Shown here: positions 1 through 64,000 of the stretch, in pieces
How positions within the stretch are numbered: the first letter of the stretch is position 1
Layout of the letters: every line of letters starts with the position of its first letter
DNA from: Pseudanabaena sp. PCC 7367
GTDB taxonomy: Bacteria > Cyanobacteriota > Cyanobacteriia > Pseudanabaenales > Pseudanabaenaceae
Reading direction: 5' to 3'
Assembly: GCF_000317065.1 (NCBI RefSeq)
Contig: NC_019701.1
Span: 4,040,001-4,104,000, forward strand
DNA length: 64,000 nucleotides
Notes under the pieces: model-generated
What the model was told of the DNA's origin: nothing
Databases searched by the model: none
What the model saw: only the letters and a program-made list of their open reading frames with translations
Translations under genes and position numbers: made by a program

Positions 1-1
1 T

Positions 2-802
2 GGTTCGGTTTTCCCCGCCGAAGCCCGGATCAGCCTGTTTGAATCCGTTGGCGAAACCCTTGAGCTAGCCTTGGTACGAGATATTAGCGATCGCCTTACG
101 GCTGAACGTGCCCTCCGGCATCTAGCTGAAATTGGCGAACTGGCAACCATGATTGTACATGAAGTTCGCAATCCCCTCACTACGGTTTTGATGGGTTTGA
201 ATTTCTTTAAAAGGTTAGAGCTGGAGCAAGCTGCCCTTAAACGACTGAATCTTGCATCTAGTGAAGGCGATCGCCTAAAGCGATTACTCAACGAGATTTT
301 GCTCTATGCGAAGGAACCTTCCCTGGAAAAGGAATATATTGAAATTGGTGCTTATGTAGAAAAGATTCTCGAAACTTTGCAGGACAATCCCACGGTAATG
401 TCCCATCAGATCCAATTCACAACCGTAACCACACCATTATTCGTAAAAGCGGATGCCGACAAGATCAAGCAAGTAATTATTAACTTAGTTACCAATGCCT
501 GTGAAGCTAGCCCGATCGGTAGCAAGATTAGCGTTACAATTGAACCCGATCGTGCTGCAGTTCCGCCCTGCTGTGTTTATATAAATGTTCAGAATGGTGG
601 CGAGCCGATTCCACCCGCAGTTTTACCCAAGCTAACTAAACCTTTCTTTACCACCAAGTCAGCGGGGAATGGCCTGGGATTAGCGATCGTATCGCGGATT
701 ATTGAGGCGCATAACGGCGAACTGGTAATCACTTCGACTGAGGCAAAAGGAACTGTGGTACGGGTGCAATTACCGATCTCAACCAATGCAAACCAGAATT
801 AG
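2..802 (+). CDS. Sensor histidine kinase, C-terminal part (N-terminus outside window)
   Basis: This is the transmitter half of a two-component histidine kinase. The reading frame is open from base 2, so the protein begins before the window. The first residues (VFPAEARISL) look like the end of a PAS domain. The H-box is IVHEVRNPL with the phosphorylated His encoded near 158-160. It is followed by the N-box NLVTNACEAS, an atypical G1 box (VQNGGEPIP instead of DxGxG), the F-box region PFFTTK and the G2 box GNGLGLAI. PAS-linked kinases of this type often carry this G1 form. No response regulator gene follows. The next gene is on the opposite strand. The input signal cannot be inferred from what is visible. 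Confidence 0.9.
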   Translation, partial: GSVFPAEARISLFESVGETLELALVRDISDRLTAERALRHLAEIGELATMIVHEVRNPLTTVLMGLNFFKRLELEQAALKRLNLASSEGDRLKRLLNEILLYAKEPSLEKEYIEIGAYVEKILETLQDNPTVMSHQIQFTTVTTPLFVKADADKIKQVIINLVTNACEASPIGSKISVTIEPDRAAVPPCCVYINVQNGGEPIPPAVLPKLTKPFFTTKSAGNGLGLAIVSRIIEAHNGELVITSTEAKGTVVRVQLPISTNANQN

Positions 803-867
803 GCCCCATGAGTTTGTATGTTTAATGTTTTTCGATCGTGCTGATTGCAATGCTGAACATGCAAAAA

Positions 868-1269
868 TTAGGACTGCTGTTTTTTACCCCGCTTAATTAC
901 TTCTTGAATTGTCAACAGAAATATACCCAATGCTACTACGCCAAAGATCATGGTTGCACCAGTGCCCAGGGCTAATAGAAAAGTTCTGACGGTTGTGCTC
1001 ACTCGCATCGCCAGGGTATTACTACTGGTGATAGGATTTTGGGCTAATTTCACCGCAACGCTGTTGGTAAAGAAATATAACCCCACGGCGATCGCCCCTG
1101 CCATTAATACGCCACTGAGATTTTGAATCACCATACTCATCGTGCTAGGTGGTGCTTTTGGTTTCTCCTGGGCGGTCTTAGTCTTATTTATCACATTTTC
1201 TGCTGATGTTGCTTCCTGCTCTAGATCTGATTCAGGGGCAGGAATGGCGGGACTATTTTCTTGACTCAT
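868..1269 (-). CDS. DUF3082-type two-helix membrane protein
   Basis: This 133-residue protein has a charged, Pro/Glu-rich N-terminal 45 residues, then two hydrophobic helices (about 50-70 and 95-122) separated by a polar loop, and ends in a basic tail (KRGKKQQS). This layout matches the cyanobacterial DUF3082 family as I know it. That assignment is from pattern memory, not a search. The likely location is the thylakoid or plasma membrane and the function is unknown. It converges with the kinase gene upstream and faces away from the methyltransferase at 1577. Confidence 0.75.
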   Translation of the reverse strand: MSQENSPAIPAPESDLEQEATSAENVINKTKTAQEKPKAPPSTMSMVIQNLSGVLMAGAIAVGLYFFTNSVAVKLAQNPITSSNTLAMRVSTTVRTFLLALGTGATMIFGVVALGIFLLTIQEVIKRGKKQQS

Positions 1270-1576
1270 GGGAATTAATCTGGCTCAAAGTTGTAAACTG
1301 CGATGTTGATAATCAGATCAATCTACTAGGGCTGTAATTGATTGATCCGGATCTAATCATATTCTAATTTCTAATTCAGTTGCAGTTTGCCCAGATTCTC
1401 CGGGTTAGCTATTAGTGTATAATGTTGGATTTCCCAGGATTAGCATGGTGTTGAGGCTTCTTTAGCAATTGAGCCATCGGTAGGAATTAAATTGATGAAT
1501 TTTGCCATCCACTTGCTATGCACCTGATCTAATTTAAGATATTTGGGTATGCAAATTAGCGGCTAAGGAGATTTAG
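1270..1576. other. Divergent intergenic region, no gene seen
   Basis: This AT-rich spacer separates two divergent genes. AAGGAGATTTAG at 1564-1575 is a good Shine-Dalgarno for the methyltransferase start at 1577. I see no RNA gene or repeat. Confidence 0.5.
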
Positions 1577-2257
1577 ATGGGACTGAAATTAAAAGATATT
1601 GTACCCTGGGGACGATCGCTAGCCGAATATATGCGCATGTTCGACCTCAAGCCAGTTGAGTTGGAGCTGCATATTCTCGATTGTGCCAGTGGGCCAGCTA
1701 GTTTTACGGCAGAGATGACCAAAATGGAGCATGATGCGATCGCCTGTGATCCAATCTATAGTTTTTCGGCCTCGGAAATTGCCGATCGGATTGATGAAAC
1801 CTATGAGGTGATTATTACGGGCGTAAAGGCAAATTTAGATAGTTATGTGTGGGGTGAAATTCAATCTCCCAATGAGCTGGGTCAGGTGCGGATTACTTCG
1901 ATGCGGAAGTTTTTAGAGGATTATGCAATCGGGCTCAAGGCGGGGCGTTATGTGACTGCTGAGCTGCCAAACCTGCCATTTAGCGATCGGCAATTTGATC
2001 TGGCCCTATGCTCGCATTTTTTGTTTAGCTATTCGGAGTTGTTGTCGTTGCAGTTCCACATCGAAGCGATCGAGGAAATGTGTCGGGTAGCTGGCGAAAC
2101 CCGCATTTTCCCATTGCTGGATATTTCTGGCGAGCCTTCACCCTGGTTGGAACCGACGATCGCGGAGTTGCAAAAGAGGGGAATGAAAACGGAAGTCAAG
2201 ACGGTGAGTTATGAGTTTCAACCGGGTGGCAACAAAATGCTTCGGGTAAAGATTTAA
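1577..2257 (+). CDS. SAM-dependent methyltransferase-like protein
   Basis: The 226-residue protein looks like a class I methyltransferase. Near residue 35 is a motif-I-like glycine loop (LDCASGPASF). CDPIYSF follows as a possible acidic post-I motif, and a late block reads LPFSDRQFDLALCSHFLF, the typical core strand region of Methyltransf_11 proteins. The substrate is unknown. The ATG at 1577 is chosen because AAGGAG lies 7-12 bases upstream. The gene is monocistronic, with about 300 bp of spacer on each side. Confidence 0.7.
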   Translation: MGLKLKDIVPWGRSLAEYMRMFDLKPVELELHILDCASGPASFTAEMTKMEHDAIACDPIYSFSASEIADRIDETYEVIITGVKANLDSYVWGEIQSPNELGQVRITSMRKFLEDYAIGLKAGRYVTAELPNLPFSDRQFDLALCSHFLFSYSELLSLQFHIEAIEEMCRVAGETRIFPLLDISGEPSPWLEPTIAELQKRGMKTEVKTVSYEFQPGGNKMLRVKI

Positions 2258-2565
2258 CTTAATACTTAGGTTTAGAGTGGCCAAAAGAACTAGAAGTTAA
2301 GCTTTTAAGGTGGGGGCTAAAGGACTAGTTAGTTAAACAAGCCATAAGTTGCGAAAGTGTTAATTAATAACGATCGCAGCATCAAATTAATAAACAAATG
2401 TAATAAAAATATCCCAGCCTTAAACACCAGAGTTAAAATTAAGAAGGGTTAACCCGCGCTCCTAAACCTACCAGGATTGTTACTCGGAGGATATGTCTTC
2501 TTTGTGTGCGTTCTCAGTTTCAGGGGACTTAAATAATATGCAATCTAAAGAAAAGGAATAGGGTT
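2258..2565. other. Long 5' region of ppsA, no gene seen
   Basis: This 308-bp AT-rich spacer precedes ppsA. AAAAGGAATAG at 2553-2563 is a plausible ribosome binding site. There are small inverted repeats such as GGGTTAACCC at 2447-2456, which could be an operator, but no riboswitch class was recognised. Confidence 0.4.
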
Positions 2566-5007
2566 ATGACTACTACCGTAGATCAGTTTGCCACGGCTAA
2601 TCTTAATAAAGAAACAGCATTAGTGCTTTGGTTTGAACAAGTTGGCATTGCCGATGTGCCCTTGGTAGGTGGCAAGAATGCCTCCCTGGGGGAAATGATT
2701 CAAGAACTAACGCCTAAAGGAGTAATTGTTCCCAATGGGTTTGCCACCACCGCCTATGCCTATCGACAATTTATTAGTGAGGCAGGACTGGAAGCTAAGC
2801 TAAGAGAACTATTTGCAAATCTAGATGTAGAAGATGTCGAGAACCTGCGATCGGTTGGTCGGCAGGCGCGATCGCTACTGCTAGAGACTCCTTTCCCCGC
2901 TGCGCTGGAGACAGAAATTATTGCTGCGTATCACCAGCTTTGCGATCGCTATGGCGCTAACACAGATGTGGCGGTGCGATCGAGTGCCACAGCTGAAGAC
3001 TTACCCGATGCCAGTTTTGCGGGGCAACAGGAAACCTATTTAAATGTGCATGGAACCAGGGCGGTGCTTAATGCCTGCCATCGTTGCTTTGCTTCAATTT
3101 TTACCGATCGGGCTATTTCCTATCGCACCATCAAGGGCTTTGACCATTTTAATGTGGCTCTCTCGGTGGGCGTGCAAAAAATGGTACGTTCCGATCTGGC
3201 CGCTTCAGGGGTAATGTTTTCGATCGATACGGAAACTGGATTTAAGAATGCTGCCCTGGTTACGGCTGCCTATGGCCTGGGTGAGAATGTGGTGCAGGGT
3301 GCGGTTAATCCAGATGAATATTTTGTGTTTAAACCGACGCTCCAGCAGGGCTTCCAGCCAATTTTGACCAAGCGCTTGGGCACGAAAGAAATCAAAATGG
3401 TCTATGACTTGGGCGGCAGCAAGATGACCAAAAATATGTCTGTGCCCGTCAGCGATCGAGTTAAATATGCAATCAACGATGCAGAAATTCTCCAACTAGC
3501 CAAATGGGCTTGCATCATTGAAGACCACTATTCCCAGGTGCGCGGCATGTTCACACCGATGGACATTGAATGGGCTAAGGATGGTATTACTGATGAGCTG
3601 TTCATTGTTCAGGCGCGGCCAGAAACAGTGCAATCACAAAAATCAGGGAATATTCTCCGCAGCTATCACCTCCAAGCAGAGGGGGAGATTGTAGCGATCG
3701 GTCGAGCTGTAGGTGAGATGATTGGTCAGGGTAAAGCGCGAGTCATTTTAGATGTACACCAGGCAGCCCAATTCCAAGCTGGCGAAGTGCTGGTTACCAA
3801 TCGTACTGATCCAGACTGGGAACCGATCATGAAAAAAGCCAGTGCGATCGTGACCAATCAAGGGGGACGCACCTGTCATGCGGCGATTATTGCCAGGGAA
3901 ATGGGGATCCCAGCGATCGTTGGCTGTGGGGATGCCACCAGCAAAGTCAGTCCTGGCCAGGAAATCACAGTTTCTTGCGCCGAAGGTGAAGAAGGTCGAA
4001 TCTATGCTGGTTTGGTTCCTTTCAAGGTGAAAGAAGTAGAGCTAGGCAATCTACCACGCACCCGCACCCAAATTTTGATGAATGTGGGTAATCCAGAGGA
4101 AGCCTTTGGTCTGGCCAGTATTCCCTGCGATGGTGTGGGCTTGGCTCGGTTTGAGTTTATTATTGCCAATCATATTAAAGCGCATCCACTGGCTTTATTG
4201 CATTATGACGAACTGACTGATGAGGCGGTAAAGCAAGAGATCGCAACCCTCACAGCTCTATATCCCCATAAGCCTGATTTCTTTGTAAATAAGCTGGCTC
4301 AAGGAATAGCGATGATCGCAGCGGCCTTTTATCCCAATCCAGTGGTAGTGAGAATGTCTGACTTCAAGAGTAATGAATATGCGAACCTACTGGGAGGGGA
4401 GCAATTTGAGCCCAAAGAAGAAAATCCGATGATCGGTTGGCGTGGGGCATCCCGCTATTATGACGATCGCTACCGGGAAGCCTATGCCCTGGAATGTCAG
4501 GCACTCAAGCAAGTGCGTAATCAAATGGGTTTGACCAATGTAATCCCGATGATTCCGTTCTGCCGAACTCCCGACGAAGGACGTAAAGTGTTGGCAGAAA
4601 TGGCTAAGCATGGCCTGGTGCGGGGTGAGAATGATTTGCAAGTATATGTGATGTGTGAGATTCCTAGCAATGTAATTTTAGCCGATCAATTCAGTGAAGT
4701 ATTTGATGGGTTCTCGATCGGCTCAAATGACCTGACCCAACTCACCCTGGGATTGGATCGGGATTCTTCCCTGGTGGCACATATTTTTGATGAACGGAAC
4801 CAGGCCGTTAAAGATATGGTGCGGATCGTGATCGAGAAGGCTAAGCGGAACAATCGCAAAATTGGCATTTGTGGTCAGGCTCCCAGTGATTACCCTGAGT
4901 TTGCCCGCTTTCTGGTTGAACAGGGTATCAACTCGATCAGTCTTAATCCTGACTCGGTGTTGAAGACGCTACTGGAGATCGCCAAGGTGGAGGGGGTGAG
5001 TTCCTAA
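2566..5007 (+). CDS. ppsA: Phosphoenolpyruvate synthase
   Basis: PEP synthase converts pyruvate, ATP and water to PEP, AMP and phosphate, a gluconeogenic step. At 813 residues it has full family length. The N-terminal PPDK-type nucleotide-binding domain begins GGKNASLGEM near residue 35. The central swivelling domain carries the phosphorylated His (GGRTCHAAIIARE, about residue 438). The C-terminal PEP/pyruvate barrel ends with the active-site Cys in IGICGQAPSD (about residue 769) and includes GSNDLTQLTLGLDRDS. All key residues are present. It is free-standing and converges with menE, with only 4 bp between the stop codons. No regulatory protein (PSRP) gene is adjacent. Confidence 0.97.
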   Translation: MTTTVDQFATANLNKETALVLWFEQVGIADVPLVGGKNASLGEMIQELTPKGVIVPNGFATTAYAYRQFISEAGLEAKLRELFANLDVEDVENLRSVGRQARSLLLETPFPAALETEIIAAYHQLCDRYGANTDVAVRSSATAEDLPDASFAGQQETYLNVHGTRAVLNACHRCFASIFTDRAISYRTIKGFDHFNVALSVGVQKMVRSDLAASGVMFSIDTETGFKNAALVTAAYGLGENVVQGAVNPDEYFVFKPTLQQGFQPILTKRLGTKEIKMVYDLGGSKMTKNMSVPVSDRVKYAINDAEILQLAKWACIIEDHYSQVRGMFTPMDIEWAKDGITDELFIVQARPETVQSQKSGNILRSYHLQAEGEIVAIGRAVGEMIGQGKARVILDVHQAAQFQAGEVLVTNRTDPDWEPIMKKASAIVTNQGGRTCHAAIIAREMGIPAIVGCGDATSKVSPGQEITVSCAEGEEGRIYAGLVPFKVKEVELGNLPRTRTQILMNVGNPEEAFGLASIPCDGVGLARFEFIIANHIKAHPLALLHYDELTDEAVKQEIATLTALYPHKPDFFVNKLAQGIAMIAAAFYPNPVVVRMSDFKSNEYANLLGGEQFEPKEENPMIGWRGASRYYDDRYREAYALECQALKQVRNQMGLTNVIPMIPFCRTPDEGRKVLAEMAKHGLVRGENDLQVYVMCEIPSNVILADQFSEVFDGFSIGSNDLTQLTLGLDRDSSLVAHIFDERNQAVKDMVRIVIEKAKRNNRKIGICGQAPSDYPEFARFLVEQGINSISLNPDSVLKTLLEIAKVEGVSS

Positions 5008-5011
5008 CTAT

Positions 5012-6739
5012 TCATAACCTATCTTTTTGCTCAATTAGTTCTCTAAGTTTCTGCCGATCGATTTTCCCTGAAGCTGTCCGGGGCATTGCTGAGATAATAG
5101 CGATCGCCTTGGGCAGCTTATAGCGAGCTAAATTATGGGTCTGGCAGAACTCCCTTAATGTCTCTAAGGTAAGACTGGGCTCAAGCTTGGTATCATTCCC
5201 AGCATCATTTACGATCGCCACGGTAACCTGCTGCCCCCATTCTGGACAGTCTGTACCAATTACGCAGAATTCCTTGAACTTTTTAAGTAAAGGATGATTT
5301 GCCAGCAATGCTTCAACTTCGGCAGGATAAATATTCTCACCGCCGCTAATAATCAAATCATGACGACGATTGACCACATATAGAAATCCTTCTGAATCCA
5401 AACAACCAAGATCACCGGTGGAGAACCAGTCCTGGTCATGTTTTGAGCCAGATTGATCGATTGCTTTTTGAATGGATGGGAATGTCCGTATTGAATTATT
5501 TAGGTAACCGATCGTAACGTTCGTCCCCCTGACCTGAATCTGGCCAATCTCGCCTGACGGTAATTCGTAACTAGGCTTACTATTGAAATTACTGTGCTGT
5601 TTGCTGATTTCTTCTTGAGGATTAATCGCATCGATCGCTATGATCCGAATTTGATTGCATAGCAACGATCGGCCAGCGGAACCGATTTTAGATTTTGCCT
5701 CAGTGGGAGTAAGGGTCGCCACCTGCGAAGCTGCCTCGGTGAGGCCATAGGTAGGAGCGATCGGTAAATCTAACTCTAAACATCTTTGCCATAGTCTTTT
5801 ATCCACAGGCGCTCCCCCCAGCAGGATTGTCCGCAATTTTTGCCAATGGGAAAGGGAAGACTCAAAAGTAGCATTCGCCATAATTCGCTTCAGCATCGTA
5901 GGAACTAATGAAACGATCGTAATAGGCTGATTTGCGATCGCCTCAATTACCTGTTCCTGCTCAAACTTTGGTTGTAAAATCAAGGCGCTGCCATAAATCA
6001 CACTGCGCCAGACAATTGCCAAGCCCCCCACATGAAACAGGGGCAAACAGACCAGCCAACGATCGCAGTCTGGTTCGATGCCTAAATTAAACGCCGCTGC
6101 CGTAGCACTAAAAAAATGATTGCCATAGGTAAGCTGCACCGCCTTCGGTTTTCCGGTTGTACCAGAGGTATAGACGATCGCTTGCACTACCTTAAGATCG
6201 ATATTTGCATTATGTTCTAGTAGATTAGAATGCTGTAAAGCATAAGTATTTTTGAGTTTAAGATTTTTGTTTTTAGGATTAGACTTGGATTCATAATCGT
6301 GGTTCTGATCCGGTTTTGTTGTCAGGTTTAGTGAGTCGATCGCAATCGCTTTTAGATTTACATCCTGATCTAATTGAGAACTTGTGATCACAATCGCTTC
6401 TGTCCCCGTTGTTTTATTTAGCTGATCATAAATCAACCAAGAAGAACCGCTGTGCCCTAACTGCCAGCTTATTTCCACGGCGCTCAGACGAGTATTTAAA
6501 AAAACTGCGATCGCACCAATCCTGGCCAAAGCATGGATCAAGAATACATATTCCGATCGATTCGCCATCAAAACCGCTACATAATCCCCAGGCTTGATGC
6601 CCTGCTTAATTAATAGTCCAGTTAGTTCCGTTACCTGCTCAGCTAATTGAGCATATGTCCATTCCTTTTGCTCGAATACTAAAGCCAGACGATCGCCCCT
6701 TTGGATCACCCTTTGGCCTAGCCAATCAGGTACTATCAC
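5012..6739 (-). CDS. menE: o-Succinylbenzoate-CoA ligase (MenE)
   Basis: This is a member of the acyl-adenylate-forming family. The P-loop is YTSGTTGKPKA (residues 190-200), A8 is the DLGCLD/YVVNRRHDLIISGGENIYP region, and the C-terminal catalytic Lys is in RTASGKIDRQKL. In cyanobacteria MenE activates o-succinylbenzoate for phylloquinone, the photosystem I quinone. Its 575 residues exceed the usual 450-490, partly because of a polar Asn/Lys-rich insertion at about residues 138-180. The GTG start overlaps the ppk2 stop as TAGTG, which implies translational coupling. No other men genes are nearby, so another acyl-CoA ligase role is possible. Confidence 0.85.
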   Translation of the reverse strand: MIVPDWLGQRVIQRGDRLALVFEQKEWTYAQLAEQVTELTGLLIKQGIKPGDYVAVLMANRSEYVFLIHALARIGAIAVFLNTRLSAVEISWQLGHSGSSWLIYDQLNKTTGTEAIVITSSQLDQDVNLKAIAIDSLNLTTKPDQNHDYESKSNPKNKNLKLKNTYALQHSNLLEHNANIDLKVVQAIVYTSGTTGKPKAVQLTYGNHFFSATAAAFNLGIEPDCDRWLVCLPLFHVGGLAIVWRSVIYGSALILQPKFEQEQVIEAIANQPITIVSLVPTMLKRIMANATFESSLSHWQKLRTILLGGAPVDKRLWQRCLELDLPIAPTYGLTEAASQVATLTPTEAKSKIGSAGRSLLCNQIRIIAIDAINPQEEISKQHSNFNSKPSYELPSGEIGQIQVRGTNVTIGYLNNSIRTFPSIQKAIDQSGSKHDQDWFSTGDLGCLDSEGFLYVVNRRHDLIISGGENIYPAEVEALLANHPLLKKFKEFCVIGTDCPEWGQQVTVAIVNDAGNDTKLEPSLTLETLREFCQTHNLARYKLPKAIAIISAMPRTASGKIDRQKLRELIEQKDRL

Positions 6740-7620
6740 TATTCCTCACTTTCCAGCATCATTCTGGCCTGGATCAAATGATGGCGGTGATCGTCGCTCA
6801 TCTTAGGATAATGCAACTTCAGCTTTTCTAACTTCTTCACAATGATTTTTGCCACCACCAAGCGCGTAAACCACTTGTGATCGGCCGGAATAATATGCCA
6901 GGGAGCCCATTTGGTGCTGGTGTGGTTAAACACATCTTCATAGGCATCATTGTACTCATCCCAGAATTGGCGTTCCTGCACATCAGCAATATGGAACTTC
7001 CAATTTTTTGCGGGGCGATCGATCCGTGCCAAAAATCTCTTCTTTTGTTCCTGTTTCGACAAGTGCAAAAAGAACTTCACTACCACCACGCCATTATTAG
7101 TTAAATAGTGCTCAAAGTTATTAATATCCTCAAATCGCTGCTGCCAGATCTTTTGATCTACTAGTTTGGTGGGTAGCTTTTGCTTGCCTAAAATTTCTGG
7201 GTGAACCCGTGCGATCAAAACTTCTTCATAGTAAGAACGATTAAAAATCCCAATCCGGCCACGCTCCGGCAGGCACTTCATCGATCGCCACAAAAAAGTA
7301 TGATCCAGCTCTTCGTCAGAAGGAGCCTTGAAGTTGAAAACCTGGCAGCCTTGCGGATTCACTCCCGACATCACATGCTTAATCGTACTATCCTTACCCG
7401 CCGCATCCATTGCCTGGAAAATCAGCAAAACCGCATATTGGTCATGGGCATAAAGCACATCTTGATATTTAGCTAATTGCTTTACTCCGGCATCTAACTG
7501 AGCACGAGCAGCTTTTTTATCTTCATAGCCATTGGTAAACCCAGGGTCAAAGTTGCTTAGTTTAACCTTGGCGTTGGGTTTAACTACAAAACTATCGAGG
7601 TTGAGTTTTTTAGCTGCCAT
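6739..7620 (-). CDS. ppk2: Polyphosphate kinase 2 family protein
   Basis: PPK2 enzymes transfer phosphate between polyphosphate and nucleotides (ADP, AMP or GDP). The single-domain 293-residue protein has the Walker-A-like AMDAAGKDS (residues 70-78), the following GVNPQGCQVFNFKAPS block, and the lid/Walker-B region GRIGIFNRSYYEEVL. These match the one-domain PPK2 type. Nucleotide specificity (class I, II or III) cannot be settled by eye. It is the first gene of a two-gene unit with menE, joined by a one-base stop/start overlap. The stretch upstream to 8046 is non-coding. Confidence 0.93.
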   Translation of the reverse strand: MAAKKLNLDSFVVKPNAKVKLSNFDPGFTNGYEDKKAARAQLDAGVKQLAKYQDVLYAHDQYAVLLIFQAMDAAGKDSTIKHVMSGVNPQGCQVFNFKAPSDEELDHTFLWRSMKCLPERGRIGIFNRSYYEEVLIARVHPEILGKQKLPTKLVDQKIWQQRFEDINNFEHYLTNNGVVVVKFFLHLSKQEQKKRFLARIDRPAKNWKFHIADVQERQFWDEYNDAYEDVFNHTSTKWAPWHIIPADHKWFTRLVVAKIIVKKLEKLKLHYPKMSDDHRHHLIQARMMLESEE

Positions 7621-8046
7621 GATCGAGAAGTTAAATTGACATAAATTCGAGATTAAATAGACTTAAAGAGGCGATCGAGTAAATAAAACAAATTTAGCTT
7701 GATCCAGCCAGTGAATGGATAAGTTAGTCTGTGGCCTTCTAAAAGCTTTGCCCAGGCAATCAGGAAGAGGATATATATTTATCTTGTCCTCCCAAAATCT
7801 TTGAGTCCTGTAGCTTATTATCGCCTGAGCGCTCAAGGGGTAAAGAATTTTGCAATTATGCTTTAGGGATCTAAGTTTTCTGGGTAAACGATCTAGTACA
7901 AACACCTAATATCAGAATTAAGACTATTCGGCTTAAATGGATCTTATCGATAGGAAGAATCCAACCCAATGCTTGAACTAACCCAATATTCAAGATATTC
8001 AAGCTTGTCGCTGAACCAGTGGGAATGAATAATTAAGCTCTAAATC
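7621..8046. other. Divergent intergenic region, no convincing gene
   Basis: This spacer separates the divergent ppk2 and pentapeptide genes. One short open frame on the minus strand (7663-7905) has no credible start signal or recognisable product. No RNA structure was found. Confidence 0.4.
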
Positions 8047-9069
8047 ATGCCAGATGCCAGACCAAAGTTAGGCACCGATCGCCAAGTTGCCGATCTTCTC
8101 TTGCGTACCTATGCGGCAGGAGAGCGAAATTTTGTGGGTTTAAATTTGGGCAAGGTAAATCTCAATCAAGCAAATCTGGTTAATGTGGTGCTGAGCAACG
8201 CTTGTTTAGATCATGGCGATCTGGGTAAGGCAAATCTCAATGGTGCATGTTTGCAGGGGATAAGCGCGATCGCTACTTATTTCGGTGGGGCGCAATTAGT
8301 TGGTGCAGATTTGGATAATGCCACCATGCCGCGATCGAGCCTCAACAAGGCAAATCTCCGCAACGCCAACCTAGCCGGAGCAAATCTCAATGGTGCTAGT
8401 TTAATTGGGGCTGATCTTACTGGTGCTAATTTAGAGGGGGCTTTTTTGGTCAAAACCAATCTTAGCGGTGCGAATCTGGCTGGGGCAAATTTAACCAAGG
8501 CGATCGGTTGCGAAGCCTCATTGATCAGAGCCAACCTGAGCAATGCCAATTTGAATTGTGCCAACTTCACCAATGCGAACCTAGAAGAAGCGATCCTGAT
8601 TGCTGCTTTCCTGCTCCGTGCCAATTTCAGTAATGTCAACTTGACCAGGGCAAGATTGATGGAGGCTAACTTAACCCAAACTAATCTACGTGGTGCTAAC
8701 ACCACTGGAGCCATTTTTAAACCTGAACAGTTGCCACCTCAGCCTGATCACAAGCAAATTCAATTACTTCAAGTGCGATCGAGAAATGGTTTGAATGGTA
8801 CAAAATCCAATTCCCTTAGCCAACCAATTAATAATAATGGTACAACCGCGCCACAGCCATTAATTGCAAAAACAGCAGCAAGCAGTTCGGCCAAGGAGAT
8901 CAAAGTCTGCCGAGAACCACCCAAACCAGTGATGCCGCGATCGAAGGGGTGGCAGGTGATCGCCAAGCCCAAAGGCCAAACTAAAACAACACCAAATCCA
9001 CCAAATCATAAACCCAGACTGCGGGTAAAGACGAAGTTGCAAAGCAAGCCAGCATCAGACTCGAATTAG
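8047..9069 (+). CDS. Pentapeptide-repeat protein with basic Pro-rich tail
   Basis: Residues from about 27 to 222 are continuous pentapeptide repeats of the A(D/N)Lxx type (for example LAGANLNGASLIGADLTGAN). They should form a right-handed four-sided beta helix. Residues 225-340 are different: polar, Pro/Lys/Arg-rich and probably disordered (KPRLRVKTKLQSKP near the end). There is no signal peptide, so it is likely cytoplasmic. Pentapeptide proteins are abundant in cyanobacteria and mostly of unknown function. The basic tail could bind nucleic acid or membrane; that is speculation. The gene is free-standing. Confidence 0.9.
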   Translation: MPDARPKLGTDRQVADLLLRTYAAGERNFVGLNLGKVNLNQANLVNVVLSNACLDHGDLGKANLNGACLQGISAIATYFGGAQLVGADLDNATMPRSSLNKANLRNANLAGANLNGASLIGADLTGANLEGAFLVKTNLSGANLAGANLTKAIGCEASLIRANLSNANLNCANFTNANLEEAILIAAFLLRANFSNVNLTRARLMEANLTQTNLRGANTTGAIFKPEQLPPQPDHKQIQLLQVRSRNGLNGTKSNSLSQPINNNGTTAPQPLIAKTAASSSAKEIKVCREPPKPVMPRSKGWQVIAKPKGQTKTTPNPPNHKPRLRVKTKLQSKPASDSN

Positions 9070-9266
9070 CGATCGCTATGGTATTACTCTGAACTAATCG
9101 CTTCTATTCACTCGGGCAGCGCAAGTTACAGCAGGCTTTAGCACGTGCTGGCGATATAATTGCCGATCAAAGGGGTAAACCGACTGACCGGCCAACTCTG
9201 CGCTGGGTATTTCAGTATTTCAGTGTTTAGAGAGAAGAAAATGAACTCACGGCGGCTGAACCAAAT

Positions 9267-10130
9267 CTAATTGTTAGAGCTATCAGCCTCTCTGACTAAC
9301 TCATCAGCGATCAGCACCGGCTTATTGGTAAGTTCTACTTCGAGTTTACGTTGCAGGTCAAGATCCCAACCAAGTTGGAACTCTTCATTAATTTCAGTCA
9401 CAATGAAGGGACGCAGTTGCCCACTTACGGCTACAACCTCACCAGAACTAGCCGCATCTTTATTAGTTAGATCGATTACCAGCACAGCTTCTTCGTCGAT
9501 CAATTCATTCTCTCTGAGCATGAAGGAATTCAGGCTGACGATTCTACCGACCTGTCCTTGTAGGGAAATATCTTGGCCGTAGAACTCAGTTGGGTTATCT
9601 GCCACTTCCTCGATCGCAGGGGCGGCATGGATCGAAGAAGCCATAATTACAGGCTTGCCTTCATAGGTTTTGAGGCGATCGATAGTTAAATCCCAATTGA
9701 TTCTGGTATCAAGGTCGGTTACAAAAAAGCGCTTAACTTCACCTGTCGCCCTTACCGAGATTGTATCATCAGGGAATGCGAAGTTCTCGCCTGTATCATT
9801 GATAACTAAAATCTCTTCGCCGCCGAATAGACCATTATCGCTGATAATAAACGAATCAGTGGTAAAGCGTTCCTTGATATCACCTGTAATGGTTATAGTA
9901 TCATTCAAATATTGATCAAGTTGTGCATTGGTATCTACAGCACTGGCTTCGATCGGCTCTGCTGCCATTGCCGCGCCAACCCTAGGTTTGTTAATCCTTT
10001 GACAGCCCATCAATCCTATACTTGCGGCCGTAAATGCTAATACACCAACGCTTAACCTCTTCATTAACTTATTATGACTATGTTGATGATTAGATTGCTT
10101 GATTAGATTGTTATTAGTCAAGTAATTCAT
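9267..10130 (-). CDS. Putative lipoprotein with two OB-like repeats
   Basis: The 287-residue protein has a long polar start, a hydrophobic stretch and the lipobox LMGC (Cys43), so it is probably a lipoprotein. Two similar halves follow. Each contains a block like DTITITGDIKERFTTDSFIISD / QDISLQGQVGRIVSLNSFMLRE and ends in ILVIND or VLVIDL, which suggests tandem OB-fold repeats. The start at 10130 is supported by AAGAGGT about 11 bases upstream. Met23 is an alternative with a more usual leader length but a poor ribosome site. Function unknown; it stands alone. Confidence 0.75.
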   Translation of the reverse strand: MNYLTNNNLIKQSNHQHSHNKLMKRLSVGVLAFTAASIGLMGCQRINKPRVGAAMAAEPIEASAVDTNAQLDQYLNDTITITGDIKERFTTDSFIISDNGLFGGEEILVINDTGENFAFPDDTISVRATGEVKRFFVTDLDTRINWDLTIDRLKTYEGKPVIMASSIHAAPAIEEVADNPTEFYGQDISLQGQVGRIVSLNSFMLRENELIDEEAVLVIDLTNKDAASSGEVVAVSGQLRPFIVTEINEEFQLGWDLDLQRKLEVELTNKPVLIADELVREADSSNN

Positions 10131-10446
10131 ATTTGTCTATTACCTCTTGATTCTCTTCAGTGCTTCATTTTCTATGAGCTGCCTTGCTTCCTGGTTAAAA
10201 ACACACAAGAAGGTAGATTGCAAGAAATGTTTGCAACCAAAGCAACTCAGAAGCTAATTCCCCGTTTCAAAGCTATTTACCAGCTTAACCATTTGTTTTT
10301 GAACAGCATAGTAAATAAGCAATGGAAATACTTAATTGGAAATTGACAAACATCAATTCCATCCACATTGATTCTATATTAGTATATGTCACCCATATTG
10401 TAAAGACAAAGTATTGCTTTTATGTTTCTTAGCTAGATTATGGTAT
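10131..10446. other. AT-rich intergenic region, no gene seen
   Basis: This is the upstream region of the lipoprotein gene. It holds only AT-rich sequence and no recognisable RNA or repeat. Confidence 0.4.
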
Positions 10447-10917
10447 TCAACGATCGCTATACTTCTTAATCCCCAATCGCAAGTATTCGATCTTGATACA
10501 AGAATCCATGATTACATTCAATCCGGCGGCGATCGCTCTCTCTGCCGCAGCTTGGTCATAGATATCTAACTGTGCCCAGATAGTTTTAGCGTTAATGGCG
10601 ATCGCTTGCTCAATAATTTCGGGTAGGAATTCCGATCGACGAAATACATTCACAATATCGATCGGTTTAGGAACTTCCCTTAAGGAGCGATAACATTGCT
10701 CGCCATCGATTTCTTTAATAATTGGATTGACGGGATAAACCTTGTAACCTGCTTGCTTCAGGAATCTACCGATCTGATAGCTAGGCCGTGCTGGCTTGGG
10801 GGAATAGCCGACCAGAGCGATCGTTTTTGCTTCGGTGAGGATTTGCTGGATTTTCTTATCATCAGGAGTCATACTCATGGCTTGAATAGATAGCATTTTA
10901 GGAGCATAACTTAACAT
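10447..10917 (-). CDS. CoA-binding (YccU-like) protein
   Basis: This is a small Rossmann-fold CoA-binding domain protein. It has the N-terminal strand and loop TIALVGYSPKPARPSY, the following GYKVYPVNP and the late motif TIWAQLDIYD..AAERAIAAGLNVIMDSCIKIE, all typical of the family. Biochemical roles are poorly defined, though CoA binding is known for homologues. The start is uncertain: four in-frame Met codons occur in the first 16 residues and none has a strong ribosome site. Met16 (10872) would give the usual family N-terminus. Confidence 0.85.
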   Translation of the reverse strand: MLSYAPKMLSIQAMSMTPDDKKIQQILTEAKTIALVGYSPKPARPSYQIGRFLKQAGYKVYPVNPIIKEIDGEQCYRSLREVPKPIDIVNVFRRSEFLPEIIEQAIAINAKTIWAQLDIYDQAAAERAIAAGLNVIMDSCIKIEYLRLGIKKYSDR

Positions 10918-11004
10918 AGCAAAAAGGAGAGCGATCGCACCCTCCCATCTCTACACATATAACCACAATTAATCTATAGCCAAACAGAGACCAAACTAGA
11001 AAAT

Positions 11005-11439
11005 CTATTGATCGAAACTCGCCTGTTGGAAAGATTGACTAGTTGATTCACAAGCCTGCTTAAGCGCCATGTAGCTAACCGATTGAGGGCTGGCCTGTCT
11101 AACCTGAGGGCTGTTGTAGCGCACATAGGTATCGGGGATCGAATTGCCCTGGGCATCAAAGGCTTCCGCACTGGTGATCGCATATTCGCGGGTTTGGCAC
11201 GAGCCAGTTACTGCCATGATCACACTCACTGCACCGTCTGTCATTTCGCCATTTAGCTTCTGATGTCCTACCGAAAAATCTACTAGTGCCGAAGTTCCTT
11301 GCACCTTCTGCGCCATCCCTACCGAGATACTAGCTTGCGGGTTTGTATATACCTCCACCCAAGGAGTTTGGGCGATCGCGGCACCAGAAAAAGGAGCAGC
11401 CGCTACTGCTGTGGCTACAACCAGAAGTCTCTTAAGCAT
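11005..11439 (-). CDS. Exported protein resembling surface-adhesin E domain
   Basis: This is a 144-residue protein. A signal peptide is evident in residues 1-23 (MLKRLLVVATAVAAAPFSGAAIA, cut after AIA). The mature part begins WVEVYTNPQASISVG and contains two Cys (GSCQTREYA and KQACEST) that could form a disulfide. The pattern resembles small periplasmic proteins annotated as surface-adhesin E domain; I hold that only loosely. It is likely periplasmic or secreted, with function unknown. It lies between the CoA-binding gene and recG on the same strand, with spacers over 80 bp. Confidence 0.7.
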   Translation of the reverse strand: MLKRLLVVATAVAAAPFSGAAIAQTPWVEVYTNPQASISVGMAQKVQGTSALVDFSVGHQKLNGEMTDGAVSVIMAVTGSCQTREYAITSAEAFDAQGNSIPDTYVRYNSPQVRQASPQSVSYMALKQACESTSQSFQQASFDQ

Positions 11440-11588
11440 GAGAATAATTCCTATTTACTTTTTATTGTTTTGCGTGATGAGTTGATTGACGGGGGCAAAA
11501 GCTAAAAAGTTCGACGGAATCTAATGTCCGGCCAAATAGCTTAGATTTTGGTGTGGTGATTGAAGTGCTTAATTAGTAGTTAAAGCAA

Positions 11589-14090
11589 CTAGGTGAAGAT
11601 CGCTCCCCCTTGCAAGCGTTGGTAGTGATGTTCAAATTCAGTCTTGAGGGCAGGAAAGCTCTCTAAGGTGATATCTTCAGTTAAAATGCTTTCTGCGGCT
11701 GCTCTGGCCTCTTGATATAACTGTTGCCTAGTTTCTTCATCGGGGAGGCGATCGTCGATCGAGAATCCCGCATGACCCGATTGTTCTGTTCCTTCGTCTT
11801 TTCCTTTACCACGAATTTGGAAATCACGCTCGGCAATAAAAAAGCCATCCTGCGATTGCTCCAATACCTTGAGGCGTTCTTGGGCGGTTTCTGATTTAGA
11901 ACTACTCATTAGTAAACAATAGGATTGAGCCGCACCACGCCCGACCCGACCCCGCAACTGATGTAACTGAGCAAGCCCGAATCGATCGGCATGTTCAATT
12001 AGCATCACCGAGGCATTCGGCACATCCACGCCCACCTCTACCACAGTGGTCGCTACTAGAATATCACTCTGGCGATCGCGGAAGGCATTGATTGCTTCTT
12101 CTTTCTCGGCAGAACTCATCTGGCCATGCAACAGACCAACCTTGAAATTGGGGAAGATTGATTTTTGGAGTTTTTCCCGCTCGGCGATCGCTGCTTTCAT
12201 ATCCGCCATTTTTTCTGATTCTTCTACCAAAGGGAAAACAATATATACCTGCCGACCCTGGGCGATCTCCCTTCGCATTAGTTCATAGGCATCGCGTCTT
12301 TGTGCACCTTTCAAGAGATTAGTTTGAATGGGCTTACGGCCTGGTGGTAGTTCGTCGATCAGGCTGACTTCTATTTCTGAATTGGTTAAATAGAGGGTAC
12401 GGGGAATCGGCGTGGCGGTCATGATCAATACATGGGGATCGGTGCCCTTCTGGAGCAGGCGCGATCGCTGGTCACGGCCAAATCGGTGTTGTTCGTCAAT
12501 TACAGCCAGACCCAGGCGGTGAAAGTTAACTCCATCTTGAATCAGGGCATGGGTACCGATGACCAAGGGTAGCTCTCCAGTTTCCAATTGAGCGAGAATC
12601 TGGCGGCGTTTGGCTGCCTTTGTGGAACCGGTTAGCAGTTCTACGGGGAGATTGAGCAAATTAAACCAATCGACAATTTTGCGGTAATGCTGTTCCACCA
12701 GGACTTCAGTGGGAGCCATCAATGCGGTTTGGAAGCCGGATTCGATCGCGGTGAGTAAGGCAAATACGGAAACGACTGTTTTCCCAGCACCCACATCCCC
12801 CTGCAACAATCGATTCATGGGGGTATTTCGTTGCAGATCGGCGCGGATCTCATTCACACAACGTTGCTGGGCATTGGTCAATTGGAACGGTAAACGCTGC
12901 TCAAATTCATCCACCAGCTTACTTTGGGCTATGAAGGGTGAGGCTTGCTGTTGATTGCGGCGATAGAGCGAAACCAGGCGGCGATAGAAATATTTATCGA
13001 AGGTCAATCGCTTTACGGCATCATTCAGCGCGTGGCTGTCTGGGGGATAGTGAACCTGGGCGATCGCCTTAGCCAATTTAATTAGTTTATGTTCCTTAAT
13101 TAGTTTCTCCGGCAATGGATCTTTTATTTGATTAACCACTGGCAAGCATTGCACTACTACGCGGCGAATCAGTTCTGGCGAGATTCCTTCGCTGAGGGGA
13201 TAGATCGGCACCACCCGCCCGATCGTATGGGATTCAATTCGATCTTGCGAATGCTCCAGGACTTCAATTTCAAAATTATCCAGGGTCAGACCATACTTAC
13301 TGCGCTTCACTACCCCAGAAGCCGCCACCGTTGCGCCCTTGGGATATTGGCTTTTTTGTTGCTGCTGCCAGCCATAGTTACTGTAGCGGGTGCCAGTCCA
13401 GAACCGATTCAGCTTGATTGAGCCAGTGTGATCGCTAACCATCACTTCTACGATCGTTAATTTTTTATTCTTAGGACTGGTAAAACAACTAAATCGGCGA
13501 ATTGTGCCAATGATCGTAACGGTCTCGCCATCATTAAGGTCTTTGATCTTCACCTGTCGGGCATAGTCAACGTGATCGCGGGGATAATAGTTAAGCATAT
13601 CCGCGACCGTATGCAGCTCCAATCGGTTCGCCAATCGCTCGGCAATTCTTGGCCCCACTCCTTCCAGGTATTGTAAAGGGGAATCCAATCGCAAATTTTG
13701 ATTGGGCTTGCGGTAGGCACTGGACTGAGTCGATTTACTTGCTTCCACCTTCAGCGGCGTAGTCTTGGCGATCTTCTCCTTGGCGGGGGGGCGATCGCTG
13801 ACCAACTCCCGTCGTCGCACATCGTATAAAAAGCGTCGTGTTTCAGCCACCAAATGCTTTCGTTGCGATAACCGCAATTGATCATATTTGCCATATTCAC
13901 CAGCCAGGGTTTGTGCCCGATCACGATCGGCGCGGTGCCAACTACTCTGCCCTAAACTACTCCCCAAAAAGTCAGCAAACAGATGTTCCCTACCCTGAAG
14001 GTTGCCAAACCCCCGCTCTGCTTCCACACTCAGGGCTTGTTGCAGGCGGTTGATATCGATTGGTTTTGATGGCTGGGTTGGTTGCTCCAT
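11589..14090 (-). CDS. recG: ATP-dependent DNA helicase RecG
   Basis: RecG remodels stalled replication forks and branched recombination intermediates. The 833-residue protein has an N-terminal extension of about 140 residues typical of cyanobacterial RecG. The wedge/OB region follows (LEGVGPRIAERLANRL, then TIIGTIRRFS). Next are the SF2 motifs: Walker A LQGDVGAGKTVVS, DExH box VIDEQHRFG, motif III MTATPIPRTL, and motif VI QLRGRVGRG. The C-terminal TRG region is present. All motifs are intact. The stop is 149 bp from the exported protein gene and there is no obvious operon. Confidence 0.97.
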   Translation of the reverse strand: MEQPTQPSKPIDINRLQQALSVEAERGFGNLQGREHLFADFLGSSLGQSSWHRADRDRAQTLAGEYGKYDQLRLSQRKHLVAETRRFLYDVRRRELVSDRPPAKEKIAKTTPLKVEASKSTQSSAYRKPNQNLRLDSPLQYLEGVGPRIAERLANRLELHTVADMLNYYPRDHVDYARQVKIKDLNDGETVTIIGTIRRFSCFTSPKNKKLTIVEVMVSDHTGSIKLNRFWTGTRYSNYGWQQQQKSQYPKGATVAASGVVKRSKYGLTLDNFEIEVLEHSQDRIESHTIGRVVPIYPLSEGISPELIRRVVVQCLPVVNQIKDPLPEKLIKEHKLIKLAKAIAQVHYPPDSHALNDAVKRLTFDKYFYRRLVSLYRRNQQQASPFIAQSKLVDEFEQRLPFQLTNAQQRCVNEIRADLQRNTPMNRLLQGDVGAGKTVVSVFALLTAIESGFQTALMAPTEVLVEQHYRKIVDWFNLLNLPVELLTGSTKAAKRRQILAQLETGELPLVIGTHALIQDGVNFHRLGLAVIDEQHRFGRDQRSRLLQKGTDPHVLIMTATPIPRTLYLTNSEIEVSLIDELPPGRKPIQTNLLKGAQRRDAYELMRREIAQGRQVYIVFPLVEESEKMADMKAAIAEREKLQKSIFPNFKVGLLHGQMSSAEKEEAINAFRDRQSDILVATTVVEVGVDVPNASVMLIEHADRFGLAQLHQLRGRVGRGAAQSYCLLMSSSKSETAQERLKVLEQSQDGFFIAERDFQIRGKGKDEGTEQSGHAGFSIDDRLPDEETRQQLYQEARAAAESILTEDITLESFPALKTEFEHHYQRLQGGAIFT

Positions 14091-14298
14091 TATCTAAGAT
14101 AGGATCTGGTGTAGCAAGAATATTGTACTACTATCTATTTTGCTTAAATCTAGTCTAACTTGTTGGCTGGGAATTGCCTGCGATTGTGGGCTAGTTTAAA
14201 TTCTGCTGCCTACATGGACATTAAGTATTGTTAAGATGAGAATTGAATAACTGATAACGCTAACTATCTACCTACTAAATATCTACTAAATAAGGTCT

Positions 14299-14946
14299 AT
14301 GGTGCTATTACCGCAGCAGCGCAATAAGTTGGATGAAACCGATGATACGCTTTTTTATGATTATCCCCGTTTGGTCACCCATGTTGATAATGGGTTTATT
14401 GGCCAGTTGACTGAATTGTATCGGGAGCGATTGCAGCCAAACAGCCGTATTTTTGACATGATGAGTAGTTGGGTGTCGCATTTGCCAGCGGATCTGGAGT
14501 TTGCCCATGTGGAGGGGCATGGCATGAATGAGCAGGAGTTGGCCAAGAATTCGCGCCTGGATCATTATTTTGTCCAGAATTTGAATCAAGAGCCGAAGTT
14601 GCCATTGCCAGACAATGATTTTGATGCGGTGTTGAATACTGTTTCGGTGCAGTATCTGCAACAGCCAGAGGTGGTTTTCACGGAAATGTGCCGCATTTTG
14701 AAACCTGGTGGCGTGGCGATCGTGAGTTTTTCTAATCGGATGTTCTATCAAAAGGCGATCGCGGCCTGGCGAGATAGCTCCGAGGGCGATCGGGTGAAGC
14801 TGGTACAGCGCTATTTTGCTTCGGTAACGGGATTTGGTAAACCGGAAATAATTGCCAAGGCGGCACCAGTAACATTGCCGATTATGCAGTTGCTTGGTTT
14901 GGGTGGTGGCGATCCGTTTTACGCAGTGATCGCACAGAAAGAGTAA
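14299..14946 (+). CDS. Class I methyltransferase-like protein
   Basis: The 215-residue protein carries the late half of a Methyltransf_11 fold clearly: [30 protein letters not shown], then [15 protein letters not shown]. The motif I region is unusual ([13 protein letters not shown] in place of a GxGxG loop). This is a known variant in a cyanobacterial and plant family. SAM binding is therefore likely but not certain. It ends 41 bp before ccsB on the same strand and may be cotranscribed with it. Substrate unknown. Confidence 0.8.
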
Positions 14947-14986
14947 AATTGAATACAGATCAAGAGCTTACTGGAGAATCGACCGG

Positions 14987-16039
14987 ATGCAACTTGTTGC
15001 CTTGCAAAACCTTTTAGATAATATTTCCTTTGCGATCCTGTTTTTGACCATGTTGGTTTACTGGGTGAACCTGGCTTTCCCTGGTGCTGGCTGGTTACGG
15101 CAGATTGGTACTGCTGGCATGGCGATCGCCAACCTGAGTATCGCTACGCTCCTGGGCGCAAGGTGGATCGAGGCCGGCTATTTCCCCCTCAGTAATTTAT
15201 ATGAATCCTTGTTTTTCCTGGCCTGGGGCATTACTACAATGCATCTGGTGGCCAATAGCATTGGTAATGCCGAGAACAATGGCAGAAAGTTGATCGGTGC
15301 TTTTACTGCGCCGGTGGCAATGGGTATTACTGCGTTTGCAGCCCTGGCTTTGCCGGATCAAATGCAAGCCGCTGAGCCCCTGGTACCAGCACTCAAATCC
15401 AACTGGTTGATGATGCATGTTTCGGTGATGCTGCTCAGTTATGCGGCGTTGATGGTGGGAAGTGTGTTGGCGATCGCCTTTTTGATCGTGACACGTGGCC
15501 AACCAATCAAGCTGAGCGGTAACTCTTTAGGACTGAGCCTGACCCCACCTAGTGCCAATGGGCAGCGGGATCAGCAAGTGTCTCAACCGCGCCAGGATCA
15601 TAATGGTGAGCAATTAGTAGCTGCTAACATTCCTGGTAATGGGAGCCAGGGTAGCACGTTGGTTTTAGATCCACCGCAAAACCAGAGCGAGCCACAACCA
15701 CAACTATCGCTTAAGCGCTTGAGCCTGGGCGAAACCCTTGATAATCTCAGTTATCGGATGATCGGGCTGGGATTTCCATTGCTGACGATCGGCATTATTG
15801 CTGGTGCAGTCTGGGCAAATGAGGCATGGGGATCTTACTGGAGTTGGGACCCAAAAGAAACCTGGGCACTGATTACCTGGTTGGTGTTTGCGGCCTATTT
15901 GCATACCCGGATTACCAAGGGCTGGCAGGGGCGTAAGCCTGCGATCTTAGCCAGTGCGGGGTTTCTGGTGGTTTGGATTTGTTATTTGGGCGTAAACCTG
16001 CTTGGTAAAGGCTTACACAGCTACGGCTGGTTCCTGTAG
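14987..16039 (+). CDS. ccsB: Cytochrome c biogenesis protein CcsB (CcsA/ResC family)
   Basis: This is a System II haem handling protein of the thylakoid membrane, needed with Ccs1/ResB to attach haem to cytochromes f and c6. The 350-residue protein is mostly hydrophobic helices. The tryptophan-rich haem-binding motif is clear ([14 protein letters not shown] near residue 285) and conserved His residues flank it. A polar, Gln/Asn-rich segment of about 70 residues (around 165-235) is inserted in a loop before the WWD domain. The naming in the literature is mixed: the same protein is CcsA in plastids. The start ATG has GGAG about 13 bases upstream. Confidence 0.93.
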
Positions 16040-16638
16040 CCCCCGAAGACTAGCATAAAATACATACAGGAAAACTGCGGTGCCCAGGTATATGGTTGAA
16101 TCCAATCCCAGGCAACCACAGGTTATGAATGACATCGCGGCTATCATAGTGAACTTTGTTGATTTTGGATATAGCCTTCGGTATTTCTTTACAGACGAAT
16201 TCTGCTTAAACCAGGCGATTTCTGGCGATCGTTGGTCATGGCTGATTAGCTGAATTTTCTAGCGATCCAGATTGAATGTAGATGGGAACTGGCAAATTTC
16301 AACTATTTATAGTCTACTCCAGCAAATTTCCTGATTTGACCTTAATATGGCTGAATATAGCTCGAATCCAAATTTATGCTGGTGGGCGTATTCTTAGCAG
16401 GGGAATCAAGATCGCAGGGCTGGTAATTAAATTACCCAAAATGTCTAAAATAGCTGTGTTGATCAGTGCAGCTTTTAAATGCTCCATCATCATTTTGTCC
16501 TGTTGTCCTGTACATATAACAATATTTGGCCATAGGAGCGAGGCTGACTCAAATATGCTTGGTTAAAATACTTACTTCATATAGCATTGCCATTTTTTGA
16601 ATTTAACCTATAACTTGATCCTGGGGAAAAGACTGACT
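16040..16638. other. Intergenic region, no convincing gene
   Basis: This 599-bp spacer lies between ccsB and the M16 protease. One open frame (16282-16566) has biased, unfamiliar composition and no ribosome site, so it was not called. No RNA gene was recognised. Confidence 0.4.
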
Positions 16639-19509
16639 ATGAAATCAATCGTGCGTAGAGCCGGTATTCTTGCCTTAGCTGTTTTGATTGCTGGTGGGAT
16701 GCCCTTCAGCCTTGCCACACCAAGAAACGGGGCGATCGCCATTCAGATTCAGGAACTACGGGCTCAGGCTCAGACCCCACAACCAGCCATGTTGACCGAT
16801 GGGGTGAGGAGAACGGTTTTAGAAAACGGCTTGACGGTGCTAACTAAGGAAGTGCCCACGGTGCCAGCGGTGAGTGTACATATTTGGTATCGGGTTGGTT
16901 CGCGCAATGAGCGACCTGGGATTACGGGGATTTCGCACCAGCTAGAGCATCTACTGTTTAAAGGCACCAAGGATCGGCCGATTCAGTTTGGGCGCTTGTT
17001 CAGTGCGTTGGGGAGCAGCTCCAATGCTTTCACTAGTTATGACATGACCGCCTATTTTGGCACAGTTAGTAGTAACACTAATAAGGTGGAAGCCCTGCTG
17101 ACCCTGGAGGCCGATCGGATGGTAAATACAGTGGCTGGCGCTGAAGAGCTAAACAGTGAGCGCACCGTGGTTCTGTCTGAATTGGATGGCTATGATAACA
17201 GTCCTGGCAATCGCCTGTTTAAGGCAATCATGGCGAAGGCCTTTGCGAATACTTCCTATGCCTGGCCAGTGATTGGCGATCGCGCTGATGTGGAGGGTTA
17301 TACCGCCGAACAGATCCAGAATTATTACCGCACCTATTACCGCCCCGATAACGCTACTTTGATTGTGGTGGGTAACTTTGAAACAGACGAGCTTTTGCCC
17401 AAGATCAAGGAAACCTTTGGCACGATCACGGCACCGCCACGCCCCAGAACCGCTAAGTTACCAGAAAAGCAGTCTGGCACAATAAATCAAGTTAGCAACA
17501 ATCGCGCGACAAAGACCACTAATGCTAATGTTGCGGATGGAGTGGAAGACCAGCCTGTAATCTATGCAGATAAGGTGGTTCTAGAAGAGCCAGGTAGTAT
17601 TCCGCTGTTGCGATCGGTCTATCCGACTTTGCCACCGATTACCCACCCAGATACGGCGGCGATCGATTTGCTGGCTTCGATCCTTTCTTCGGGGCGTAGC
17701 TCCAGGTTATATCAAGCCTTGGTGCAAACTGGGATTGCCAGTGGTGCGAGGGCCAGTGCCGCGACAATGATCGATCCGGGCTGGTTTTCGTTTACTGGTG
17801 CGCCGACTGACGGCAACACCCTGGAGGATATCGATCGCTTGATTTTGGCAGAGGTTAAGAAAATTCAAACTGAGCCGATCGATCCAGCGGCACTAGAGCG
17901 GGCACAGACCCAGGTTAGGTCTAGCTTTATTCTGAGCAATCGGGATATTTCTTCGCAAGCAATTCAACTGGGCTATAACCAGACGGTAGCCAAAGATTAT
18001 CGGTTTAGCGATCGCTATCTGGCTGATGTGGAAAAGGTGACGGTTGCTGATATTCAAAGGGTTGCCAATAAGTATCTCGATCCGCAAAAGCGGGTGTTGG
18101 GTTTATTTAAGCCTACGGTAATTACAGCCCAAGTCGGTAATCCCCTGGCAGCAGATGGCACAATCCAGGAAAATCGCACCCCCAGCGAACCGGTTGATCC
18201 AGCGGAGGTAGCGAAATACTTGCCGGAAGATGTGCTTAAAATCAAAGCGGCTGAGTTAAACCCAGTGTTGCCAGAGAGGGTGATTTTGCCCAATAGTTTG
18301 ACCTTACTCTTGCTGCCCGATGACAGCACCCCATCGGTGACGATCGCGGGGCAGATCCTGGCTGGAACTGGCTTCGACTCGATCGAAAAAGCTGGTTTAG
18401 GTGCGCTGACTGCTCAAAATCTACGCAATGGTACTAACACCAAAGATGCGTTGGCATTGGCGGCAGAGCTAGAAAATATTGGCGCGAGTTTGGGCTTTTC
18501 GGCGGGACGTGAACAGGTGAGTATTGGTGCGTCAATGCTGGCGGAGGATTTACCCACCGTCGTCGATCAACTGGCTGATATCTTGCAGAATGCTTCTTTC
18601 CCAGCGGATGAGTTGGAGCTAAACCGTCAACGCAACCTAATTGGCCTGAAGGCAGAACTAGATAGCCCTGGCAGTTTGGCAAGGCGGGTGTTTCAATCGG
18701 AGTTATATCCGGCAGGACATCCCTATCATGCTATGCGTACTGAGGAGAGCATTAAGGCGATCGCCCGTGAGGATTTGGTTGAGTTTTATGAAACTTACTA
18801 TCGCCCAGATACAACTACGTTGGTTTTGATGGGGGACTTTGAGGTTGAAGAAGTTAAGCAGTTAATCAGCGATAAGCTGGGCAATTGGCAGGCCAAGGGA
18901 GAACCACCTGCACTGAAATATCCCACCGTTGAAGATCCCAGTGAAATTAGTAAGCAGGAGATTAATCTAGCTGGCAAAACTCAGGCCGTGACGGTTATGG
19001 GACATCCCGCGATCGATCGCTATGACCCTCGTTATTATACGGCGCTGGTGCTAAATCAGGTTCTGGGTGGCGACACCCTTTCCAGTCGCCTGGGGACAGA
19101 AATCCGCGATCGGCAGGGGTTGACCTATGGCATTTATAGCTACTTCCAAACTGGCAAGGGCAAAGGTGCATTTGTGGTACAGATGCAAACCAGCGGTAAG
19201 GATGTGGATGCAGCGGTGGCAAGCACTTTAGCAATCATGCGGGATGTGCATCAAAATGGCATTACCCAGAAGGAACTGGATGCGGCCAAGGCCAGCTTGA
19301 TCAATAGTTTCCCAGTATCGTTGGCCAATCCTGATAGTATTGCTGGCGCGATTTTGCGCGATCAGGTGTATGGGTTTGCGATCGGTGACTTTTATGATTT
19401 CCCCCAGAAGATCGAGTCGATTACCCTGTCTGATGTTAATCAAGTGGCCGAGGAGGTTCTATTGCCGGATCAATTAGTGGTGGTGACGGTAGCACCGAAG
19501 GAGAATTAG
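16639..19509 (+). CDS. M16 family zinc protease, two-domain, exported
   Basis: This is an insulinase/pitrilysin-type metalloprotease of 956 residues. The ATG at 16639 is preferred over an in-frame TTG at 16597 because it has GGGGAAA upstream and begins a clean signal peptide (MKSIVRRAGILALAVLIAGG). The N-terminal half has the inverted zinc motif HQLEH (His100, Glu103, His104) and the downstream SERTVVLSEL block with the third ligand. The C-terminal half (from about residue 545) repeats the fold without HxxEH, as expected for the inactive partner. Location is likely periplasmic. It stands alone and its substrates are unknown. Confidence 0.93.
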   Translation: MKSIVRRAGILALAVLIAGGMPFSLATPRNGAIAIQIQELRAQAQTPQPAMLTDGVRRTVLENGLTVLTKEVPTVPAVSVHIWYRVGSRNERPGITGISHQLEHLLFKGTKDRPIQFGRLFSALGSSSNAFTSYDMTAYFGTVSSNTNKVEALLTLEADRMVNTVAGAEELNSERTVVLSELDGYDNSPGNRLFKAIMAKAFANTSYAWPVIGDRADVEGYTAEQIQNYYRTYYRPDNATLIVVGNFETDELLPKIKETFGTITAPPRPRTAKLPEKQSGTINQVSNNRATKTTNANVADGVEDQPVIYADKVVLEEPGSIPLLRSVYPTLPPITHPDTAAIDLLASILSSGRSSRLYQALVQTGIASGARASAATMIDPGWFSFTGAPTDGNTLEDIDRLILAEVKKIQTEPIDPAALERAQTQVRSSFILSNRDISSQAIQLGYNQTVAKDYRFSDRYLADVEKVTVADIQRVANKYLDPQKRVLGLFKPTVITAQVGNPLAADGTIQENRTPSEPVDPAEVAKYLPEDVLKIKAAELNPVLPERVILPNSLTLLLLPDDSTPSVTIAGQILAGTGFDSIEKAGLGALTAQNLRNGTNTKDALALAAELENIGASLGFSAGREQVSIGASMLAEDLPTVVDQLADILQNASFPADELELNRQRNLIGLKAELDSPGSLARRVFQSELYPAGHPYHAMRTEESIKAIAREDLVEFYETYYRPDTTTLVLMGDFEVEEVKQLISDKLGNWQAKGEPPALKYPTVEDPSEISKQEINLAGKTQAVTVMGHPAIDRYDPRYYTALVLNQVLGGDTLSSRLGTEIRDRQGLTYGIYSYFQTGKGKGAFVVQMQTSGKDVDAAVASTLAIMRDVHQNGITQKELDAAKASLINSFPVSLANPDSIAGAILRDQVYGFAIGDFYDFPQKIESITLSDVNQVAEEVLLPDQLVVVTVAPKEN

Positions 19510-19830
19510 GGAATTAGGTAAGTATTTAGATTTTCTAGTTTGCTTAAATCTCGCAGTAGCAAAGAGCCAGAACAGTGCTTATAACTCAGCAAAAATCCGA
19601 GCAAAAGAAAGCAAACAATCGGAGTGATTGCCGGCATAAAAACCACTTCAGCGATCGCGGAGAATCTCTCTAGATATACTTTCAACAAAGATAAGTTTTC
19701 GGCAAGCTGCTCTTGTTTTTGTGGCGATCGCCGTAGTTTGGTTGGGCTGAAATCGATCTAATGCTTGCTTATTAATGGCTCTCGATCGCATCTCTCTCGG
19801 CATTAAAACAATGTCAAAGAATAAACGTAA
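19510..19830. other. Intergenic, no convincing gene
   Basis: This spacer separates the M16 protease from a strong terminator. It contains a 25-codon frame starting ATGGCTCTCGATCGC near 19775 that ends inside the terminator hairpin. There is no other support for it. Confidence 0.35.
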
Positions 19831-19831
19831 G

Positions 19832-19860
19832 GAGGTTTGGCTATTTAGCTGACCTCTTTT
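19832..19860 (+). terminator. Rho-independent terminator without an obvious gene
   Basis: GAGGT at 19832-19836 pairs with ACCTC at 19852-19856. An inner GCT/AGC stem and an ATTT loop complete the hairpin, and TTTTG follows. It lies 320 bp after the M16 stop codon. Confidence 0.65.
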
Positions 19861-19965
19861 GTTTAGTTTGTTTATTAGATATTTCTACACAGGCAAGAAT
19901 GCTGGGCTTATCCCAAACATCGGGGGCAGGCAACCAATCCAAAAATATGATTAGCCGAATCAAAG

Positions 19966-20129
19966 TATCTTATATAGATAATGCAAGACACAGAATTAGT
20001 CTTTCAATAAGTTTATGAGTCTTGATATTAGTCTTATATCAAGATAACGAGATACGAAACAAGTCTAACAAAGATAATCCAAGACAAAAACTGAGTCTAG
20101 CAATGTTTCTATGAGGCGCATATAAGACT
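19966..20129. repeat. Phased AGWCT array A on a 32-bp lattice
   Basis: Cores related to AGTCT/AGACT begin at 19986, 19998, 20018, 20030, 20062, 20082, 20094 and 20125. Degenerate copies occur at 19966 (TATCT) and 20050 (AGATA). Spacings alternate 12 and 20 bp, so pairs recur every 32 bp (three helical turns). The fuller core is TWAGWCTWA, a near palindrome. A 44-bp stretch from 19976 also recurs, diverged, from 20072. The array lies about 170 bp before the pentapeptide gene. It is related to arrays B and C. Confidence 0.75.
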
Positions 20130-20299
20130 AATTAGAAAACGAAATATTTCGTTCTGGCGATTTGGGATTGATTGACCAGTAAACTATTAGCTGTTGCAGG
20201 GTTGACTGTGGGCGATCGAGAATTGCGGTTGCGTTCCAGTCGAAGCTACCCGGTAGTTGATAGTAGTTGGACTGATCAAGTTGTTGGCAGGAGCAGGGT

Positions 20300-21115
20300 A
20301 TGGCAAACGATGAGCAATTGGCATTGCTGCTGAAAGGGGTAGATATTTGGAATGGTTGGCGTGATGATTACCCCGATGAAGAAATTAGTTTGATGGGAGC
20401 TGATCTAAGTGGTGCAAACCTGACCCAAGCCAATTTGAACCAGGTGAGCTTATATAACGCCGATCTAAGTGGCGCAAATCTGACCCAGGCTAATTTGGTG
20501 GGAGCAAATTTGTTTAATGCCAACCTCAGTGATGCCAATTTGAATCAAGCTAATTTAGAGCGCGGCAAGCTCTATAATGCCAATTTGCAGAATGCCTCCC
20601 TGGTGGGGGCTGAGTTGCATGGCACTAATTTAACCTCGGCAAAGCTGACGGGAGCATGGATCGAGCAGTGGCAGATTAATAGCGATACTAAGCTGGATGG
20701 CATCGATTGCCAGTATGTATATGTGGGGCAAGACTCTGAGCGGCAAGGGCAGCGGATCCCGAACGATCGAGACTTTGAGCCAGGTGAATTTAGCGATCGG
20801 TTTGGGGTCAAATTTAATTTTGTGGTGCTAAGTTTTGGGGCAGATATTAATTGGCGGCTGGTAGCAAAGGCGCTAAAGAATTTGCAAGAACAACATGCTG
20901 AGCCCCAGAATCAACCGATCGGCATTCAAAGCATGGCGATCGAGAATGGCTCATTAAATATCAATTTGCAAGTTGCTGGGGAACTGGATCAAACCCATAT
21001 TGAAAAGCGGTTTTGGCAAACGTATAAGATGGCTAGTAACTCAACGAAAAGGCAACCGGCTCAGGATCTAAATGGGGCGATCGATCGGTTGGTATTGCTG
21101 GCAGAAAAGGTATAG
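20300..21115 (+). CDS. Pentapeptide-repeat protein with C-terminal globular domain
   Basis: Residues about 30-125 are pentapeptide repeats of the ADLSGANLTQANL type. A linker follows (RIPNDRDFEPGEFSDRF), then a C-terminal alpha/beta domain of about 100 residues (NFVVLSFGADINWRLVAKAL). This linker-plus-domain arrangement recurs in cyanobacterial pentapeptide proteins, where the tail resembles effector-associated modules. There is no signal peptide, so it is probably cytoplasmic. Its upstream region carries phased array A, so its expression may be under the same control as the genes near 28 kb. Function unknown. GGAG at 20289-20292 is the ribosome site. Confidence 0.88.
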   Translation: MANDEQLALLLKGVDIWNGWRDDYPDEEISLMGADLSGANLTQANLNQVSLYNADLSGANLTQANLVGANLFNANLSDANLNQANLERGKLYNANLQNASLVGAELHGTNLTSAKLTGAWIEQWQINSDTKLDGIDCQYVYVGQDSERQGQRIPNDRDFEPGEFSDRFGVKFNFVVLSFGADINWRLVAKALKNLQEQHAEPQNQPIGIQSMAIENGSLNINLQVAGELDQTHIEKRFWQTYKMASNSTKRQPAQDLNGAIDRLVLLAEKV

Positions 21116-21196
21116 AGGATAGAGACATGCCTATATTTTAGTTCTCAAGGCAAGGGGATGGAAATAACCATTATCATCCCCTAAGTTATTCTTGAT

Positions 21197-21496
21197 TTAT
21201 GTCAGAACCAGCTTTTCTGGTAAAGGTAATTCTTGTGGGCAAGCCAATGCGCCGATCTGCGAGATAATTCGTAATTCATGCGGATAACGGGGATGTGGAT
21301 CGTTTTTTAACCAGATCGGCGGAACCATCGTAATATCATAGGAAGCGATCCTATGTCTAATCCCTGGCTGTGACCTCAACTCCACAACTATTCCTGGCAA
21401 ATATTCAAACACCTCATCCCAATCAGTTGCCAGTTCAAATTGGGTTCTCAGATCCTCAGTCAGATTCATTGTCCCAAGCCAATCAAATTTACACAT
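21197..21496 (-). CDS. Small conserved-looking hypothetical protein
   Basis: The 99-residue soluble protein is not recognised. It contains Trp, Pro and His residues spread through the chain (DWDEVFEYLPGIVVEL, PPIWLKNDPHPRYP), which looks like a folded domain rather than a chance frame. Its codon use, with ordinary GATCG sites, resembles neighbouring genes. Met10 (21469) is an alternative start. No operon partner. Function unknown. Confidence 0.55.
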   Translation of the reverse strand: MCKFDWLGTMNLTEDLRTQFELATDWDEVFEYLPGIVVELRSQPGIRHRIASYDITMVPPIWLKNDPHPRYPHELRIISQIGALACPQELPLPEKLVLT

Positions 21497-21727
21497 GTTG
21501 TTACGATTCGGATAGCTATTCCTATGGCATTTGCACTTAATTCCTCTACTTAAAATACCTCACAAAACTCGAAGCATGAAAATAATCAGCAAGCTAATCC
21601 CAGTTAAATAGCCACAAACCAGGGAATAACAAAATAATAAGTTGCCATGTTTCTGTATCTATTTTCACAAAAATACTGGATAGTTGCTTGATTATCTCCC
21701 ATATATTTACAAACCTTGATTATTCGA

Positions 21728-21754
21728 GCCAATGAAGCCAATGAAGCCAATAAT
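21728..21754. repeat. 9-bp tandem repeat, three copies
   Basis: GCCAATGAA is repeated at 21728 and 21737, followed by GCCAATAAT at 21746. It is intergenic, downstream of the FRP gene. This looks like replication slippage. Confidence 0.6.
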
Positions 21755-21782
21755 TGGGCTGATGATCGCCTACCAGAGCAAA

Positions 21783-21815
21783 TAAAAAAGAGGCTGCATA
21801 AAAACACAGTCCCTC
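21783..21815 (-). terminator. Terminator of the FRP gene
   Basis: On the minus strand GAGG-GA-CTG pairs with CAG-CCTC (two-base bulge) and is followed by TTTTTT. It starts about 40 bp after the FRP stop codon. Confidence 0.6.
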
Positions 21816-21856
21816 GTCCTATAAATTAAATGTAAATGTTATAGCTAAACTAGTCG

Positions 21857-22180
21857 CTACATCCTGGTTAGTGCCGAGATCTTTTTCAACTTATCCTGGC
21901 TCAAATCCTCCAGCTCGTTTAATTCAACCCAGCCTTCCTTGACCAGTTGCGAAAACACAAACACCAGATAAGCATCACGGAAATCGTATTTTCCATCGAT
22001 GTTATGGCGCTTTGCACTGAGGTAATCATGCAGTTGCCACACATCTTCTAGCTTAGCGATCAAACTCGCCTTATCCCGAATCTCCTCCACCAATGCCCCG
22101 GTTTCCCGTTCATAGGCGCGATCGAAAATTTCTTGAGCAACCTCCCGTTCTTTGGTTGTCCATTCAATATTACTCACCAC
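21857..22180 (-). CDS. frp: Fluorescence recovery protein (FRP)
   Basis: FRP binds the photoactivated orange carotenoid protein, detaches it from the phycobilisome and speeds its return to the dark form. The 107-residue protein has the family core VWQLHDYLSAKRHNIDGKYD. Trp48, His51, Asp52 and Arg58 correspond to the conserved OCP-interaction patch (Trp50, His53, Asp54 and Arg60 in the Synechocystis protein). It lies directly after ocp on the same strand, 291 bp away, with a hairpin between. The pairing with ocp in this order is the usual arrangement and argues that the OCP here is of the FRP-dependent OCP1 type. Confidence 0.93.
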   Translation of the reverse strand: MVSNIEWTTKEREVAQEIFDRAYERETGALVEEIRDKASLIAKLEDVWQLHDYLSAKRHNIDGKYDFRDAYLVFVFSQLVKEGWVELNELEDLSQDKLKKISALTRM

Positions 22181-22236
22181 ATCAACCTCTTTTTAATTTA
22201 TAAAAAATAATTGCGGATAAAAATAAACATAAAAAT

Positions 22237-22267
22237 GAGCGCTAGATCAACTTAAATTGCCGCGCTC
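22237..22267 (-). terminator. Terminator or attenuator between ocp and frp
   Basis: On the minus strand GAGCGC (22262-22267) pairs perfectly with GCGCTC (22237-22242) around a 19-base loop. ATTTTTATG follows. It lies about 205 bp after the ocp stop. It could end most ocp transcripts and leave frp to its own promoter or to read-through. Confidence 0.55.
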
Positions 22268-22471
22268 TAATATTTAATATTCGTTACCAGACATAATCTT
22301 GTAACTTTGCTCAGGACATCAACTAAAACATTTAGAGTAGAAATACATCGGCGCGATCGCCAACTTCTGGCTATCCCCAAAACATTATTAATCAATTGTC
22401 CTAAGCAATAAACATATGGTTATTATAGAGCTACATAAATCTTAACATAACTATTAACCAAACTTATGAGT

Positions 22472-23431
22472 CTAGCGAGCTAGGTTGAGCAGCTCCTTGG
22501 GTGAGGCAAGCAAGTCGATCGCCACAAAGTAAATCTTGTTATCAGGGCTGAGCAAGAAACGCCAGGCCATGTTCATACCAATGTTTGCGCTAAACCAAGG
22601 AGTTTGCACCTTACCAGTTACCTTGATTTGAGTATAGCCATCATCAGCAGGCTCAACCACACCACGCTCAGGCATTAGCTTCAAGTTCTGGCATTCTTCA
22701 CGGAAGAACTTCAAAACCGCATCCTTACCCACGATCGGCCGTTGGAATGGTGGTTGCAGTGCACCATCGGGGGCAAATAGCTCAATTAGATTGTCAAAGT
22801 CATTGGCGTTGAGAAGATTCATATAACTGATCACGGTAGGATTATCCACACCTTCGATCGAAACCTTGGTACGCTGCGACATATCTTGAGGTGGTACAAC
22901 CGGCTCAGATACTCGCTTGAAGTCACCTAACTTGTTGGGGTCATAGCCCATGCCTACCACGCTATTACGCAAGACCGTGATTTGCTGACCAGATTCAAGC
23001 CCTTGGATCGCAGCCAACACCGCTGAAGCATTTGCAGAAAGCTTGTAACCTTCAGGGATCGGTGCAACCAAACCTTGCTCCATGAATTCACCCAAGCGAT
23101 ACCAGAAACCTAACTTAATATTAGGTGACCAGACTGCATAGGTGCGACAGATCGGCGTATCGGAGCGATTAGCCAGGTCACACATTGCCTGAGACTGTTC
23201 CATTGGCGACATTGCCTTGATTTGATTCAAAGCATCTTCAGCCAAAACCATATTGGCCGCACCCGGCGCAGCGATCGTAATTGACTTACCCATCTCCAGG
23301 TAGGCAAACCAAATTAGGGCAAGTTGGTCTTCGGCGCTAAGCTGTTCAAACCTGGCGATCGTAGCGGGAACAACATCAGCAGTTAAAGTATTTGGGAAAA
23401 TTCCGCGAGCGGTATCGAGTGTAAATGGCAT
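22472..23431 (-). CDS. ocp: Orange carotenoid protein (OCP)
   Basis: OCP is a blue-light-activated carotenoid protein that quenches excess phycobilisome energy. The protein has 319 residues. The N-terminal helical domain (about 15-165) carries Tyr44, Trp41, Trp110 and Arg155. The C-terminal NTF2-like domain (about 198-315) carries Tyr203, Glu246 and Trp290. The last three match Tyr201, Glu244 and Trp288 of the well-studied Synechocystis protein, shifted by two residues in the interdomain linker (PVVPPQDMSQRTK). All residues needed for keto-carotenoid binding and the Arg-Glu salt bridge are present, so it should be functional. The frp gene follows. Confidence 0.97.
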   Translation of the reverse strand: MPFTLDTARGIFPNTLTADVVPATIARFEQLSAEDQLALIWFAYLEMGKSITIAAPGAANMVLAEDALNQIKAMSPMEQSQAMCDLANRSDTPICRTYAVWSPNIKLGFWYRLGEFMEQGLVAPIPEGYKLSANASAVLAAIQGLESGQQITVLRNSVVGMGYDPNKLGDFKRVSEPVVPPQDMSQRTKVSIEGVDNPTVISYMNLLNANDFDNLIELFAPDGALQPPFQRPIVGKDAVLKFFREECQNLKLMPERGVVEPADDGYTQIKVTGKVQTPWFSANIGMNMAWRFLLSPDNKIYFVAIDLLASPKELLNLAR

Positions 23432-23657
23432 ACTTAGTTAGATCCTTATCCTTATCCTTTACTAAAAAAAGCAAAAATGTGAGCATTTACACATTTCTGT
23501 TTGCTATTAATAACATTATGTGATCTTGTGCTGGCCGAACTCTATCTAGGGAATCGAGTCCAGATATGCCCTCAGGCTTAAGTATTTATCACCTCATCTA
23601 AGCAATCAGGGATGTTTGAGATGTTTGAGTAGGTATAAACTCACGATCGCATCTGTC

Positions 23658-25388
23658 TTACAAACTGGCCGTGATCGACAGATCCAAAAAATCCGGCGCG
23701 ATCAAATCCACCTCATCCCACAACAACTTATAGACCTGAATCGGTTTATCTTTGCCCTTCACCTTCACTGGCTCCAGCCGCTCGAATGGCAGCATCTGGT
23801 CTTGCAAGCCTAAATAGGTGGAATGGGAAACTAAAATCTCATCGGCCTTGGCCACAGCGCAAATTCGGCTGGCCACATTATTTGTATCGCCGATCGTGCC
23901 ATATTGGATTAGCTTCTCGGAACCAATATTACCCGCTGCCACCTGGCCAGTATTGAGCCCAATGTGAATTTGCAACTGCAGATCGCGCCCCTGGATCAGC
24001 CATTGCTGATTCAGTTTAAATAAAGCTAACTGCATTTCGATCGCTGCCCAAATGGCTCGAATCACGTCATCTGGCTTACGATAGGGCGCACCCCACACCG
24101 CAAACAAACCATCACCTAAATAATTCTCCAGTGTGCCTTCATAGTGAAATACAATATCCTCCACCATCACCTGGAAATACTCATTCAGCATTTCAATTAC
24201 TTCCCTGGGCGGCAATCTCGAAGAGAGTTGGGTAAAGCCACTGATATCACAAAAGAGCGCAGTAACCTCCGTTTCGATCGTCTGCAGGCCGCCTTCTTCC
24301 TGTAACTTATGGCTCACAGCTTGGGGGAAAAAGCTTTCTAATTTACTGCGCACCAATGCTTCCTGCTGCATTTTGGAATTCAATTGGAAGTTGTCGATCG
24401 CCAGTGCCGCCTGATTAGCGAGTGCGCTCAAAAACTCTAAATCCTCGTCTGCGTATGCATTGTATAAAGATAAATTATCCACATACAACACGCCAATCAC
24501 TTCATCTACAGGACGCAATGGTACACACATTGCCGCGCGGATCGAGGATTGCAAAATAGACTGCGAAGCATCAAACCGCCGATCGCTACCCGCATTAGAA
24601 GTCAATAGCGCATCACCACTCTGGCGCACAAAGTTAACAATTTTCTGGCTATAAAACCGCCGCGCCACGTCTACTTCCTCTCTTGCCCGCACCGCTTTGC
24701 TCTCTAGCAAGCCAGTAGCTTCATTGACCAATAAAATTGCCGATCGCTCCACATTCATGATCTCAAACAGCAGATCGAGAATCTTTTCCAGCAGGCTGCC
24801 CAGGTTTTCACTGCGCCCCCGCGATAGTAGTTTGCTGACTTCCAACAGAATTTGCAGTTTGTCTACTGTCCGCTGATTCTGGTCTTCATTGCGAATTTTT
24901 AATATCGAACCCTGCGCTGATCTACCCGATATATCCGCTATATCCGATCGCAACAAATCCTGCATCGCTGTCTGATGCAGAGCCGTTGGCATTTGTTTCA
25001 CCACCTGCATTTCTTCTTCTTCTTCCGGTGCAGGCTGGGCGGCAATCTCCTGTAGCTCTCGATCGAAATTTTCCTGAGCGATTGCTTCTGCGGTCGATCG
25101 CACAAACTTGAGCGGCAGATTTCCCACCTGTACAATATCGCCATCTTGAAGTTGAGATCGCTGATCAATTTGCTGGCCATTCACAAAGGTATGATTCCGG
25201 CTACCTAGATCGATAATAAATACTTGCCCCGGCTCCACAATTACTTCCGCATGCTGGCGCGATACACTTTTGGTGTGGTCTTCCAAAATGATCTGATTTT
25301 TACTACCACGACCAATGGTATTTGAGCCGATCGCTAGCTCAAACACGGTTTCCATCAATGTGTCAAAATCTTGAATCAGGTAAGGCAT
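23658..25388 (-). CDS. FHA-GAF adenylate/guanylate cyclase
   Basis: This is a soluble signalling protein of 576 residues. Domains in order: FHA (about 1-95; IGRG at 25-28, SRQHAEV, LGSRNHTFVNG), an acidic linker, GAF (about 190-345; RSAILLVNEATG, AAMCVPLRP), and a class III cyclase (about 370-555). The cyclase keeps both metal Asp (ALFCDISGFTQL and NYLGDGLFAVWG) and the transition-state Arg (NNVASRI), so it should be active. The substrate-selecting positions look like an adenylate cyclase, which I infer rather than prove. FHA domains bind phosphothreonine, so a Ser/Thr kinase may control it. No neighbour gene is linked. Confidence 0.92.
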   Translation of the reverse strand: MPYLIQDFDTLMETVFELAIGSNTIGRGSKNQIILEDHTKSVSRQHAEVIVEPGQVFIIDLGSRNHTFVNGQQIDQRSQLQDGDIVQVGNLPLKFVRSTAEAIAQENFDRELQEIAAQPAPEEEEEMQVVKQMPTALHQTAMQDLLRSDIADISGRSAQGSILKIRNEDQNQRTVDKLQILLEVSKLLSRGRSENLGSLLEKILDLLFEIMNVERSAILLVNEATGLLESKAVRAREEVDVARRFYSQKIVNFVRQSGDALLTSNAGSDRRFDASQSILQSSIRAAMCVPLRPVDEVIGVLYVDNLSLYNAYADEDLEFLSALANQAALAIDNFQLNSKMQQEALVRSKLESFFPQAVSHKLQEEGGLQTIETEVTALFCDISGFTQLSSRLPPREVIEMLNEYFQVMVEDIVFHYEGTLENYLGDGLFAVWGAPYRKPDDVIRAIWAAIEMQLALFKLNQQWLIQGRDLQLQIHIGLNTGQVAAGNIGSEKLIQYGTIGDTNNVASRICAVAKADEILVSHSTYLGLQDQMLPFERLEPVKVKGKDKPIQVYKLLWDEVDLIAPDFLDLSITASL

Positions 25389-25764
25389 GGGCTTGAATGA
25401 AGCTGACCAAATGTGATCGATATCTGTATACTTAACAATTATGCAGCTTTAGGATGTTGCCATACTAAGACCAAGGTTCTCTCTCCCTTTTATCTCGAGC
25501 AAAAAACGGCAAGCAACGCTTAAGCAGTATAGTTAATTGAGGATTCCAGCTTATTTTTGGCGATCGCTAAGGGAAATAAAATGTCTAGGCTTCCCTAACA
25601 TATGGTTTGAAATCTAAATCCCGGCAGGATGATTATTTCAACAGGATCATTCTCTAGCATCTTTTTTCCCATTTTTGTTAAGATTCTTGCAGTCTCTCAT
25701 CTTCGCTCACTAATAAAAGCTATAAATGCTTTACTGAAAGGAACTTAGCCCTGAACTTAGCCCT
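25389..25764. other. Divergent intergenic region
   Basis: This spacer separates the divergent cyclase and recombinase genes. Besides the tandem repeat at 25741-25764 there is no gene or RNA that I can recognise. Confidence 0.4.
25741..25764 (+). repeat. Perfect 12-bp tandem duplication before the recombinase start
   Basis: GAACTTAGCCCT occurs twice, at 25741-25752 and 25753-25764, immediately before the ATG at 25765. The only good Shine-Dalgarno (AAAGGAA, 25737-25743) is thereby 21 bases from the start; with one unit it would be 9. Confidence 0.85.
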
Positions 25765-26706
25765 ATGAGCAATCTTGTCAGCACCTCGATCGCCGCCGAC
25801 CCGGACATCATTGCCCAACTCCTTGCCGACAAGCGCAGCATCAACACCAAACGGGCTTACCAAAAAGACCTGAAGGATTTTTTTAACCACACCTTTGAGC
25901 AACCACCATCTCAAGAACTAATTGCTGAATTCTTGCAGCTAGAACGCTTCACCGCAATCGCCATTGTACTGAAATATAAATCCCAACTGATTACCCGTGG
26001 CCTCAAAGAAGCAACGGTCAATCGCCGCCTGTCTGCGATCAAATCCCTGGTCAACTTTGCCAATAAAATCGGCCACTGTGAATGGAACTTGAATCAAGTG
26101 CAGGGCGAGCAAGTACAGGCTTACCGCGATACTACTGGCGTAAATCTCCAGGCAATCAAAGCGATGCTGGGTATTCCCAATCAAGAGACAATTAACGGCA
26201 AGCGTGACTATGCCATTTTAAGGTTGCTGTGGGACAATGCGTTGCGCCGTAGTGAGGTCGTTCGCACTAATGTAAGCGATTTTGATATTCACTCTCGATC
26301 GCTCTTGATTCTGGGCAAAGGTCGGGGCACTCAGAAAACATCGATCAGCCTCAGTCATCCTACGATCGCTGCAATTCAAGCTTGGCTTGACACTCGAAAA
26401 GATCCCCCCGCCCATTATCCGCTGTTTATTTCCCTTGCCCCCGGTAGCTATGGCCAGCGCCTCAATAACAACTTTATTTACAAGCTGGTAGACCATGTAG
26501 CAAAAGAAGTAGGCATCCCTAAGCAAATGTCACCCCACCGGATTCGCCATTCTGCCATTACTGCCGCCCTTGATGCCACCAATGGTAATGTCCGCAAGGT
26601 TCAGAAACTCAGCCGCCACAAAAAGATCGATACCCTGATGAAGTATGACGACAATCGCCTGGATGTACAGGGTGAAATCACCGATCTGCTCTCTAATATT
26701 CTTTGA
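25765..26706 (+). CDS. Tyrosine recombinase/integrase (XerC-like)
   Basis: This is a site-specific recombinase of 313 residues. The N-terminal SAM-like core-binding domain covers about 12-110 (NTKRAYQKDLKDFF). The catalytic domain has Arg161 (NALRRSEV), Lys185 (LGKGRG), His258 and Arg261 (PHRIRHS), His285 (SRHKK) and the nucleophile Tyr294 (MKYDD). The full catalytic set is present. No phage, plasmid or excisionase genes are adjacent and no att sites were seen, so it may be a chromosomal Xer-type enzyme or a remnant of a lost element. The start region carries a tandem duplication that may weaken translation. Confidence 0.9.
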   Translation: MSNLVSTSIAADPDIIAQLLADKRSINTKRAYQKDLKDFFNHTFEQPPSQELIAEFLQLERFTAIAIVLKYKSQLITRGLKEATVNRRLSAIKSLVNFANKIGHCEWNLNQVQGEQVQAYRDTTGVNLQAIKAMLGIPNQETINGKRDYAILRLLWDNALRRSEVVRTNVSDFDIHSRSLLILGKGRGTQKTSISLSHPTIAAIQAWLDTRKDPPAHYPLFISLAPGSYGQRLNNNFIYKLVDHVAKEVGIPKQMSPHRIRHSAITAALDATNGNVRKVQKLSRHKKIDTLMKYDDNRLDVQGEITDLLSNIL

Positions 26707-26796
26707 TTGTTGGCAATGATCCAGTGATGGTATTGAAGCATCGAAGTAAGATTTTTTAGCAAATGACCTATAACGTCACAGCACATCCAGAGGTGC

Positions 26797-27687
26797 CTAC
26801 TTTCTAAGCATACTTGGATCGACAATCCATCCCTCCAGCCGATCGCAGTTTTCAGGAATACCATAATTAGGTTGACCCACTGCCCAGGCCGCTTGAATCG
26901 CACAAATCAAAGCATCCAATTGATCGCCGCTCCCATCACTCACAATCTCGGCTGCTGCTTGATCCTCGATCACCAAACTAACGCCATAAATATCTACCAA
27001 ATCTGGCGATCGTAACCGCCGCATCACCTCTTCCCTCGCCGATCGCATTGCTTCAGTTTGCTTTCTCTTATTGTCATTTTTGTAGCTGGTTCTACCTAGC
27101 CACCGCCGCACCGCCAAAGCCGGATAAGTTTCCAGGGCAACCCGCTGCTCGATCGCCTTCGTGCCAGAAATTTCAAAAGCTTGATCAACCCAATCAAAAT
27201 AAAAGGGAGGGATATATATCTGCGATCGCCACAGCCGCTTTACCCCTTCATAAAACATCTTCCCCACCGGCACTACATACAGCTTCATTGGGCTGATCGC
27301 CCCCGCCAACACATCTGCATAGCGACGGTGCTCCTTATCCCCCATTGGCTGATTTAGGCGATATTGATCCAATGTTGCTACAAACTCGTCCCGACTCATC
27401 CCGGCTACTAATTGCACATATTCCTGCCAGTTCTTGCCCCATCCCAGCGCCTCAATCAAACGGCGCGGCATTCCCATCGGGAAATCCATCCCCACCACCC
27501 ATGCTCCAGACTGTGCTAAAAAAGCTTCAAATCCTTGCCAGTCAGTATACTCATCCATCCCCAGATAGGTTAATTGAGCATTCTTTAGCTGGCAATTACT
27601 CACCACGATCGGCTTAGCAACACGAGGTGAGCTGGTGAAGTCCACCCCCAAAATGCGCAATGGATCAGAATAAAAATATTGTCTCAA
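26797..27687 (-). CDS. DUF429 family protein
   Basis: The 296-residue protein opens with LRILGVDFTSSPR, an acidic RNase-H-like first strand. It continues with WVVGMDFPMGMPRRL and ends in GSGDQLDALICAIQAAW, a pattern shared by DUF429 proteins, which are predicted to have an actin/RNase-H-like fold. Conserved Asp residues in each block could form a metal site, but no activity is known to me. Its first codons overlap the left end of phased array B, and it is divergent from the small HTH gene at 27758, so both may share control. Confidence 0.8.
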   Translation of the reverse strand: MRQYFYSDPLRILGVDFTSSPRVAKPIVVSNCQLKNAQLTYLGMDEYTDWQGFEAFLAQSGAWVVGMDFPMGMPRRLIEALGWGKNWQEYVQLVAGMSRDEFVATLDQYRLNQPMGDKEHRRYADVLAGAISPMKLYVVPVGKMFYEGVKRLWRSQIYIPPFYFDWVDQAFEISGTKAIEQRVALETYPALAVRRWLGRTSYKNDNKRKQTEAMRSAREEVMRRLRSPDLVDIYGVSLVIEDQAAAEIVSDGSGDQLDALICAIQAAWAVGQPNYGIPENCDRLEGWIVDPSMLRK

Positions 27688-27748
27688 ACCAATACTCCAA
27701 GACTACCAAATAGTCTATAATAGATATTCAGTAGACTCATCTTAGACT
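27680..27748. promoter_or_regulatory. Phased AGWCT array B, five cores
   Basis: Cores begin at 27680 (TGTCT), 27700 (AGACT), 27712 (AGTCT), 27733 (AGACT) and 27744 (AGACT). Spacings are 20, 12, 21 and 11 bp. The last core is an 11-bp odd palindrome, CTTAGACTAAG. The array covers the whole promoter of the gene at 27758 and the start codon of the DUF429 gene. Array C repeats these spacings exactly. Confidence 0.75.
27716..27721 (+). promoter_or_regulatory. -10 element for the small HTH gene
   Basis: TATAAT is a perfect -10 hexamer 36 bp before the ATG at 27758. The expected -35 position holds no consensus and is covered by array B cores, which suggests control by the bound protein. Confidence 0.55.
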
Positions 27749-27757
27749 AAGTTTTCC

Positions 27758-28105
27758 ATGTCCCCCGATCTGCAAAATTCCAATTACAGCCTCATGGATG
27801 TTGACGCGGTGCAAAAGGCCCTAGGGCGATCGCGTGCCTCTGTCTATCGCTATGCCAACACCGATCCAGACCATTTAAACCTGCCCTACAGCCCCAAAAA
27901 GCTAAACCCTGAGCTGAGGCAAGATAAAACCGATACATTGCTCTTTCACCCCACCGAAGTATCACGCTTCGCACGGGATGTTTTAAAAATCAAACAGGTT
28001 ACAATCCAGGTGCAAGAGCCGGTGGCAAATGTTACTAACCAGCTACTTCAAGATATTTTGACCGAACTGCGAACCATTCGCCAAATGATTGAACAACCAG
28101 AGTAA
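27758..28105 (+). CDS. Small helix-turn-helix DNA-binding protein
   Basis: The 115-residue protein has an N-terminal MerR/excisionase-like helix-turn-helix (SLMDVDAVQKALGRSRASVYRY, about 11-32). A probable wing and a second helical segment follow (FHPTEVSRFARDVL). The C-terminus is a helix with heptad-like Leu/Ile spacing (NQLLQDILTELRTIRQMI), fit for dimerisation. There is no effector domain. It is preceded at once by array B, so autoregulation is the simplest reading. I recall similar proteins in many cyanobacteria, without assigned function. It is convergent with the small gene at 28190. Confidence 0.8.
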   Translation: MSPDLQNSNYSLMDVDAVQKALGRSRASVYRYANTDPDHLNLPYSPKKLNPELRQDKTDTLLFHPTEVSRFARDVLKIKQVTIQVQEPVANVTNQLLQDILTELRTIRQMIEQPE

Positions 28106-28189
28106 TTGCCCATTCTCGATCGCAAAAGTTGTCATTAAAGTTGTCCTTGAGCCAAATTTCAATAGTTCAGCAAAATAACTACTAACTGG

Positions 28190-28441
28190 CTACCATTGCA
28201 AGAAAGCTGCCGCCTCGCCCTGCTCTCGCTTGATTTTGGCATCTTGCTCCATCCAAGCAATAATCTGCGATACAGTTAAATCCTCGACCTTTACTCCATG
28301 CTCCTTGGCAATATGCAGCACCACTCGCATTGAAGAAATTGTCAATCGAGTTAAAAACTTCTCCGACGATGACATCATCGCTCGATCGACCAAGGCTGAT
28401 TCTTCCTCTGACAAAAATTTACTTGAATTCTGATCTGCCAT
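28190..28441 (-). CDS. Small conserved hypothetical protein
   Basis: This is an 83-residue soluble, mostly helical protein. Its core is SEEESALVDRAMMSSSEKFLTRL, then a helix around VVLHIAKEHGVKVEDLT and an acidic/basic tail. No known domain was recognised. The Met at 28441 is chosen because GGAGG lies just upstream; an in-frame start at 28480 would add 13 hydrophobic residues. Array C lies about 120-190 bp upstream. The pairing with the HTH gene, convergent and with matching arrays, suggests a shared regulon. Confidence 0.7.
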   Translation of the reverse strand: MADQNSSKFLSEEESALVDRAMMSSSEKFLTRLTISSMRVVLHIAKEHGVKVEDLTVSQIIAWMEQDAKIKREQGEAAAFLQW

Positions 28442-28562
28442 TTTCCTCCGCATGAATGGATATATAGATATAAGGATCAAGGATCACTGACTCTACTTAA
28501 GCCGTAATATCGTCATTGCCATATTAATTGAATATGACGAGGACTGGTTTAAGAGATATATT

Positions 28563-28631
28563 TGTCTTAGATCGAGAGTAAAAGACGCGAAATAAGTCTA
28601 TTTCTGATCGATGTGAGTCCCATCTAAGACC
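28563..28631. promoter_or_regulatory. Phased AGWCT array C, five cores
   Basis: Cores begin at 28563 (TGTCT), 28583 (AGACG), 28595 (AGTCT), 28616 (AGTCC) and 28627 (AGACC). Spacings are 20, 12, 21 and 11 bp, identical to array B. The flanking sequence differs from B, so spacing and cores are what is conserved. The rest of 28442-28973 is AT-rich, with no convincing gene. Confidence 0.72.
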
Positions 28632-28973
28632 AAATCTATAAAAATCAGGTTGTAATGATACTTAATTGCCCATAAATTACTGCCTGACTGATTCTTGGCG
28701 ATCGCACCCTGGGAAATAAGATTTTCAACGATTCTCAGTTCCCAGCATGAATGACTCACTACAGCTAGTAACCGACCACGGTAATTATGATGGCTTTCGA
28801 TCGAGCAAGACAGATGTCTAGAGCGCCAGTTGACCACCAAATCCTATGTGGTGGACTACTAGTTACAAGATCTTAAAAATTTTGATTAAAGCCAAGCGAT
28901 CGCCACCTTGTCATGCTTATCTAGATCTATTAGGTTAAAAATTAAAGCAATCTTCAGCCAAGCAGGAGCGATT

Positions 28974-29807
28974 ATGCCACTAGTAAGAGACGTTGTGGGC
29001 GCTTGTGATACTGGTCAGATTCGCGGCTTGAGTCTGCAAATTATCGCCGTGATGAATACACTGGTGACCAATGTATTGGTTAATTTTGATGATTTGAACG
29101 TAGATGTGAATGGCGATCAGATCAATCCATTTGTGCAACCCGCTGCCAAAGAATCATTGCGATTGGCGATCAACAAGCGCGGCACTAAGCTGGTGGTAAA
29201 TTCAGCCTTTCGCACCGTGGCGCAACAATATTTACTACGGCGACAATTTGAACTAGGGCTATGTGGCATTTTTGCCGCTGCGAGGCCAGGATTTAGTAAC
29301 CATGAAGGTGGCTTGGCGCTAGATATCCAAGACCCACAGGGATGGCGACCATTTTTGGAGCAACATAGCTGGTATTGGCTGGGCGCATTCGATCCTCCTC
29401 ATTTTGATTATCAATTCCGTGCTGCCAGCCGCCAGGATCTTGGCATTGTTGGCGTCAAAGCATTTCAAAGATTATGGAACCAGAATAACCCCACTGACCA
29501 GATCGCTGAAGATGGCATCTATGGAGCCCAAACCGGAGCCAGGATCGCTAATTCCCCTGCGGAAGGCTTTGGTGCCGCACCGATCCGCACCCTGGGTCTG
29601 GCTGAACCACGCATGGAGGGTGATGATGTGAAGGCACTGCAAGAAGCTTTGAATAATAATCAATTGGTGGAAATTAATATCCCCGTAAATGGTATTTTTG
29701 ACCCGGCCACAGCAGAAGCGGTAAAGCAATTCCAGGAGGCCACGCAATTGTTAGCAGTCGATGGGATTGTTGGCGCAATGACCAGAAGGCGCTTGGGATT
29801 GGATTGA
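28974..29807 (+). CDS. M15-type peptidoglycan peptidase with PG-binding domain
   Basis: This protein likely cleaves or remodels peptidoglycan. The N-terminal peptidase region has SNHEGGLALDI (the SxHxxGxAxD zinc motif) and DPPHFDYQ (the late His motif), typical of M15 D,D-carboxypeptidases. The C-terminal part has a peptidoglycan-binding-1 repeat (MEGDDVKALQEALN to AVDGIVGAMTRRRLG), and a weaker half-repeat precedes it (GVKAFQRLWNQNN). No signal peptide is visible, so export is unclear. The ATG at 28974 is preferred over an in-frame TTG at 28908 because AGGAG lies 6-10 bases upstream. The product is 277 residues. Confidence 0.88.
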   Translation: MPLVRDVVGACDTGQIRGLSLQIIAVMNTLVTNVLVNFDDLNVDVNGDQINPFVQPAAKESLRLAINKRGTKLVVNSAFRTVAQQYLLRRQFELGLCGIFAAARPGFSNHEGGLALDIQDPQGWRPFLEQHSWYWLGAFDPPHFDYQFRAASRQDLGIVGVKAFQRLWNQNNPTDQIAEDGIYGAQTGARIANSPAEGFGAAPIRTLGLAEPRMEGDDVKALQEALNNNQLVEINIPVNGIFDPATAEAVKQFQEATQLLAVDGIVGAMTRRRLGLD

Positions 29808-29869
29808 GGCATTGTAAGCAAAATTCAAAATTACATGACGAAAGCATAACTTGATGCTAGGCTATAAAT

Positions 29870-29970
29870 GGCCTGGAACTATGCGATTTCAACGCCCGAA
29901 CCGTGTCAGGACTTGACCGTAGCAGCACTAAGGGATGCTTGGGATAGGCGTAGTCTCCGGGCTACTAGTA
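29870..29970 (+). ncRNA. ffs: Signal recognition particle RNA (4.5S-like)
   Basis: The invariant helix-8 region is present at about 29904-29925: GUCAGG on the 5' side and GUAGCAGCAC on the 3' side. The terminal arms pair: GCCTGGA-ACTATGC (29871-29884) with GCGTAGT-C-TCCGGGC (29948-29962), using G-U pairs. GGGATGCTTGGGATAGG follows the core, as in other cyanobacterial SRP RNAs. The tip is UUGACC rather than a GNRA tetraloop, while the flanking pair is a compensatory A-U. A T-run at 29970-29976 ends the gene, and TATAAA at 29863-29868 could be its -10. SRP RNA binds Ffh for cotranslational membrane targeting. Confidence 0.88.
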
Positions 29971-30226
29971 TTTTTTGGCTGTTTAAATTGATTTGGCGGG
30001 CGATTACTTTGCCCACAAGTTATTTAGATGGCATATTTTTTTGTGACTTATTTGTCAGCTTTAATTATCTAATCATTTGTTTTGGTCACAGCTAGTAGCG
30101 ATTTAGATTATTAGATTAGTTATTTGAGCAATTTGGCCACAAATTTGGCAATCTATTTAACTGTTTATTGCCACAGATCGAGTAAGTTGAACTGGTTAGA
30201 GTGTTGATTTGGGGAGAATTTAATTA

Positions 30227-31429
30227 ATGGGTCGGGCCAAAAAAGTTGTACTGGCATATTCTGGTGGGGTAGATACTTCGGTTTGTATTCCCTACCTCAA
30301 ACATGAATGGGGCATCGAAGAAGTAATTACCTTGGCGGCTGATCTTGGTCAAGGCGATGAGCTAGAACCGATCCGTCAAAAAGCACTTGATTCTGGGGCG
30401 AGTGTATCACTGGTGGGTGATGTCCAAGAAGAATTTGTGCGCGATTATGCTTTCCCTTCAATCCAAGCCAATGCCCTTTATGAAAATCGCTACCCGCTCA
30501 CTACGGCGCTGGCACGGCCACTGATCGCTAAAATCCTGGTGGATGCAGCGGCAGAATATGGGGCAGATGCGGTGGCACATGGTTGCACCGGCAAAGGCAA
30601 TGATCAGGTACGGTTTGATGTGGCGATCGCGGCGCTCAATCCCGAACTGAAGGTTTTGGCTCCGGCCAGAGAATGGGGCATGAGCCGAGAGCAAACGATC
30701 GCCTATGGCGAGAAATATGGCATCCCTTCACCAGTGAAGAAATCTTCCCCCTACAGCATCGATCGCAACTTGCTAGGGCGCAGCATTGAAGCAGGAATCT
30801 TGGAAGATGCCTGGACAGAGCCACCGGAAGAAATTTACTTGATCACCAAGGCGATCGCCGACACTCCCGATCAGCCCGCCTATGTGGAAATTGGGTTTGA
30901 GCGAGGTTTACCTGTTTCGCTGAATGGTAAGGCTTTGCCGCCGTTGCAACTGGTAACTCAGCTTAATACGATCGCTGGTGATCACGGGGTTGGCCGCATC
31001 GACATGGTGGAAAATCGCCTGGTGGGAATCAAGTCCCGCGAGATCTATGAAGCGCCAGCAATGTTGGTGTTAATCCATGCCCACCGTGATCTCGAAAGCC
31101 TGACCCTGACTGCGGACTTGGCTCAATATAAACGCGGCATCGAAGAAACCTACGGCAAAATGATCTATAACGGCCTGTGGTATAGTCCGCTCAAGGCGGC
31201 TCTAGATGCCTTCATTCAAAGCTCCCAGGAACGAGTTACTGGCACAGTGCGGGTTAAGTTCTTTAAGGGCAACGCCACAATCGTCGGTCGTCAATCGGCT
31301 AAGTCACTCTATGATGAGGGGCTGGCGACCTATACTGAGTCGGACGAGTTCGATCACAAGGCAGCAGAAGGCTTTATTTATGTTTGGGGCTTGCCGACCA
31401 GGGTTTGGTCACAAAAGCTACGCGGCTAG
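30227..31429 (+). CDS. argG: Argininosuccinate synthase
   Basis: ArgG condenses citrulline and aspartate with ATP to form argininosuccinate in arginine synthesis. At 400 residues it has family length. The N-terminal PP-loop [11 protein letters not shown], the [12 protein letters not shown] signature and [13 protein letters not shown] are all present. It is probably cytoplasmic and monocistronic. The SRP RNA gene lies 260 bp upstream on the same strand. ArgD occurs separately at 62 kb. Confidence 0.98.
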
Positions 31430-32142
31430 GTTAATTCAAAGAGGTTAGCAATTAATCGATCTCACTTGTGGTCGAAATCAAGCGTTGCAGCAAGGAGATA
31501 AGGCGATTGGTATCTTCTTAATTTTTAAATACCTTTTCCAGCTAGGATCAAATACTTATGATGACTAAGGGAGTTGTTCACCAATCGATTGAGGTTTAGC
31601 AGCAACGCCTTTGTGCTTTACTTTGTAATTTAAAGGGCAAGATCGGCTACGATCGACTCAGCCCCGCTCATGATTTTCATGGTTGGCCACCGCTCAAAGT
31701 AGCTACATGTTGAGCATTGCAGCGCTTGAATTGCTAGCCAAATCGATCGAAAAAACTACTTTAGGCAGATATTTAACATAATGTTCGTAACGATCTGACT
31801 AAAAGCATATGCTCAGAAAGCTTCTAAGTTGGATAATGGAAATAGTTAATGTCGGTTTAAGCGGTGCATTGGCTTAGATTTGCGCAGATTTGATGAGTAA
31901 TTTTGCTTATTGAGCTAAATGTGAAAGCATCCTAACTAATTATCTCAGTCTCTCGATTGCAGCTTAAATCTTGATAGCTAGACTAGATCTGATTAGATCT
32001 TGTAGATGGCAATTTATTCAGCCTTGGGATTTTGTACTAATAGTTATTTAGTTATTAAATAGGTGGCTTAAGATTTAGCCGATCGGGAATCTTAATTAAT
32101 CAAACATTTGGCAGGCACTCAAGTTAGACGATCGAAAATATT
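31430..32142. other. Long intergenic region, nothing recognised
   Basis: This 713-bp AT-rich spacer was examined on both strands. I see no frame of useful length, no tRNA-like T arm and no strong repeat. An unrecognised small RNA cannot be excluded. Confidence 0.4.
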
Positions 32143-32784
32143 ATGACCTCCTCAATCTCAGTTCGTGAATTGCCCCTTTTCCCCCTACCGGATCTGGTGC
32201 TATTCCCAGGGCAACATCTACCCTTACATATTTTTGAATATCGTTATCGGATGATGATGAATACGATCCTGGAGGGCGATCGGCGTTTTGGCGTATTGAT
32301 GCATAATCCCGCCACTGGCAAGCCGGAAAAAGTGGGTTGCTGCGCCGAGGTGTTGCAATACCATCGCCTGCCCGATGATCGCTTTAAGATCCTCACGATT
32401 GGTCAACAACGGTTCAGGGTGCTCGAATATGTGCGGGAAACGCCTTTTCTGGTTGGCCTAGTGGAGTGGGTTGATGATGATCTGTCGGCAGAAAATGAAA
32501 ACCCCTTTGCACTAGCCACTGAAGTAAGGGAATTATTGGGCGATGTGGTGCGACTATCGCAAAAGCTGACCGATCAGGAAATTGAATTGCCTAATATCCC
32601 CAATAGTCCGATCGAGTTGTCCTATTGGATCGCCAGCAGTTTTCAAGGAGCCAGTAGCGAACAACAAAACTTGCTCGAAACTCAAGATACGACGCTGCGA
32701 TTGAAGCGTGAAGCAGAGATTTTATCCTCAACTCGGAGTCAGCTAGCCGCTAGAACGGTTTTAAAGGAAACTTTGAACCAGTAA
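32143..32784 (+). CDS. LON substrate-binding domain protein
   Basis: The 213-residue protein is the N-terminal (LAN) domain of Lon protease on its own. It shows LPLFPLPDLVLFPGQHLPLHIFEYRYR, GDRRFGVLMHNP and the strand KILTIGQQRFRVLE. No ATPase or protease part follows. Such stand-alone proteins are common in cyanobacteria and their role is unclear; substrate binding or adaptor function is inferred only from homology. It stands alone between argG and ald. Confidence 0.9.
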   Translation: MTSSISVRELPLFPLPDLVLFPGQHLPLHIFEYRYRMMMNTILEGDRRFGVLMHNPATGKPEKVGCCAEVLQYHRLPDDRFKILTIGQQRFRVLEYVRETPFLVGLVEWVDDDLSAENENPFALATEVRELLGDVVRLSQKLTDQEIELPNIPNSPIELSYWIASSFQGASSEQQNLLETQDTTLRLKREAEILSSTRSQLAARTVLKETLNQ

Positions 32785-32979
32785 GCAGCTAATAAGCAGT
32801 AATACACTCAAGATGAACGGTAAACTTTTAGTGTCAATATAAAATCAATGTAAAATCATTGAGTCAGTAAGCGAGATGCTAGTTTTCGTATTATTCTCAC
32901 CTTCATGAAAGTCCTACAGATTAAAATCTGCGCGATCGCCATGTGAGCTAGCAATTACATCAATTGAGGTGATTTCAAA

Positions 32980-34062
32980 ATGAAAATTGGTGTGCCCAAG
33001 GAAATCAAAGATCAAGAATTTCGGGTCGGTCTCACCCCAGCCGCGGTGGCTAGTTTGGTGGGGCGATCGCATCAGGTCTTTGTCCAAATGGGGGCAGGAG
33101 TTGGCTCTGGGTTCAGTGATCATGAATATATTGAGACTGGGGCAACGATCGTCGAAACAGCCGCAGAGGTTTATGAACAAGAGCTGGTGGTAAAGGTAAA
33201 AGAACCCTTACCGACTGAATATGAACTGCTGCATCCAGGGCTGATTCTGTTTACCTATCTGCATTTGGCCGCCGATCGCCAACTAACAGAAGCCTTAATC
33301 CGATCGCAAGCTACCTGTATTGCCTATGAAACTGTTCAAACCGATGCTGGGCATTTGCCATTACTCACGCCAATGAGCATTATTGCGGGGCGATTGGCGG
33401 TGCAATTTGGCGCGCATTTTCTCACTAAGCAACAAGGTGGTCGCGGCGTTCTGCTAGGCGGTGTTCCAGGAGTACGACCTGGGCGGGTAGTGATTCTGGG
33501 CGGCGGCATGGTTGGTACGGAAGCGGCCAGGATTGCGGTGGGATTGGGCGCTAGAGTGCAAATCCTGGATATTAATTTAGAACGTCTAGGTGAATTAGAA
33601 ACAATCTTTGGCTCACGGGTGGAGTTGTTGATCAGCAATCCAGCGAATATTATTGAAACTGTGGCAGATGCAGACCTGGTCGTGGGTGCAGTGCTGATTC
33701 CTGGCGGCCGCGCCCCGATCCTGGTTACAGAAAAGTTGGTGGCACAAATGCGATCGGGGTCAGTAATAGTTGATGTGGCCGTTGATCAAGGTGGCTGCAT
33801 TGAAACGATGCATCCTACTTCCCATTCGCAACCAGTCTATGAAAAAGCTGGTATTTTGCATTATGGGGTACCAAATATTCCTGGTGCGGTACCCTGGACT
33901 GCTACCCAAGCATTAGTGAATGCTACTTTTCCCTACACCAGCGCGATCGCCACCTATGGTCTGGATGCCCTCGATAAAGATCCGGTTCTGGGGCGGGGCT
34001 TGAATATTAAAGGCGGCAAAATTTACCACCCAGCCGTAGCCAAGGCATTTCCTGCTCTTTAG
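32980..34062 (+). CDS. ald: Alanine dehydrogenase
   Basis: Ald catalyses NAD-dependent interconversion of L-alanine and pyruvate plus ammonium. The 360-residue protein begins MKIGVPKEIKDQEFRVGLTP, has His and Lys of the active site in the following domain (VVKVKEPLP, YLHLAAD), and a Rossmann motif at VVILGGGMVGTEAARIAVGLGA. The late NIPGAVPWTATQAL block is typical. All expected residues are seen. It is a single gene with AGGTGATT upstream of the start. Confidence 0.97.
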   Translation: MKIGVPKEIKDQEFRVGLTPAAVASLVGRSHQVFVQMGAGVGSGFSDHEYIETGATIVETAAEVYEQELVVKVKEPLPTEYELLHPGLILFTYLHLAADRQLTEALIRSQATCIAYETVQTDAGHLPLLTPMSIIAGRLAVQFGAHFLTKQQGGRGVLLGGVPGVRPGRVVILGGGMVGTEAARIAVGLGARVQILDINLERLGELETIFGSRVELLISNPANIIETVADADLVVGAVLIPGGRAPILVTEKLVAQMRSGSVIVDVAVDQGGCIETMHPTSHSQPVYEKAGILHYGVPNIPGAVPWTATQALVNATFPYTSAIATYGLDALDKDPVLGRGLNIKGGKIYHPAVAKAFPAL

Positions 34063-34265
34063 TTTTAGTAATTGCTCTTGTAGAGCTTGATTGGCAATTT
34101 ACGATCAAGATATCTATTACTCGCTCCGGTACTGGAAAAACTACTATTTGAATAACGGTAAATAACCATAGCCCAGACCGATCGCCATTTAGATCAAATC
34201 CGTTTATGCTAAAATCCAAAACTAACCAGCCCCAAAAGCCAAAAATTAGCGATTAATATAATCCC

Positions 34266-34520
34266 ATGTCGGAAGAAGAAATTGAATTATTACGCCTAGC
34301 CGACAACAAACTAGATCAGCTAGCCATGTATATGACCCAGCTAGCCATAACCCAGGAGCGCACTGAGAAAAAACTGGAACAATTTATTGAATCTCAGAAA
34401 AGTTCATTTGCAGAAGTTAAGGAATCATTTGCCGAATTGAGAGTGACGACTCAACAGCAGGCCGACACAACTCAAAGGCTGGTTGGGATTGTGGAGCTGT
34501 TAATCAAACAACAACAGTAA
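34266..34520 (+). CDS. Small coiled-coil protein
   Basis: The 84-residue protein is almost wholly helical, with heptad spacing of Leu, Met and Phe (NKLDQLAMYMTQLAITQERTE, then KESFAELRVTTQQ). No other domain is visible. It resembles small coiled-coil proteins of unknown role that are frequent in filamentous cyanobacteria. There is no clear ribosome site. It is followed by ribE 175 bp later. Function unknown. Confidence 0.6.
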   Translation: MSEEEIELLRLADNKLDQLAMYMTQLAITQERTEKKLEQFIESQKSSFAEVKESFAELRVTTQQQADTTQRLVGIVELLIKQQQ

Positions 34521-34695
34521 GGTAGGGTAGCGATCGCCTACTCCAGCCCTGCAATATTGTGGCGATTGCGCTAAGTTATAGTTAAACTAAATGCATTAGA
34601 TCTAGTCTATGTATTTCATCTGTTTTTCAAAATGCTTTGCTAATGTGTGACAGAACTGCATATTGCAAAGACGCAGAATCTAGGGGTAGAGAATT

Positions 34696-35400
34696 ATGTT
34701 TACCGGATTAATCCAGGCGATCGGCCAAATTGAACAACTCAGCGATCGGGCGATTACAATTTGCTGTCCCCCTGCAATTACCAGCAAACTGGCGATCGGT
34801 GATAGCGTGGCGGTCAATGGGATTTGCCTGACGGTGGTGGAAATTTTACCAATGGGGTTCACCGCCGATATTTCCCCTGAAACCCTCAGCCGCTCTAATC
34901 TGCAAGAAGATGAGTTACGCTACGTGAATCTGGAAACAGCCTTAGCCGTGGGTGATAAGCTGGGTGGGCACTTTGTCAGTGGGCATATTGATGGAATGGG
35001 TATGCTCCAGGAAGTAAACAATTCTGGCCATGCCTGGGAACTAAGTTTTACGGCCAAAGATGCCACGGCTCGGTATGTGGTCTATAAGGGTAGCATCTCG
35101 ATTAATGGAGTGAGCCTGACGATCGCTAATTGCAATGAAAAAGGCACCTGGTTCAAGGTGGCGGTGATTCCCCACACCTATGAGCAAACTAATTTAAATC
35201 ATCTCAAACCTGGTAATAGCGTTAACCTGGAAGGCGATCTACTCGGTAAATATGTAGAGAAGTTTTTGCGTTATGCACCCAATCCCGATCGCTTGGCTGA
35301 CTTTGAGCAGGGGCGGATCAATACCTATCCTGGGTTTGGCGATCAAGCAAATGTGCCAGAGATTTCAACGGAGTTTTTAGCTGAACATGGCTGGCTCTAA
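34696..35400 (+). CDS. ribE: Riboflavin synthase, alpha chain
   Basis: The enzyme dismutates two 6,7-dimethyl-8-ribityllumazine molecules to riboflavin. The 234-residue protein starts with the invariant MFTGLI and has two tandem lumazine-binding barrels: first with GDSVAVNGICLTV and LGGHFVSGHIDG, second with GSISINGVSLTI and GNSVNLEGDLLGKYVEKFL. The C-terminus extends about 25 residues beyond the trimerisation helix region. Single gene; no FMN riboswitch was seen upstream. Confidence 0.96.
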   Translation: MFTGLIQAIGQIEQLSDRAITICCPPAITSKLAIGDSVAVNGICLTVVEILPMGFTADISPETLSRSNLQEDELRYVNLETALAVGDKLGGHFVSGHIDGMGMLQEVNNSGHAWELSFTAKDATARYVVYKGSISINGVSLTIANCNEKGTWFKVAVIPHTYEQTNLNHLKPGNSVNLEGDLLGKYVEKFLRYAPNPDRLADFEQGRINTYPGFGDQANVPEISTEFLAEHGWL

Positions 35401-35468
35401 GTCAATCTGAAACATAGTTTGAGCTAGGTTGACTTTAGCTAATTTATGTAATTTATGGGTTAGTTAAT

Positions 35469-36281
35469 TCAACTGCTACCCAAATAAGCCTCCAATACCT
35501 TAGGATTAGTGCGCACCTGCTGTGGGTCACCATTGGCCAGATTGCTGCCCTCCGCCAAGACCCAGACCCGATCGCACAGTGACATAATCACATCCATGTT
35601 GTGCTCAATGATCAAAAAGCTCAACCCCGATCGATTCCAGCGTTGAATGTGGCGGCAAATTTCTTCAATCAGCGCCGGATTAACCCCAGCGGCAGGCTCA
35701 TCTAGCAAAATTAACTTAGGATCACACATCAGCGCTCTGGCGATCTCTAATAACTTGCGCTGCCCACCCGAAAGCGCCCCCGCATAGTTATTACACATAT
35801 GAATCAAGCCCACTGATTCCAGGATCTCCTTTGCTTTTTCGCGGTTTTCTTTTTCCTGCATAGCAATTTGCTTACCACCAAACCAGGCATTCCAGAACTT
35901 TTCACCGACTTGATTCTGCGCTGCCAAGAGCATATTTTCTAAGACCGATAAACGCGATAATACCCTGGGCACCTGGAAAGTGCGTACCATCCCCCTTTGG
36001 GCAATGTGATGAGGGGGCAACTTTTCGATCGATCTGCCTTCAAATATCACCCTGCCATTATCAGGGGTGAGGAAATTCGACAATAAATTAAAAAAAGTAG
36101 TCTTCCCGGCTCCATTTGGGCCAATCAACCCAGTGATGCTACCTTCGCACACATGCATATCAACGTCTTGGACAGCCCTGAGGCCACCAAAACATTTTGA
36201 TAGTTTTCTGGCTTCCAAGATATAAGCAGTATCAACAGCATTCTCATTCTGGATAGCCTGGGCTGGAGCGGATTTATTCAT
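35469..36281 (-). CDS. ABC transporter ATP-binding protein, LivG/NatA type
   Basis: This is the ATPase of a hydrophobic amino acid importer. It has Walker A GPNGAGKTT, the Q-loop within MVRTFQVPRVL, signature LSGGQRKLLEIARAL, Walker B LILLDEPAAGVNP and H-loop IIEHNMDVIM. The LivG-type C-terminus (DPQQVRTNPKVLEAYLG) is clear. In Synechocystis the equivalent neutral amino acid system subunits are also dispersed around the genome, which fits its isolation here. The permeases and binding protein are not in the window. The first 18 residues are an unusual polar extension. Confidence 0.93.
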   Translation of the reverse strand: MNKSAPAQAIQNENAVDTAYILEARKLSKCFGGLRAVQDVDMHVCEGSITGLIGPNGAGKTTFFNLLSNFLTPDNGRVIFEGRSIEKLPPHHIAQRGMVRTFQVPRVLSRLSVLENMLLAAQNQVGEKFWNAWFGGKQIAMQEKENREKAKEILESVGLIHMCNNYAGALSGGQRKLLEIARALMCDPKLILLDEPAAGVNPALIEEICRHIQRWNRSGLSFLIIEHNMDVIMSLCDRVWVLAEGSNLANGDPQQVRTNPKVLEAYLGSS

Positions 36282-37174
36282 GTCTTTTGGGGTTCTGCGG
36301 CTGGTTCGCTATTTGTGTCAGTATAACTATTATCGATCGCTCTAATCGTCATTGATCATACTCGAATCAGGCGATCGCTTTTCATTCTTAACCTCCCCAA
36401 CATTCTCTGGGCGATCGCCAGTCTGTTCATCCGTCTGCTCATCCGTATGATTTAACTCTGGATCTACCTCTGAATTAATCTTTGCCTTATCCCGATCAAT
36501 GTGGTTTTGATTTGTAGCCTGTGATGCATTAGACGGATTAGACGTATTAGTATGGTCAGCCAGGGGATTTGCTGAGGCGATCGCCGTTTTCAAGTGCTGC
36601 AATCGCTTGCCACCACTAAAGCGCCTGATCAGCCAAACTATTACCGCGATCGCCAACAGATAGGGGCTGTAGACCAATAGCCAGATCAAGAATTTAATTA
36701 CCCCGATTGTAAAGCTAGCAAAGGATTGCGAAGCATCGCGCCAGGTATCCTTAAGCTGGAAACCAAGCGGGATGCCATCCGGTTCCGCCGTGCTAACACT
36801 GGCTTCAATTGAGATCGTGATGGTGGAATAGGCTACGCGAGTTTGCAGTGATTGCAGTTGGGCATCAATTCGCTCGATCTGCTCACGGGTCTGGCTGAGT
36901 TCCTGAGCCACTTCCAATACTTCACTCACCGATCCCGATCGCTCCATGATTTCCAGCAAGCTGGCCTCGGTCTGGCGAAGATTTACCAGGCGTGCCTGCA
37001 AATCAACCAACTGATTCGACACATCCTCGGCGGTGATGCTACTGCGTCTTACTTCACCTAGATCGGCAATCTGTGCCATCACTGTTTCTAGCTGCTGTTG
37101 CGGGACACGAATTTGCAGACTCACCCGCCGCCTAGCCGCCCTGCTGGTGGGTTGGGAATCGTTTAAGTTGAGAA

Positions 37175-37176
37175 TA
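37175..37176. repeat. TA target-site duplication, left copy
   Basis: TA precedes the left end of the insertion; the right copy is at 38256-38257. A duplicated TA is the hallmark of IS630/Tc1-type insertion. Confidence 0.85.
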
Positions 37177-37204
37177 TAGCAATTCCAGATGATTATAGAG
37201 AATA
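37177..37204 (+). repeat. IS630 left inverted repeat
   Basis: It begins TAGCAATTCCAGATGAT and matches the complement of the right end at 20 of 28 positions. Confidence 0.85.
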
Positions 37205-37231
37205 ATAGAGGGTAGTATATGTTGAGAAGAT

Positions 37232-38247
37232 ATGCCCCTAGAAGAATTTATCGCCAGTAACCCAGACCCGCGCGAGATGAAACGCGCATTAGCAGTACAA
37301 ATGCGTCTTAAGGAGATGAAACACCATGAAATTCAACCAATCCTAGGCGTGAGTTCAAACTATATCAGCCGCTGGGAGAGAAAGTATAGAGAGCAAGGCA
37401 TAGCAGGTTTGAGGCTAGGCCATAAAGGCAGTGCGGGCTTTTTGAGTAAGGTAGAGCGTCAGGCGGTAGTTGAATGGATCGCTCAAGAAAGGCAACGTAC
37501 AGTATCTGAAGTAGTTGAACATATAGCCCAGAACTATGGAGTGATATACCGTTCGGTGCAAAGCTATTACGATTTGCTCAAAAGTGCTGGCATGAGTTGG
37601 CATAAGGGGAGAAAAAAAGCCCCAGGTATGATGCATCTGTGGTGCACGAGCATAACCAAATGATTAACAATTGGCTTAAGTCTCATCAACCAGAGATTCA
37701 AAACGGACAGATAAGGGTATTTGCACTAGATGAGTGCCATACTCGAGCAGGTGATATTTGTGGGTATGGCTGGGGAGACCGTCAACAGCGGCTGGAGGTC
37801 AAAGTTGATAACTACCGAGATAGCCAGACTTATTTTGGCGCCTTAGATTGTCTGAATGGAGATTTAATCTTACAGTCCTATCAAAGTGCTAATAGCTCCT
37901 CGACAATTGAATTTGTAAAGCATTTGCACGATATCAGTGCTGGTGCCAAGATATTGCTAGTGTGGGATGGCGCTAGTTATCACCGCTCCCAAGCGTTTCG
38001 TGATTTCCTGACCCAAATCAATCAAGGACAGGACTGGCAAATACATTGTCTGCGCTTTGCTCCTTATGCACCGGCAGAGAACCCGATTGAAAATATCTGG
38101 GGACAAGCCAAACAGGTGTTACGCCAGATGCATCAATTTTGTCGTTCCTTCAAGCTAACCAAGAAACTATTTGAGCTATTTTTGAGGTACAGATTATTTA
38201 CATTGCCTGATTTAAGTACCTATAGCGCTTTCTCTAATATCATTTAA
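37232..38247 (+). CDS. IS630 transposase, two frames joined by -1 frameshift
   Basis: The first frame (37232-37663) encodes a helix-turn-helix part (HEIQPILGVSSNYISRWERKY) and the DNA-binding linker. The second frame (to 38247) encodes the DDE catalytic part: Asp in VFALDECH, Asp in LLVWDGASYH and Glu in PAENPIENIW. A run of seven A at 37612-37618 (A AAA AAA, then G) lies at the junction. A -1 slip there gives RKKSPRYDASVVHEHN, the sequence expected in unbroken family members, and a 338-residue protein. So the protein is probably made by programmed frameshifting. The catalytic triad is complete. Confidence 0.9.
37612..37618 (+). other. Slippery heptamer for -1 frameshifting
   Basis: A_AAA_AAA in the zero frame, followed by GCC. 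Both tRNAs can re-pair after a one-base backward slip, which moves ribosomes from the HTH frame to the DDE frame. Confidence 0.75.
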
Positions 38248-38255
38248 GATTGCTA
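38228..38255 (-). repeat. IS630 right inverted repeat
   Basis: Read on the minus strand it begins TAGCAATCTTAAATGAT. It overlaps the last codons of the transposase. Confidence 0.85.
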
Positions 38256-38616
38256 TATCACCCTGTTGAATGTCTACAATTTGATTGATCGCCGCGATCG
38301 CATCATCCACAGAATCGCTGACCAAAGCAACTTCAGCAGTCTTAATTAATTGGGGCTTTGGTACAGTAGTAGCGCTGCTAGGCACTGTATCGACTGGCGC
38401 AGATGGATCAGCCTGAGCCACAACCATTTCCTCAGTTGCCACATCCATGCTGGGTGCTTCCATACCAGTTTGATTAAATGCCGATGGGCTGGAAGCACAA
38501 CTAGATAGAGCAATACCCGCTAATGTAGAGATGAGCGGTATTAGGGGAATTTTAAGCGATGTTTTTTTTAAGGGGCGATCGCCGATCGAATTTTGAGCAG
38601 AGGTATGCTTAGACAT

Positions 38617-38959
38617 AGCTTTTAATTTTTTTAATTGCTAATCCGATCTGATTAGGATCTGCGGCAATATGAATAATATGGTTCCAGGTAAAATAGAAAG
38701 CTTCTGTATTGTTATAGTTCCCTGATTTACAAATAATTAACTTGCCGATCATTAGTCAATAATCATGGCATGGCATTGTCAAACCAATTTAAACCTGAGT
38801 GCGGATTAAGTTTTTTGATTTCTAGTATGTCGTTACTGGCGATCGCCCAAAGTCGCTACTGTTTTGGCAAGGATCTTTTGCTTAGAACCAAGGCCATAGC
38901 ACGATCGAGAGAACTAGCTTACCATTACCATATGTGCCGACCTCTACCACTCTGTACCA
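38617..38959. other. Divergent intergenic region, no gene seen
   Basis: This spacer separates the DUF4349 gene start and the VWA gene. Only AT-rich sequence; no RNA or repeat was recognised. Confidence 0.4.
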
Positions 38960-40162
38960 ATGACCAATGAATCCGATCGCCAATTTGAGGATCAAGCAGA
39001 CAAACAAAAAACACTGAGGCGCTGGCGGCATATTTTGGGGCGGTTTTCGCAACAACAATTGACCTGCCCGATGTCTGCCCAGGATGCCAGAATCGAAACA
39101 GCGTTGGATTATCTCTATAACCGCGAATACGGTGGGCGGGGGGTGCGATCGTATCCTGACGCAGGTCAGTCGCAGGGAAAAGGAAGTGACACTAGCAAGC
39201 AACCTGGCTCGCTCGATCCCAGCCAATTAAATGTGCCCACCTGGATCAACGAGATCCGCGATCTCTTTCCCAAAGAAACAGTGGAAGTGGTCGAAAAACA
39301 TGCCCTGAACCGCTATGGGATGGATGAACTGGTCACCGATCCAGAGGTCTTGGCTAAGCTGGAACCAAATATGGATCTGCTCAAGACAGTGCTGACCTTC
39401 AAAAATATGATGGATGGTAAGGTCTTGCAGGTGGTGCGGCGAATCATTCGGGAAGTAGTTGAGGAAATCAAACGCAAACTAGAAAACGAGATCAAGCAAG
39501 CCTTAGCCGGAAAACTCAATCGCACCCAGCATAGCCCTCTCAAAGTGGCTCAAAACCTGGACTGGCGCGGCACGATGCGGGCAAACCTGAAACATTACGA
39601 TCCCGATCGCCAACAGCTAATGGTGCAGCAGGTCAAGTTCTTTTCCCGCATTGAACGACGAGTATCCTGGCGCATCATTCTCTGCATCGATCAAAGTGGT
39701 AGTATGGCGGACTCGGTAATTCACAGTGCCGTGATGGCTGGAATCCTGGCTGGGTTACCCTTGCTCAGTGTAAATATTGTGATCTTCGACACTTCCGTGG
39801 TGGATCTAAGCGAACATGCCAGCGATCCAGTGGAAGTATTGATGAGCGTACAGTTAGGCGGTGGTACGGATATTGGTCAGGCGATGAGTTATTGCGAACG
39901 GCTGATCGAATCCCCCCAACGCACTGTATTAGTGTTAATTAGTGATTTTGCGGAAGGGGCTTCACCGTTTAAATTAATTAATACCTGTCGTCGGATGAAG
40001 GAAGCAGGAGTGGTTTTATTAGGTTTGGCTTCATTAGAGGATCAAGGCGCAGATCCCTATTATGATCTGCAAATGGCGGAAAGACTAGCAGATGCAGGCA
40101 TGGAAATTGCCGCTCTCACTCCCAAAAGGTTGGCACAATGGCTAGCGAAAGTAATCTCATAA
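38960..40162 (+). CDS. VWA domain protein (CoxE-like)
   Basis: The 400-residue protein has a charged N-terminal half with helical segments and a C-terminal von Willebrand A domain. The metal site is complete: DQSGSM (DxSxS), the Thr in GGGTDIGQAM, and Asp in LVLISDFAEGA. Bacterial proteins of this kind commonly work with MoxR-type AAA+ ATPases in complex assembly. None is present in this window. Its 3' end overlaps the SWIM gene by 25 bases, so the two are translated together and probably act together. Confidence 0.88.
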   Translation: MTNESDRQFEDQADKQKTLRRWRHILGRFSQQQLTCPMSAQDARIETALDYLYNREYGGRGVRSYPDAGQSQGKGSDTSKQPGSLDPSQLNVPTWINEIRDLFPKETVEVVEKHALNRYGMDELVTDPEVLAKLEPNMDLLKTVLTFKNMMDGKVLQVVRRIIREVVEEIKRKLENEIKQALAGKLNRTQHSPLKVAQNLDWRGTMRANLKHYDPDRQQLMVQQVKFFSRIERRVSWRIILCIDQSGSMADSVIHSAVMAGILAGLPLLSVNIVIFDTSVVDLSEHASDPVEVLMSVQLGGGTDIGQAMSYCERLIESPQRTVLVLISDFAEGASPFKLINTCRRMKEAGVVLLGLASLEDQGADPYYDLQMAERLADAGMEIAALTPKRLAQWLAKVIS

Positions 40163-42510
40163 ACCAAATCAAACAAGCATTAGCTCAATATGATGATGAT
40201 TCCCTGGCCGCGATCGCCAATCGGGGGATGGTGCGCCGTGCCCGTAAGGATCTTCAAAATGGCGTTGTGCAAGGGATTATTGGTGAAAGGGTTGAGTCTG
40301 ATTCTAGCGATCGTGGCTGGGTCAAGCTGGCGGTAGCTGAATATGAAGTGGAGATCTCCGCATTGGGGGCGGCAAAAGCTACCTGTACCTGTCCGGCGGT
40401 GGAGGTGTGCCGACATATTCTGGCGGCGAGTATCTGGTTAGCGGAAGGGGCGATCGCAAATACGGCTGAGCAAGACTCAGATCGGGATGCAAGTGATACT
40501 AATTCTGATGATCTAGCAGATCCAGCAATCGGTTATCCAGTAGGCATTCAACAAGATGGCAAAGATGGCAGACCAGAACAACAAAGCGATCGGATCACCG
40601 CAACTCCTGCGATCGATTCTGGTCATGTTCAAGAACCGGAAGCAAAGCATTCACCGAGCCAGGAAATACTTGCCCATGAGCCAGCCCAACTAAAAAAATG
40701 GGTGGGTAAAAAAGATTACGAAGCAGCGATCGCCCTGTTGGCTAGCAACCCCACTGTAGGAATTACGGAGGGTAGTCCGATCGTAATTAAACTGCCTGAT
40801 TTCAAGCTGGAGTGCCGCTATTTCCTGGGCACTGGTTTAGAGGGTATGGTCTGCTCGCGCAAGTCTACCCACAGTAATAGATATTTAGTTCTGGCAATCC
40901 TGGCCTATCAGCGGCAGCATGGCATTGATCATCATGCGATCGCCGCGCCAGATTCAACTAAAGGGCATGATTCGGCGCAAGCAGAACTTTTACAACAAAT
41001 GCTCCTGCTCTTTACTGAAGCAGTAGGGATGGGGGTTTGTAATCTTTCTAATGCGGTGCAACAAAGATTCATCAGCCAATCCGTAGCGGCAACAGCAGCA
41101 AATTTACCCCGCTTAGCCAAAGCATTACGCGGCATTGCCGATGAGATTAACTTGCTGGCAACCCGATCGGCACAGGCAGATGAGGGGCGGCTATTCTGGG
41201 AGCTTGCCCAAACCAATGCGATCGCCAGCGCTACCCTGGAACTGCTGGCCAAAAACGAAGTGCCGCCAATCAGCCTGGTGGGGCAACATCGGAGTAAATA
41301 TGAAGAGATCGGCAATCTGGATTTAACCGGGATGGGAGCCTACCATTGGGAGTCAAAAACTGGCTATGCGGGAGTGACGGTGCTGTTCTGGGAAGATCAG
41401 AGCAAGCAGTGGTTCTGTTGGTCAGAGGTGAGGCCAACCTTTCGCGGCATGGGGTTTAGTCCCTGGTGGCGTTATAAACAATCGGACGTGTGGGAGCAAA
41501 GCCCTGAGACTCTATCCCAAAACCAGCTTAAATTGTTCTCAGCCAAGCGCAATTACCAAAACCGCCTATCAGCCTCATCTACAAGTAAAGTGCTTCTGTT
41601 AGGCAAAGCAGAGCCAGTAAAACTGGATTTTGGCGATCGCTATTTTAAACGCTGGATCAATCTGCGTAATTACGCTGCCACGACGGTTCGTACTGGCCTG
41701 GGTGAATATGATTTGCTCCAGGGCATGGTCGTAGTTAGCCCAACGGAATGGGGAGAGCGTAATTATGATCAAGTGAATCAGGTATTTTACTGGTGGCTAG
41801 CCGATGAGGATGGCGATCTCCTGCCATTGCGGGTAATGTATCGCCCTACCGATGAAGGCAGGATTAGATTCTTAGAAGCTTTAAATCCCAGTCAATATTA
41901 CGTGTGGGGGATAGTGGCGCAAATTACGATCGCTGCTGATGGGCTTGCCCTCTATCCCATTTCTTTACTCTGTCAGCCACCACCTACAATCTCAGAGATT
42001 GAACCAGATCAGCTTGCTGCTGCTGAATCCAAAGAACAAGATACTACCCCAAAAACTAAACAGCAAAAAAAGCCAGAACCAGAGGCGCGAACAGTGATTA
42101 ACCTGAGTTTTGCCGATCGCAAATACACTAAATTCAGCAGTAGTGATGACAGTAGCGATCGGACTAATACAACCAATACTGAGCAAGATGCCGCTAATGA
42201 GTCAGATGCAGAAGGCAGCGAAGAGATAGATATTGGCTTAGCCCCTCTAGACCTACGCGTATCAGGTTTAATTGATAACTTGCAGCGCCTCGCCGAGCAT
42301 GGTGGCCTGATTGGCGATTCAATGCAGCGTGAATTTAAGCTAGCTGCACAGGAATTCGATCGGGTGGGGCTAAGTTTATTTACGCACCTATTGAACCAGA
42401 TGAATAATCCCCAAATTAGCGATCGAGAGCTTTGCCATCTTGCGCTCAAGCTTCGGTATCTCTGTCAGCTTTGGCAGGAGAATCGCCTTAAGTTGAATTT
42501 GCTGGCCTGA
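40138..42510 (+). CDS. SWIM zinc-finger protein
   Basis: The 790-residue protein has a SWIM finger near residues 82-94 (CTCPAVEVCRH, the CxCxnCxH pattern), which binds zinc and probably nucleic acid or protein. An acidic, low-complexity segment follows (about 110-180), then a large uncharacterised region with Trp-rich blocks (GFSPWWRYKQSDVWEQ, VFYWWLADEDGDLLPL) and another acidic linker (about 625-690). SWIM proteins next to VWA and MoxR genes are a recurrent bacterial set of unknown function. The ATG at 40138 lies inside the VWA gene. Function unknown. Confidence 0.85.
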   Translation: MASESNLINQIKQALAQYDDDSLAAIANRGMVRRARKDLQNGVVQGIIGERVESDSSDRGWVKLAVAEYEVEISALGAAKATCTCPAVEVCRHILAASIWLAEGAIANTAEQDSDRDASDTNSDDLADPAIGYPVGIQQDGKDGRPEQQSDRITATPAIDSGHVQEPEAKHSPSQEILAHEPAQLKKWVGKKDYEAAIALLASNPTVGITEGSPIVIKLPDFKLECRYFLGTGLEGMVCSRKSTHSNRYLVLAILAYQRQHGIDHHAIAAPDSTKGHDSAQAELLQQMLLLFTEAVGMGVCNLSNAVQQRFISQSVAATAANLPRLAKALRGIADEINLLATRSAQADEGRLFWELAQTNAIASATLELLAKNEVPPISLVGQHRSKYEEIGNLDLTGMGAYHWESKTGYAGVTVLFWEDQSKQWFCWSEVRPTFRGMGFSPWWRYKQSDVWEQSPETLSQNQLKLFSAKRNYQNRLSASSTSKVLLLGKAEPVKLDFGDRYFKRWINLRNYAATTVRTGLGEYDLLQGMVVVSPTEWGERNYDQVNQVFYWWLADEDGDLLPLRVMYRPTDEGRIRFLEALNPSQYYVWGIVAQITIAADGLALYPISLLCQPPPTISEIEPDQLAAAESKEQDTTPKTKQQKKPEPEARTVINLSFADRKYTKFSSSDDSSDRTNTTNTEQDAANESDAEGSEEIDIGLAPLDLRVSGLIDNLQRLAEHGGLIGDSMQREFKLAAQEFDRVGLSLFTHLLNQMNNPQISDRELCHLALKLRYLCQLWQENRLKLNLLA

Positions 42511-42570
42511 TTTGAATGGCTAATTTTCAATCGTGCTTGTGAAATATTGGTAGCGGCGCACATAAAATAT

Positions 42571-42590
42571 GGCGAGAAATACACCTCGCC
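42571..42590 (-). terminator. Hairpin terminator between convergent genes
   Basis: GGCGAG (42571-42576) and CTCGCC (42585-42590) form a perfect 6-bp stem with an 8-base loop. On the minus strand ATATTTTATG follows. It would end the gene at 42652. Confidence 0.55.
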
Positions 42591-42651
42591 AAAAATCAAG
42601 TCGAAAACAAGTCATAGAGACTTAACTTTAATAAATACCAGATTGCCCCTC

Positions 42652-42876
42652 TTAAAGGAAGTGATATTCCTGCACTTCTAGGATCGGGCCATTCATCGAT
42701 ATTGTCATTACATCATCGCGCACCTGGCCTTTGAGTTTTACCTTTGCGCCGGATTGTTTCAGTTTGTTGTCGATCGGTTGCATTAATTCATATTGCTTAC
42801 CCGCTTCCGTCACCACCGTCCAGGAACCAGGGCCAAGGTCGATCGCTTTAATTGTGCCAGTAATTTCTATGCTCAT
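42652..42876 (-). CDS. Small OB-fold-like hypothetical protein
   Basis: The 74-residue protein is rich in beta strands (EITGTIKAIDLGPGSWTVVTE, KVKLKGQVRDD, ILEVQEY), in the manner of a small OB-fold. It has no signal or membrane segment. The ATG at 42876 gives this compact domain. An upstream in-frame start at 42921 would add 15 Lys/Asn-rich residues from an AT-rich leader and is less likely. Function unknown. Confidence 0.7.
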   Translation of the reverse strand: MSIEITGTIKAIDLGPGSWTVVTEAGKQYELMQPIDNKLKQSGAKVKLKGQVRDDVMTISMNGPILEVQEYHFL

Positions 42877-43032
42877 ATTTTTATTTTTATTTTTTAAATG
42901 GAATATCATAGATTTGATCAATCGGGAGATCTTGCCATCATGACGATCCCAGTTATATCAATAATTAGGGTTGCACATAGGCAGGATAGTTTACCGATCG
43001 GGCGCTCCATTGATGGCATTTTTATCCCTGCA

Positions 43033-43056
43033 CCATCCAACCATCCAACCATCCAA
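43033..43056. repeat. 8-bp tandem repeat, three copies
   Basis: CCATCCAA occurs three times in a row. It is intergenic, just after the end of the subtilase gene. Confidence 0.7.
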
Positions 43057-43093
43057 AGCCTGATATTTTGTAACAACTTGCTTAACTTAGATT

Positions 43094-44887
43094 CTAGGCA
43101 CTAGCGCTAGTGGTTTCAGACTTAAGCGACAGATAAGCGATCGCCAGACAAAGCACCGCATTGATCGCCAGGAAGCCTCTCGCCCCAATGCCACTGCCCA
43201 ACCAAACCAGTTCCGGCGCTAATACCGCACTGACAGCTAGGCAAGCAGTGATACCCACCGCCGAGCCGATCGCAAACCATTTGAGCTTAGGATGCCCCAA
43301 TAGTAAAGCTAGTAATAAAAACGGCACCAAAACACTGGCAGTAATTGGATTGAGCGCATGATTAGCACTAACTGCTGTCCCCAACTCAGCGATCGAGCTA
43401 CCCATCACTCGAAACGGCCATTGGGGCAAATCAAAAATATAAAATCCGCGCAGGAAAAACAAACCACTACTGCCAAGAATAATGCCGTTATTGAACGACC
43501 AGTTCCAGCGGAATGGCAAAACCACCTGCAATAACTTGGCCAGCAAATAGCCACCAACCACCATCAACAGCTTAGGAATTAGTGCTACTACACCACCATC
43601 AAACCAAAACTTGGGGCTTAAATAGCCATTGTCCCGTAACCAGCGGAAAAAGTCAGTCAGGTTAGGTCTGCCCTTCGTGGCCAGATCGACCGCTGCCGCC
43701 GCATCCAATTGACCGGAGCCATAGTAATTCAAACCATCTTCTTCGATCGTCCTGGCCGATTGCAGCAGGATTTGTTCAATCTCATCGGGGTTGTTTACCC
43801 CAGCCGCTTTGACCAGAGCCGCCACCCCAGCCACATGGGGCGATGCCATGCTAGTACCCTGGTAGGCCGCAAAGATCGATTGGCCTGTTTGTGGATCGAT
43901 CGTATTTTGCAAAATACCGCTCTTTTCGTCGTCTGGGTCTTGCTTATTACCGCCAGGTGCAGCAATGTCAATCCCAGCGCCATAGTTAGAATAAAAAGAC
44001 TTTTCACCATTGGGGCCAGTGGCCGAAACCCCAACTACATGAGGATAGCGAGCAGGGTAGGCAGCCGCATTTTCACTGGAGTTACCAGCCGCCGCAATAA
44101 TCACCACGCCTTTTTGATGGGCATATTCGATCGCCTCGCGCATAATGCTAGTCTCGCCACCACCACCGAGGCTCATATTAATTACATCAGCACCATGATC
44201 GGCGGCAAACCGGATCGCTTCTGCAATGTCAGTAATTGTGCCACCGCCCCAGGAAGCCAACACCTTGAGGGGCATAATTTTAGCCTGGTAAGCGATCCCT
44301 GCTACACCGTAGTTATTATTAGTGGATTGGGCGATCGTGCCAGCAACATGAGTACCATGACCGTTATCATCATCGGCCAACTCACGATCGTTAACGAAGT
44401 CATAGCCCTTCACAAACTCAGTGTCTTTAAGATCCTTGACCTTACTAACGCCCGTATCGATCACCGCCACCGTAATATTTTTACCCTTGGTGGTGCGCCA
44501 GGCTTCTTCAATGTTGATACTGCGTAAATTCCATTGCTCAACATAACGCGGATCATTAGGTGCGCCATAGGTTTCATAGATATAGTTGGGCTCCATTGAT
44601 TCGGTGAGCTTGCCTAATCCGGTGGCGCGGAGTTGCTGGAGCAGGGCAGCATCCCCTTTGACCACATAGACATTATCAGCACCAGAAAAATCGCTGTTCA
44701 GGTGGGGTTCTAGTTTAAAGTTGGTGGCAATCGCTTTGAGCTGGCTTTCAATCTCGCTAGCTGGTACATCTTCTTTGAAATCTAAAACCAATGAGTCATA
44801 CTTGCCCTGGTTGGCCAGACCGCTGAAGGTGGCGATCGCCCACAGCAACCCCACAAAGAACAAACATGTGAGCAAAAATTTCTTCAT
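43094..44887 (-). CDS. Subtilisin-like serine protease with C-terminal membrane domain
   Basis: This is an S8 family protease of 597 residues. It has an N-terminal signal or anchor helix (FLLTCLFFVGLLWAIATFSGLA), an inhibitor-like prodomain to about residue 110, and a catalytic domain with Asp144 (AVIDTGV), His177 (NGHGTHVAG), Asn269 (AAAGNS) and Ser346 (GTSMASPHVAG). Residues 415-597 form about five hydrophobic segments (for example LIPKLLMVVGGYLLAKLLQVV), so the enzyme is probably membrane-anchored with its catalytic part outside the cytoplasm. The catalytic set is complete. Such C-terminal membrane domains occur in a cyanobacterial subgroup. Substrate unknown. Confidence 0.93.
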   Translation of the reverse strand: MKKFLLTCLFFVGLLWAIATFSGLANQGKYDSLVLDFKEDVPASEIESQLKAIATNFKLEPHLNSDFSGADNVYVVKGDAALLQQLRATGLGKLTESMEPNYIYETYGAPNDPRYVEQWNLRSINIEEAWRTTKGKNITVAVIDTGVSKVKDLKDTEFVKGYDFVNDRELADDDNGHGTHVAGTIAQSTNNNYGVAGIAYQAKIMPLKVLASWGGGTITDIAEAIRFAADHGADVINMSLGGGGETSIMREAIEYAHQKGVVIIAAAGNSSENAAAYPARYPHVVGVSATGPNGEKSFYSNYGAGIDIAAPGGNKQDPDDEKSGILQNTIDPQTGQSIFAAYQGTSMASPHVAGVAALVKAAGVNNPDEIEQILLQSARTIEEDGLNYYGSGQLDAAAAVDLATKGRPNLTDFFRWLRDNGYLSPKFWFDGGVVALIPKLLMVVGGYLLAKLLQVVLPFRWNWSFNNGIILGSSGLFFLRGFYIFDLPQWPFRVMGSSIAELGTAVSANHALNPITASVLVPFLLLALLLGHPKLKWFAIGSAVGITACLAVSAVLAPELVWLGSGIGARGFLAINAVLCLAIAYLSLKSETTSASA

Positions 44888-45148
44888 AACTGCGTTTCCC
44901 TGTCCTTACGCAATGGAATTACTGGCATTGAGCGAATCTAGAAATGTTCAATGCAGCTTGCCAATGCATTAATCATGCATCGATTTTATTTATACGTGTT
45001 TCTATTAGGATACCCCATTTAATTTTGAGGTTGACTTAAAAGCAACTGTAATTGTTCCTGGATTTATTCCCAATTCTACAATCCGGCAATTTGATCGCCA
45101 TCTTTTACCAAGCTATATTCTATATTTAGGATTCACCCCAGTTATAAA

Positions 45149-45493
45149 CTACCTGTAATCATTAAAGCTAGAGTCCAGCGCTTCGATCGGCTCAGGGGAT
45201 TGGCGCGTGGACACAACCTTAAGGATTTGGGGGATTTGATCTTGATCAACTGGGAATTCTAATTGGGTTTCGCTGGTAGACAAATAACCAGATTCAGCAA
45301 ACGAGAGCAACATCCGCCGCAATGCTAACCACACCTCCGATTCATATTCCCAATCCCGATCGCGGTAAGCCTGCCCAGCGATCGATCGCATCGCCCAAAA
45401 ATAATTGTTGCGCACCACTGAGCCCCCCTTCTTGAACTGGGGTACATCCTGGCGATCGATGAAGATGACATCATTTTCAATCAGGGCTTTCAC
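45149..45493 (-). CDS. Hypothetical protein, soluble, 114 residues
   Basis: Not recognised. The protein is soluble and rich in aromatic and charged residues (VRNNYFWAMRSIAGQAYRDRDWEYESEVW), which suggests a folded helical domain. Codon use is like its neighbours. No ribosome site is obvious, and an AT-rich spacer of over 500 bp lies upstream. I recall similar short proteins in other cyanobacteria, without a function. Confidence 0.6.
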   Translation of the reverse strand: MKALIENDVIFIDRQDVPQFKKGGSVVRNNYFWAMRSIAGQAYRDRDWEYESEVWLALRRMLLSFAESGYLSTSETQLEFPVDQDQIPQILKVVSTRQSPEPIEALDSSFNDYR

Positions 45494-46006
45494 AATTAAA
45501 AATAGCTTATAGATAAACGTACAATAAAACTAACTAGTAACGATTCTAAACCACATGTCGTGAAGTGACAAATCCTTTCCTTCATATTCGCTGCAATTTG
45601 CTTGATCTTAATGAATTAAGCCAATAACCAAGCTAGATTGATTGAACCTACTGGCGCGATGGTGATTCATTTGCTATTCAATGGCCATTATGCGAAGACA
45701 GTAATGAATTTGATCATGCCGCGATCGTAGAAATCATAGCAATTGCAGAATTTGGTTGAGCGCTTTGAACTTTGAATCTTGGCGGTGAGCTACTGGGGAA
45801 AATGCTAGAAATATCGATCGCCCTGTTTTCTTGCTTTTAACAATTATTAATAGCGGTGGTACATTTACTCAAAAAGTTGCCATAATAGTTTTTCAGGTTA
45901 ACCCGCCTTTAAATCACGGCAGCTTTAATCGTTGTCTTGTCTAATTAATTTAATTTCACTCTCTTAAATAAGTTATTAAATCTAATCACCATTTTTCCTA
46001 CCATCT
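45494..46006. other. Divergent intergenic region, nothing recognised
   Basis: This 513-bp AT-rich spacer holds no supported gene, RNA or repeat. Confidence 0.4.
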
Positions 46007-46963
46007 ATGACCACTGCGATTAAGCCCAACAGCAAACCCACGATCGGCCTGGCTTCGAAGTTAGTAAACAGCATCCTGGCGATCGGCCCCCTGGCAAGTC
46101 TGGCCAAGCATCAAGCCCGCAAAATGATGATTGAACGGGCAGAGGGTATGGGTGTACCCTGGCGCAAGATCGTCGCCGAACTGCAAGCTGAGGATCTAGA
46201 TACTGAACTGGTGCAGGTACAAAACTCTAACCTTAAATACCCTAAGTATTACCTCACCTCATTCCATGCCTATGAGTCAGGCAACCTGAGTTGGGAAGCG
46301 GCCACAGAGGTAGAAGTAGCGGCCTATGCAGTACATTCGCGGATCTGGAAAGGGGCTAATGCTCAGGGTGATGCCATGCTGCGGCAGAGTTATCACGATG
46401 TCTTGAATCAGCAGATCGCAATCCAACCCGATCAAATTCACAATATTTTGGATGTGGGTTGCAGTGTGGGAATGAGTACCTTTGCCCTGGCGCAAGCTTA
46501 TCCAGAAGCTAAAATTACTGGCCTGGATCTTTCTCCCTATTTCCTGGCGATCGCCAACTACCAAACCCGCCACAAGCACCCAGAATGGCGCGATCGCTTC
46601 ACCTGGCAACATGCCGCCGCTGAAGCCACTGGCTTAGCCGATAATTCCTTTGACCTGGCTTCGATCTTTTTGGTCTACCATGAATTACCCAAAACGGCAG
46701 CAAGGGAGATCCTGAAGGAAATGCATCGAGTGGTGCGCCCCGGAGGCTATCTCACAATCATGGATATGAACCCAAATTCAGAGATCTATGCCAAGATGCC
46801 ACCCTATATCTTGACTCTGCTAAAAAGCACTGAGCCCTATCTGGATCAATATTTCTCTTTAGATATGGCCCACGAATTCGAGGCGGCAGGGTTTGAAAGA
46901 CCCACGATCACCTGCAACAGCCCTCGCCACCGCACGATCGTGGCGCGATCGCTAAAGCAATAG
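46007..46963 (+). CDS. SAM-dependent methyltransferase
   Basis: The 318-residue protein has an N-terminal helical extension of about 130 residues, then a class I methyltransferase core. Motif I is ILDVGCSVGMST. The acidic end of strand 2 is in ITGLDLSPYFLAIA, and the core continues with LADNSFDLASIFLVYHEL and RVVRPGGYLTIMDMNP. The extension (YYLTSFHAYESGNLSWEAA) is characteristic of a cyanobacterial/plastid subgroup whose substrate is unknown to me. The small gene at 46972 starts 8 bases after its stop and is probably cotranscribed. Confidence 0.88.
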   Translation: MTTAIKPNSKPTIGLASKLVNSILAIGPLASLAKHQARKMMIERAEGMGVPWRKIVAELQAEDLDTELVQVQNSNLKYPKYYLTSFHAYESGNLSWEAATEVEVAAYAVHSRIWKGANAQGDAMLRQSYHDVLNQQIAIQPDQIHNILDVGCSVGMSTFALAQAYPEAKITGLDLSPYFLAIANYQTRHKHPEWRDRFTWQHAAAEATGLADNSFDLASIFLVYHELPKTAAREILKEMHRVVRPGGYLTIMDMNPNSEIYAKMPPYILTLLKSTEPYLDQYFSLDMAHEFEAAGFERPTITCNSPRHRTIVARSLKQ

Positions 46964-46971
46964 GGAAAATT

Positions 46972-47196
46972 GTGATCGATATGAACGACGAAGAACAAAA
47001 GCAAAACTTGCAGGAACTCCGCCAATTTGCTGGCATGATGGGCGGCACCCAGATTTTTACGGAGCATAATTTTTTGAGCCTGATTAGCCCCAAGTACGCG
47101 GGGCGATCGATCCGCGATCTCTCGGAGGAGGAGCTTAAGGAGGTTATGGAGTTGGCGGCGCAAATGCCTGTTTTGGATGATGATGACGACGATTAA
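46972..47196 (+). CDS. Small acidic hypothetical protein
   Basis: This 74-residue protein ends in a run of aspartates (DDDDDD). The core (LRQFAGMMGGTQIFTEHNF, then SIRDLSEEELKEVMELAAQM) looks helical. The GTG at 46972 is chosen because AGGG lies 7 bases upstream, overlapping the stop of the methyltransferase. The ATG at 46981 is possible. Likely translated with the methyltransferase. Function unknown. Confidence 0.6.
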   Translation: MIDMNDEEQKQNLQELRQFAGMMGGTQIFTEHNFLSLISPKYAGRSIRDLSEEELKEVMELAAQMPVLDDDDDD

Positions 47197-47597
47197 ATTG
47201 GCTTGGCAAGATCGCCTACTTTAGGATTTTTAAACTCATTCTCTTTAGGCGAAATAGCAGCGCCAATGCCAGCACCAACAGCACCAACCCAGCCAATAAC
47301 ACCACCAATAGCGCTAGTGTTTGTGAAGTTGTACTTCAACTCATCAAACTCTACTACCGCAGAATTTGATGAAATTTGAGTGACTTTACCTGTACCTTTA
47401 GGAATTTCTAAATATCCAAGGGATTCATTTGTATCGGGGTCTCTTATCTCTTCATCTGAGACCGCATAGATTAAAAACCATTGTCCGAGCTTTAAATTAT
47501 CGTCTACACCTCTGTTTATAACAATCTTTGAACTATCAAGGACTCTCTCGACAGATGCTGGAAATACTTTAGTCGCTTTCATTTCTACGTCGCTCAT
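47193..47597 (-). CDS. FlgT-C-like beta-rich protein with glycine-rich helix
   Basis: This is a 134-residue protein. Residues 8-75 (VERVLDSSKIVINRGVDDNL, GQWFLIYAV, DPDTNESLGYLEI) resemble the FlgT C-terminal type of beta domain found in several envelope-related proteins; this is pattern similarity only. A glycine/alanine-rich hydrophobic helix follows (VIGWVGAVGAGIGAAI). It overlaps the upstream gene by 29 bases and probably shares its transcript. Its stop also overlaps the acidic gene on the other strand by 4 bases. Function unknown. Confidence 0.65.
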   Translation of the reverse strand: MSDVEMKATKVFPASVERVLDSSKIVINRGVDDNLKLGQWFLIYAVSDEEIRDPDTNESLGYLEIPKGTGKVTQISSNSAVVEFDELKYNFTNTSAIGGVIGWVGAVGAGIGAAISPKENEFKNPKVGDLAKPI

Positions 47598-48168
47598 GGG
47601 ATAAATCCTTCTTCAAAACCTCTTCCCAACTTCTGATAATCGATCGAGAAATGTTGGGTTTCACTCTAAGCTTTTTCCATTGCTCCCTTCTTTCAATATT
47701 TGTCAGTTCACTAACTCTTGAGGAATCGATAGATTCTAATATCTCAACTTGGATTATCTTATTTTGTTGGATATTCACCACAACGCCCAATGCGATCAAT
47801 CGCTCAAAATCATCATCTTCAACATAATAAATTGAAGCAAAAGAATCGAAAGAAAATAGAACTGAAGAAGATAATAATAGTATAGTGTAAGTCTCTTCTT
47901 CAGAGCTTAAGGCCTTTAGTTGTTTTACTAGCTTAACTTTTGGTAGATTTTGGTTACTAGCTGCAAATACAACTTGTGCAGCATAAAAAAGAGTTGCGAT
48001 CGCAATAAAACAAACGCTACCTAAAATAACTACTACTGGCAATGAGATGGTTGCATTAGGGGGAAATCGCCAAAGTAATACTGCAAGCACCACACCCAAA
48101 ATACCTACAACTAGACCATTAACAGCTAAAAAGCTTTCCCATATCAAGCCCCAAAAACTCTTTTTCAT
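47569..48168 (-). CDS. Membrane protein with two N-terminal helices
   Basis: The 199-residue protein has two hydrophobic helices (about 10-32 and 42-68) and a soluble C-terminal domain of about 120 residues that is not recognised. The end is basic (KKDLSHERRRNESD). The DNA here is visibly more AT-rich than the genes around it, with long A/G-only stretches, and might have been acquired separately. It forms an overlapping pair with the gene at 47193. Function unknown. Confidence 0.6.
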   Translation of the reverse strand: MKKSFWGLIWESFLAVNGLVVGILGVVLAVLLWRFPPNATISLPVVVILGSVCFIAIATLFYAAQVVFAASNQNLPKVKLVKQLKALSSEEETYTILLLSSSVLFSFDSFASIYYVEDDDFERLIALGVVVNIQQNKIIQVEILESIDSSRVSELTNIERREQWKKLRVKPNISRSIIRSWEEVLKKDLSHERRRNESD

Positions 48169-48376
48169 CTAGTATATCTACTGCTTGCAAACTAATTATT
48201 TTTGTTTCTGAACCCAAATATATCATAAGCAGCAGTTTATAGCTCATATAAATATGTAATTTAATCAAATGATTTATATCTTTTTTGTTTGATGGCTTGA
48301 GTAAAATGCCACTGGTGATATAAAGGCGATCCATGTATAGTATGACTCTAGCGATCGCGGCCGAGGTTTATCTAGC

Positions 48377-49489
48377 GTGCAAGTCTTCACCACCAGGGAT
48401 CTGGAACCCTTTGAGCAAGAGGTGGCCAGACATCTAGCCAGTTTGGATAACGAAGGGTATGTGCTGATTGGGTTCAGCTTTTATAACTATGGCCCTGTGG
48501 CGATCAATGGCCTGCTGATTTCCGACGATGGTGTGGTGTGTGGCCTGGAGATCGCTGAGCAGGTGGGCACCTGGACGGGGAGTTTAAATAATGCCTGGCA
48601 AGCCAACGGGCGCGAAATTAAATGCACGATCGCCAACAACCCGCTTCAGCAAGTGCGGCAATATGCCTTGATTGTGCGCGACCTATTGCGATCGAAAATG
48701 AATCGCTATGTGCCTGTGTCTGGTTTGATTGTGGTGCCGACCGAGGCAGATATTAGCGTGGCGGGGGTAGCGATCGATCGTTGCGATCGGAGTAATCCGA
48801 TTGGGGTGGTACATCTACCGCGATTGAGTAGTATCATCGATGAAATTAGAGCCGCATTCACCCAGCCCTATGAAGTGGGCAAAGCGGAGCGATTGCTCTA
48901 TGCCCTGACCGACTTAAATGAAGATGCCCTCTATGAAGGCAGCACCAGGTTAGCTAATGCGGTAATCAAGGTGCGCAAAGACATTCAGGGACAGGTAAGC
49001 GAGAATAAAGGCCTCACCGATCAGATCCTGTCGGAGCTAATTAGCCTGCGTGAGACGATCGCCCGGATCGAAGCAGAGAATCGCCGCCTTAACGATCGCC
49101 TGGCCGAAGAGATGATTGCCTTCAAGACCGAAGCCCAGGAATGGCAAAAGAACTTCACCAGTCAGATCGCCAGCGATTTTGTCGATTTTCAGGGTGAGCT
49201 AAAAGAGCAAAACGATTATCTCATCAAGCAGCTCTCGGCAGGGCTAGCGGCGTTCAAGAATGAGATGGGTGAAAAGAATAATCAACTTGATGGCAGTGTG
49301 CGCACTCTCACCAATGACCTGCGCGGTGAGGTGGGGGTATTGATCGCCAGGGTCGATCGCCAAACCGAAGAACTGCGCCAGATCAAGGCATTTATGACCC
49401 GACCTAAGTGGTGGCAAAGGCTATTTCGTTGGCTGTTTGCGCCGCTTTTAGTGAAGAAACCAACCAAGAAAATTAAGCCTACACCTTAG
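48377..49489 (+). CDS. NERD-like domain protein with coiled coil and basic tail
   Basis: The 370-residue protein starts with a domain like NERD (nuclease-related): VLIGFSFYNYGPVAINGLLISDDGVVCGLEIAEQVGTW, then NPLQQVRQYA and SGLIVVP. The usual catalytic ExK appears as EIA, so the nuclease centre seems lost. Residues 210-340 are a long coiled coil. The tail (WWQRLFRWLFAPLLVKKPTKK) is aromatic and basic, perhaps a membrane-surface anchor. The GTG at 48377 is the only sensible start. The next gene, der, converges on it with no gap. Function unknown. Confidence 0.7.
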   Translation: MQVFTTRDLEPFEQEVARHLASLDNEGYVLIGFSFYNYGPVAINGLLISDDGVVCGLEIAEQVGTWTGSLNNAWQANGREIKCTIANNPLQQVRQYALIVRDLLRSKMNRYVPVSGLIVVPTEADISVAGVAIDRCDRSNPIGVVHLPRLSSIIDEIRAAFTQPYEVGKAERLLYALTDLNEDALYEGSTRLANAVIKVRKDIQGQVSENKGLTDQILSELISLRETIARIEAENRRLNDRLAEEMIAFKTEAQEWQKNFTSQIASDFVDFQGELKEQNDYLIKQLSAGLAAFKNEMGEKNNQLDGSVRTLTNDLRGEVGVLIARVDRQTEELRQIKAFMTRPKWWQRLFRWLFAPLLVKKPTKKIKPTP

Positions 49490-50854
49490 CTACACTTTAG
49501 TGGCTCGATTGAGACTACGCTCAACTTCCCGCTGATTCTTGCCACGCCAGATTAGTCTTAGTGGTGTGCCCGTAAAGCCCAGTGATTCGCGGAATTGTCT
49601 TTCAATGTAGCGGCGATAGTTATCATTAAATCGCTTTGGATCATTCACAAACAAAACGATCGTGGGTGGTTGGCTGCTTACCTGCGTGCCATAATAAATG
49701 CGCCCCTGCTTACCCTGGCGACTGGTGGGAGGGGAATGCCAAGCCACTGCATCTTCTATGATCTCGTTGATCACAGAGGTGGTTACCCGACGCACATGTT
49801 GTTCGGCGGCAATATCAACCTGATCGAGAATCTTCGCTACCCGCTGCCCGGTCAAAGCACTCACAAAAATTAAGGGCGCGTAATCGAGGAAATAGAGTTG
49901 CGATCGCACCTTCTCGGTATATTCATAAATGGTGTAAGAGTCTTTATCTTCAACCGCATCCCATTTGTTCACCACAATAATGCAGCCGCGACCTTCTTCA
50001 ACGGCGCGATGGGCTAGCTTTTGATCCTGATCGGTGACTCCTTCCAATGCATCGATCACCATCAACACCACATCAGATCGATTGATTGCCTTGAAGGCTC
50101 GATTGATCCCAAAGAATTCTGGGCCATAGTTAACGCTGCGCTTGCGGCGAATACCGGCAGTGTCGATCAAGCGATACTTACGATCGCCACGAATCACCTG
50201 GGTATCGATCGCATCCCTGGTTGTACCAGCGATCGGGCTGACAATGCTGCGCTGCTCCCCTAAGAACGCATTGAGCAAGCTGGACTTGCCCACATTGGGT
50301 CTGCCAATAATTGCGATTTTAATTTCGTCTTCCGCCTCAGTAACTGTCTCTGGGGCTGGCAGATGTTGAACTAAGATATCTAATAACTCACCAGTGCCAT
50401 TGCCATGAATCCCAGAAATAGGGAATGGCTCACCAATACCCAATTCCCAGAATTCAGCAGCCTGGGATAGCCCCAAATCAGGGGATTCGCATTTATTCAC
50501 CGCCACCAGAATCGGAATATTTTGTTGGCGCAACCAATCGGCAATCTGTTCATCGGCAGCGGTCAGTCCATCCTGGCCATCTACCATAAAAATCACGGCC
50601 TGGGATTGGGAGATTGCCAGAAGTGCCTGTTGCCGAATCAGTGGCAAAAATTCGGTGTTGTCCTCAAATACCAAACCACCTGTATCTACCACATTAAACT
50701 CATGGTCTCGCCAGAAGGCGCGGCGATAGGTGCGATCGCGGGTAACCCCAGGTTGATCGTAGACGATCGCGTCCTGTTGACCAGCCAATCGATTGACGAA
50801 GGCAGATTTACCCACGTTGGGGCGACCGACTATGGCGACGATGGGCAGTGGCAT
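49490..50854 (-). CDS. der: Ribosome assembly GTPase Der (EngA)
   Basis: Der is an essential GTPase for 50S subunit maturation. It has two tandem G domains, with P-loops [10 protein letters not shown] (near the start) and [10 protein letters not shown] (about residue 185). Switch II motifs are DTGG and DTAG and the base-specific motifs are VNKCE and VNKWD. The C-terminal KH-like domain ends the 454-residue protein. All motifs are intact. Its stop lies one base after that of the NERD-like gene on the other strand. Confidence 0.98.
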
Positions 50855-51129
50855 GGCGTTTATGGCTGGGAATTAGGTGGAAATCGCTACGGAAATCTTT
50901 GCGGTGCGGTTAAGTTACTAGATATCTATAGATGTAGAAACTTGAAATCTCTAGCAAGTACGTGGCAAATGCGACAGAGGCATTTTTAAACTAAACCATA
51001 TCTAGCATTTCTTGAAAAGATACGCTAAGTAGCTCATTACTATAGCATTAATAAGCTCATTAATTCTAGCCTTGAGCAAATTTATTTGCGGAATTACTGG
51101 GTTTAATCACTATTTCGGTTGTTCTTGTC

Positions 51130-52104
51130 CTACTGCTGTTTTAGATAATTCTCTAACCAATACATTACCTTCTCGCCCAATCGCACCCCATCCAGGCGAT
51201 CGATCTCCCTGATCCCGGTTGGACTGGTAACATTAATTTCCGTGAGATAGCCACCAATTACATCGATCCCCACAAACAGCAATCCATCTCGACGTAATAC
51301 GGGGGCTAACTTAGCGCAAATCTCTTTCTCTCGATCGGTAATCTCAGATTTCGCTACACTGCCCCCAGCCGCCATATTGCCGCGAATTTCATCACTGGCC
51401 GGAATCCGATTCACTGCGCCGATCGGTTTGCCATCCAAAAGAATAATCCGCTTATCGCCCAGCGCTGCCTCAGGAATAAAAGTTTGAGCCATAATTGGAT
51501 CTTTGCCAAACTTGGTACTGATCTCGATCATAGAATTCAAATTGCGATCGCCAGCCTTGGCAAATAAAATCCCTTCGCCTCCCTTGCCATCGATCGGCTT
51601 TAGAATTGCTTCCCCTTTGGTTATCACAAAATCGCGCAATACCTGCTTACTACTGGAAACAATTGTTTCGGGCATAAATTCTGCAAACTGCAAGGCATAC
51701 AGCTTTTCATTGGCAGTGCGAATGCCGTGGGGCGAGTTGATTACCACTGTGCGATCGCGGTCAACATAGTCCAGCATATAGGTGGCATAGATATAATGCA
51801 TCGTCACCGGCGGATCGGGGCGAATCCACACCGCATCCATGTCGGTCAGGGCTTCAAACTTACCAGCTTGTAACTCATACCAAGGGTTTGCGGCCTGCCA
51901 TTTACCATGATCACCTAGTGTTACGGCCGCAACATTGACTGGCTCTAGCATTGCCCAGGCTTGGCTATTAATAATGCTAAGGGATTCGGGGCTAGCAATC
52001 CAGACCTGATGCCCTAATTTACAGGCGGCTTCCATCAAGGCAACGCTAGTGTCGTGGGTGGGGTCAAGCTTAGCGATCGGATCGATAATAAAGGCGAGTT
52101 TCAT
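51130..52104 (-). CDS. gshB: Glutathione synthetase
   Basis: GshB joins gamma-glutamylcysteine and glycine with ATP in the last step of glutathione synthesis. The 324-residue ATP-grasp protein begins MKLAFIIDPIAKLDPTHDTS, has the ATP-grasp lysine and glycine-rich lid (AILKPIDGKGGEGI), and metal-binding residues in LLFVGIDVIGGYLTEINVTSPTG. The start is well defined. It is not next to grxC (57 kb), though the two are neighbours in some cyanobacteria. Confidence 0.97.
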   Translation of the reverse strand: MKLAFIIDPIAKLDPTHDTSVALMEAACKLGHQVWIASPESLSIINSQAWAMLEPVNVAAVTLGDHGKWQAANPWYELQAGKFEALTDMDAVWIRPDPPVTMHYIYATYMLDYVDRDRTVVINSPHGIRTANEKLYALQFAEFMPETIVSSSKQVLRDFVITKGEAILKPIDGKGGEGILFAKAGDRNLNSMIEISTKFGKDPIMAQTFIPEAALGDKRIILLDGKPIGAVNRIPASDEIRGNMAAGGSVAKSEITDREKEICAKLAPVLRRDGLLFVGIDVIGGYLTEINVTSPTGIREIDRLDGVRLGEKVMYWLENYLKQQ

Positions 52105-52173
52105 GCTTGCTCTCTAACAACTGGAACAACTGGTTAATCCCCTTGATTCTAGAATGATTCTGCGCCAGCGTAA

Positions 52174-53646
52174 TTAAATGCCCTTCACCAGTGGCAGAAT
52201 TACCGTGAAAGTTGTGCCCTCCCCTACAGTGCTTTTAGCTTTGATCTGTCCCTGGTGATGCTCCACAATCGCTTTAGCGATCGCCAAGCCCAGCCCAGAG
52301 CCGTCCTTTGATTGGGGTTGATGGCGATAAAAACGCTCAAAAATATGGGGTAATTCCGTCTCTGGAATGCCGATGCCAGTATCTTGAATCTTAATTTTTG
52401 CTTGCCCGCCATTAGCCATTTTCAGAGAGACAGCAATTGAGCCACCTGGGTTGGTATAAGTAATCGCATTGCTTAATAGGTTAGTAAACAATCGCATCAA
52501 CCGATCGCGGTCACCAAACATACTTACAGGATTTTTGGAAGCTGCTCTAACCAAGGTCAAGTCTTTGTCAGTCTTAGCATTGGTAGATTCTTTGGTTTCA
52601 TTAATCTCATTTAACTGACTGCGATCGCTAACAGTATGCGTACCATTTGGGGTTTGACTGCCAGATATGTCAGATATATCAAATAGTCCATCAATATTAG
52701 CAATATTAGCCTGAATCGATATATTTTTAGTGATGGCGATCGGCTGCTGTTCTTCGATCACATCCGCCAGGATTTGACTGAGATCGCATACCTGATCAGG
52801 CTTGGGTACGATCGCCCCATCATAGCGGGCTAAAAACAATAAATCTTCCAATAATCTACCCAGGCGACGGGTCAACCGTTCGATTACTTGCAATTGTTGG
52901 CGCTGGTTATCCCAGTTGGGCACTGGATCAGCCAGGGCAACCTGGGCATTGGTTTGAATCACTGCCACTGGATTTCGTAGTTCGTGGGAAGCATCGGCGG
53001 TAAATTGCTTGAGGCGTTGATAGGAATTGCGCACCGGTTCGATCGCAATCCCCGATAGCCACCAGCCACATAATGCCACCAGCGAAATCGTAATACTAAT
53101 GCCGATCGTCAGGTCGGTTAATAATTGATTGATTGGCTTGGTAAATTCAAACCAGGGATGACTCACCCGCAAATAGCCAACTAGCCGATGGTCAACTTCC
53201 ACTGGCTCGGTGATCTGCCGTACTGGCTCTTGGTTAGGCAAATAGACCGTATCATAACTGCGGCTGTGTTTGAGCGGCAGCAGCTCTACCCTGGGCATCG
53301 TAGTCCACAACAGTTCGCCATCGGCACTAAACCATTCCAAATCAATCCGATCTTCTTCCAGGTTGGCTTCCAGGTCATCATTAATAAAACTGTTAATATC
53401 ACTGGACTTGGTGAACGATCGCTCCAATACCTCCACCACATGATTCAAGGTGTCATCAATTCGATCGATTAGGGTCAAGCGCACATAACCATAGAAACCA
53501 CTGGCAAACAACAGCAACAACACGGCAGTAACCATGGTGTACCAGATTGCTAAACGTCTGCGGGTCGCCTGAAACATAGTGAAACACAATATGAATAGAG
53601 ATACGAATAGAGATATAAAAGCAAAAATGCGATCGATTCCTTGCAA
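52174..53646 (-). CDS. Membrane sensor histidine kinase (orphan)
   Basis: The protein has 490 residues. The N-terminus has a transmembrane helix (about 33-55), a periplasmic sensor of about 110 residues, and a second helix (LTIGISITISLVALCGWWLSG). The kinase core has the H-box FTADASHELRNPVAV, N-box NLLSNAITYTNPGGSI, G1 DTGIGIP, F-box FERFYRH and G2 GSGLGLAIAKAI. A Ser/Asp/Thr-rich stretch of about 45 residues is inserted before the ATPase part. The style is that of the NrsS/RppB group, which senses metals or redox. No response regulator gene is adjacent. Met24 is an alternative start. Confidence 0.92.
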   Translation of the reverse strand: MQGIDRIFAFISLFVSLFILCFTMFQATRRRLAIWYTMVTAVLLLLFASGFYGYVRLTLIDRIDDTLNHVVEVLERSFTKSSDINSFINDDLEANLEEDRIDLEWFSADGELLWTTMPRVELLPLKHSRSYDTVYLPNQEPVRQITEPVEVDHRLVGYLRVSHPWFEFTKPINQLLTDLTIGISITISLVALCGWWLSGIAIEPVRNSYQRLKQFTADASHELRNPVAVIQTNAQVALADPVPNWDNQRQQLQVIERLTRRLGRLLEDLLFLARYDGAIVPKPDQVCDLSQILADVIEEQQPIAITKNISIQANIANIDGLFDISDISGSQTPNGTHTVSDRSQLNEINETKESTNAKTDKDLTLVRAASKNPVSMFGDRDRLMRLFTNLLSNAITYTNPGGSIAVSLKMANGGQAKIKIQDTGIGIPETELPHIFERFYRHQPQSKDGSGLGLAIAKAIVEHHQGQIKAKSTVGEGTTFTVILPLVKGI

Positions 53647-54363
53647 ATAACCCAGAAAAATAGCCTGGATCGGAAAATTTTGAATTAAATGCTTGCAAAT
53701 ACTTAAGCAGGGGTGTATTATTGCAGCCTAGAAATGCTTCTAGCAGTTTAACTCAATCCTATGATTGACATCACGTTTTGCAAAAATTAGATCAATCCCA
53801 GATTACGTGAACATTGAAAGCTAATTTGGGATCAGCACCTGTAATTAAAGCTTAAGTACAAAGTATGAGCCTATTACTGGCTAAGTGCTAATTAAGTACC
53901 AATAAAGTGCTGGTTAATAATGAGATTGCCTGACTGTGATTAAGTCGGCAAGGGTGAATCATAATTTAAAGCCCAATCACAAATTAATCGTGCCTTAGCT
54001 CGTATTTTTAGGAATAAAGCGAAAATCCAGGGTGAACTGGTCAACATAGAAGATTCAACAGTATTGGCAAGGTATCTGTTTGTATATCCTCACATTTCGC
54101 ATCTTTAAAGTCAGCAAATCGAACTGATTTAATTAAAGCCGATCGGGATTTTAATCTAGATCTGGTTTGATTCAGCCTAACTAAATAGAACTAAACAGAA
54201 AGTCAATTCAATTTGCCCAAAGGTCACTGGGCGATTCTGAAAACAGATCAAACGAGTTAGCTGCCTGAGCAGAGGTGGTTTGGCATGACAAAAATGATCT
54301 GCCGAGCCCCAAAAGTAATCAATCTGCAGTCAAAATATTAAGCCAGAATTTAGTCGCGGAAAT
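53647..54363. other. Long divergent intergenic region
   Basis: This 717-bp AT-rich spacer separates the sensor kinase and the DUF4327 gene. Besides the 11-bp repeats at 53874-53917 it has one small hairpin (GCCCA/TGGGC, 54215-54232). No gene recognised. Confidence 0.4.
53874..53917 (-). promoter_or_regulatory. Four 11-bp tandem repeats, Pho-box-like
   Basis: Read on the minus strand toward the kinase gene, the units are TTAACCAGCAC, TTTATTGGTAC, TTAATTAGCAC and TTAGCCAGTAA. An 8-base element plus 3-base spacer with an 11-bp period is the layout used by OmpR/PhoB-type regulators, and TTAACC resembles the cyanobacterial Pho box. It lies about 230 bp before the kinase start. Confidence 0.55.
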
Positions 54364-54585
54364 ATGAATAATACGCAAGTTATTCACCCAATGGTGAAGT
54401 TTCAGCAGCAAGTAAAATCCCTAACCGATAAAAAATTAGTAAATGGTACCGATCGCCTCTGGCAGGTTTCCCTGGTCTTTGGTAATGATTGGCAACATTG
54501 GAAAAATGAACTGATCGATTTTGGCTTCACAATGCAAGATCCGATCGCTGCCCTATTGGAAGTTGAGGCATGGGACGACGAATAA
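54364..54585 (+). CDS. DUF4327 family protein
   Basis: The 73-residue soluble protein shows the pattern I associate with DUF4327: VIHPMVKFQQQVKSL at the start, WQHWKNELIDFGFTMQDPI in the middle, and a conserved EAWDDE end. The family is confined to cyanobacteria and has no assigned function. A terminator follows at 54669. It stands alone. Confidence 0.85.
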   Translation: MNNTQVIHPMVKFQQQVKSLTDKKLVNGTDRLWQVSLVFGNDWQHWKNELIDFGFTMQDPIAALLEVEAWDDE

Positions 54586-54668
54586 TGACGCATAGGCCAG
54601 GTTGAGTTATATGGTGTTTGCATGATTTCAATACTCACATAGCTAACCATCTAAACCTAAATAAAATG

Positions 54669-54710
54669 ACCCAGCGAAGTCAGCCGGGTCTTATTTTTTA
54701 TTTTTTTATT
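54669..54710 (+). terminator. Terminator after the DUF4327 gene
   Basis: GACCC (54669-54673) pairs with GGGTC (54686-54690) and is followed by TTATTTTTTATTTTTTTATT. A-rich sequence precedes the stem, so it might also serve the minus-strand gene. Confidence 0.75.
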
Positions 54711-54775
54711 TAACCTACCTAATAATCAATAGGGAAATAGATCAGGCAGTCCCATTGAATCTACTAACCCATGAC

Positions 54776-55768
54776 CTACTGCGACCAATCGGTATTTGGC
54801 AGTTGGGTAGTTGGCACGATGCCATCCTGGTTATCACTAATAATTGATTTCATCCCCTCGATCGTGCCGGGTACACTGCGCGGGTCCATAAACATCACCT
54901 TCGAGCTACCACTACTGCCGATCGTGGCTCCCATATCAATATAATTTTGTGCCAACAGAAATTGCAGCGCCGCCCCTGACTTGGGGTCTTGATTCAAACC
55001 ATGCTGAATCAACTGCATTGCTTTGACCGTACCTTGCGATCGCAATACCTGTTCCTGTTGCTGAGCTTCTGCTTGCAAAATCCTAGCTTGGCGTTGACCT
55101 TCCGCTTGTAAAATTGCTGCTTTCTTAGATGCGTCAGCCGCCAGCAACTGGGCATCAGCCTGCCCCCTAGCGCGATTAATCGCTGAATCTCGATCGGCTT
55201 CAGAGGTAAGGATCGCGGCTCTCTTTTTCCGCTCCGCACTCATTTGCAGTTCCATCGAATCCTGCACTTCCTTGGTGGGCAAAATATCGCGCAGTTCCAC
55301 CCGCGTCACCTTCACCCCCCAGGGATCGGTAGACTTATCGAGATCATGCAGCAAAGATGTGTTGATTTCGTCTCTAGCTGTAAAAGTTTGATCTAGTTCT
55401 AGATTGCCAATTTCGGAGCGCAGTTGAGTTAGTACCAGGTTAGTGATCGCCAACCTCAAATCAGAAATTTTGTAATAGGACTTTTCCATGTCAAAAATGC
55501 GCCAGTAAACCACGGCATCGGCGGTTACCCCAACGTTATCGCGGGTGATGCACTTTTGAGGCGGCACATCGAGAACTTGCTCCCGCACAGAACCTTTGAA
55601 AGCAATAGTATCAACGATCGGTGTGATGAAGTGGGGGCCTGCTCCTAGTTTGCGTTTATATTTACCAAAGGTTGCCACCAAGGCTTCTTCACCTTGATTG
55701 ACAATCTTAAATGAATTAGCAAATACGAAAACCGCGATAAATACACCGCCACCAATAAAAGGAAACAT
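54776..55768 (-). CDS. SPFH/band 7 (stomatin-like) membrane protein
   Basis: The 330-residue protein has an N-terminal membrane segment ([19 protein letters not shown]), the band 7 domain ([46 protein letters not shown]), and an Ala/Gln/Glu-rich coiled coil (about 190-245) that drives oligomers. It belongs to the QmcA/stomatin group, which forms membrane microdomain scaffolds and associates with membrane proteases. The NfeD gene lies 128 bp upstream on the same strand. NfeD and stomatin are a known partner pair, so they probably act together. Confidence 0.95.
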
Positions 55769-55896
55769 TATTTCTTACCTCGATTAACTCTTGATGAATG
55801 ATTTAAAACTCTAAATAATTAGATAATTGAATAATTTGCAAGCTGCAACTCTGCACAACTACATCTCTTGCTAATTAATACCCCGATCGCGCAACT

Positions 55897-56349
55897 TTAC
55901 TCCACTCCCCCTCGCTCCAACACCCATTGTTCCGGCACTACAATCAGCGTATTTCCCTGCCGACGCACCACGATTACATTATGGTTAGGGGGGATCGCCG
56001 TTTGTACATCTTCACACCGCGCCTGCCAGGATACCCCTTCATATTCAACGCGGCCACATTGACCAGGGGCAATTTCAGTCAGGGTAACCGCTTCGGTGGC
56101 ATCCTTAAGTGCGGCCGAGTCCTTGGGGATAAACCGCCGGGAATACCAGATTCCACCCGCCGACAGGATCACCCAGGTCAGCACTTGCAGCCAGACCAGG
56201 CCAGGAACAAACCAGGCCAGCAAACTTACCGCAATGGCACAAAAACCCAAAGCTTCTGCCACCATAAAACTAGGCACAGGCACCATAAACTCAACTACGA
56301 GCAAACCCATGCCGATTAAAAGCCAAATCGTAACTGGCTCAAAGACCAT
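55897..56349 (-). CDS. NfeD-like membrane protein
   Basis: The 150-residue protein has an N-terminal membrane region of two to three helices (IWLLIGMGLLVVEFMVPVPSF, LLAWFVPGLVWLQVLTWVIL), then a soluble OB-fold domain (VTLTEIAPGQCGRVEYEGV, ending IVVPEQWVLERG). This is the short NfeD type. It precedes the stomatin gene on the same strand, the usual pairing. Role is likely in membrane protein quality control or organisation. Confidence 0.92.
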   Translation of the reverse strand: MVFEPVTIWLLIGMGLLVVEFMVPVPSFMVAEALGFCAIAVSLLAWFVPGLVWLQVLTWVILSAGGIWYSRRFIPKDSAALKDATEAVTLTEIAPGQCGRVEYEGVSWQARCEDVQTAIPPNHNVIVVRRQGNTLIVVPEQWVLERGGVE

Positions 56350-56561
56350 GTTGTTAAGTAAAAAACAGTCAGAGACTACATTGATATTAAAGAAATATAA
56401 GGCTAACTGTGAAATAGCCTTAATACTATGATTTTAAATCCAAGCCTCCGCAAAGCCAGTTTTTAACCGAAATTCTTAATAGCTTGCTGCCTTAATTTAT
56501 CAATGGGCTGATTACTACAAGGTCAGTTCAATATATTTTCAACTCAAAGCCGATCGCCAAC

Positions 56562-56948
56562 TCACATTTCAACCTGATAGCTAAGCTGATGTTCATCCCC
56601 AGGCAGCCCCCTAAATCCCCAATGGTGTTTGGGCTGCTCAAAAATTGTGATCTCTAGATCCTGCTCAGAAATACCCAACCGCTGCACCCGTTCAAACAGC
56701 AATCGCAGCAATCGCTTTTTAGTCTCGGTGCTACGCCCAGTAAACATAACAAATTCAATAATCGTATAGCGATCGGTACGGCCAGCGGGATAGAAGAAAT
56801 CCTCTCGATCGAACAAAAAGAACCGTTGCATCCGTTTGTCTTTGGGATAGGCCAGCGCATCAACCACGCAGGCATGAACCACCTCTGAAAGTTCTTGTCG
56901 AATTGGTGCTAGCTGCGATCGTAGGCCAAAAATCTTGGTTTGTACCAT
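56562..56948 (-). CDS. Tautomerase-fold family protein
   Basis: The 128-residue protein has the repeat pattern of the Tautomerase_2 family: KIFGLRSQLAPIRQELSEVVHACV, FFLFDREDFFYPAGRTDRYTIIEFVMF, then RVQRLGISEQDLEITIFE. The N-terminal catalytic proline that follows the initiator Met in classical members is a Val here (MVQTKIFG), so the usual tautomerase chemistry is doubtful. It stands alone. Physiological role unknown. Confidence 0.8.
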   Translation of the reverse strand: MVQTKIFGLRSQLAPIRQELSEVVHACVVDALAYPKDKRMQRFFLFDREDFFYPAGRTDRYTIIEFVMFTGRSTETKKRLLRLLFERVQRLGISEQDLEITIFEQPKHHWGFRGLPGDEHQLSYQVEM

Positions 56949-57182
56949 CTGCTTAGATCCTGTAACAATTTAAATGCTGCGTTAAATAATCTATCTGGCT
57001 CCAACCATACCCAAGGTATTGAAATTATTGCCAGAAGTGAGCTAAAGACTTACTAAAGATCCAGCATATTACCAGCATATTAAAATATGGGTAGTGGTAT
57101 GTAAGCAGGGGAAGTAATGTTTAAAAAATCAAAGTTCGCAAAATCAAAGCATCAAAGCTAGTCAAAAGAGAGGAATAAAGCC

Positions 57183-57494
57183 ATGATGAATCTAATTAAC
57201 CAACTGCTGAACCGCACCCCAGGCAAATACCAAGCCAAGGTTGAGATCTATACCTGGCAAACCTGCCCCTTTTGCATCAGGGCAAAATGGTTATTGTGGC
57301 GCAAAGGGGTTGATTATGTGGAATATAAGATCGATGGCGATCAGACCGCCCGAACCAAGATGGCCGATCGCGCTAAGGGTAGACGCTCTGTGCCGCAAAT
57401 TTTTATTAATGACCAGCATGTGGGCGGCTTTGACGACCTCAACAGCCTGCATCAGCAAGATAGTCTCGATCGATTGCTGGTTCCTGCAACTTAG
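57183..57494 (+). CDS. grxC: Glutaredoxin 3
   Basis: This is a small thiol-disulfide oxidoreductase using glutathione. It has the active-site CPFC (TWQTCPFCIRAKWLL), the cis-Pro loop RRSVPQIFI and the GSH-binding GGFDDL motif. At 103 residues it carries about 18 extra N-terminal residues (NQLLNRTPGKYQAKV) before the first strand. GAGGAATAAAGCC upstream is a fair ribosome site for the ATG at 57183. Confidence 0.95.
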   Translation: MMNLINQLLNRTPGKYQAKVEIYTWQTCPFCIRAKWLLWRKGVDYVEYKIDGDQTARTKMADRAKGRRSVPQIFINDQHVGGFDDLNSLHQQDSLDRLLVPAT

Positions 57495-57593
57495 CGCAAC
57501 TGCTAGCAATCTTTTTAGTAGGAATTGCGATCGCTTCGCAACAAATATTGCTTCTCAATATCAGCTTGGGCTAGTTCTTATTTATTACTAGTG

Positions 57594-57640
57594 CAAAAAA
57601 ATCCCCGCTCTTATGACGATCATCAAAAGGAGCAAGGGAT
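57594..57640 (-). terminator. Terminator of the hsp20 gene
   Basis: ATCCC/GGGAT and an inner GCTC/GAGC stem form a hairpin. On the minus strand it is followed by a run of seven to eight T. On the plus strand TTCTTTCTTTT follows, so it may act for grxC as well. Confidence 0.65.
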
Positions 57641-57705
57641 ATGTTCTTTCTTTTAAGTTTTTGACTAGAGTTTAGTTACTTTCTATCTGGACAATCCTTT
57701 CAAAA

Positions 57706-58375
57706 CTATGCCGCCCAGGTCTTTTCTGCTTCTGTGGTCGGTTCGGCTGGGGCAGAATTTTCCGTTAGATTTACTTCGGGTTCCTTTTGATCAGCAAGAG
57801 CTGGTTGCTCTACCGGCTGGCGATCTTGCCCCAAAGATAGTCGATAGGGCTGGTTTACTTTTTCCACCAACTTAGGCAAAGTCAAGCTAAGCTTACCGTT
57901 ACTAAAATCTGCTTTAGCTTCACTATTTACCACCGCCACAGGAAGCTTAATCGTGCGGCTGAACCTACCATAACGGAACTCCGACCAGACCTTCTTATCC
58001 TTATCCTGGGCTGGAGCAGGGCGATCGCCACTGACAGTAACAGCTTCTTTGGTAATTTGAATATCAATATTTTCGGCAGCCACACCAGGCAGGAAAAAGT
58101 TTAATTCCACCTGATCCGCTGCATTAACTAATTCAACCACTGGCCGCCAGGTAATTGGGGCTTGTATTTACTGCTGGTTTACTTTCAGTACGCTCGTTAT
58201 TTACTACTTGATTCACGTTATTCTTTTGCTTGGTTCTTTGGCTATTTAATCTTTGGCTATTTAAGTTAGCATCTCGCAATGCCCATTCAAGCTGGCGTTG
58301 CAAGCGATCGAATTCCCGATCGAGAGTGCTAAATGAATTATGTTGAGAATATAGGGGTTGCCAACGAATCACCAT
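57706..58375 (-). pseudogene. hspA: Hsp20 small heat-shock protein gene with a frameshift
   Basis: The 5' frame (58375-58133) starts MVIRWQPLYSQHNSF and has the usual N-terminal helix (REFDRLQRQLEWAL). It then runs into a stop after PNYLAASG. The alpha-crystallin domain is in the +1 frame (FFLPGVAAENIDIQITKEA, SEFRYGRFSRTIKLP, LSLTLPK), and upstream in that frame reads ITWRPVVELVNAADQ, exactly what should precede it. The shift lies within 58136-58167, where a run of four C on the coding strand (58157-58160) is the likely spot. Dropping one base gives 222 residues. Genuine mutation or sequencing error cannot be told apart here. The Gln/Glu/Pro-rich C-terminal tail is long. Confidence 0.85.
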
Positions 58376-58793
58376 ATGTTTTAGTTCCTTTATTTAGTTC
58401 CTTTGTGAAGACTGCGAAGAATTAAATTACTTAGAGATTGCTACGCCTACGAAGATCTGTACTAAACACTTACCGATCGAGCTGATTAACCTAGTTCCAC
58501 TCACTGGCTTTACTGGGGGAATGACTCAAGGCGATTGCGAACTGAATTACTGAACTTATAACACGAGAATGAATCAGCAACTATCCTTAATTAAGATGCT
58601 CTAGATCAGCATTTCCAAGGATGATGAACTCCGCTACTAGATTCAATTTAGCCAATTCAGTGAGAACCAGTTAATCAACTTCGGGCTTGTTCGTTCATGC
58701 CTATTATTATGAAGCAGGCAAGCTGAATCAGGTAGTGGGACAAACCGTCTGCGAAGGGTGATGTTTTCCCCATATTCCCTCAGAGCGAGGAAA
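58376..58793. other. Intergenic region upstream of hsp20
   Basis: This 418-bp spacer holds the 5' region of hsp20. No CIRCE element (TTAGCACTC-N9-GAGTGCTAA) was found. No gene recognised. Confidence 0.45.
58380..58405 (-). repeat. 13-bp tandem duplication containing the hsp20 ribosome site
   Basis: TTTAGTTCCTTTA and TTTAGTTCCTTTG lie side by side. On the mRNA each carries AAAGGAA. The nearer copy is 9 bases from the ATG, the other 13 bases further up. Confidence 0.8.
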
Positions 58794-60497
58794 TTAAGTT
58801 CTGGGTCGCTGCTGCTCATAAATATCAATGATCCGTGCAATTACTGCCTCGATCGACAGGCCATCGGTATTCACCTCGATCGCATCTTCAGCCTTGCGCA
58901 GCGGCGCGATTGCCCGATTACTATCTTGCTGATCGCGGGCTTGAATCGCTTCAACCAGAGACTGTAAATCCTGAGAGCGATCGCCCTTTTCAATTAACTC
59001 CAGATGTCTACGGCGGGCGCGTTCTTGCACCGAGGCAGTCAGAAAAATTTTAACTTCCGCATCCGGAAAAACATAGGTACCAATATCGCGGCCTTCCATC
59101 ACCACGCCTCCTGACTTGGCAATCTGGCGTTGTTTCTCGGTCAAAATCTGCCGCACATAGGCTTGCGCCGCGATCGCCGAGACATTTGCAGTTACTTCTT
59201 GCGATCGGATTGCGGTGGTAATATCAAGTCCATTCAATTTCACCAGTTGGGGCTGATCTGGTGAAGCGGCTTGAATCAGTTCGATCTGGCTCTGAGCGGC
59301 AATTTCCGCAATATGGGCATAATTCTCTCGATCGCCAGGGTTAAGTCCTGCTTGCAACACCGCCAGGGTTACCGCCCGATACATTGCCCCCGTATCAATA
59401 AACAACAAATTAAGTTGCTGTGCTACTGCCCTGGTCACCGTAGATTTGCCAGCACCAGCAGGGCCATCGATCGCCACGATCGGCTGTCGATCCCGCAACA
59501 AAATATTATCAATCAAGCGAGTTTTACCCACAAAAGCAGCGATCGCCAACAGAGCAATATTAGATCCATTCTGTTCACTAAGATTAAGCTCGCTCGGCTT
59601 ATTTTGATTAGCTGCCGCACCAATTTTAGTTAATGTTTGTAAGTTTTTAGCATCAACCAGTTCCACATAATCTAAGCTTACTAATGGCTCGATCGCCACA
59701 GCATCAACCACTTGCTGTTTGAGTAATTCAGCCTGACGCACTCCCGCTCGAAATGCTTGCTGGGCAGTTTGCAAAGCACGATATAGTACCGTTGCTGCCC
59801 GACGTTGATTTGCATCTAAATATTGATTCCGCGAACTAAGCGCCAAACCATCCTCAGCCCTAACGATCGGGCAGTCTAAAATTTGCACTGGAAAATTTAG
59901 CTCACTTACCATCCGCCGCAGAATCGCCAACTGCTGGGCATCCTTCTGACCAAAATAAGCACGATCGGGCTGCACAATATGCAATAGCTTCGTCACGATC
60001 GTGGCCACACCATTAAAATGTCCCGGTCGCGTCATCCCCTCCATTGGCTGAGTAATCCTGACAGGCGGAATTACCTGGGTCACGTCAGAAGCGGCCGAGG
60101 TATTTGCGCGAACAGTGGTAGGCAGCAGTTCATCTGGTGCAGGCATAAACATGACATCTACGCCCAACTGCTCACATGCCTGGCGATCCTGTTCAAAATC
60201 GCGTGGATAATGCTCAAAATCTTCAGTGGGGGCAAATTGCAACGGGTTCACGAAAATACTCACCACAACCAGATCGCAATCCTGCCTTGCTTTGCGAATT
60301 AAGCTGGCATGACCAGCATGGAGGGCTCCCATCGTCGGCACCAGGCCAACTAATTGATTGGATTGATTGGTAGATTGCTCAGAATTATTAGAATTATCAG
60401 AATTATTAGAGCGATCGCTCGATATTGATCGATTGCGATAGAGTGATAAAAAACAGCGTAAGCCTGCGATCGTTGTAAAAGTAAAAAGTTTGCCCAT
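58794..60497 (-). CDS. panC-cmk: Bifunctional pantoate-beta-alanine ligase / cytidylate kinase
   Basis: The 567-residue fusion joins two enzymes. Residues up to about 325 are PanC (pantothenate synthesis), with GLVPTMGALHAGH, FVNPLQFAP, YFGQKDAQQ and LSSRNQYL. From about residue 338 it is CMP kinase, with P-loop IDGPAGAGKST, DTGAMYRAV and GRDIGTYVFPDA. This fusion is a known cyanobacterial trait. An extra Ser/Asn/Asp-rich segment (about 25-50) is inserted before the PanC substrate loop, coded by AGAATTATTAG-type repeats at 60376-60412. Both active sites look complete. Confidence 0.96.
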   Translation of the reverse strand: MGKLFTFTTIAGLRCFLSLYRNRSISSDRSNNSDNSNNSEQSTNQSNQLVGLVPTMGALHAGHASLIRKARQDCDLVVVSIFVNPLQFAPTEDFEHYPRDFEQDRQACEQLGVDVMFMPAPDELLPTTVRANTSAASDVTQVIPPVRITQPMEGMTRPGHFNGVATIVTKLLHIVQPDRAYFGQKDAQQLAILRRMVSELNFPVQILDCPIVRAEDGLALSSRNQYLDANQRRAATVLYRALQTAQQAFRAGVRQAELLKQQVVDAVAIEPLVSLDYVELVDAKNLQTLTKIGAAANQNKPSELNLSEQNGSNIALLAIAAFVGKTRLIDNILLRDRQPIVAIDGPAGAGKSTVTRAVAQQLNLLFIDTGAMYRAVTLAVLQAGLNPGDRENYAHIAEIAAQSQIELIQAASPDQPQLVKLNGLDITTAIRSQEVTANVSAIAAQAYVRQILTEKQRQIAKSGGVVMEGRDIGTYVFPDAEVKIFLTASVQERARRRHLELIEKGDRSQDLQSLVEAIQARDQQDSNRAIAPLRKAEDAIEVNTDGLSIEAVIARIIDIYEQQRPRT

Positions 60498-60624
60498 CTG
60501 CTCCGGTCTTATTGCTTGGTCAGGTAGTCTTGGATCAAGAAGCTTCAGCTAGGCGATCGAGACTAACTTGTCTCCCCCAGATAACCCCCAGATAACCCCA
60601 ATCTAAATCTACCCCAAAGTAAAT

Positions 60625-61203
60625 TTAAATTGAATAACGTTCCTCTAGCCAGGGATCGCCACGATGATGATAGCCATTGCGCTCCCAAAAACCCAGTTGC
60701 CGTTCGGTGGTGAACTCCAAACCATTCACCCATTTAGCACTTTTCCAAGCATAGAGGTGCGGCACCACCAATCGCATTGGCCCACCATGCTCAGCGGGTA
60801 GGGGTTGATGGTCGAGTTGATGGGCAAAAAAATTATCTGGCCGCATAAATTCAGCGATCGCCAGGTTGGTCGTATAGCCGCCGTAACAATGAATCAATAC
60901 ATGTTTAGCATTAGCGGGCAATTCAAGCTGAGCCATGAAATCAGTTACCCTGATGCCCCGCCAGGTAACATCCAGCTTTGACCAGGTGGTTACACAATGG
61001 AAATCAGCGGTGAAGTCACTCTGTGGCAGATTGAGCATATCTTGCCAGCTAAACAACCTCGGCTTAACTTCCCCCCATATCTTCAACTGCCAGTCTTCCA
61101 TACTAACTTCTGGAGTTGGACCATAGGTCAACACTGGAAAACCCCTGGTTAGATGCTGTCCCTGGGGAACGCGATCGTTATTGCTGACAGGCATAGCGTT
61201 CAT
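60625..61203 (-). CDS. Sulfite-oxidase-like molybdopterin enzyme
   Basis: The 192-residue protein consists of the oxidoreductase molybdopterin-binding domain only. It has DWQLKIWGEV, the molybdenum-ligand Cys in DFHCVTTWSKLDV, WRGIRVTDFM, and HGGPMRLVVPHLYAWKSAKWV. It lacks the haem and dimerisation domains of sulfite oxidase, and there is no Tat signal peptide, so it is probably cytoplasmic. It resembles the YuiH/MsrP-type group; the natural substrate is unknown. It stands alone. Confidence 0.9.
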   Translation of the reverse strand: MNAMPVSNNDRVPQGQHLTRGFPVLTYGPTPEVSMEDWQLKIWGEVKPRLFSWQDMLNLPQSDFTADFHCVTTWSKLDVTWRGIRVTDFMAQLELPANAKHVLIHCYGGYTTNLAIAEFMRPDNFFAHQLDHQPLPAEHGGPMRLVVPHLYAWKSAKWVNGLEFTTERQLGFWERNGYHHRGDPWLEERYSI

Positions 61204-61995
61204 GATTGATCTTGTAATTAAACATTAACCAAAGCAAAAAATCATCGATTCCGCAAGGCTACTTTTTTACTCTAACCCCGTTTCCAGCTTGAATTTATGA
61301 CGATTCACTAAGGTTTTAGGGCGTAAAGATCAAAGTGGGTAATCACTTTTGCAAGGCGGGCGGGGCGATTAATATTGCAAATCATAGCAAGTCTCAGCTC
61401 CAGAACCAGACAATTTCTTGCTGGACATATTTAAAACCAAAGTTGAAAACCCGAAATTACTTTTGCTCCAGAATTTGAATAGATTTGAATAGATCTGAGT
61501 ATTATGCGGCTTGAGAATAATCTTTTTTTGTGATATTCCGCAATATCAATATATATGTTGCAACTTAAATATGAGTGATTACTATTACGATCGCAGACAT
61601 TTCTCATATCTACTCTATTCTATGCTGGTAATAGCGATCGCCATTGATTTAGTTAACAACAAATAAAATCGATAGGTATAATTAGCTACGAATTGGTCAA
61701 AAAATCACAAAGTAATGTTGCGGAATCAATGAAGTTTTGTTGCAAATCCAAGAATTGCGTGCTTGGGAGCCTAAGATTTAATCGATAAATAGATTTTTCA
61801 AAACTACTATAAAGTCATTAGTGTCCAAAGCTGATGACGCTTAGCCAGCAGCCTCCACAACTGCTGGCATTTGGTATGGTTATTGCTATTTCAATAGCCG
61901 ATCGTGCCTGAGTAAGGTCAGTTCAATTATTTTTTGTCTTACAATTACATCACTTGCCGAATCAGCTAATTTGAATCTTGGGTGGAGTAATGGTG
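61204..61995. other. Long intergenic region, one inverted repeat
   Basis: This 792-bp AT-rich spacer has one clear inverted repeat, TGATATT-CCGC-AATATCA at 61531-61548. It lies beyond the argD stop codon. No gene or RNA recognised. Confidence 0.4.
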
Positions 61996-63240
61996 TTATT
62001 TAACCAGCGCTGCGATCGCCTCGGCCACAGTATCGATCGCCTGGTTAATCTCGTCATGGCTCACAATCAACGGCGGCACAAACCTGACCACCTTGGGGCC
62101 AGCCGGAACTAAAAGCAATCCTTTTTCGATGCAAGCCTGCACAATATCGCGGGAAGTTAGTTCCACTTCTTCCTTAATCACCAGACCATCAATTAATCCC
62201 CAACCTCGTACCTGGTCAAATTGCGCTGGATATTGAGCCACGATCGCATTCAGACGATCTCTGAGTTGTTGGCCGCGCTCTCTGGCATTACCAATCAAAT
62301 TATGTTGATCAATGGTTTGGCAAACCGTGAGTGCTACCTGGCAGGCAAAGGGATTACCACCAAAAGTGCTGGCATGGTTACCCGGCTCAAAGACATCGCA
62401 GTTAGCGCGACACAGCATCGCCCCGATCGGGATGCCGCCCCCCAGACCCTTGGCCGAGGTAAATATATCCGGTTCAATGCCCAGATTTTCATAGCCCCAC
62501 AGCTTGCCGCTGCGACCCATGCCCACTTGCACTTCATCCAGGATTAGTAAAAGCCCTTTCTCATCACAGATCTGGCGCAGAGCCTGGAAATATTCCCGAT
62601 CGCCAGGATTAACCCCGCCCTCGCCCTGCAAGGCTTCCAGCATGATCGCGCAAACTTTGCCTTTGTACTTGTCGATCGCGGCCCTGGCTGCTTCCAGGTC
62701 ATTGTAGGGAATATAGCCAAATCCCGGCACCAACGGATCAAAGCCCTTTTGATATTTGGGCTGTCCAGTGGCCGTAATTGTGGCCAGAGTGCGGCCATGA
62801 AAACTCGCCTTGGCGGTAAGAATCATGGGCTCAGCAATATTTAACTTGTCATGGGCATATTTACGCGCCAGTTTGATCGCCGCTTCATTCGCCTCTGCTC
62901 CAGAATTACAAAAGAACGCCTTATCAGCGCAGGAATTTTGCACTAGCCACTTGGCCAATTCCCCCTGAGCCGGCACATAGAAAAGATTAGACACATGGTG
63001 CAGGGTTTGCATCTGCTGACTCACAGCCTCGGCCATAATCGGATGGGCATGTCCCAGGGTGCAGGTGGCGATCCCAGCCACAAAATCTAAATACTCTTTG
63101 CCAGTGTCATCCCACACCCTACAACCTTCACCACGCACCAGCGCGATCGGAAATCTGGCGTAGGTATGCATCACATACTGGTCAAACTCGGTGGTATTGG
63201 TTTGATTTTGGGTCTGGGTTTGTTCAGGGGCGATCGTCAT
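61996..63240 (-). CDS. argD: Acetylornithine aminotransferase
   Basis: This is a PLP enzyme of arginine synthesis that transaminates N-acetylglutamate semialdehyde. At 414 residues it has family length. It shows FCNSGAEANEAAIKLARKY, FHGRTLATITATGQPKY, the Asp of LLILDEVQVGMGRSG and the PLP Lys in FTSAKGLGGGIP. The N-terminal 15 residues are Gln/Thr-rich. Other omega-aminotransferases are similar, but the closeness to ArgD signatures favours this call. Single gene. Confidence 0.94.
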   Translation of the reverse strand: MTIAPEQTQTQNQTNTTEFDQYVMHTYARFPIALVRGEGCRVWDDTGKEYLDFVAGIATCTLGHAHPIMAEAVSQQMQTLHHVSNLFYVPAQGELAKWLVQNSCADKAFFCNSGAEANEAAIKLARKYAHDKLNIAEPMILTAKASFHGRTLATITATGQPKYQKGFDPLVPGFGYIPYNDLEAARAAIDKYKGKVCAIMLEALQGEGGVNPGDREYFQALRQICDEKGLLLILDEVQVGMGRSGKLWGYENLGIEPDIFTSAKGLGGGIPIGAMLCRANCDVFEPGNHASTFGGNPFACQVALTVCQTIDQHNLIGNARERGQQLRDRLNAIVAQYPAQFDQVRGWGLIDGLVIKEEVELTSRDIVQACIEKGLLLVPAGPKVVRFVPPLIVSHDEINQAIDTVAEAIAALVK

Positions 63241-63462
63241 AGGGTTAACCTGAATATAAGAACTTGATCAATGTCTGACTATATTTAAATTATTATGCAT
63301 GATTAATTCCAGGATCGTTAACTGTACCACAAATTGGCCTTGTGATTACTATTCACAGAGTTGCTGGATATTCATTCATTGCGGCAATCCTCTTATCTAG
63401 TTATGTCTACCCACTGGCTAGCATTTGGAGGAACTTTGGCAAGACTGCTTATGGCAACATAA

Positions 63463-64000
63463 CTACAACATAAACATGCGGCGATCGAGGGCTTTGGGAT
63501 CATGGTCAGCCACAAATTGATCCAGGCTCTCGTCTGATTCCAGGTTGCCATCCACCAGATTAATAATCCGATCGGCCACATCCAGAATGCGATTGTCGTG
63601 GGTAACCATGAGTACGGTGCAACCATCTTCTTTGGTTAGTTTTTGCATTAGGGTCACCACATCGCGCCCGGTTTTTTTGTCCAGCGCTGCGGTTGGTTCA
63701 TCTGCCAGAATTAATTTGGGGCGGTTTACCAGGGCTCTAGCGATCGCCACCCGTTGTTTTTGCCCCCCTGATAGGGCATTGGGCTTATAGTCCACCCGAT
63801 CGCCCAAACCCACTGCGGTTAATACTTCCTCTGCTAGTTGCCGCTTCCGACCTACATCTTTGGTCAATTCGATCGCCATCGATACATTCTGATAGGCACT
63901 GAGCGACTCAAACAGGTTATGCGCCTGGAAAATGAAACCAATATTGCGCCGGATTTGCACCAGTTGTGCCTTGCTTAAACCAACCAACTCTTTCCCCAAT
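63463..64000 (-). CDS. devA: DevA-like ABC exporter ATPase, C-terminal part
   Basis: The gene runs off the right edge; its 5' end (Walker A) is outside the window. The visible part has the Q-loop region IGFIFQAHNLFESLSAYQNV, signature LSGGQKQRVAIARAL, Walker B LILADEPTAALD and the H-loop LMVTHDNRI. FIFQAHNL and the DNRILDVADRI tail are typical of DevA, the ATPase of the DevBCA exporters (glycolipid or other envelope compounds). DevB and DevC would be expected upstream, outside the window. The last 25 residues form a DevA-type tail. Confidence 0.88.
   Translation of the reverse strand, partial: LGKELVGLSKAQLVQIRRNIGFIFQAHNLFESLSAYQNVSMAIELTKDVGRKRQLAEEVLTAVGLGDRVDYKPNALSGGQKQRVAIARALVNRPKLILADEPTAALDKKTGRDVVTLMQKLTKEDGCTVLMVTHDNRILDVADRIINLVDGNLESDESLDQFVADHDPKALDRRMFML

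Follow-up and report, generated by a model that had tools for sequence, protein, structure and literature searches.

The chromosome of Pseudanabaena sp. PCC 7367 (4.56 Mb) carries, within the window of 64,000 nucleotides analysed here (chromosome positions 4040001–4104000; all coordinates below are those of the window), an intergenic region in which a short core sequence recurs at regular spacing, and the question raised by this locus is which protein would occupy such an array and which process it would serve. The original prediction placed the array upstream of a pentapeptide-repeat gene and suggested that it could nucleate a protein filament or provide strong cooperative control.

An AGWCT lattice beyond chance

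19966–20129, no strand: AGWCT lattice, the finding under study, 10–11 cores with alternating spacings of 20 and 12 bp
20300–21115, + strand: pentapeptide-repeat gene downstream of the lattice (Pfam Pentapeptide, 2.5e-29), not supported as its dedicated target

Direct reading of the region gives TATCT at 19966, AGACA at 19986, AGTCT at 19998, 20018 and 20030, AGATA at 20050, AGTCT at 20062, AGACA at 20082, AGTCT at 20094, AGGCG at 20114 and AGACT at 20125. The core is best written as AGWCT, which is an odd palindrome, and for this reason its orientation says little. Six of the cores are exact, two depart from AGWCT at one position and three at two, so that the eight good cores originally described are recovered while the degenerate ones number three instead of two. 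The spacings alternate between 20 and 12 bp with a period of 32 bp, as had been proposed, the final step being 11 bp and not 12. We have carried out a periodicity analysis of the 790-bp intergenic region in which 32 odd-palindrome cores and all pairs of spacings from 8 to 24 bp (289 pairs) were tried and the highest lattice score was taken. This blind maximisation returned the AGWCT core, the 20/12 spacing and a start at 19966, with a score of 42 out of 50; the 34,106 dinucleotide shuffles, treated identically, gave at most 40 (mean 33.9). This confirms that the lattice, at the position at which it had been predicted, goes beyond chance.

A specific link to the gene downstream is not supported. 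The relatives have only partial, generic pentapeptide matches, and their arrays lie next to other genes, in convergent gene ends or within a recombinase gene; upstream of the pentapeptide gene itself, no promoter-like site was found above chance. A pentapeptide-specific operator was rejected, as there is no conserved orthologue accompanied by an array, and the specific control of this gene suggested by the original prediction is not supported.

A winged-HTH protein as the likeliest binder

27758–28105, + strand: winged-HTH protein of 115 aa, candidate binder, found in 197 of the 291 cyanobacterial genomes sampled
27700–27748, no strand: AGWCT array with 12-21-11 spacing covering the HTH gene promoter (cores at 27700, 27712, 27733 and 27744)
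28583–28631, no strand: second AGWCT array with 12-21-11 spacing (cores at 28583, 28595, 28616 and 28627), upstream of the gene at 28190–28441
28190–28441, − strand: small conserved protein, function not assigned, convergent with the HTH gene, and likewise adjacent and convergent in genome G005

The twin arrays at 28 kb, to which the lattice had been likened, both read as 12-21-11 series of AGWCT, each spanning 44 bp overall, and the second core of the first array overlaps the TATAAT at 27716–27721 of the HTH gene promoter. The HTH gene has orthologues in 36 of the 38 genomes of the order and in 197 of 291 of the class, mostly as a single copy and even in genomes of about 1.7 Mb; the loci closest to that of the window are those of Pseudanabaena, and the segment RSRASVYRYANTD is nearly invariant among the orthologues. 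When all 5-mers were ranked by enrichment upstream of the orthologues in 80 cyanobacterial loci, AGACT/AGTCT came first, with 98 cores within 200 bp against 24.7 expected (Poisson P about 7e-29, a value that overstates independence because the 80 loci are related). Taken separately, the Pseudanabaena loci and the 67 loci from other cyanobacteria each show significant enrichment. Distances between cores peak at 12, 21, 42 and 52–53 bp in the HTH loci fetched by protein only, and the orthologue loci retain cores at 8/12, 20/21, 31–33 and 42 bp, in helical phase; the cores often abut a −10 box (TATAAT or TATACT). In Leptolyngbya-like genomes (L024, L028, L033), AGWCT cores at 21, 31 and 42 bp extend over 200 to 750 bp 5′ of the HTH gene.

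Given this enrichment of AGACT/AGTCT and the helical phasing of cores that frequently touch the −10 box, the HTH gene is probably autoregulated. There is in fact good evidence, drawn from the promoter sequences, that its product binds AGWCT and regulates itself, which makes it the likeliest binder of the array at 19966–20129. That some other protein occupies the array, its resemblance to the HTH promoter motif being a coincidence or shared with a second regulator, we hold to be improbable: the core is just 5 bp long and HTH binding to the array is a prediction, but an identical core in helical spacing ranks first upstream of HTH orthologues across orders.

The AlphaFold model of the HTH protein (mean pLDDT 80) comprises a winged HTH and a C-terminal helix (92–112). 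The best PDB matches obtained with Foldseek include RacA (the best, E 0.25), MerR proteins, RdfS and BldC; because all E values are above 0.2 this assignment is only suggestive, the modelled fold being nearest, weakly, to the filament- or anchor-forming RacA, BldC and RdfS. A PHROG excisionase match is likewise weak (E 0.047), and no ParB or MatP match was found in Pfam/NCBIfam. A literature search for the AGWCT motif or the protein by name returned no paper naming them. The protein, conserved widely among cyanobacteria, has as yet no family name, and a binding motif is now proposed for it from sequence. The neighbouring protein encoded at 28190–28441 belongs to no family and has a single domain in the window, most Pseudanabaena proteins having two tandem copies.

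Arrays in related genomes

25765–26706, + strand: XerC-like tyrosine recombinase with R, K, HxxR, H and Y motifs, the sole match to the query in its own genome

We have surveyed whole genomes for arrays with two pattern scans in 38 relatives, the matches being then read, and found arrays mainly near one XerC-like recombinase gene. Where arrays, either intergenic or internal to the recombinase gene, share a contig with it in Pseudanabaena genomes, they lie about 0–26 kb away; the counts of this co-location are not independent because of synteny within Pseudanabaena. The Pseudanabaena arrays share a related layout of 20-12-12(-20). In many of these genomes the intergenic arrays precede a multicopper-oxidase gene, and other intergenic arrays lie beside different genes, beside a terminator-like hairpin (L214) or between convergent 3′ ends (L227). 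No array was found in G013, G014 and G027, and the scans found no intergenic array in the two genomes where the HTH gene was not detected (G003, G004). Genome-wide, the pair patterns AGWCT-7-AGWCT and AGWCT-15/16-AGWCT gave mostly chance matches, many of them in coding sequence. Pattern matches in transposase genes of G022 and G030 and in other coding genes were also put down to chance.

The recombinase of the Pseudanabaena genomes is the orthologue of that in the window (61–65% identity). The R, K, HxxR, H/W and Y motifs of the window enzyme were located by alignment, and its score falls below the NCBIfam XerC cut-off; a survey of tyrosine recombinases assigns some cyanobacteria not to Xer but to a ‘Cyan’ subgroup of their own (PMC8138268). 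The linker of the relatives' recombinase gene is packed with AGWCT cores, about 20 per kb against a background of about 1.5. The Pseudanabaena gene (L239, L245, L250, L260, L302–L326) has an extra N-terminal partial catalytic copy and this linker, whose codons are rich in the cores. Among cyanobacterial genomes the HTH gene usually lies apart from that of the recombinase. The recombinase is missing from the HTH-bearing G006, G007, G034 and G035, and G005 carries no more than a remote one. As HTH-bearing genomes lack the recombinase and arrays are present without it in G005 and G006, the HTH protein would have other roles as well.

A 28-bp dif-like site beside the array

21154–21181, + strand: dif-like site GGGGATGGAAA-TAACCA-TTATCATCCCC, 28 bp, 11-6-11, arms inverted at 9 of 11 positions

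Comparison of the non-coding DNA of the relatives' recombinase and array regions with the window yielded one strongly shared element, this 28-bp site. In 17 genomes it takes the Pseudanabaena form GCTTRYGTAAA-N6-TTATCGYAAGC, with small departures in a few; the arms are conserved and the central hexamer varies (TAACCA, GAGCCA, TATCTA, TATCCA, TAGCCA). Between genera the outer arms differ yet remain inverted repeats. In the window, as in 16 Pseudanabaena genomes, the site lies 4.6–26 kb 5′ of the recombinase gene; in G019 the two are on separate contigs. Each fetched region had one copy, and sampling about 520 kb of the genome of the window and 400 kb of G022 gave no other. In five complete chromosomes its distance to dnaN, which is a proxy only for the origin, is 0.483, 0.500, 0.429, 0.405 and 0.495 of the circle; GC skew gave too weak a signal to inform the placement of origin and terminus. 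A reading of the site as a terminator was rejected: the hairpin can fold, but there is no T-run, and the unpaired inner bases are kept across genera while the centre varies. A search by general symmetry for dif-like sites in other orders and near the G005 and G006 arrays gave none that was convincing.

The array lies about 105–210 bp from the site in six genomes (G011, G017, G020, G022, G031, G033), 665 bp away in G030, and 1,025 bp away in the window, with a gene in between. Degenerate arrays at a similar distance were seen by eye in G012, G026 and G028. Seven Pseudanabaena genomes have no clear array within 330 bp of the site, some having one 1–15 kb off. In most Pseudanabaena, arm-like repeats, GCTTACGAAATT and AAATTCGTAAGC, flank the site (L284, L291, L380, L384); they are perhaps extra recombinase sites.

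A genome-wide prediction located dif in most bacterial phyla but reported none among the cyanobacteria (PMC3025954), and the authors of a later genome paper, noting that no dif is predicted in cyanobacteria, considered the role of their Xer proteins uncertain (PMC6416890). On its sequence, the 28-bp site is a candidate dif of cyanobacteria.

Possible roles of the array

The recurring neighbours of the arrays, a tyrosine recombinase and the 28-bp site, had gone unnoticed in the original prediction. The idea of a filament or cooperative array stands in part: cores in helical phase are found again at the winged-HTH promoter and in relatives, and the fold weakly recalls RacA, BldC and RdfS, while the link to the pentapeptide gene does not hold. 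The reading we tentatively prefer, and judge to be close to evenly balanced though not beyond that, is that of a cooperative array for the winged-HTH protein, which would repress itself through AGWCT, placed in a recombination locus and shaping recombination at the dif-like site. The protein encoded at 27758–28105 would bind the short cores on one face of the helix, repress its own promoter through them and polymerise along the array, and the recombinase encoded at 25765 would act at the site at 21154, which lies some 1 kb from the array; the HTH polymer would then shape or control this recombination in the manner of Xis/RdfS-type factors or cer complexes. The lattice and its recurrence, the enrichment at HTH promoters, the site with its conserved arms and variable centre, and their co-location are computed directly; the HTH binding, the recombination of the 28-bp site by the 25765 enzyme and the action of the array on that reaction are inferred. 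The array probably serves the recombination locus as a cooperative accessory complex, and possibly also acts as a transcriptional operator.

A serious rival is that the array works as a plain cooperative operator in a regulon of the HTH protein, whose targets would be the pentapeptide gene in the window, the multicopper-oxidase and recombinase genes in Pseudanabaena and the HTH gene everywhere, the closeness to the dif-like site being inherited synteny. It is serious because arrays precede the multicopper-oxidase and HTH genes and because the HTH gene occurs without the recombinase; the cores that overlap or abut the −10 box of the HTH gene, the recurrence of the same multicopper-oxidase gene downstream of several Pseudanabaena arrays and the cores within the recombinase linker all agree with it. 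Nevertheless, the recombinase/dif neighbourhood is kept from genus to genus while the target genes change, some arrays occupy convergent 3′ ends or by a terminator-like hairpin, and promoter-like sites upstream of the pentapeptide gene do not exceed chance, so that we regard a pure regulon as a real possibility, yet a doubtful one.

A centromere or nucleoid-anchoring site, in which a RacA-like HTH filament would organise or tether a terminus-like region independently of recombination, as for MatP, RacA or parS, appears unlikely. The fold match to RacA, the position roughly opposite dnaN and the small number of regional arrays, some of them in non-promoter positions, fit such a site. Against it, the fold match is weak, the strong autoregulatory array points to a regulator, and genomes carry no more than one or two arrays each, in contrast to the dispersed matS and ram sites.

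The preferred reading, a cooperative array acting on recombination at the dif-like site, may be taken further, and here we venture only a guess, which we think somewhat improbable: the locus would be the dimer-resolution system of (some) cyanobacteria, with a single ‘Cyan’-type Xer, the first dif of the phylum and a dedicated, as yet unnamed winged-HTH protein that would control or position recombination by polymerising on AGWCT arrays. Given a candidate dif with its recombinase, and a putative accessory protein whose sites are defined, the way in which polyploid cyanobacteria resolve chromosome dimers becomes directly testable.

Relation to known systems

Compared with the Xer/dif systems (XerCD, XerA, XerS, XerH), the locus has in common a 28-bp 11-6-11 site with inverted arms and variable centre, roughly opposite the presumed origin, and a linked XerC-like recombinase with catalytic motifs. 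It differs in that the arm sequences of the window and of Pseudanabaena depart from published dif, recombination here being predicted, in the conserved extra repeats that flank the Pseudanabaena site, and in the absence of dif from the published cyanobacterial predictions. RdfS, a protein that binds its own promoter as well as attP (PMC11963761), and lambda Xis resemble the HTH protein as small winged-HTH proteins with a motif at their own promoter and near a tyrosine-recombinase site, with probable oligomerisation. Unlike them, the HTH gene is widespread in cyanobacteria, also in genomes that lack the recombinase, its consensus is short and clear, and the gene is not, as far as seen, on a mobile element with the recombinase.

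BldC of Streptomyces is also a MerR-like winged-HTH protein that acts on repeated sites of varying number, HTH binding being here predicted. Its repeats are 9-bp direct AATTxxxxC (PMC5859096), unlike the AGWCT odd palindromes at 12/20/21 bp, and the modelled HTH protein carries the C-terminal helix 92–112 after the winged HTH. In cer/psi (ArgR/PepA/ArcA), protein-bound accessory DNA of about 180 bp stands beside the Xer core site (PMC5357621), much as the putatively bound array neighbours a candidate Xer core here, but the protein family is another and the distance from array to core is not constant (0.1–1 kb). RacA of Bacillus, the nearest fold match by a weak score, has a DNA-anchoring MerR-like domain; the array lies near the presumed terminus, not the origin, and the ram site differs in sequence from AGWCT.

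Other features

No known RNA was found with Rfam within 19400–28950. No PADLOC defence model matched. Elsewhere on the chromosome of the window, a cluster of five AGWCT cores spaced 12/6/6/24 occurs near the 3′ end of a gene (G000:C2:1020071-1020123; L118, L268) and is probably unrelated. In the window, the gene of the fluorescence recovery protein (FRP) is at 21857–22180 on the − strand (Pfam 6e-39).
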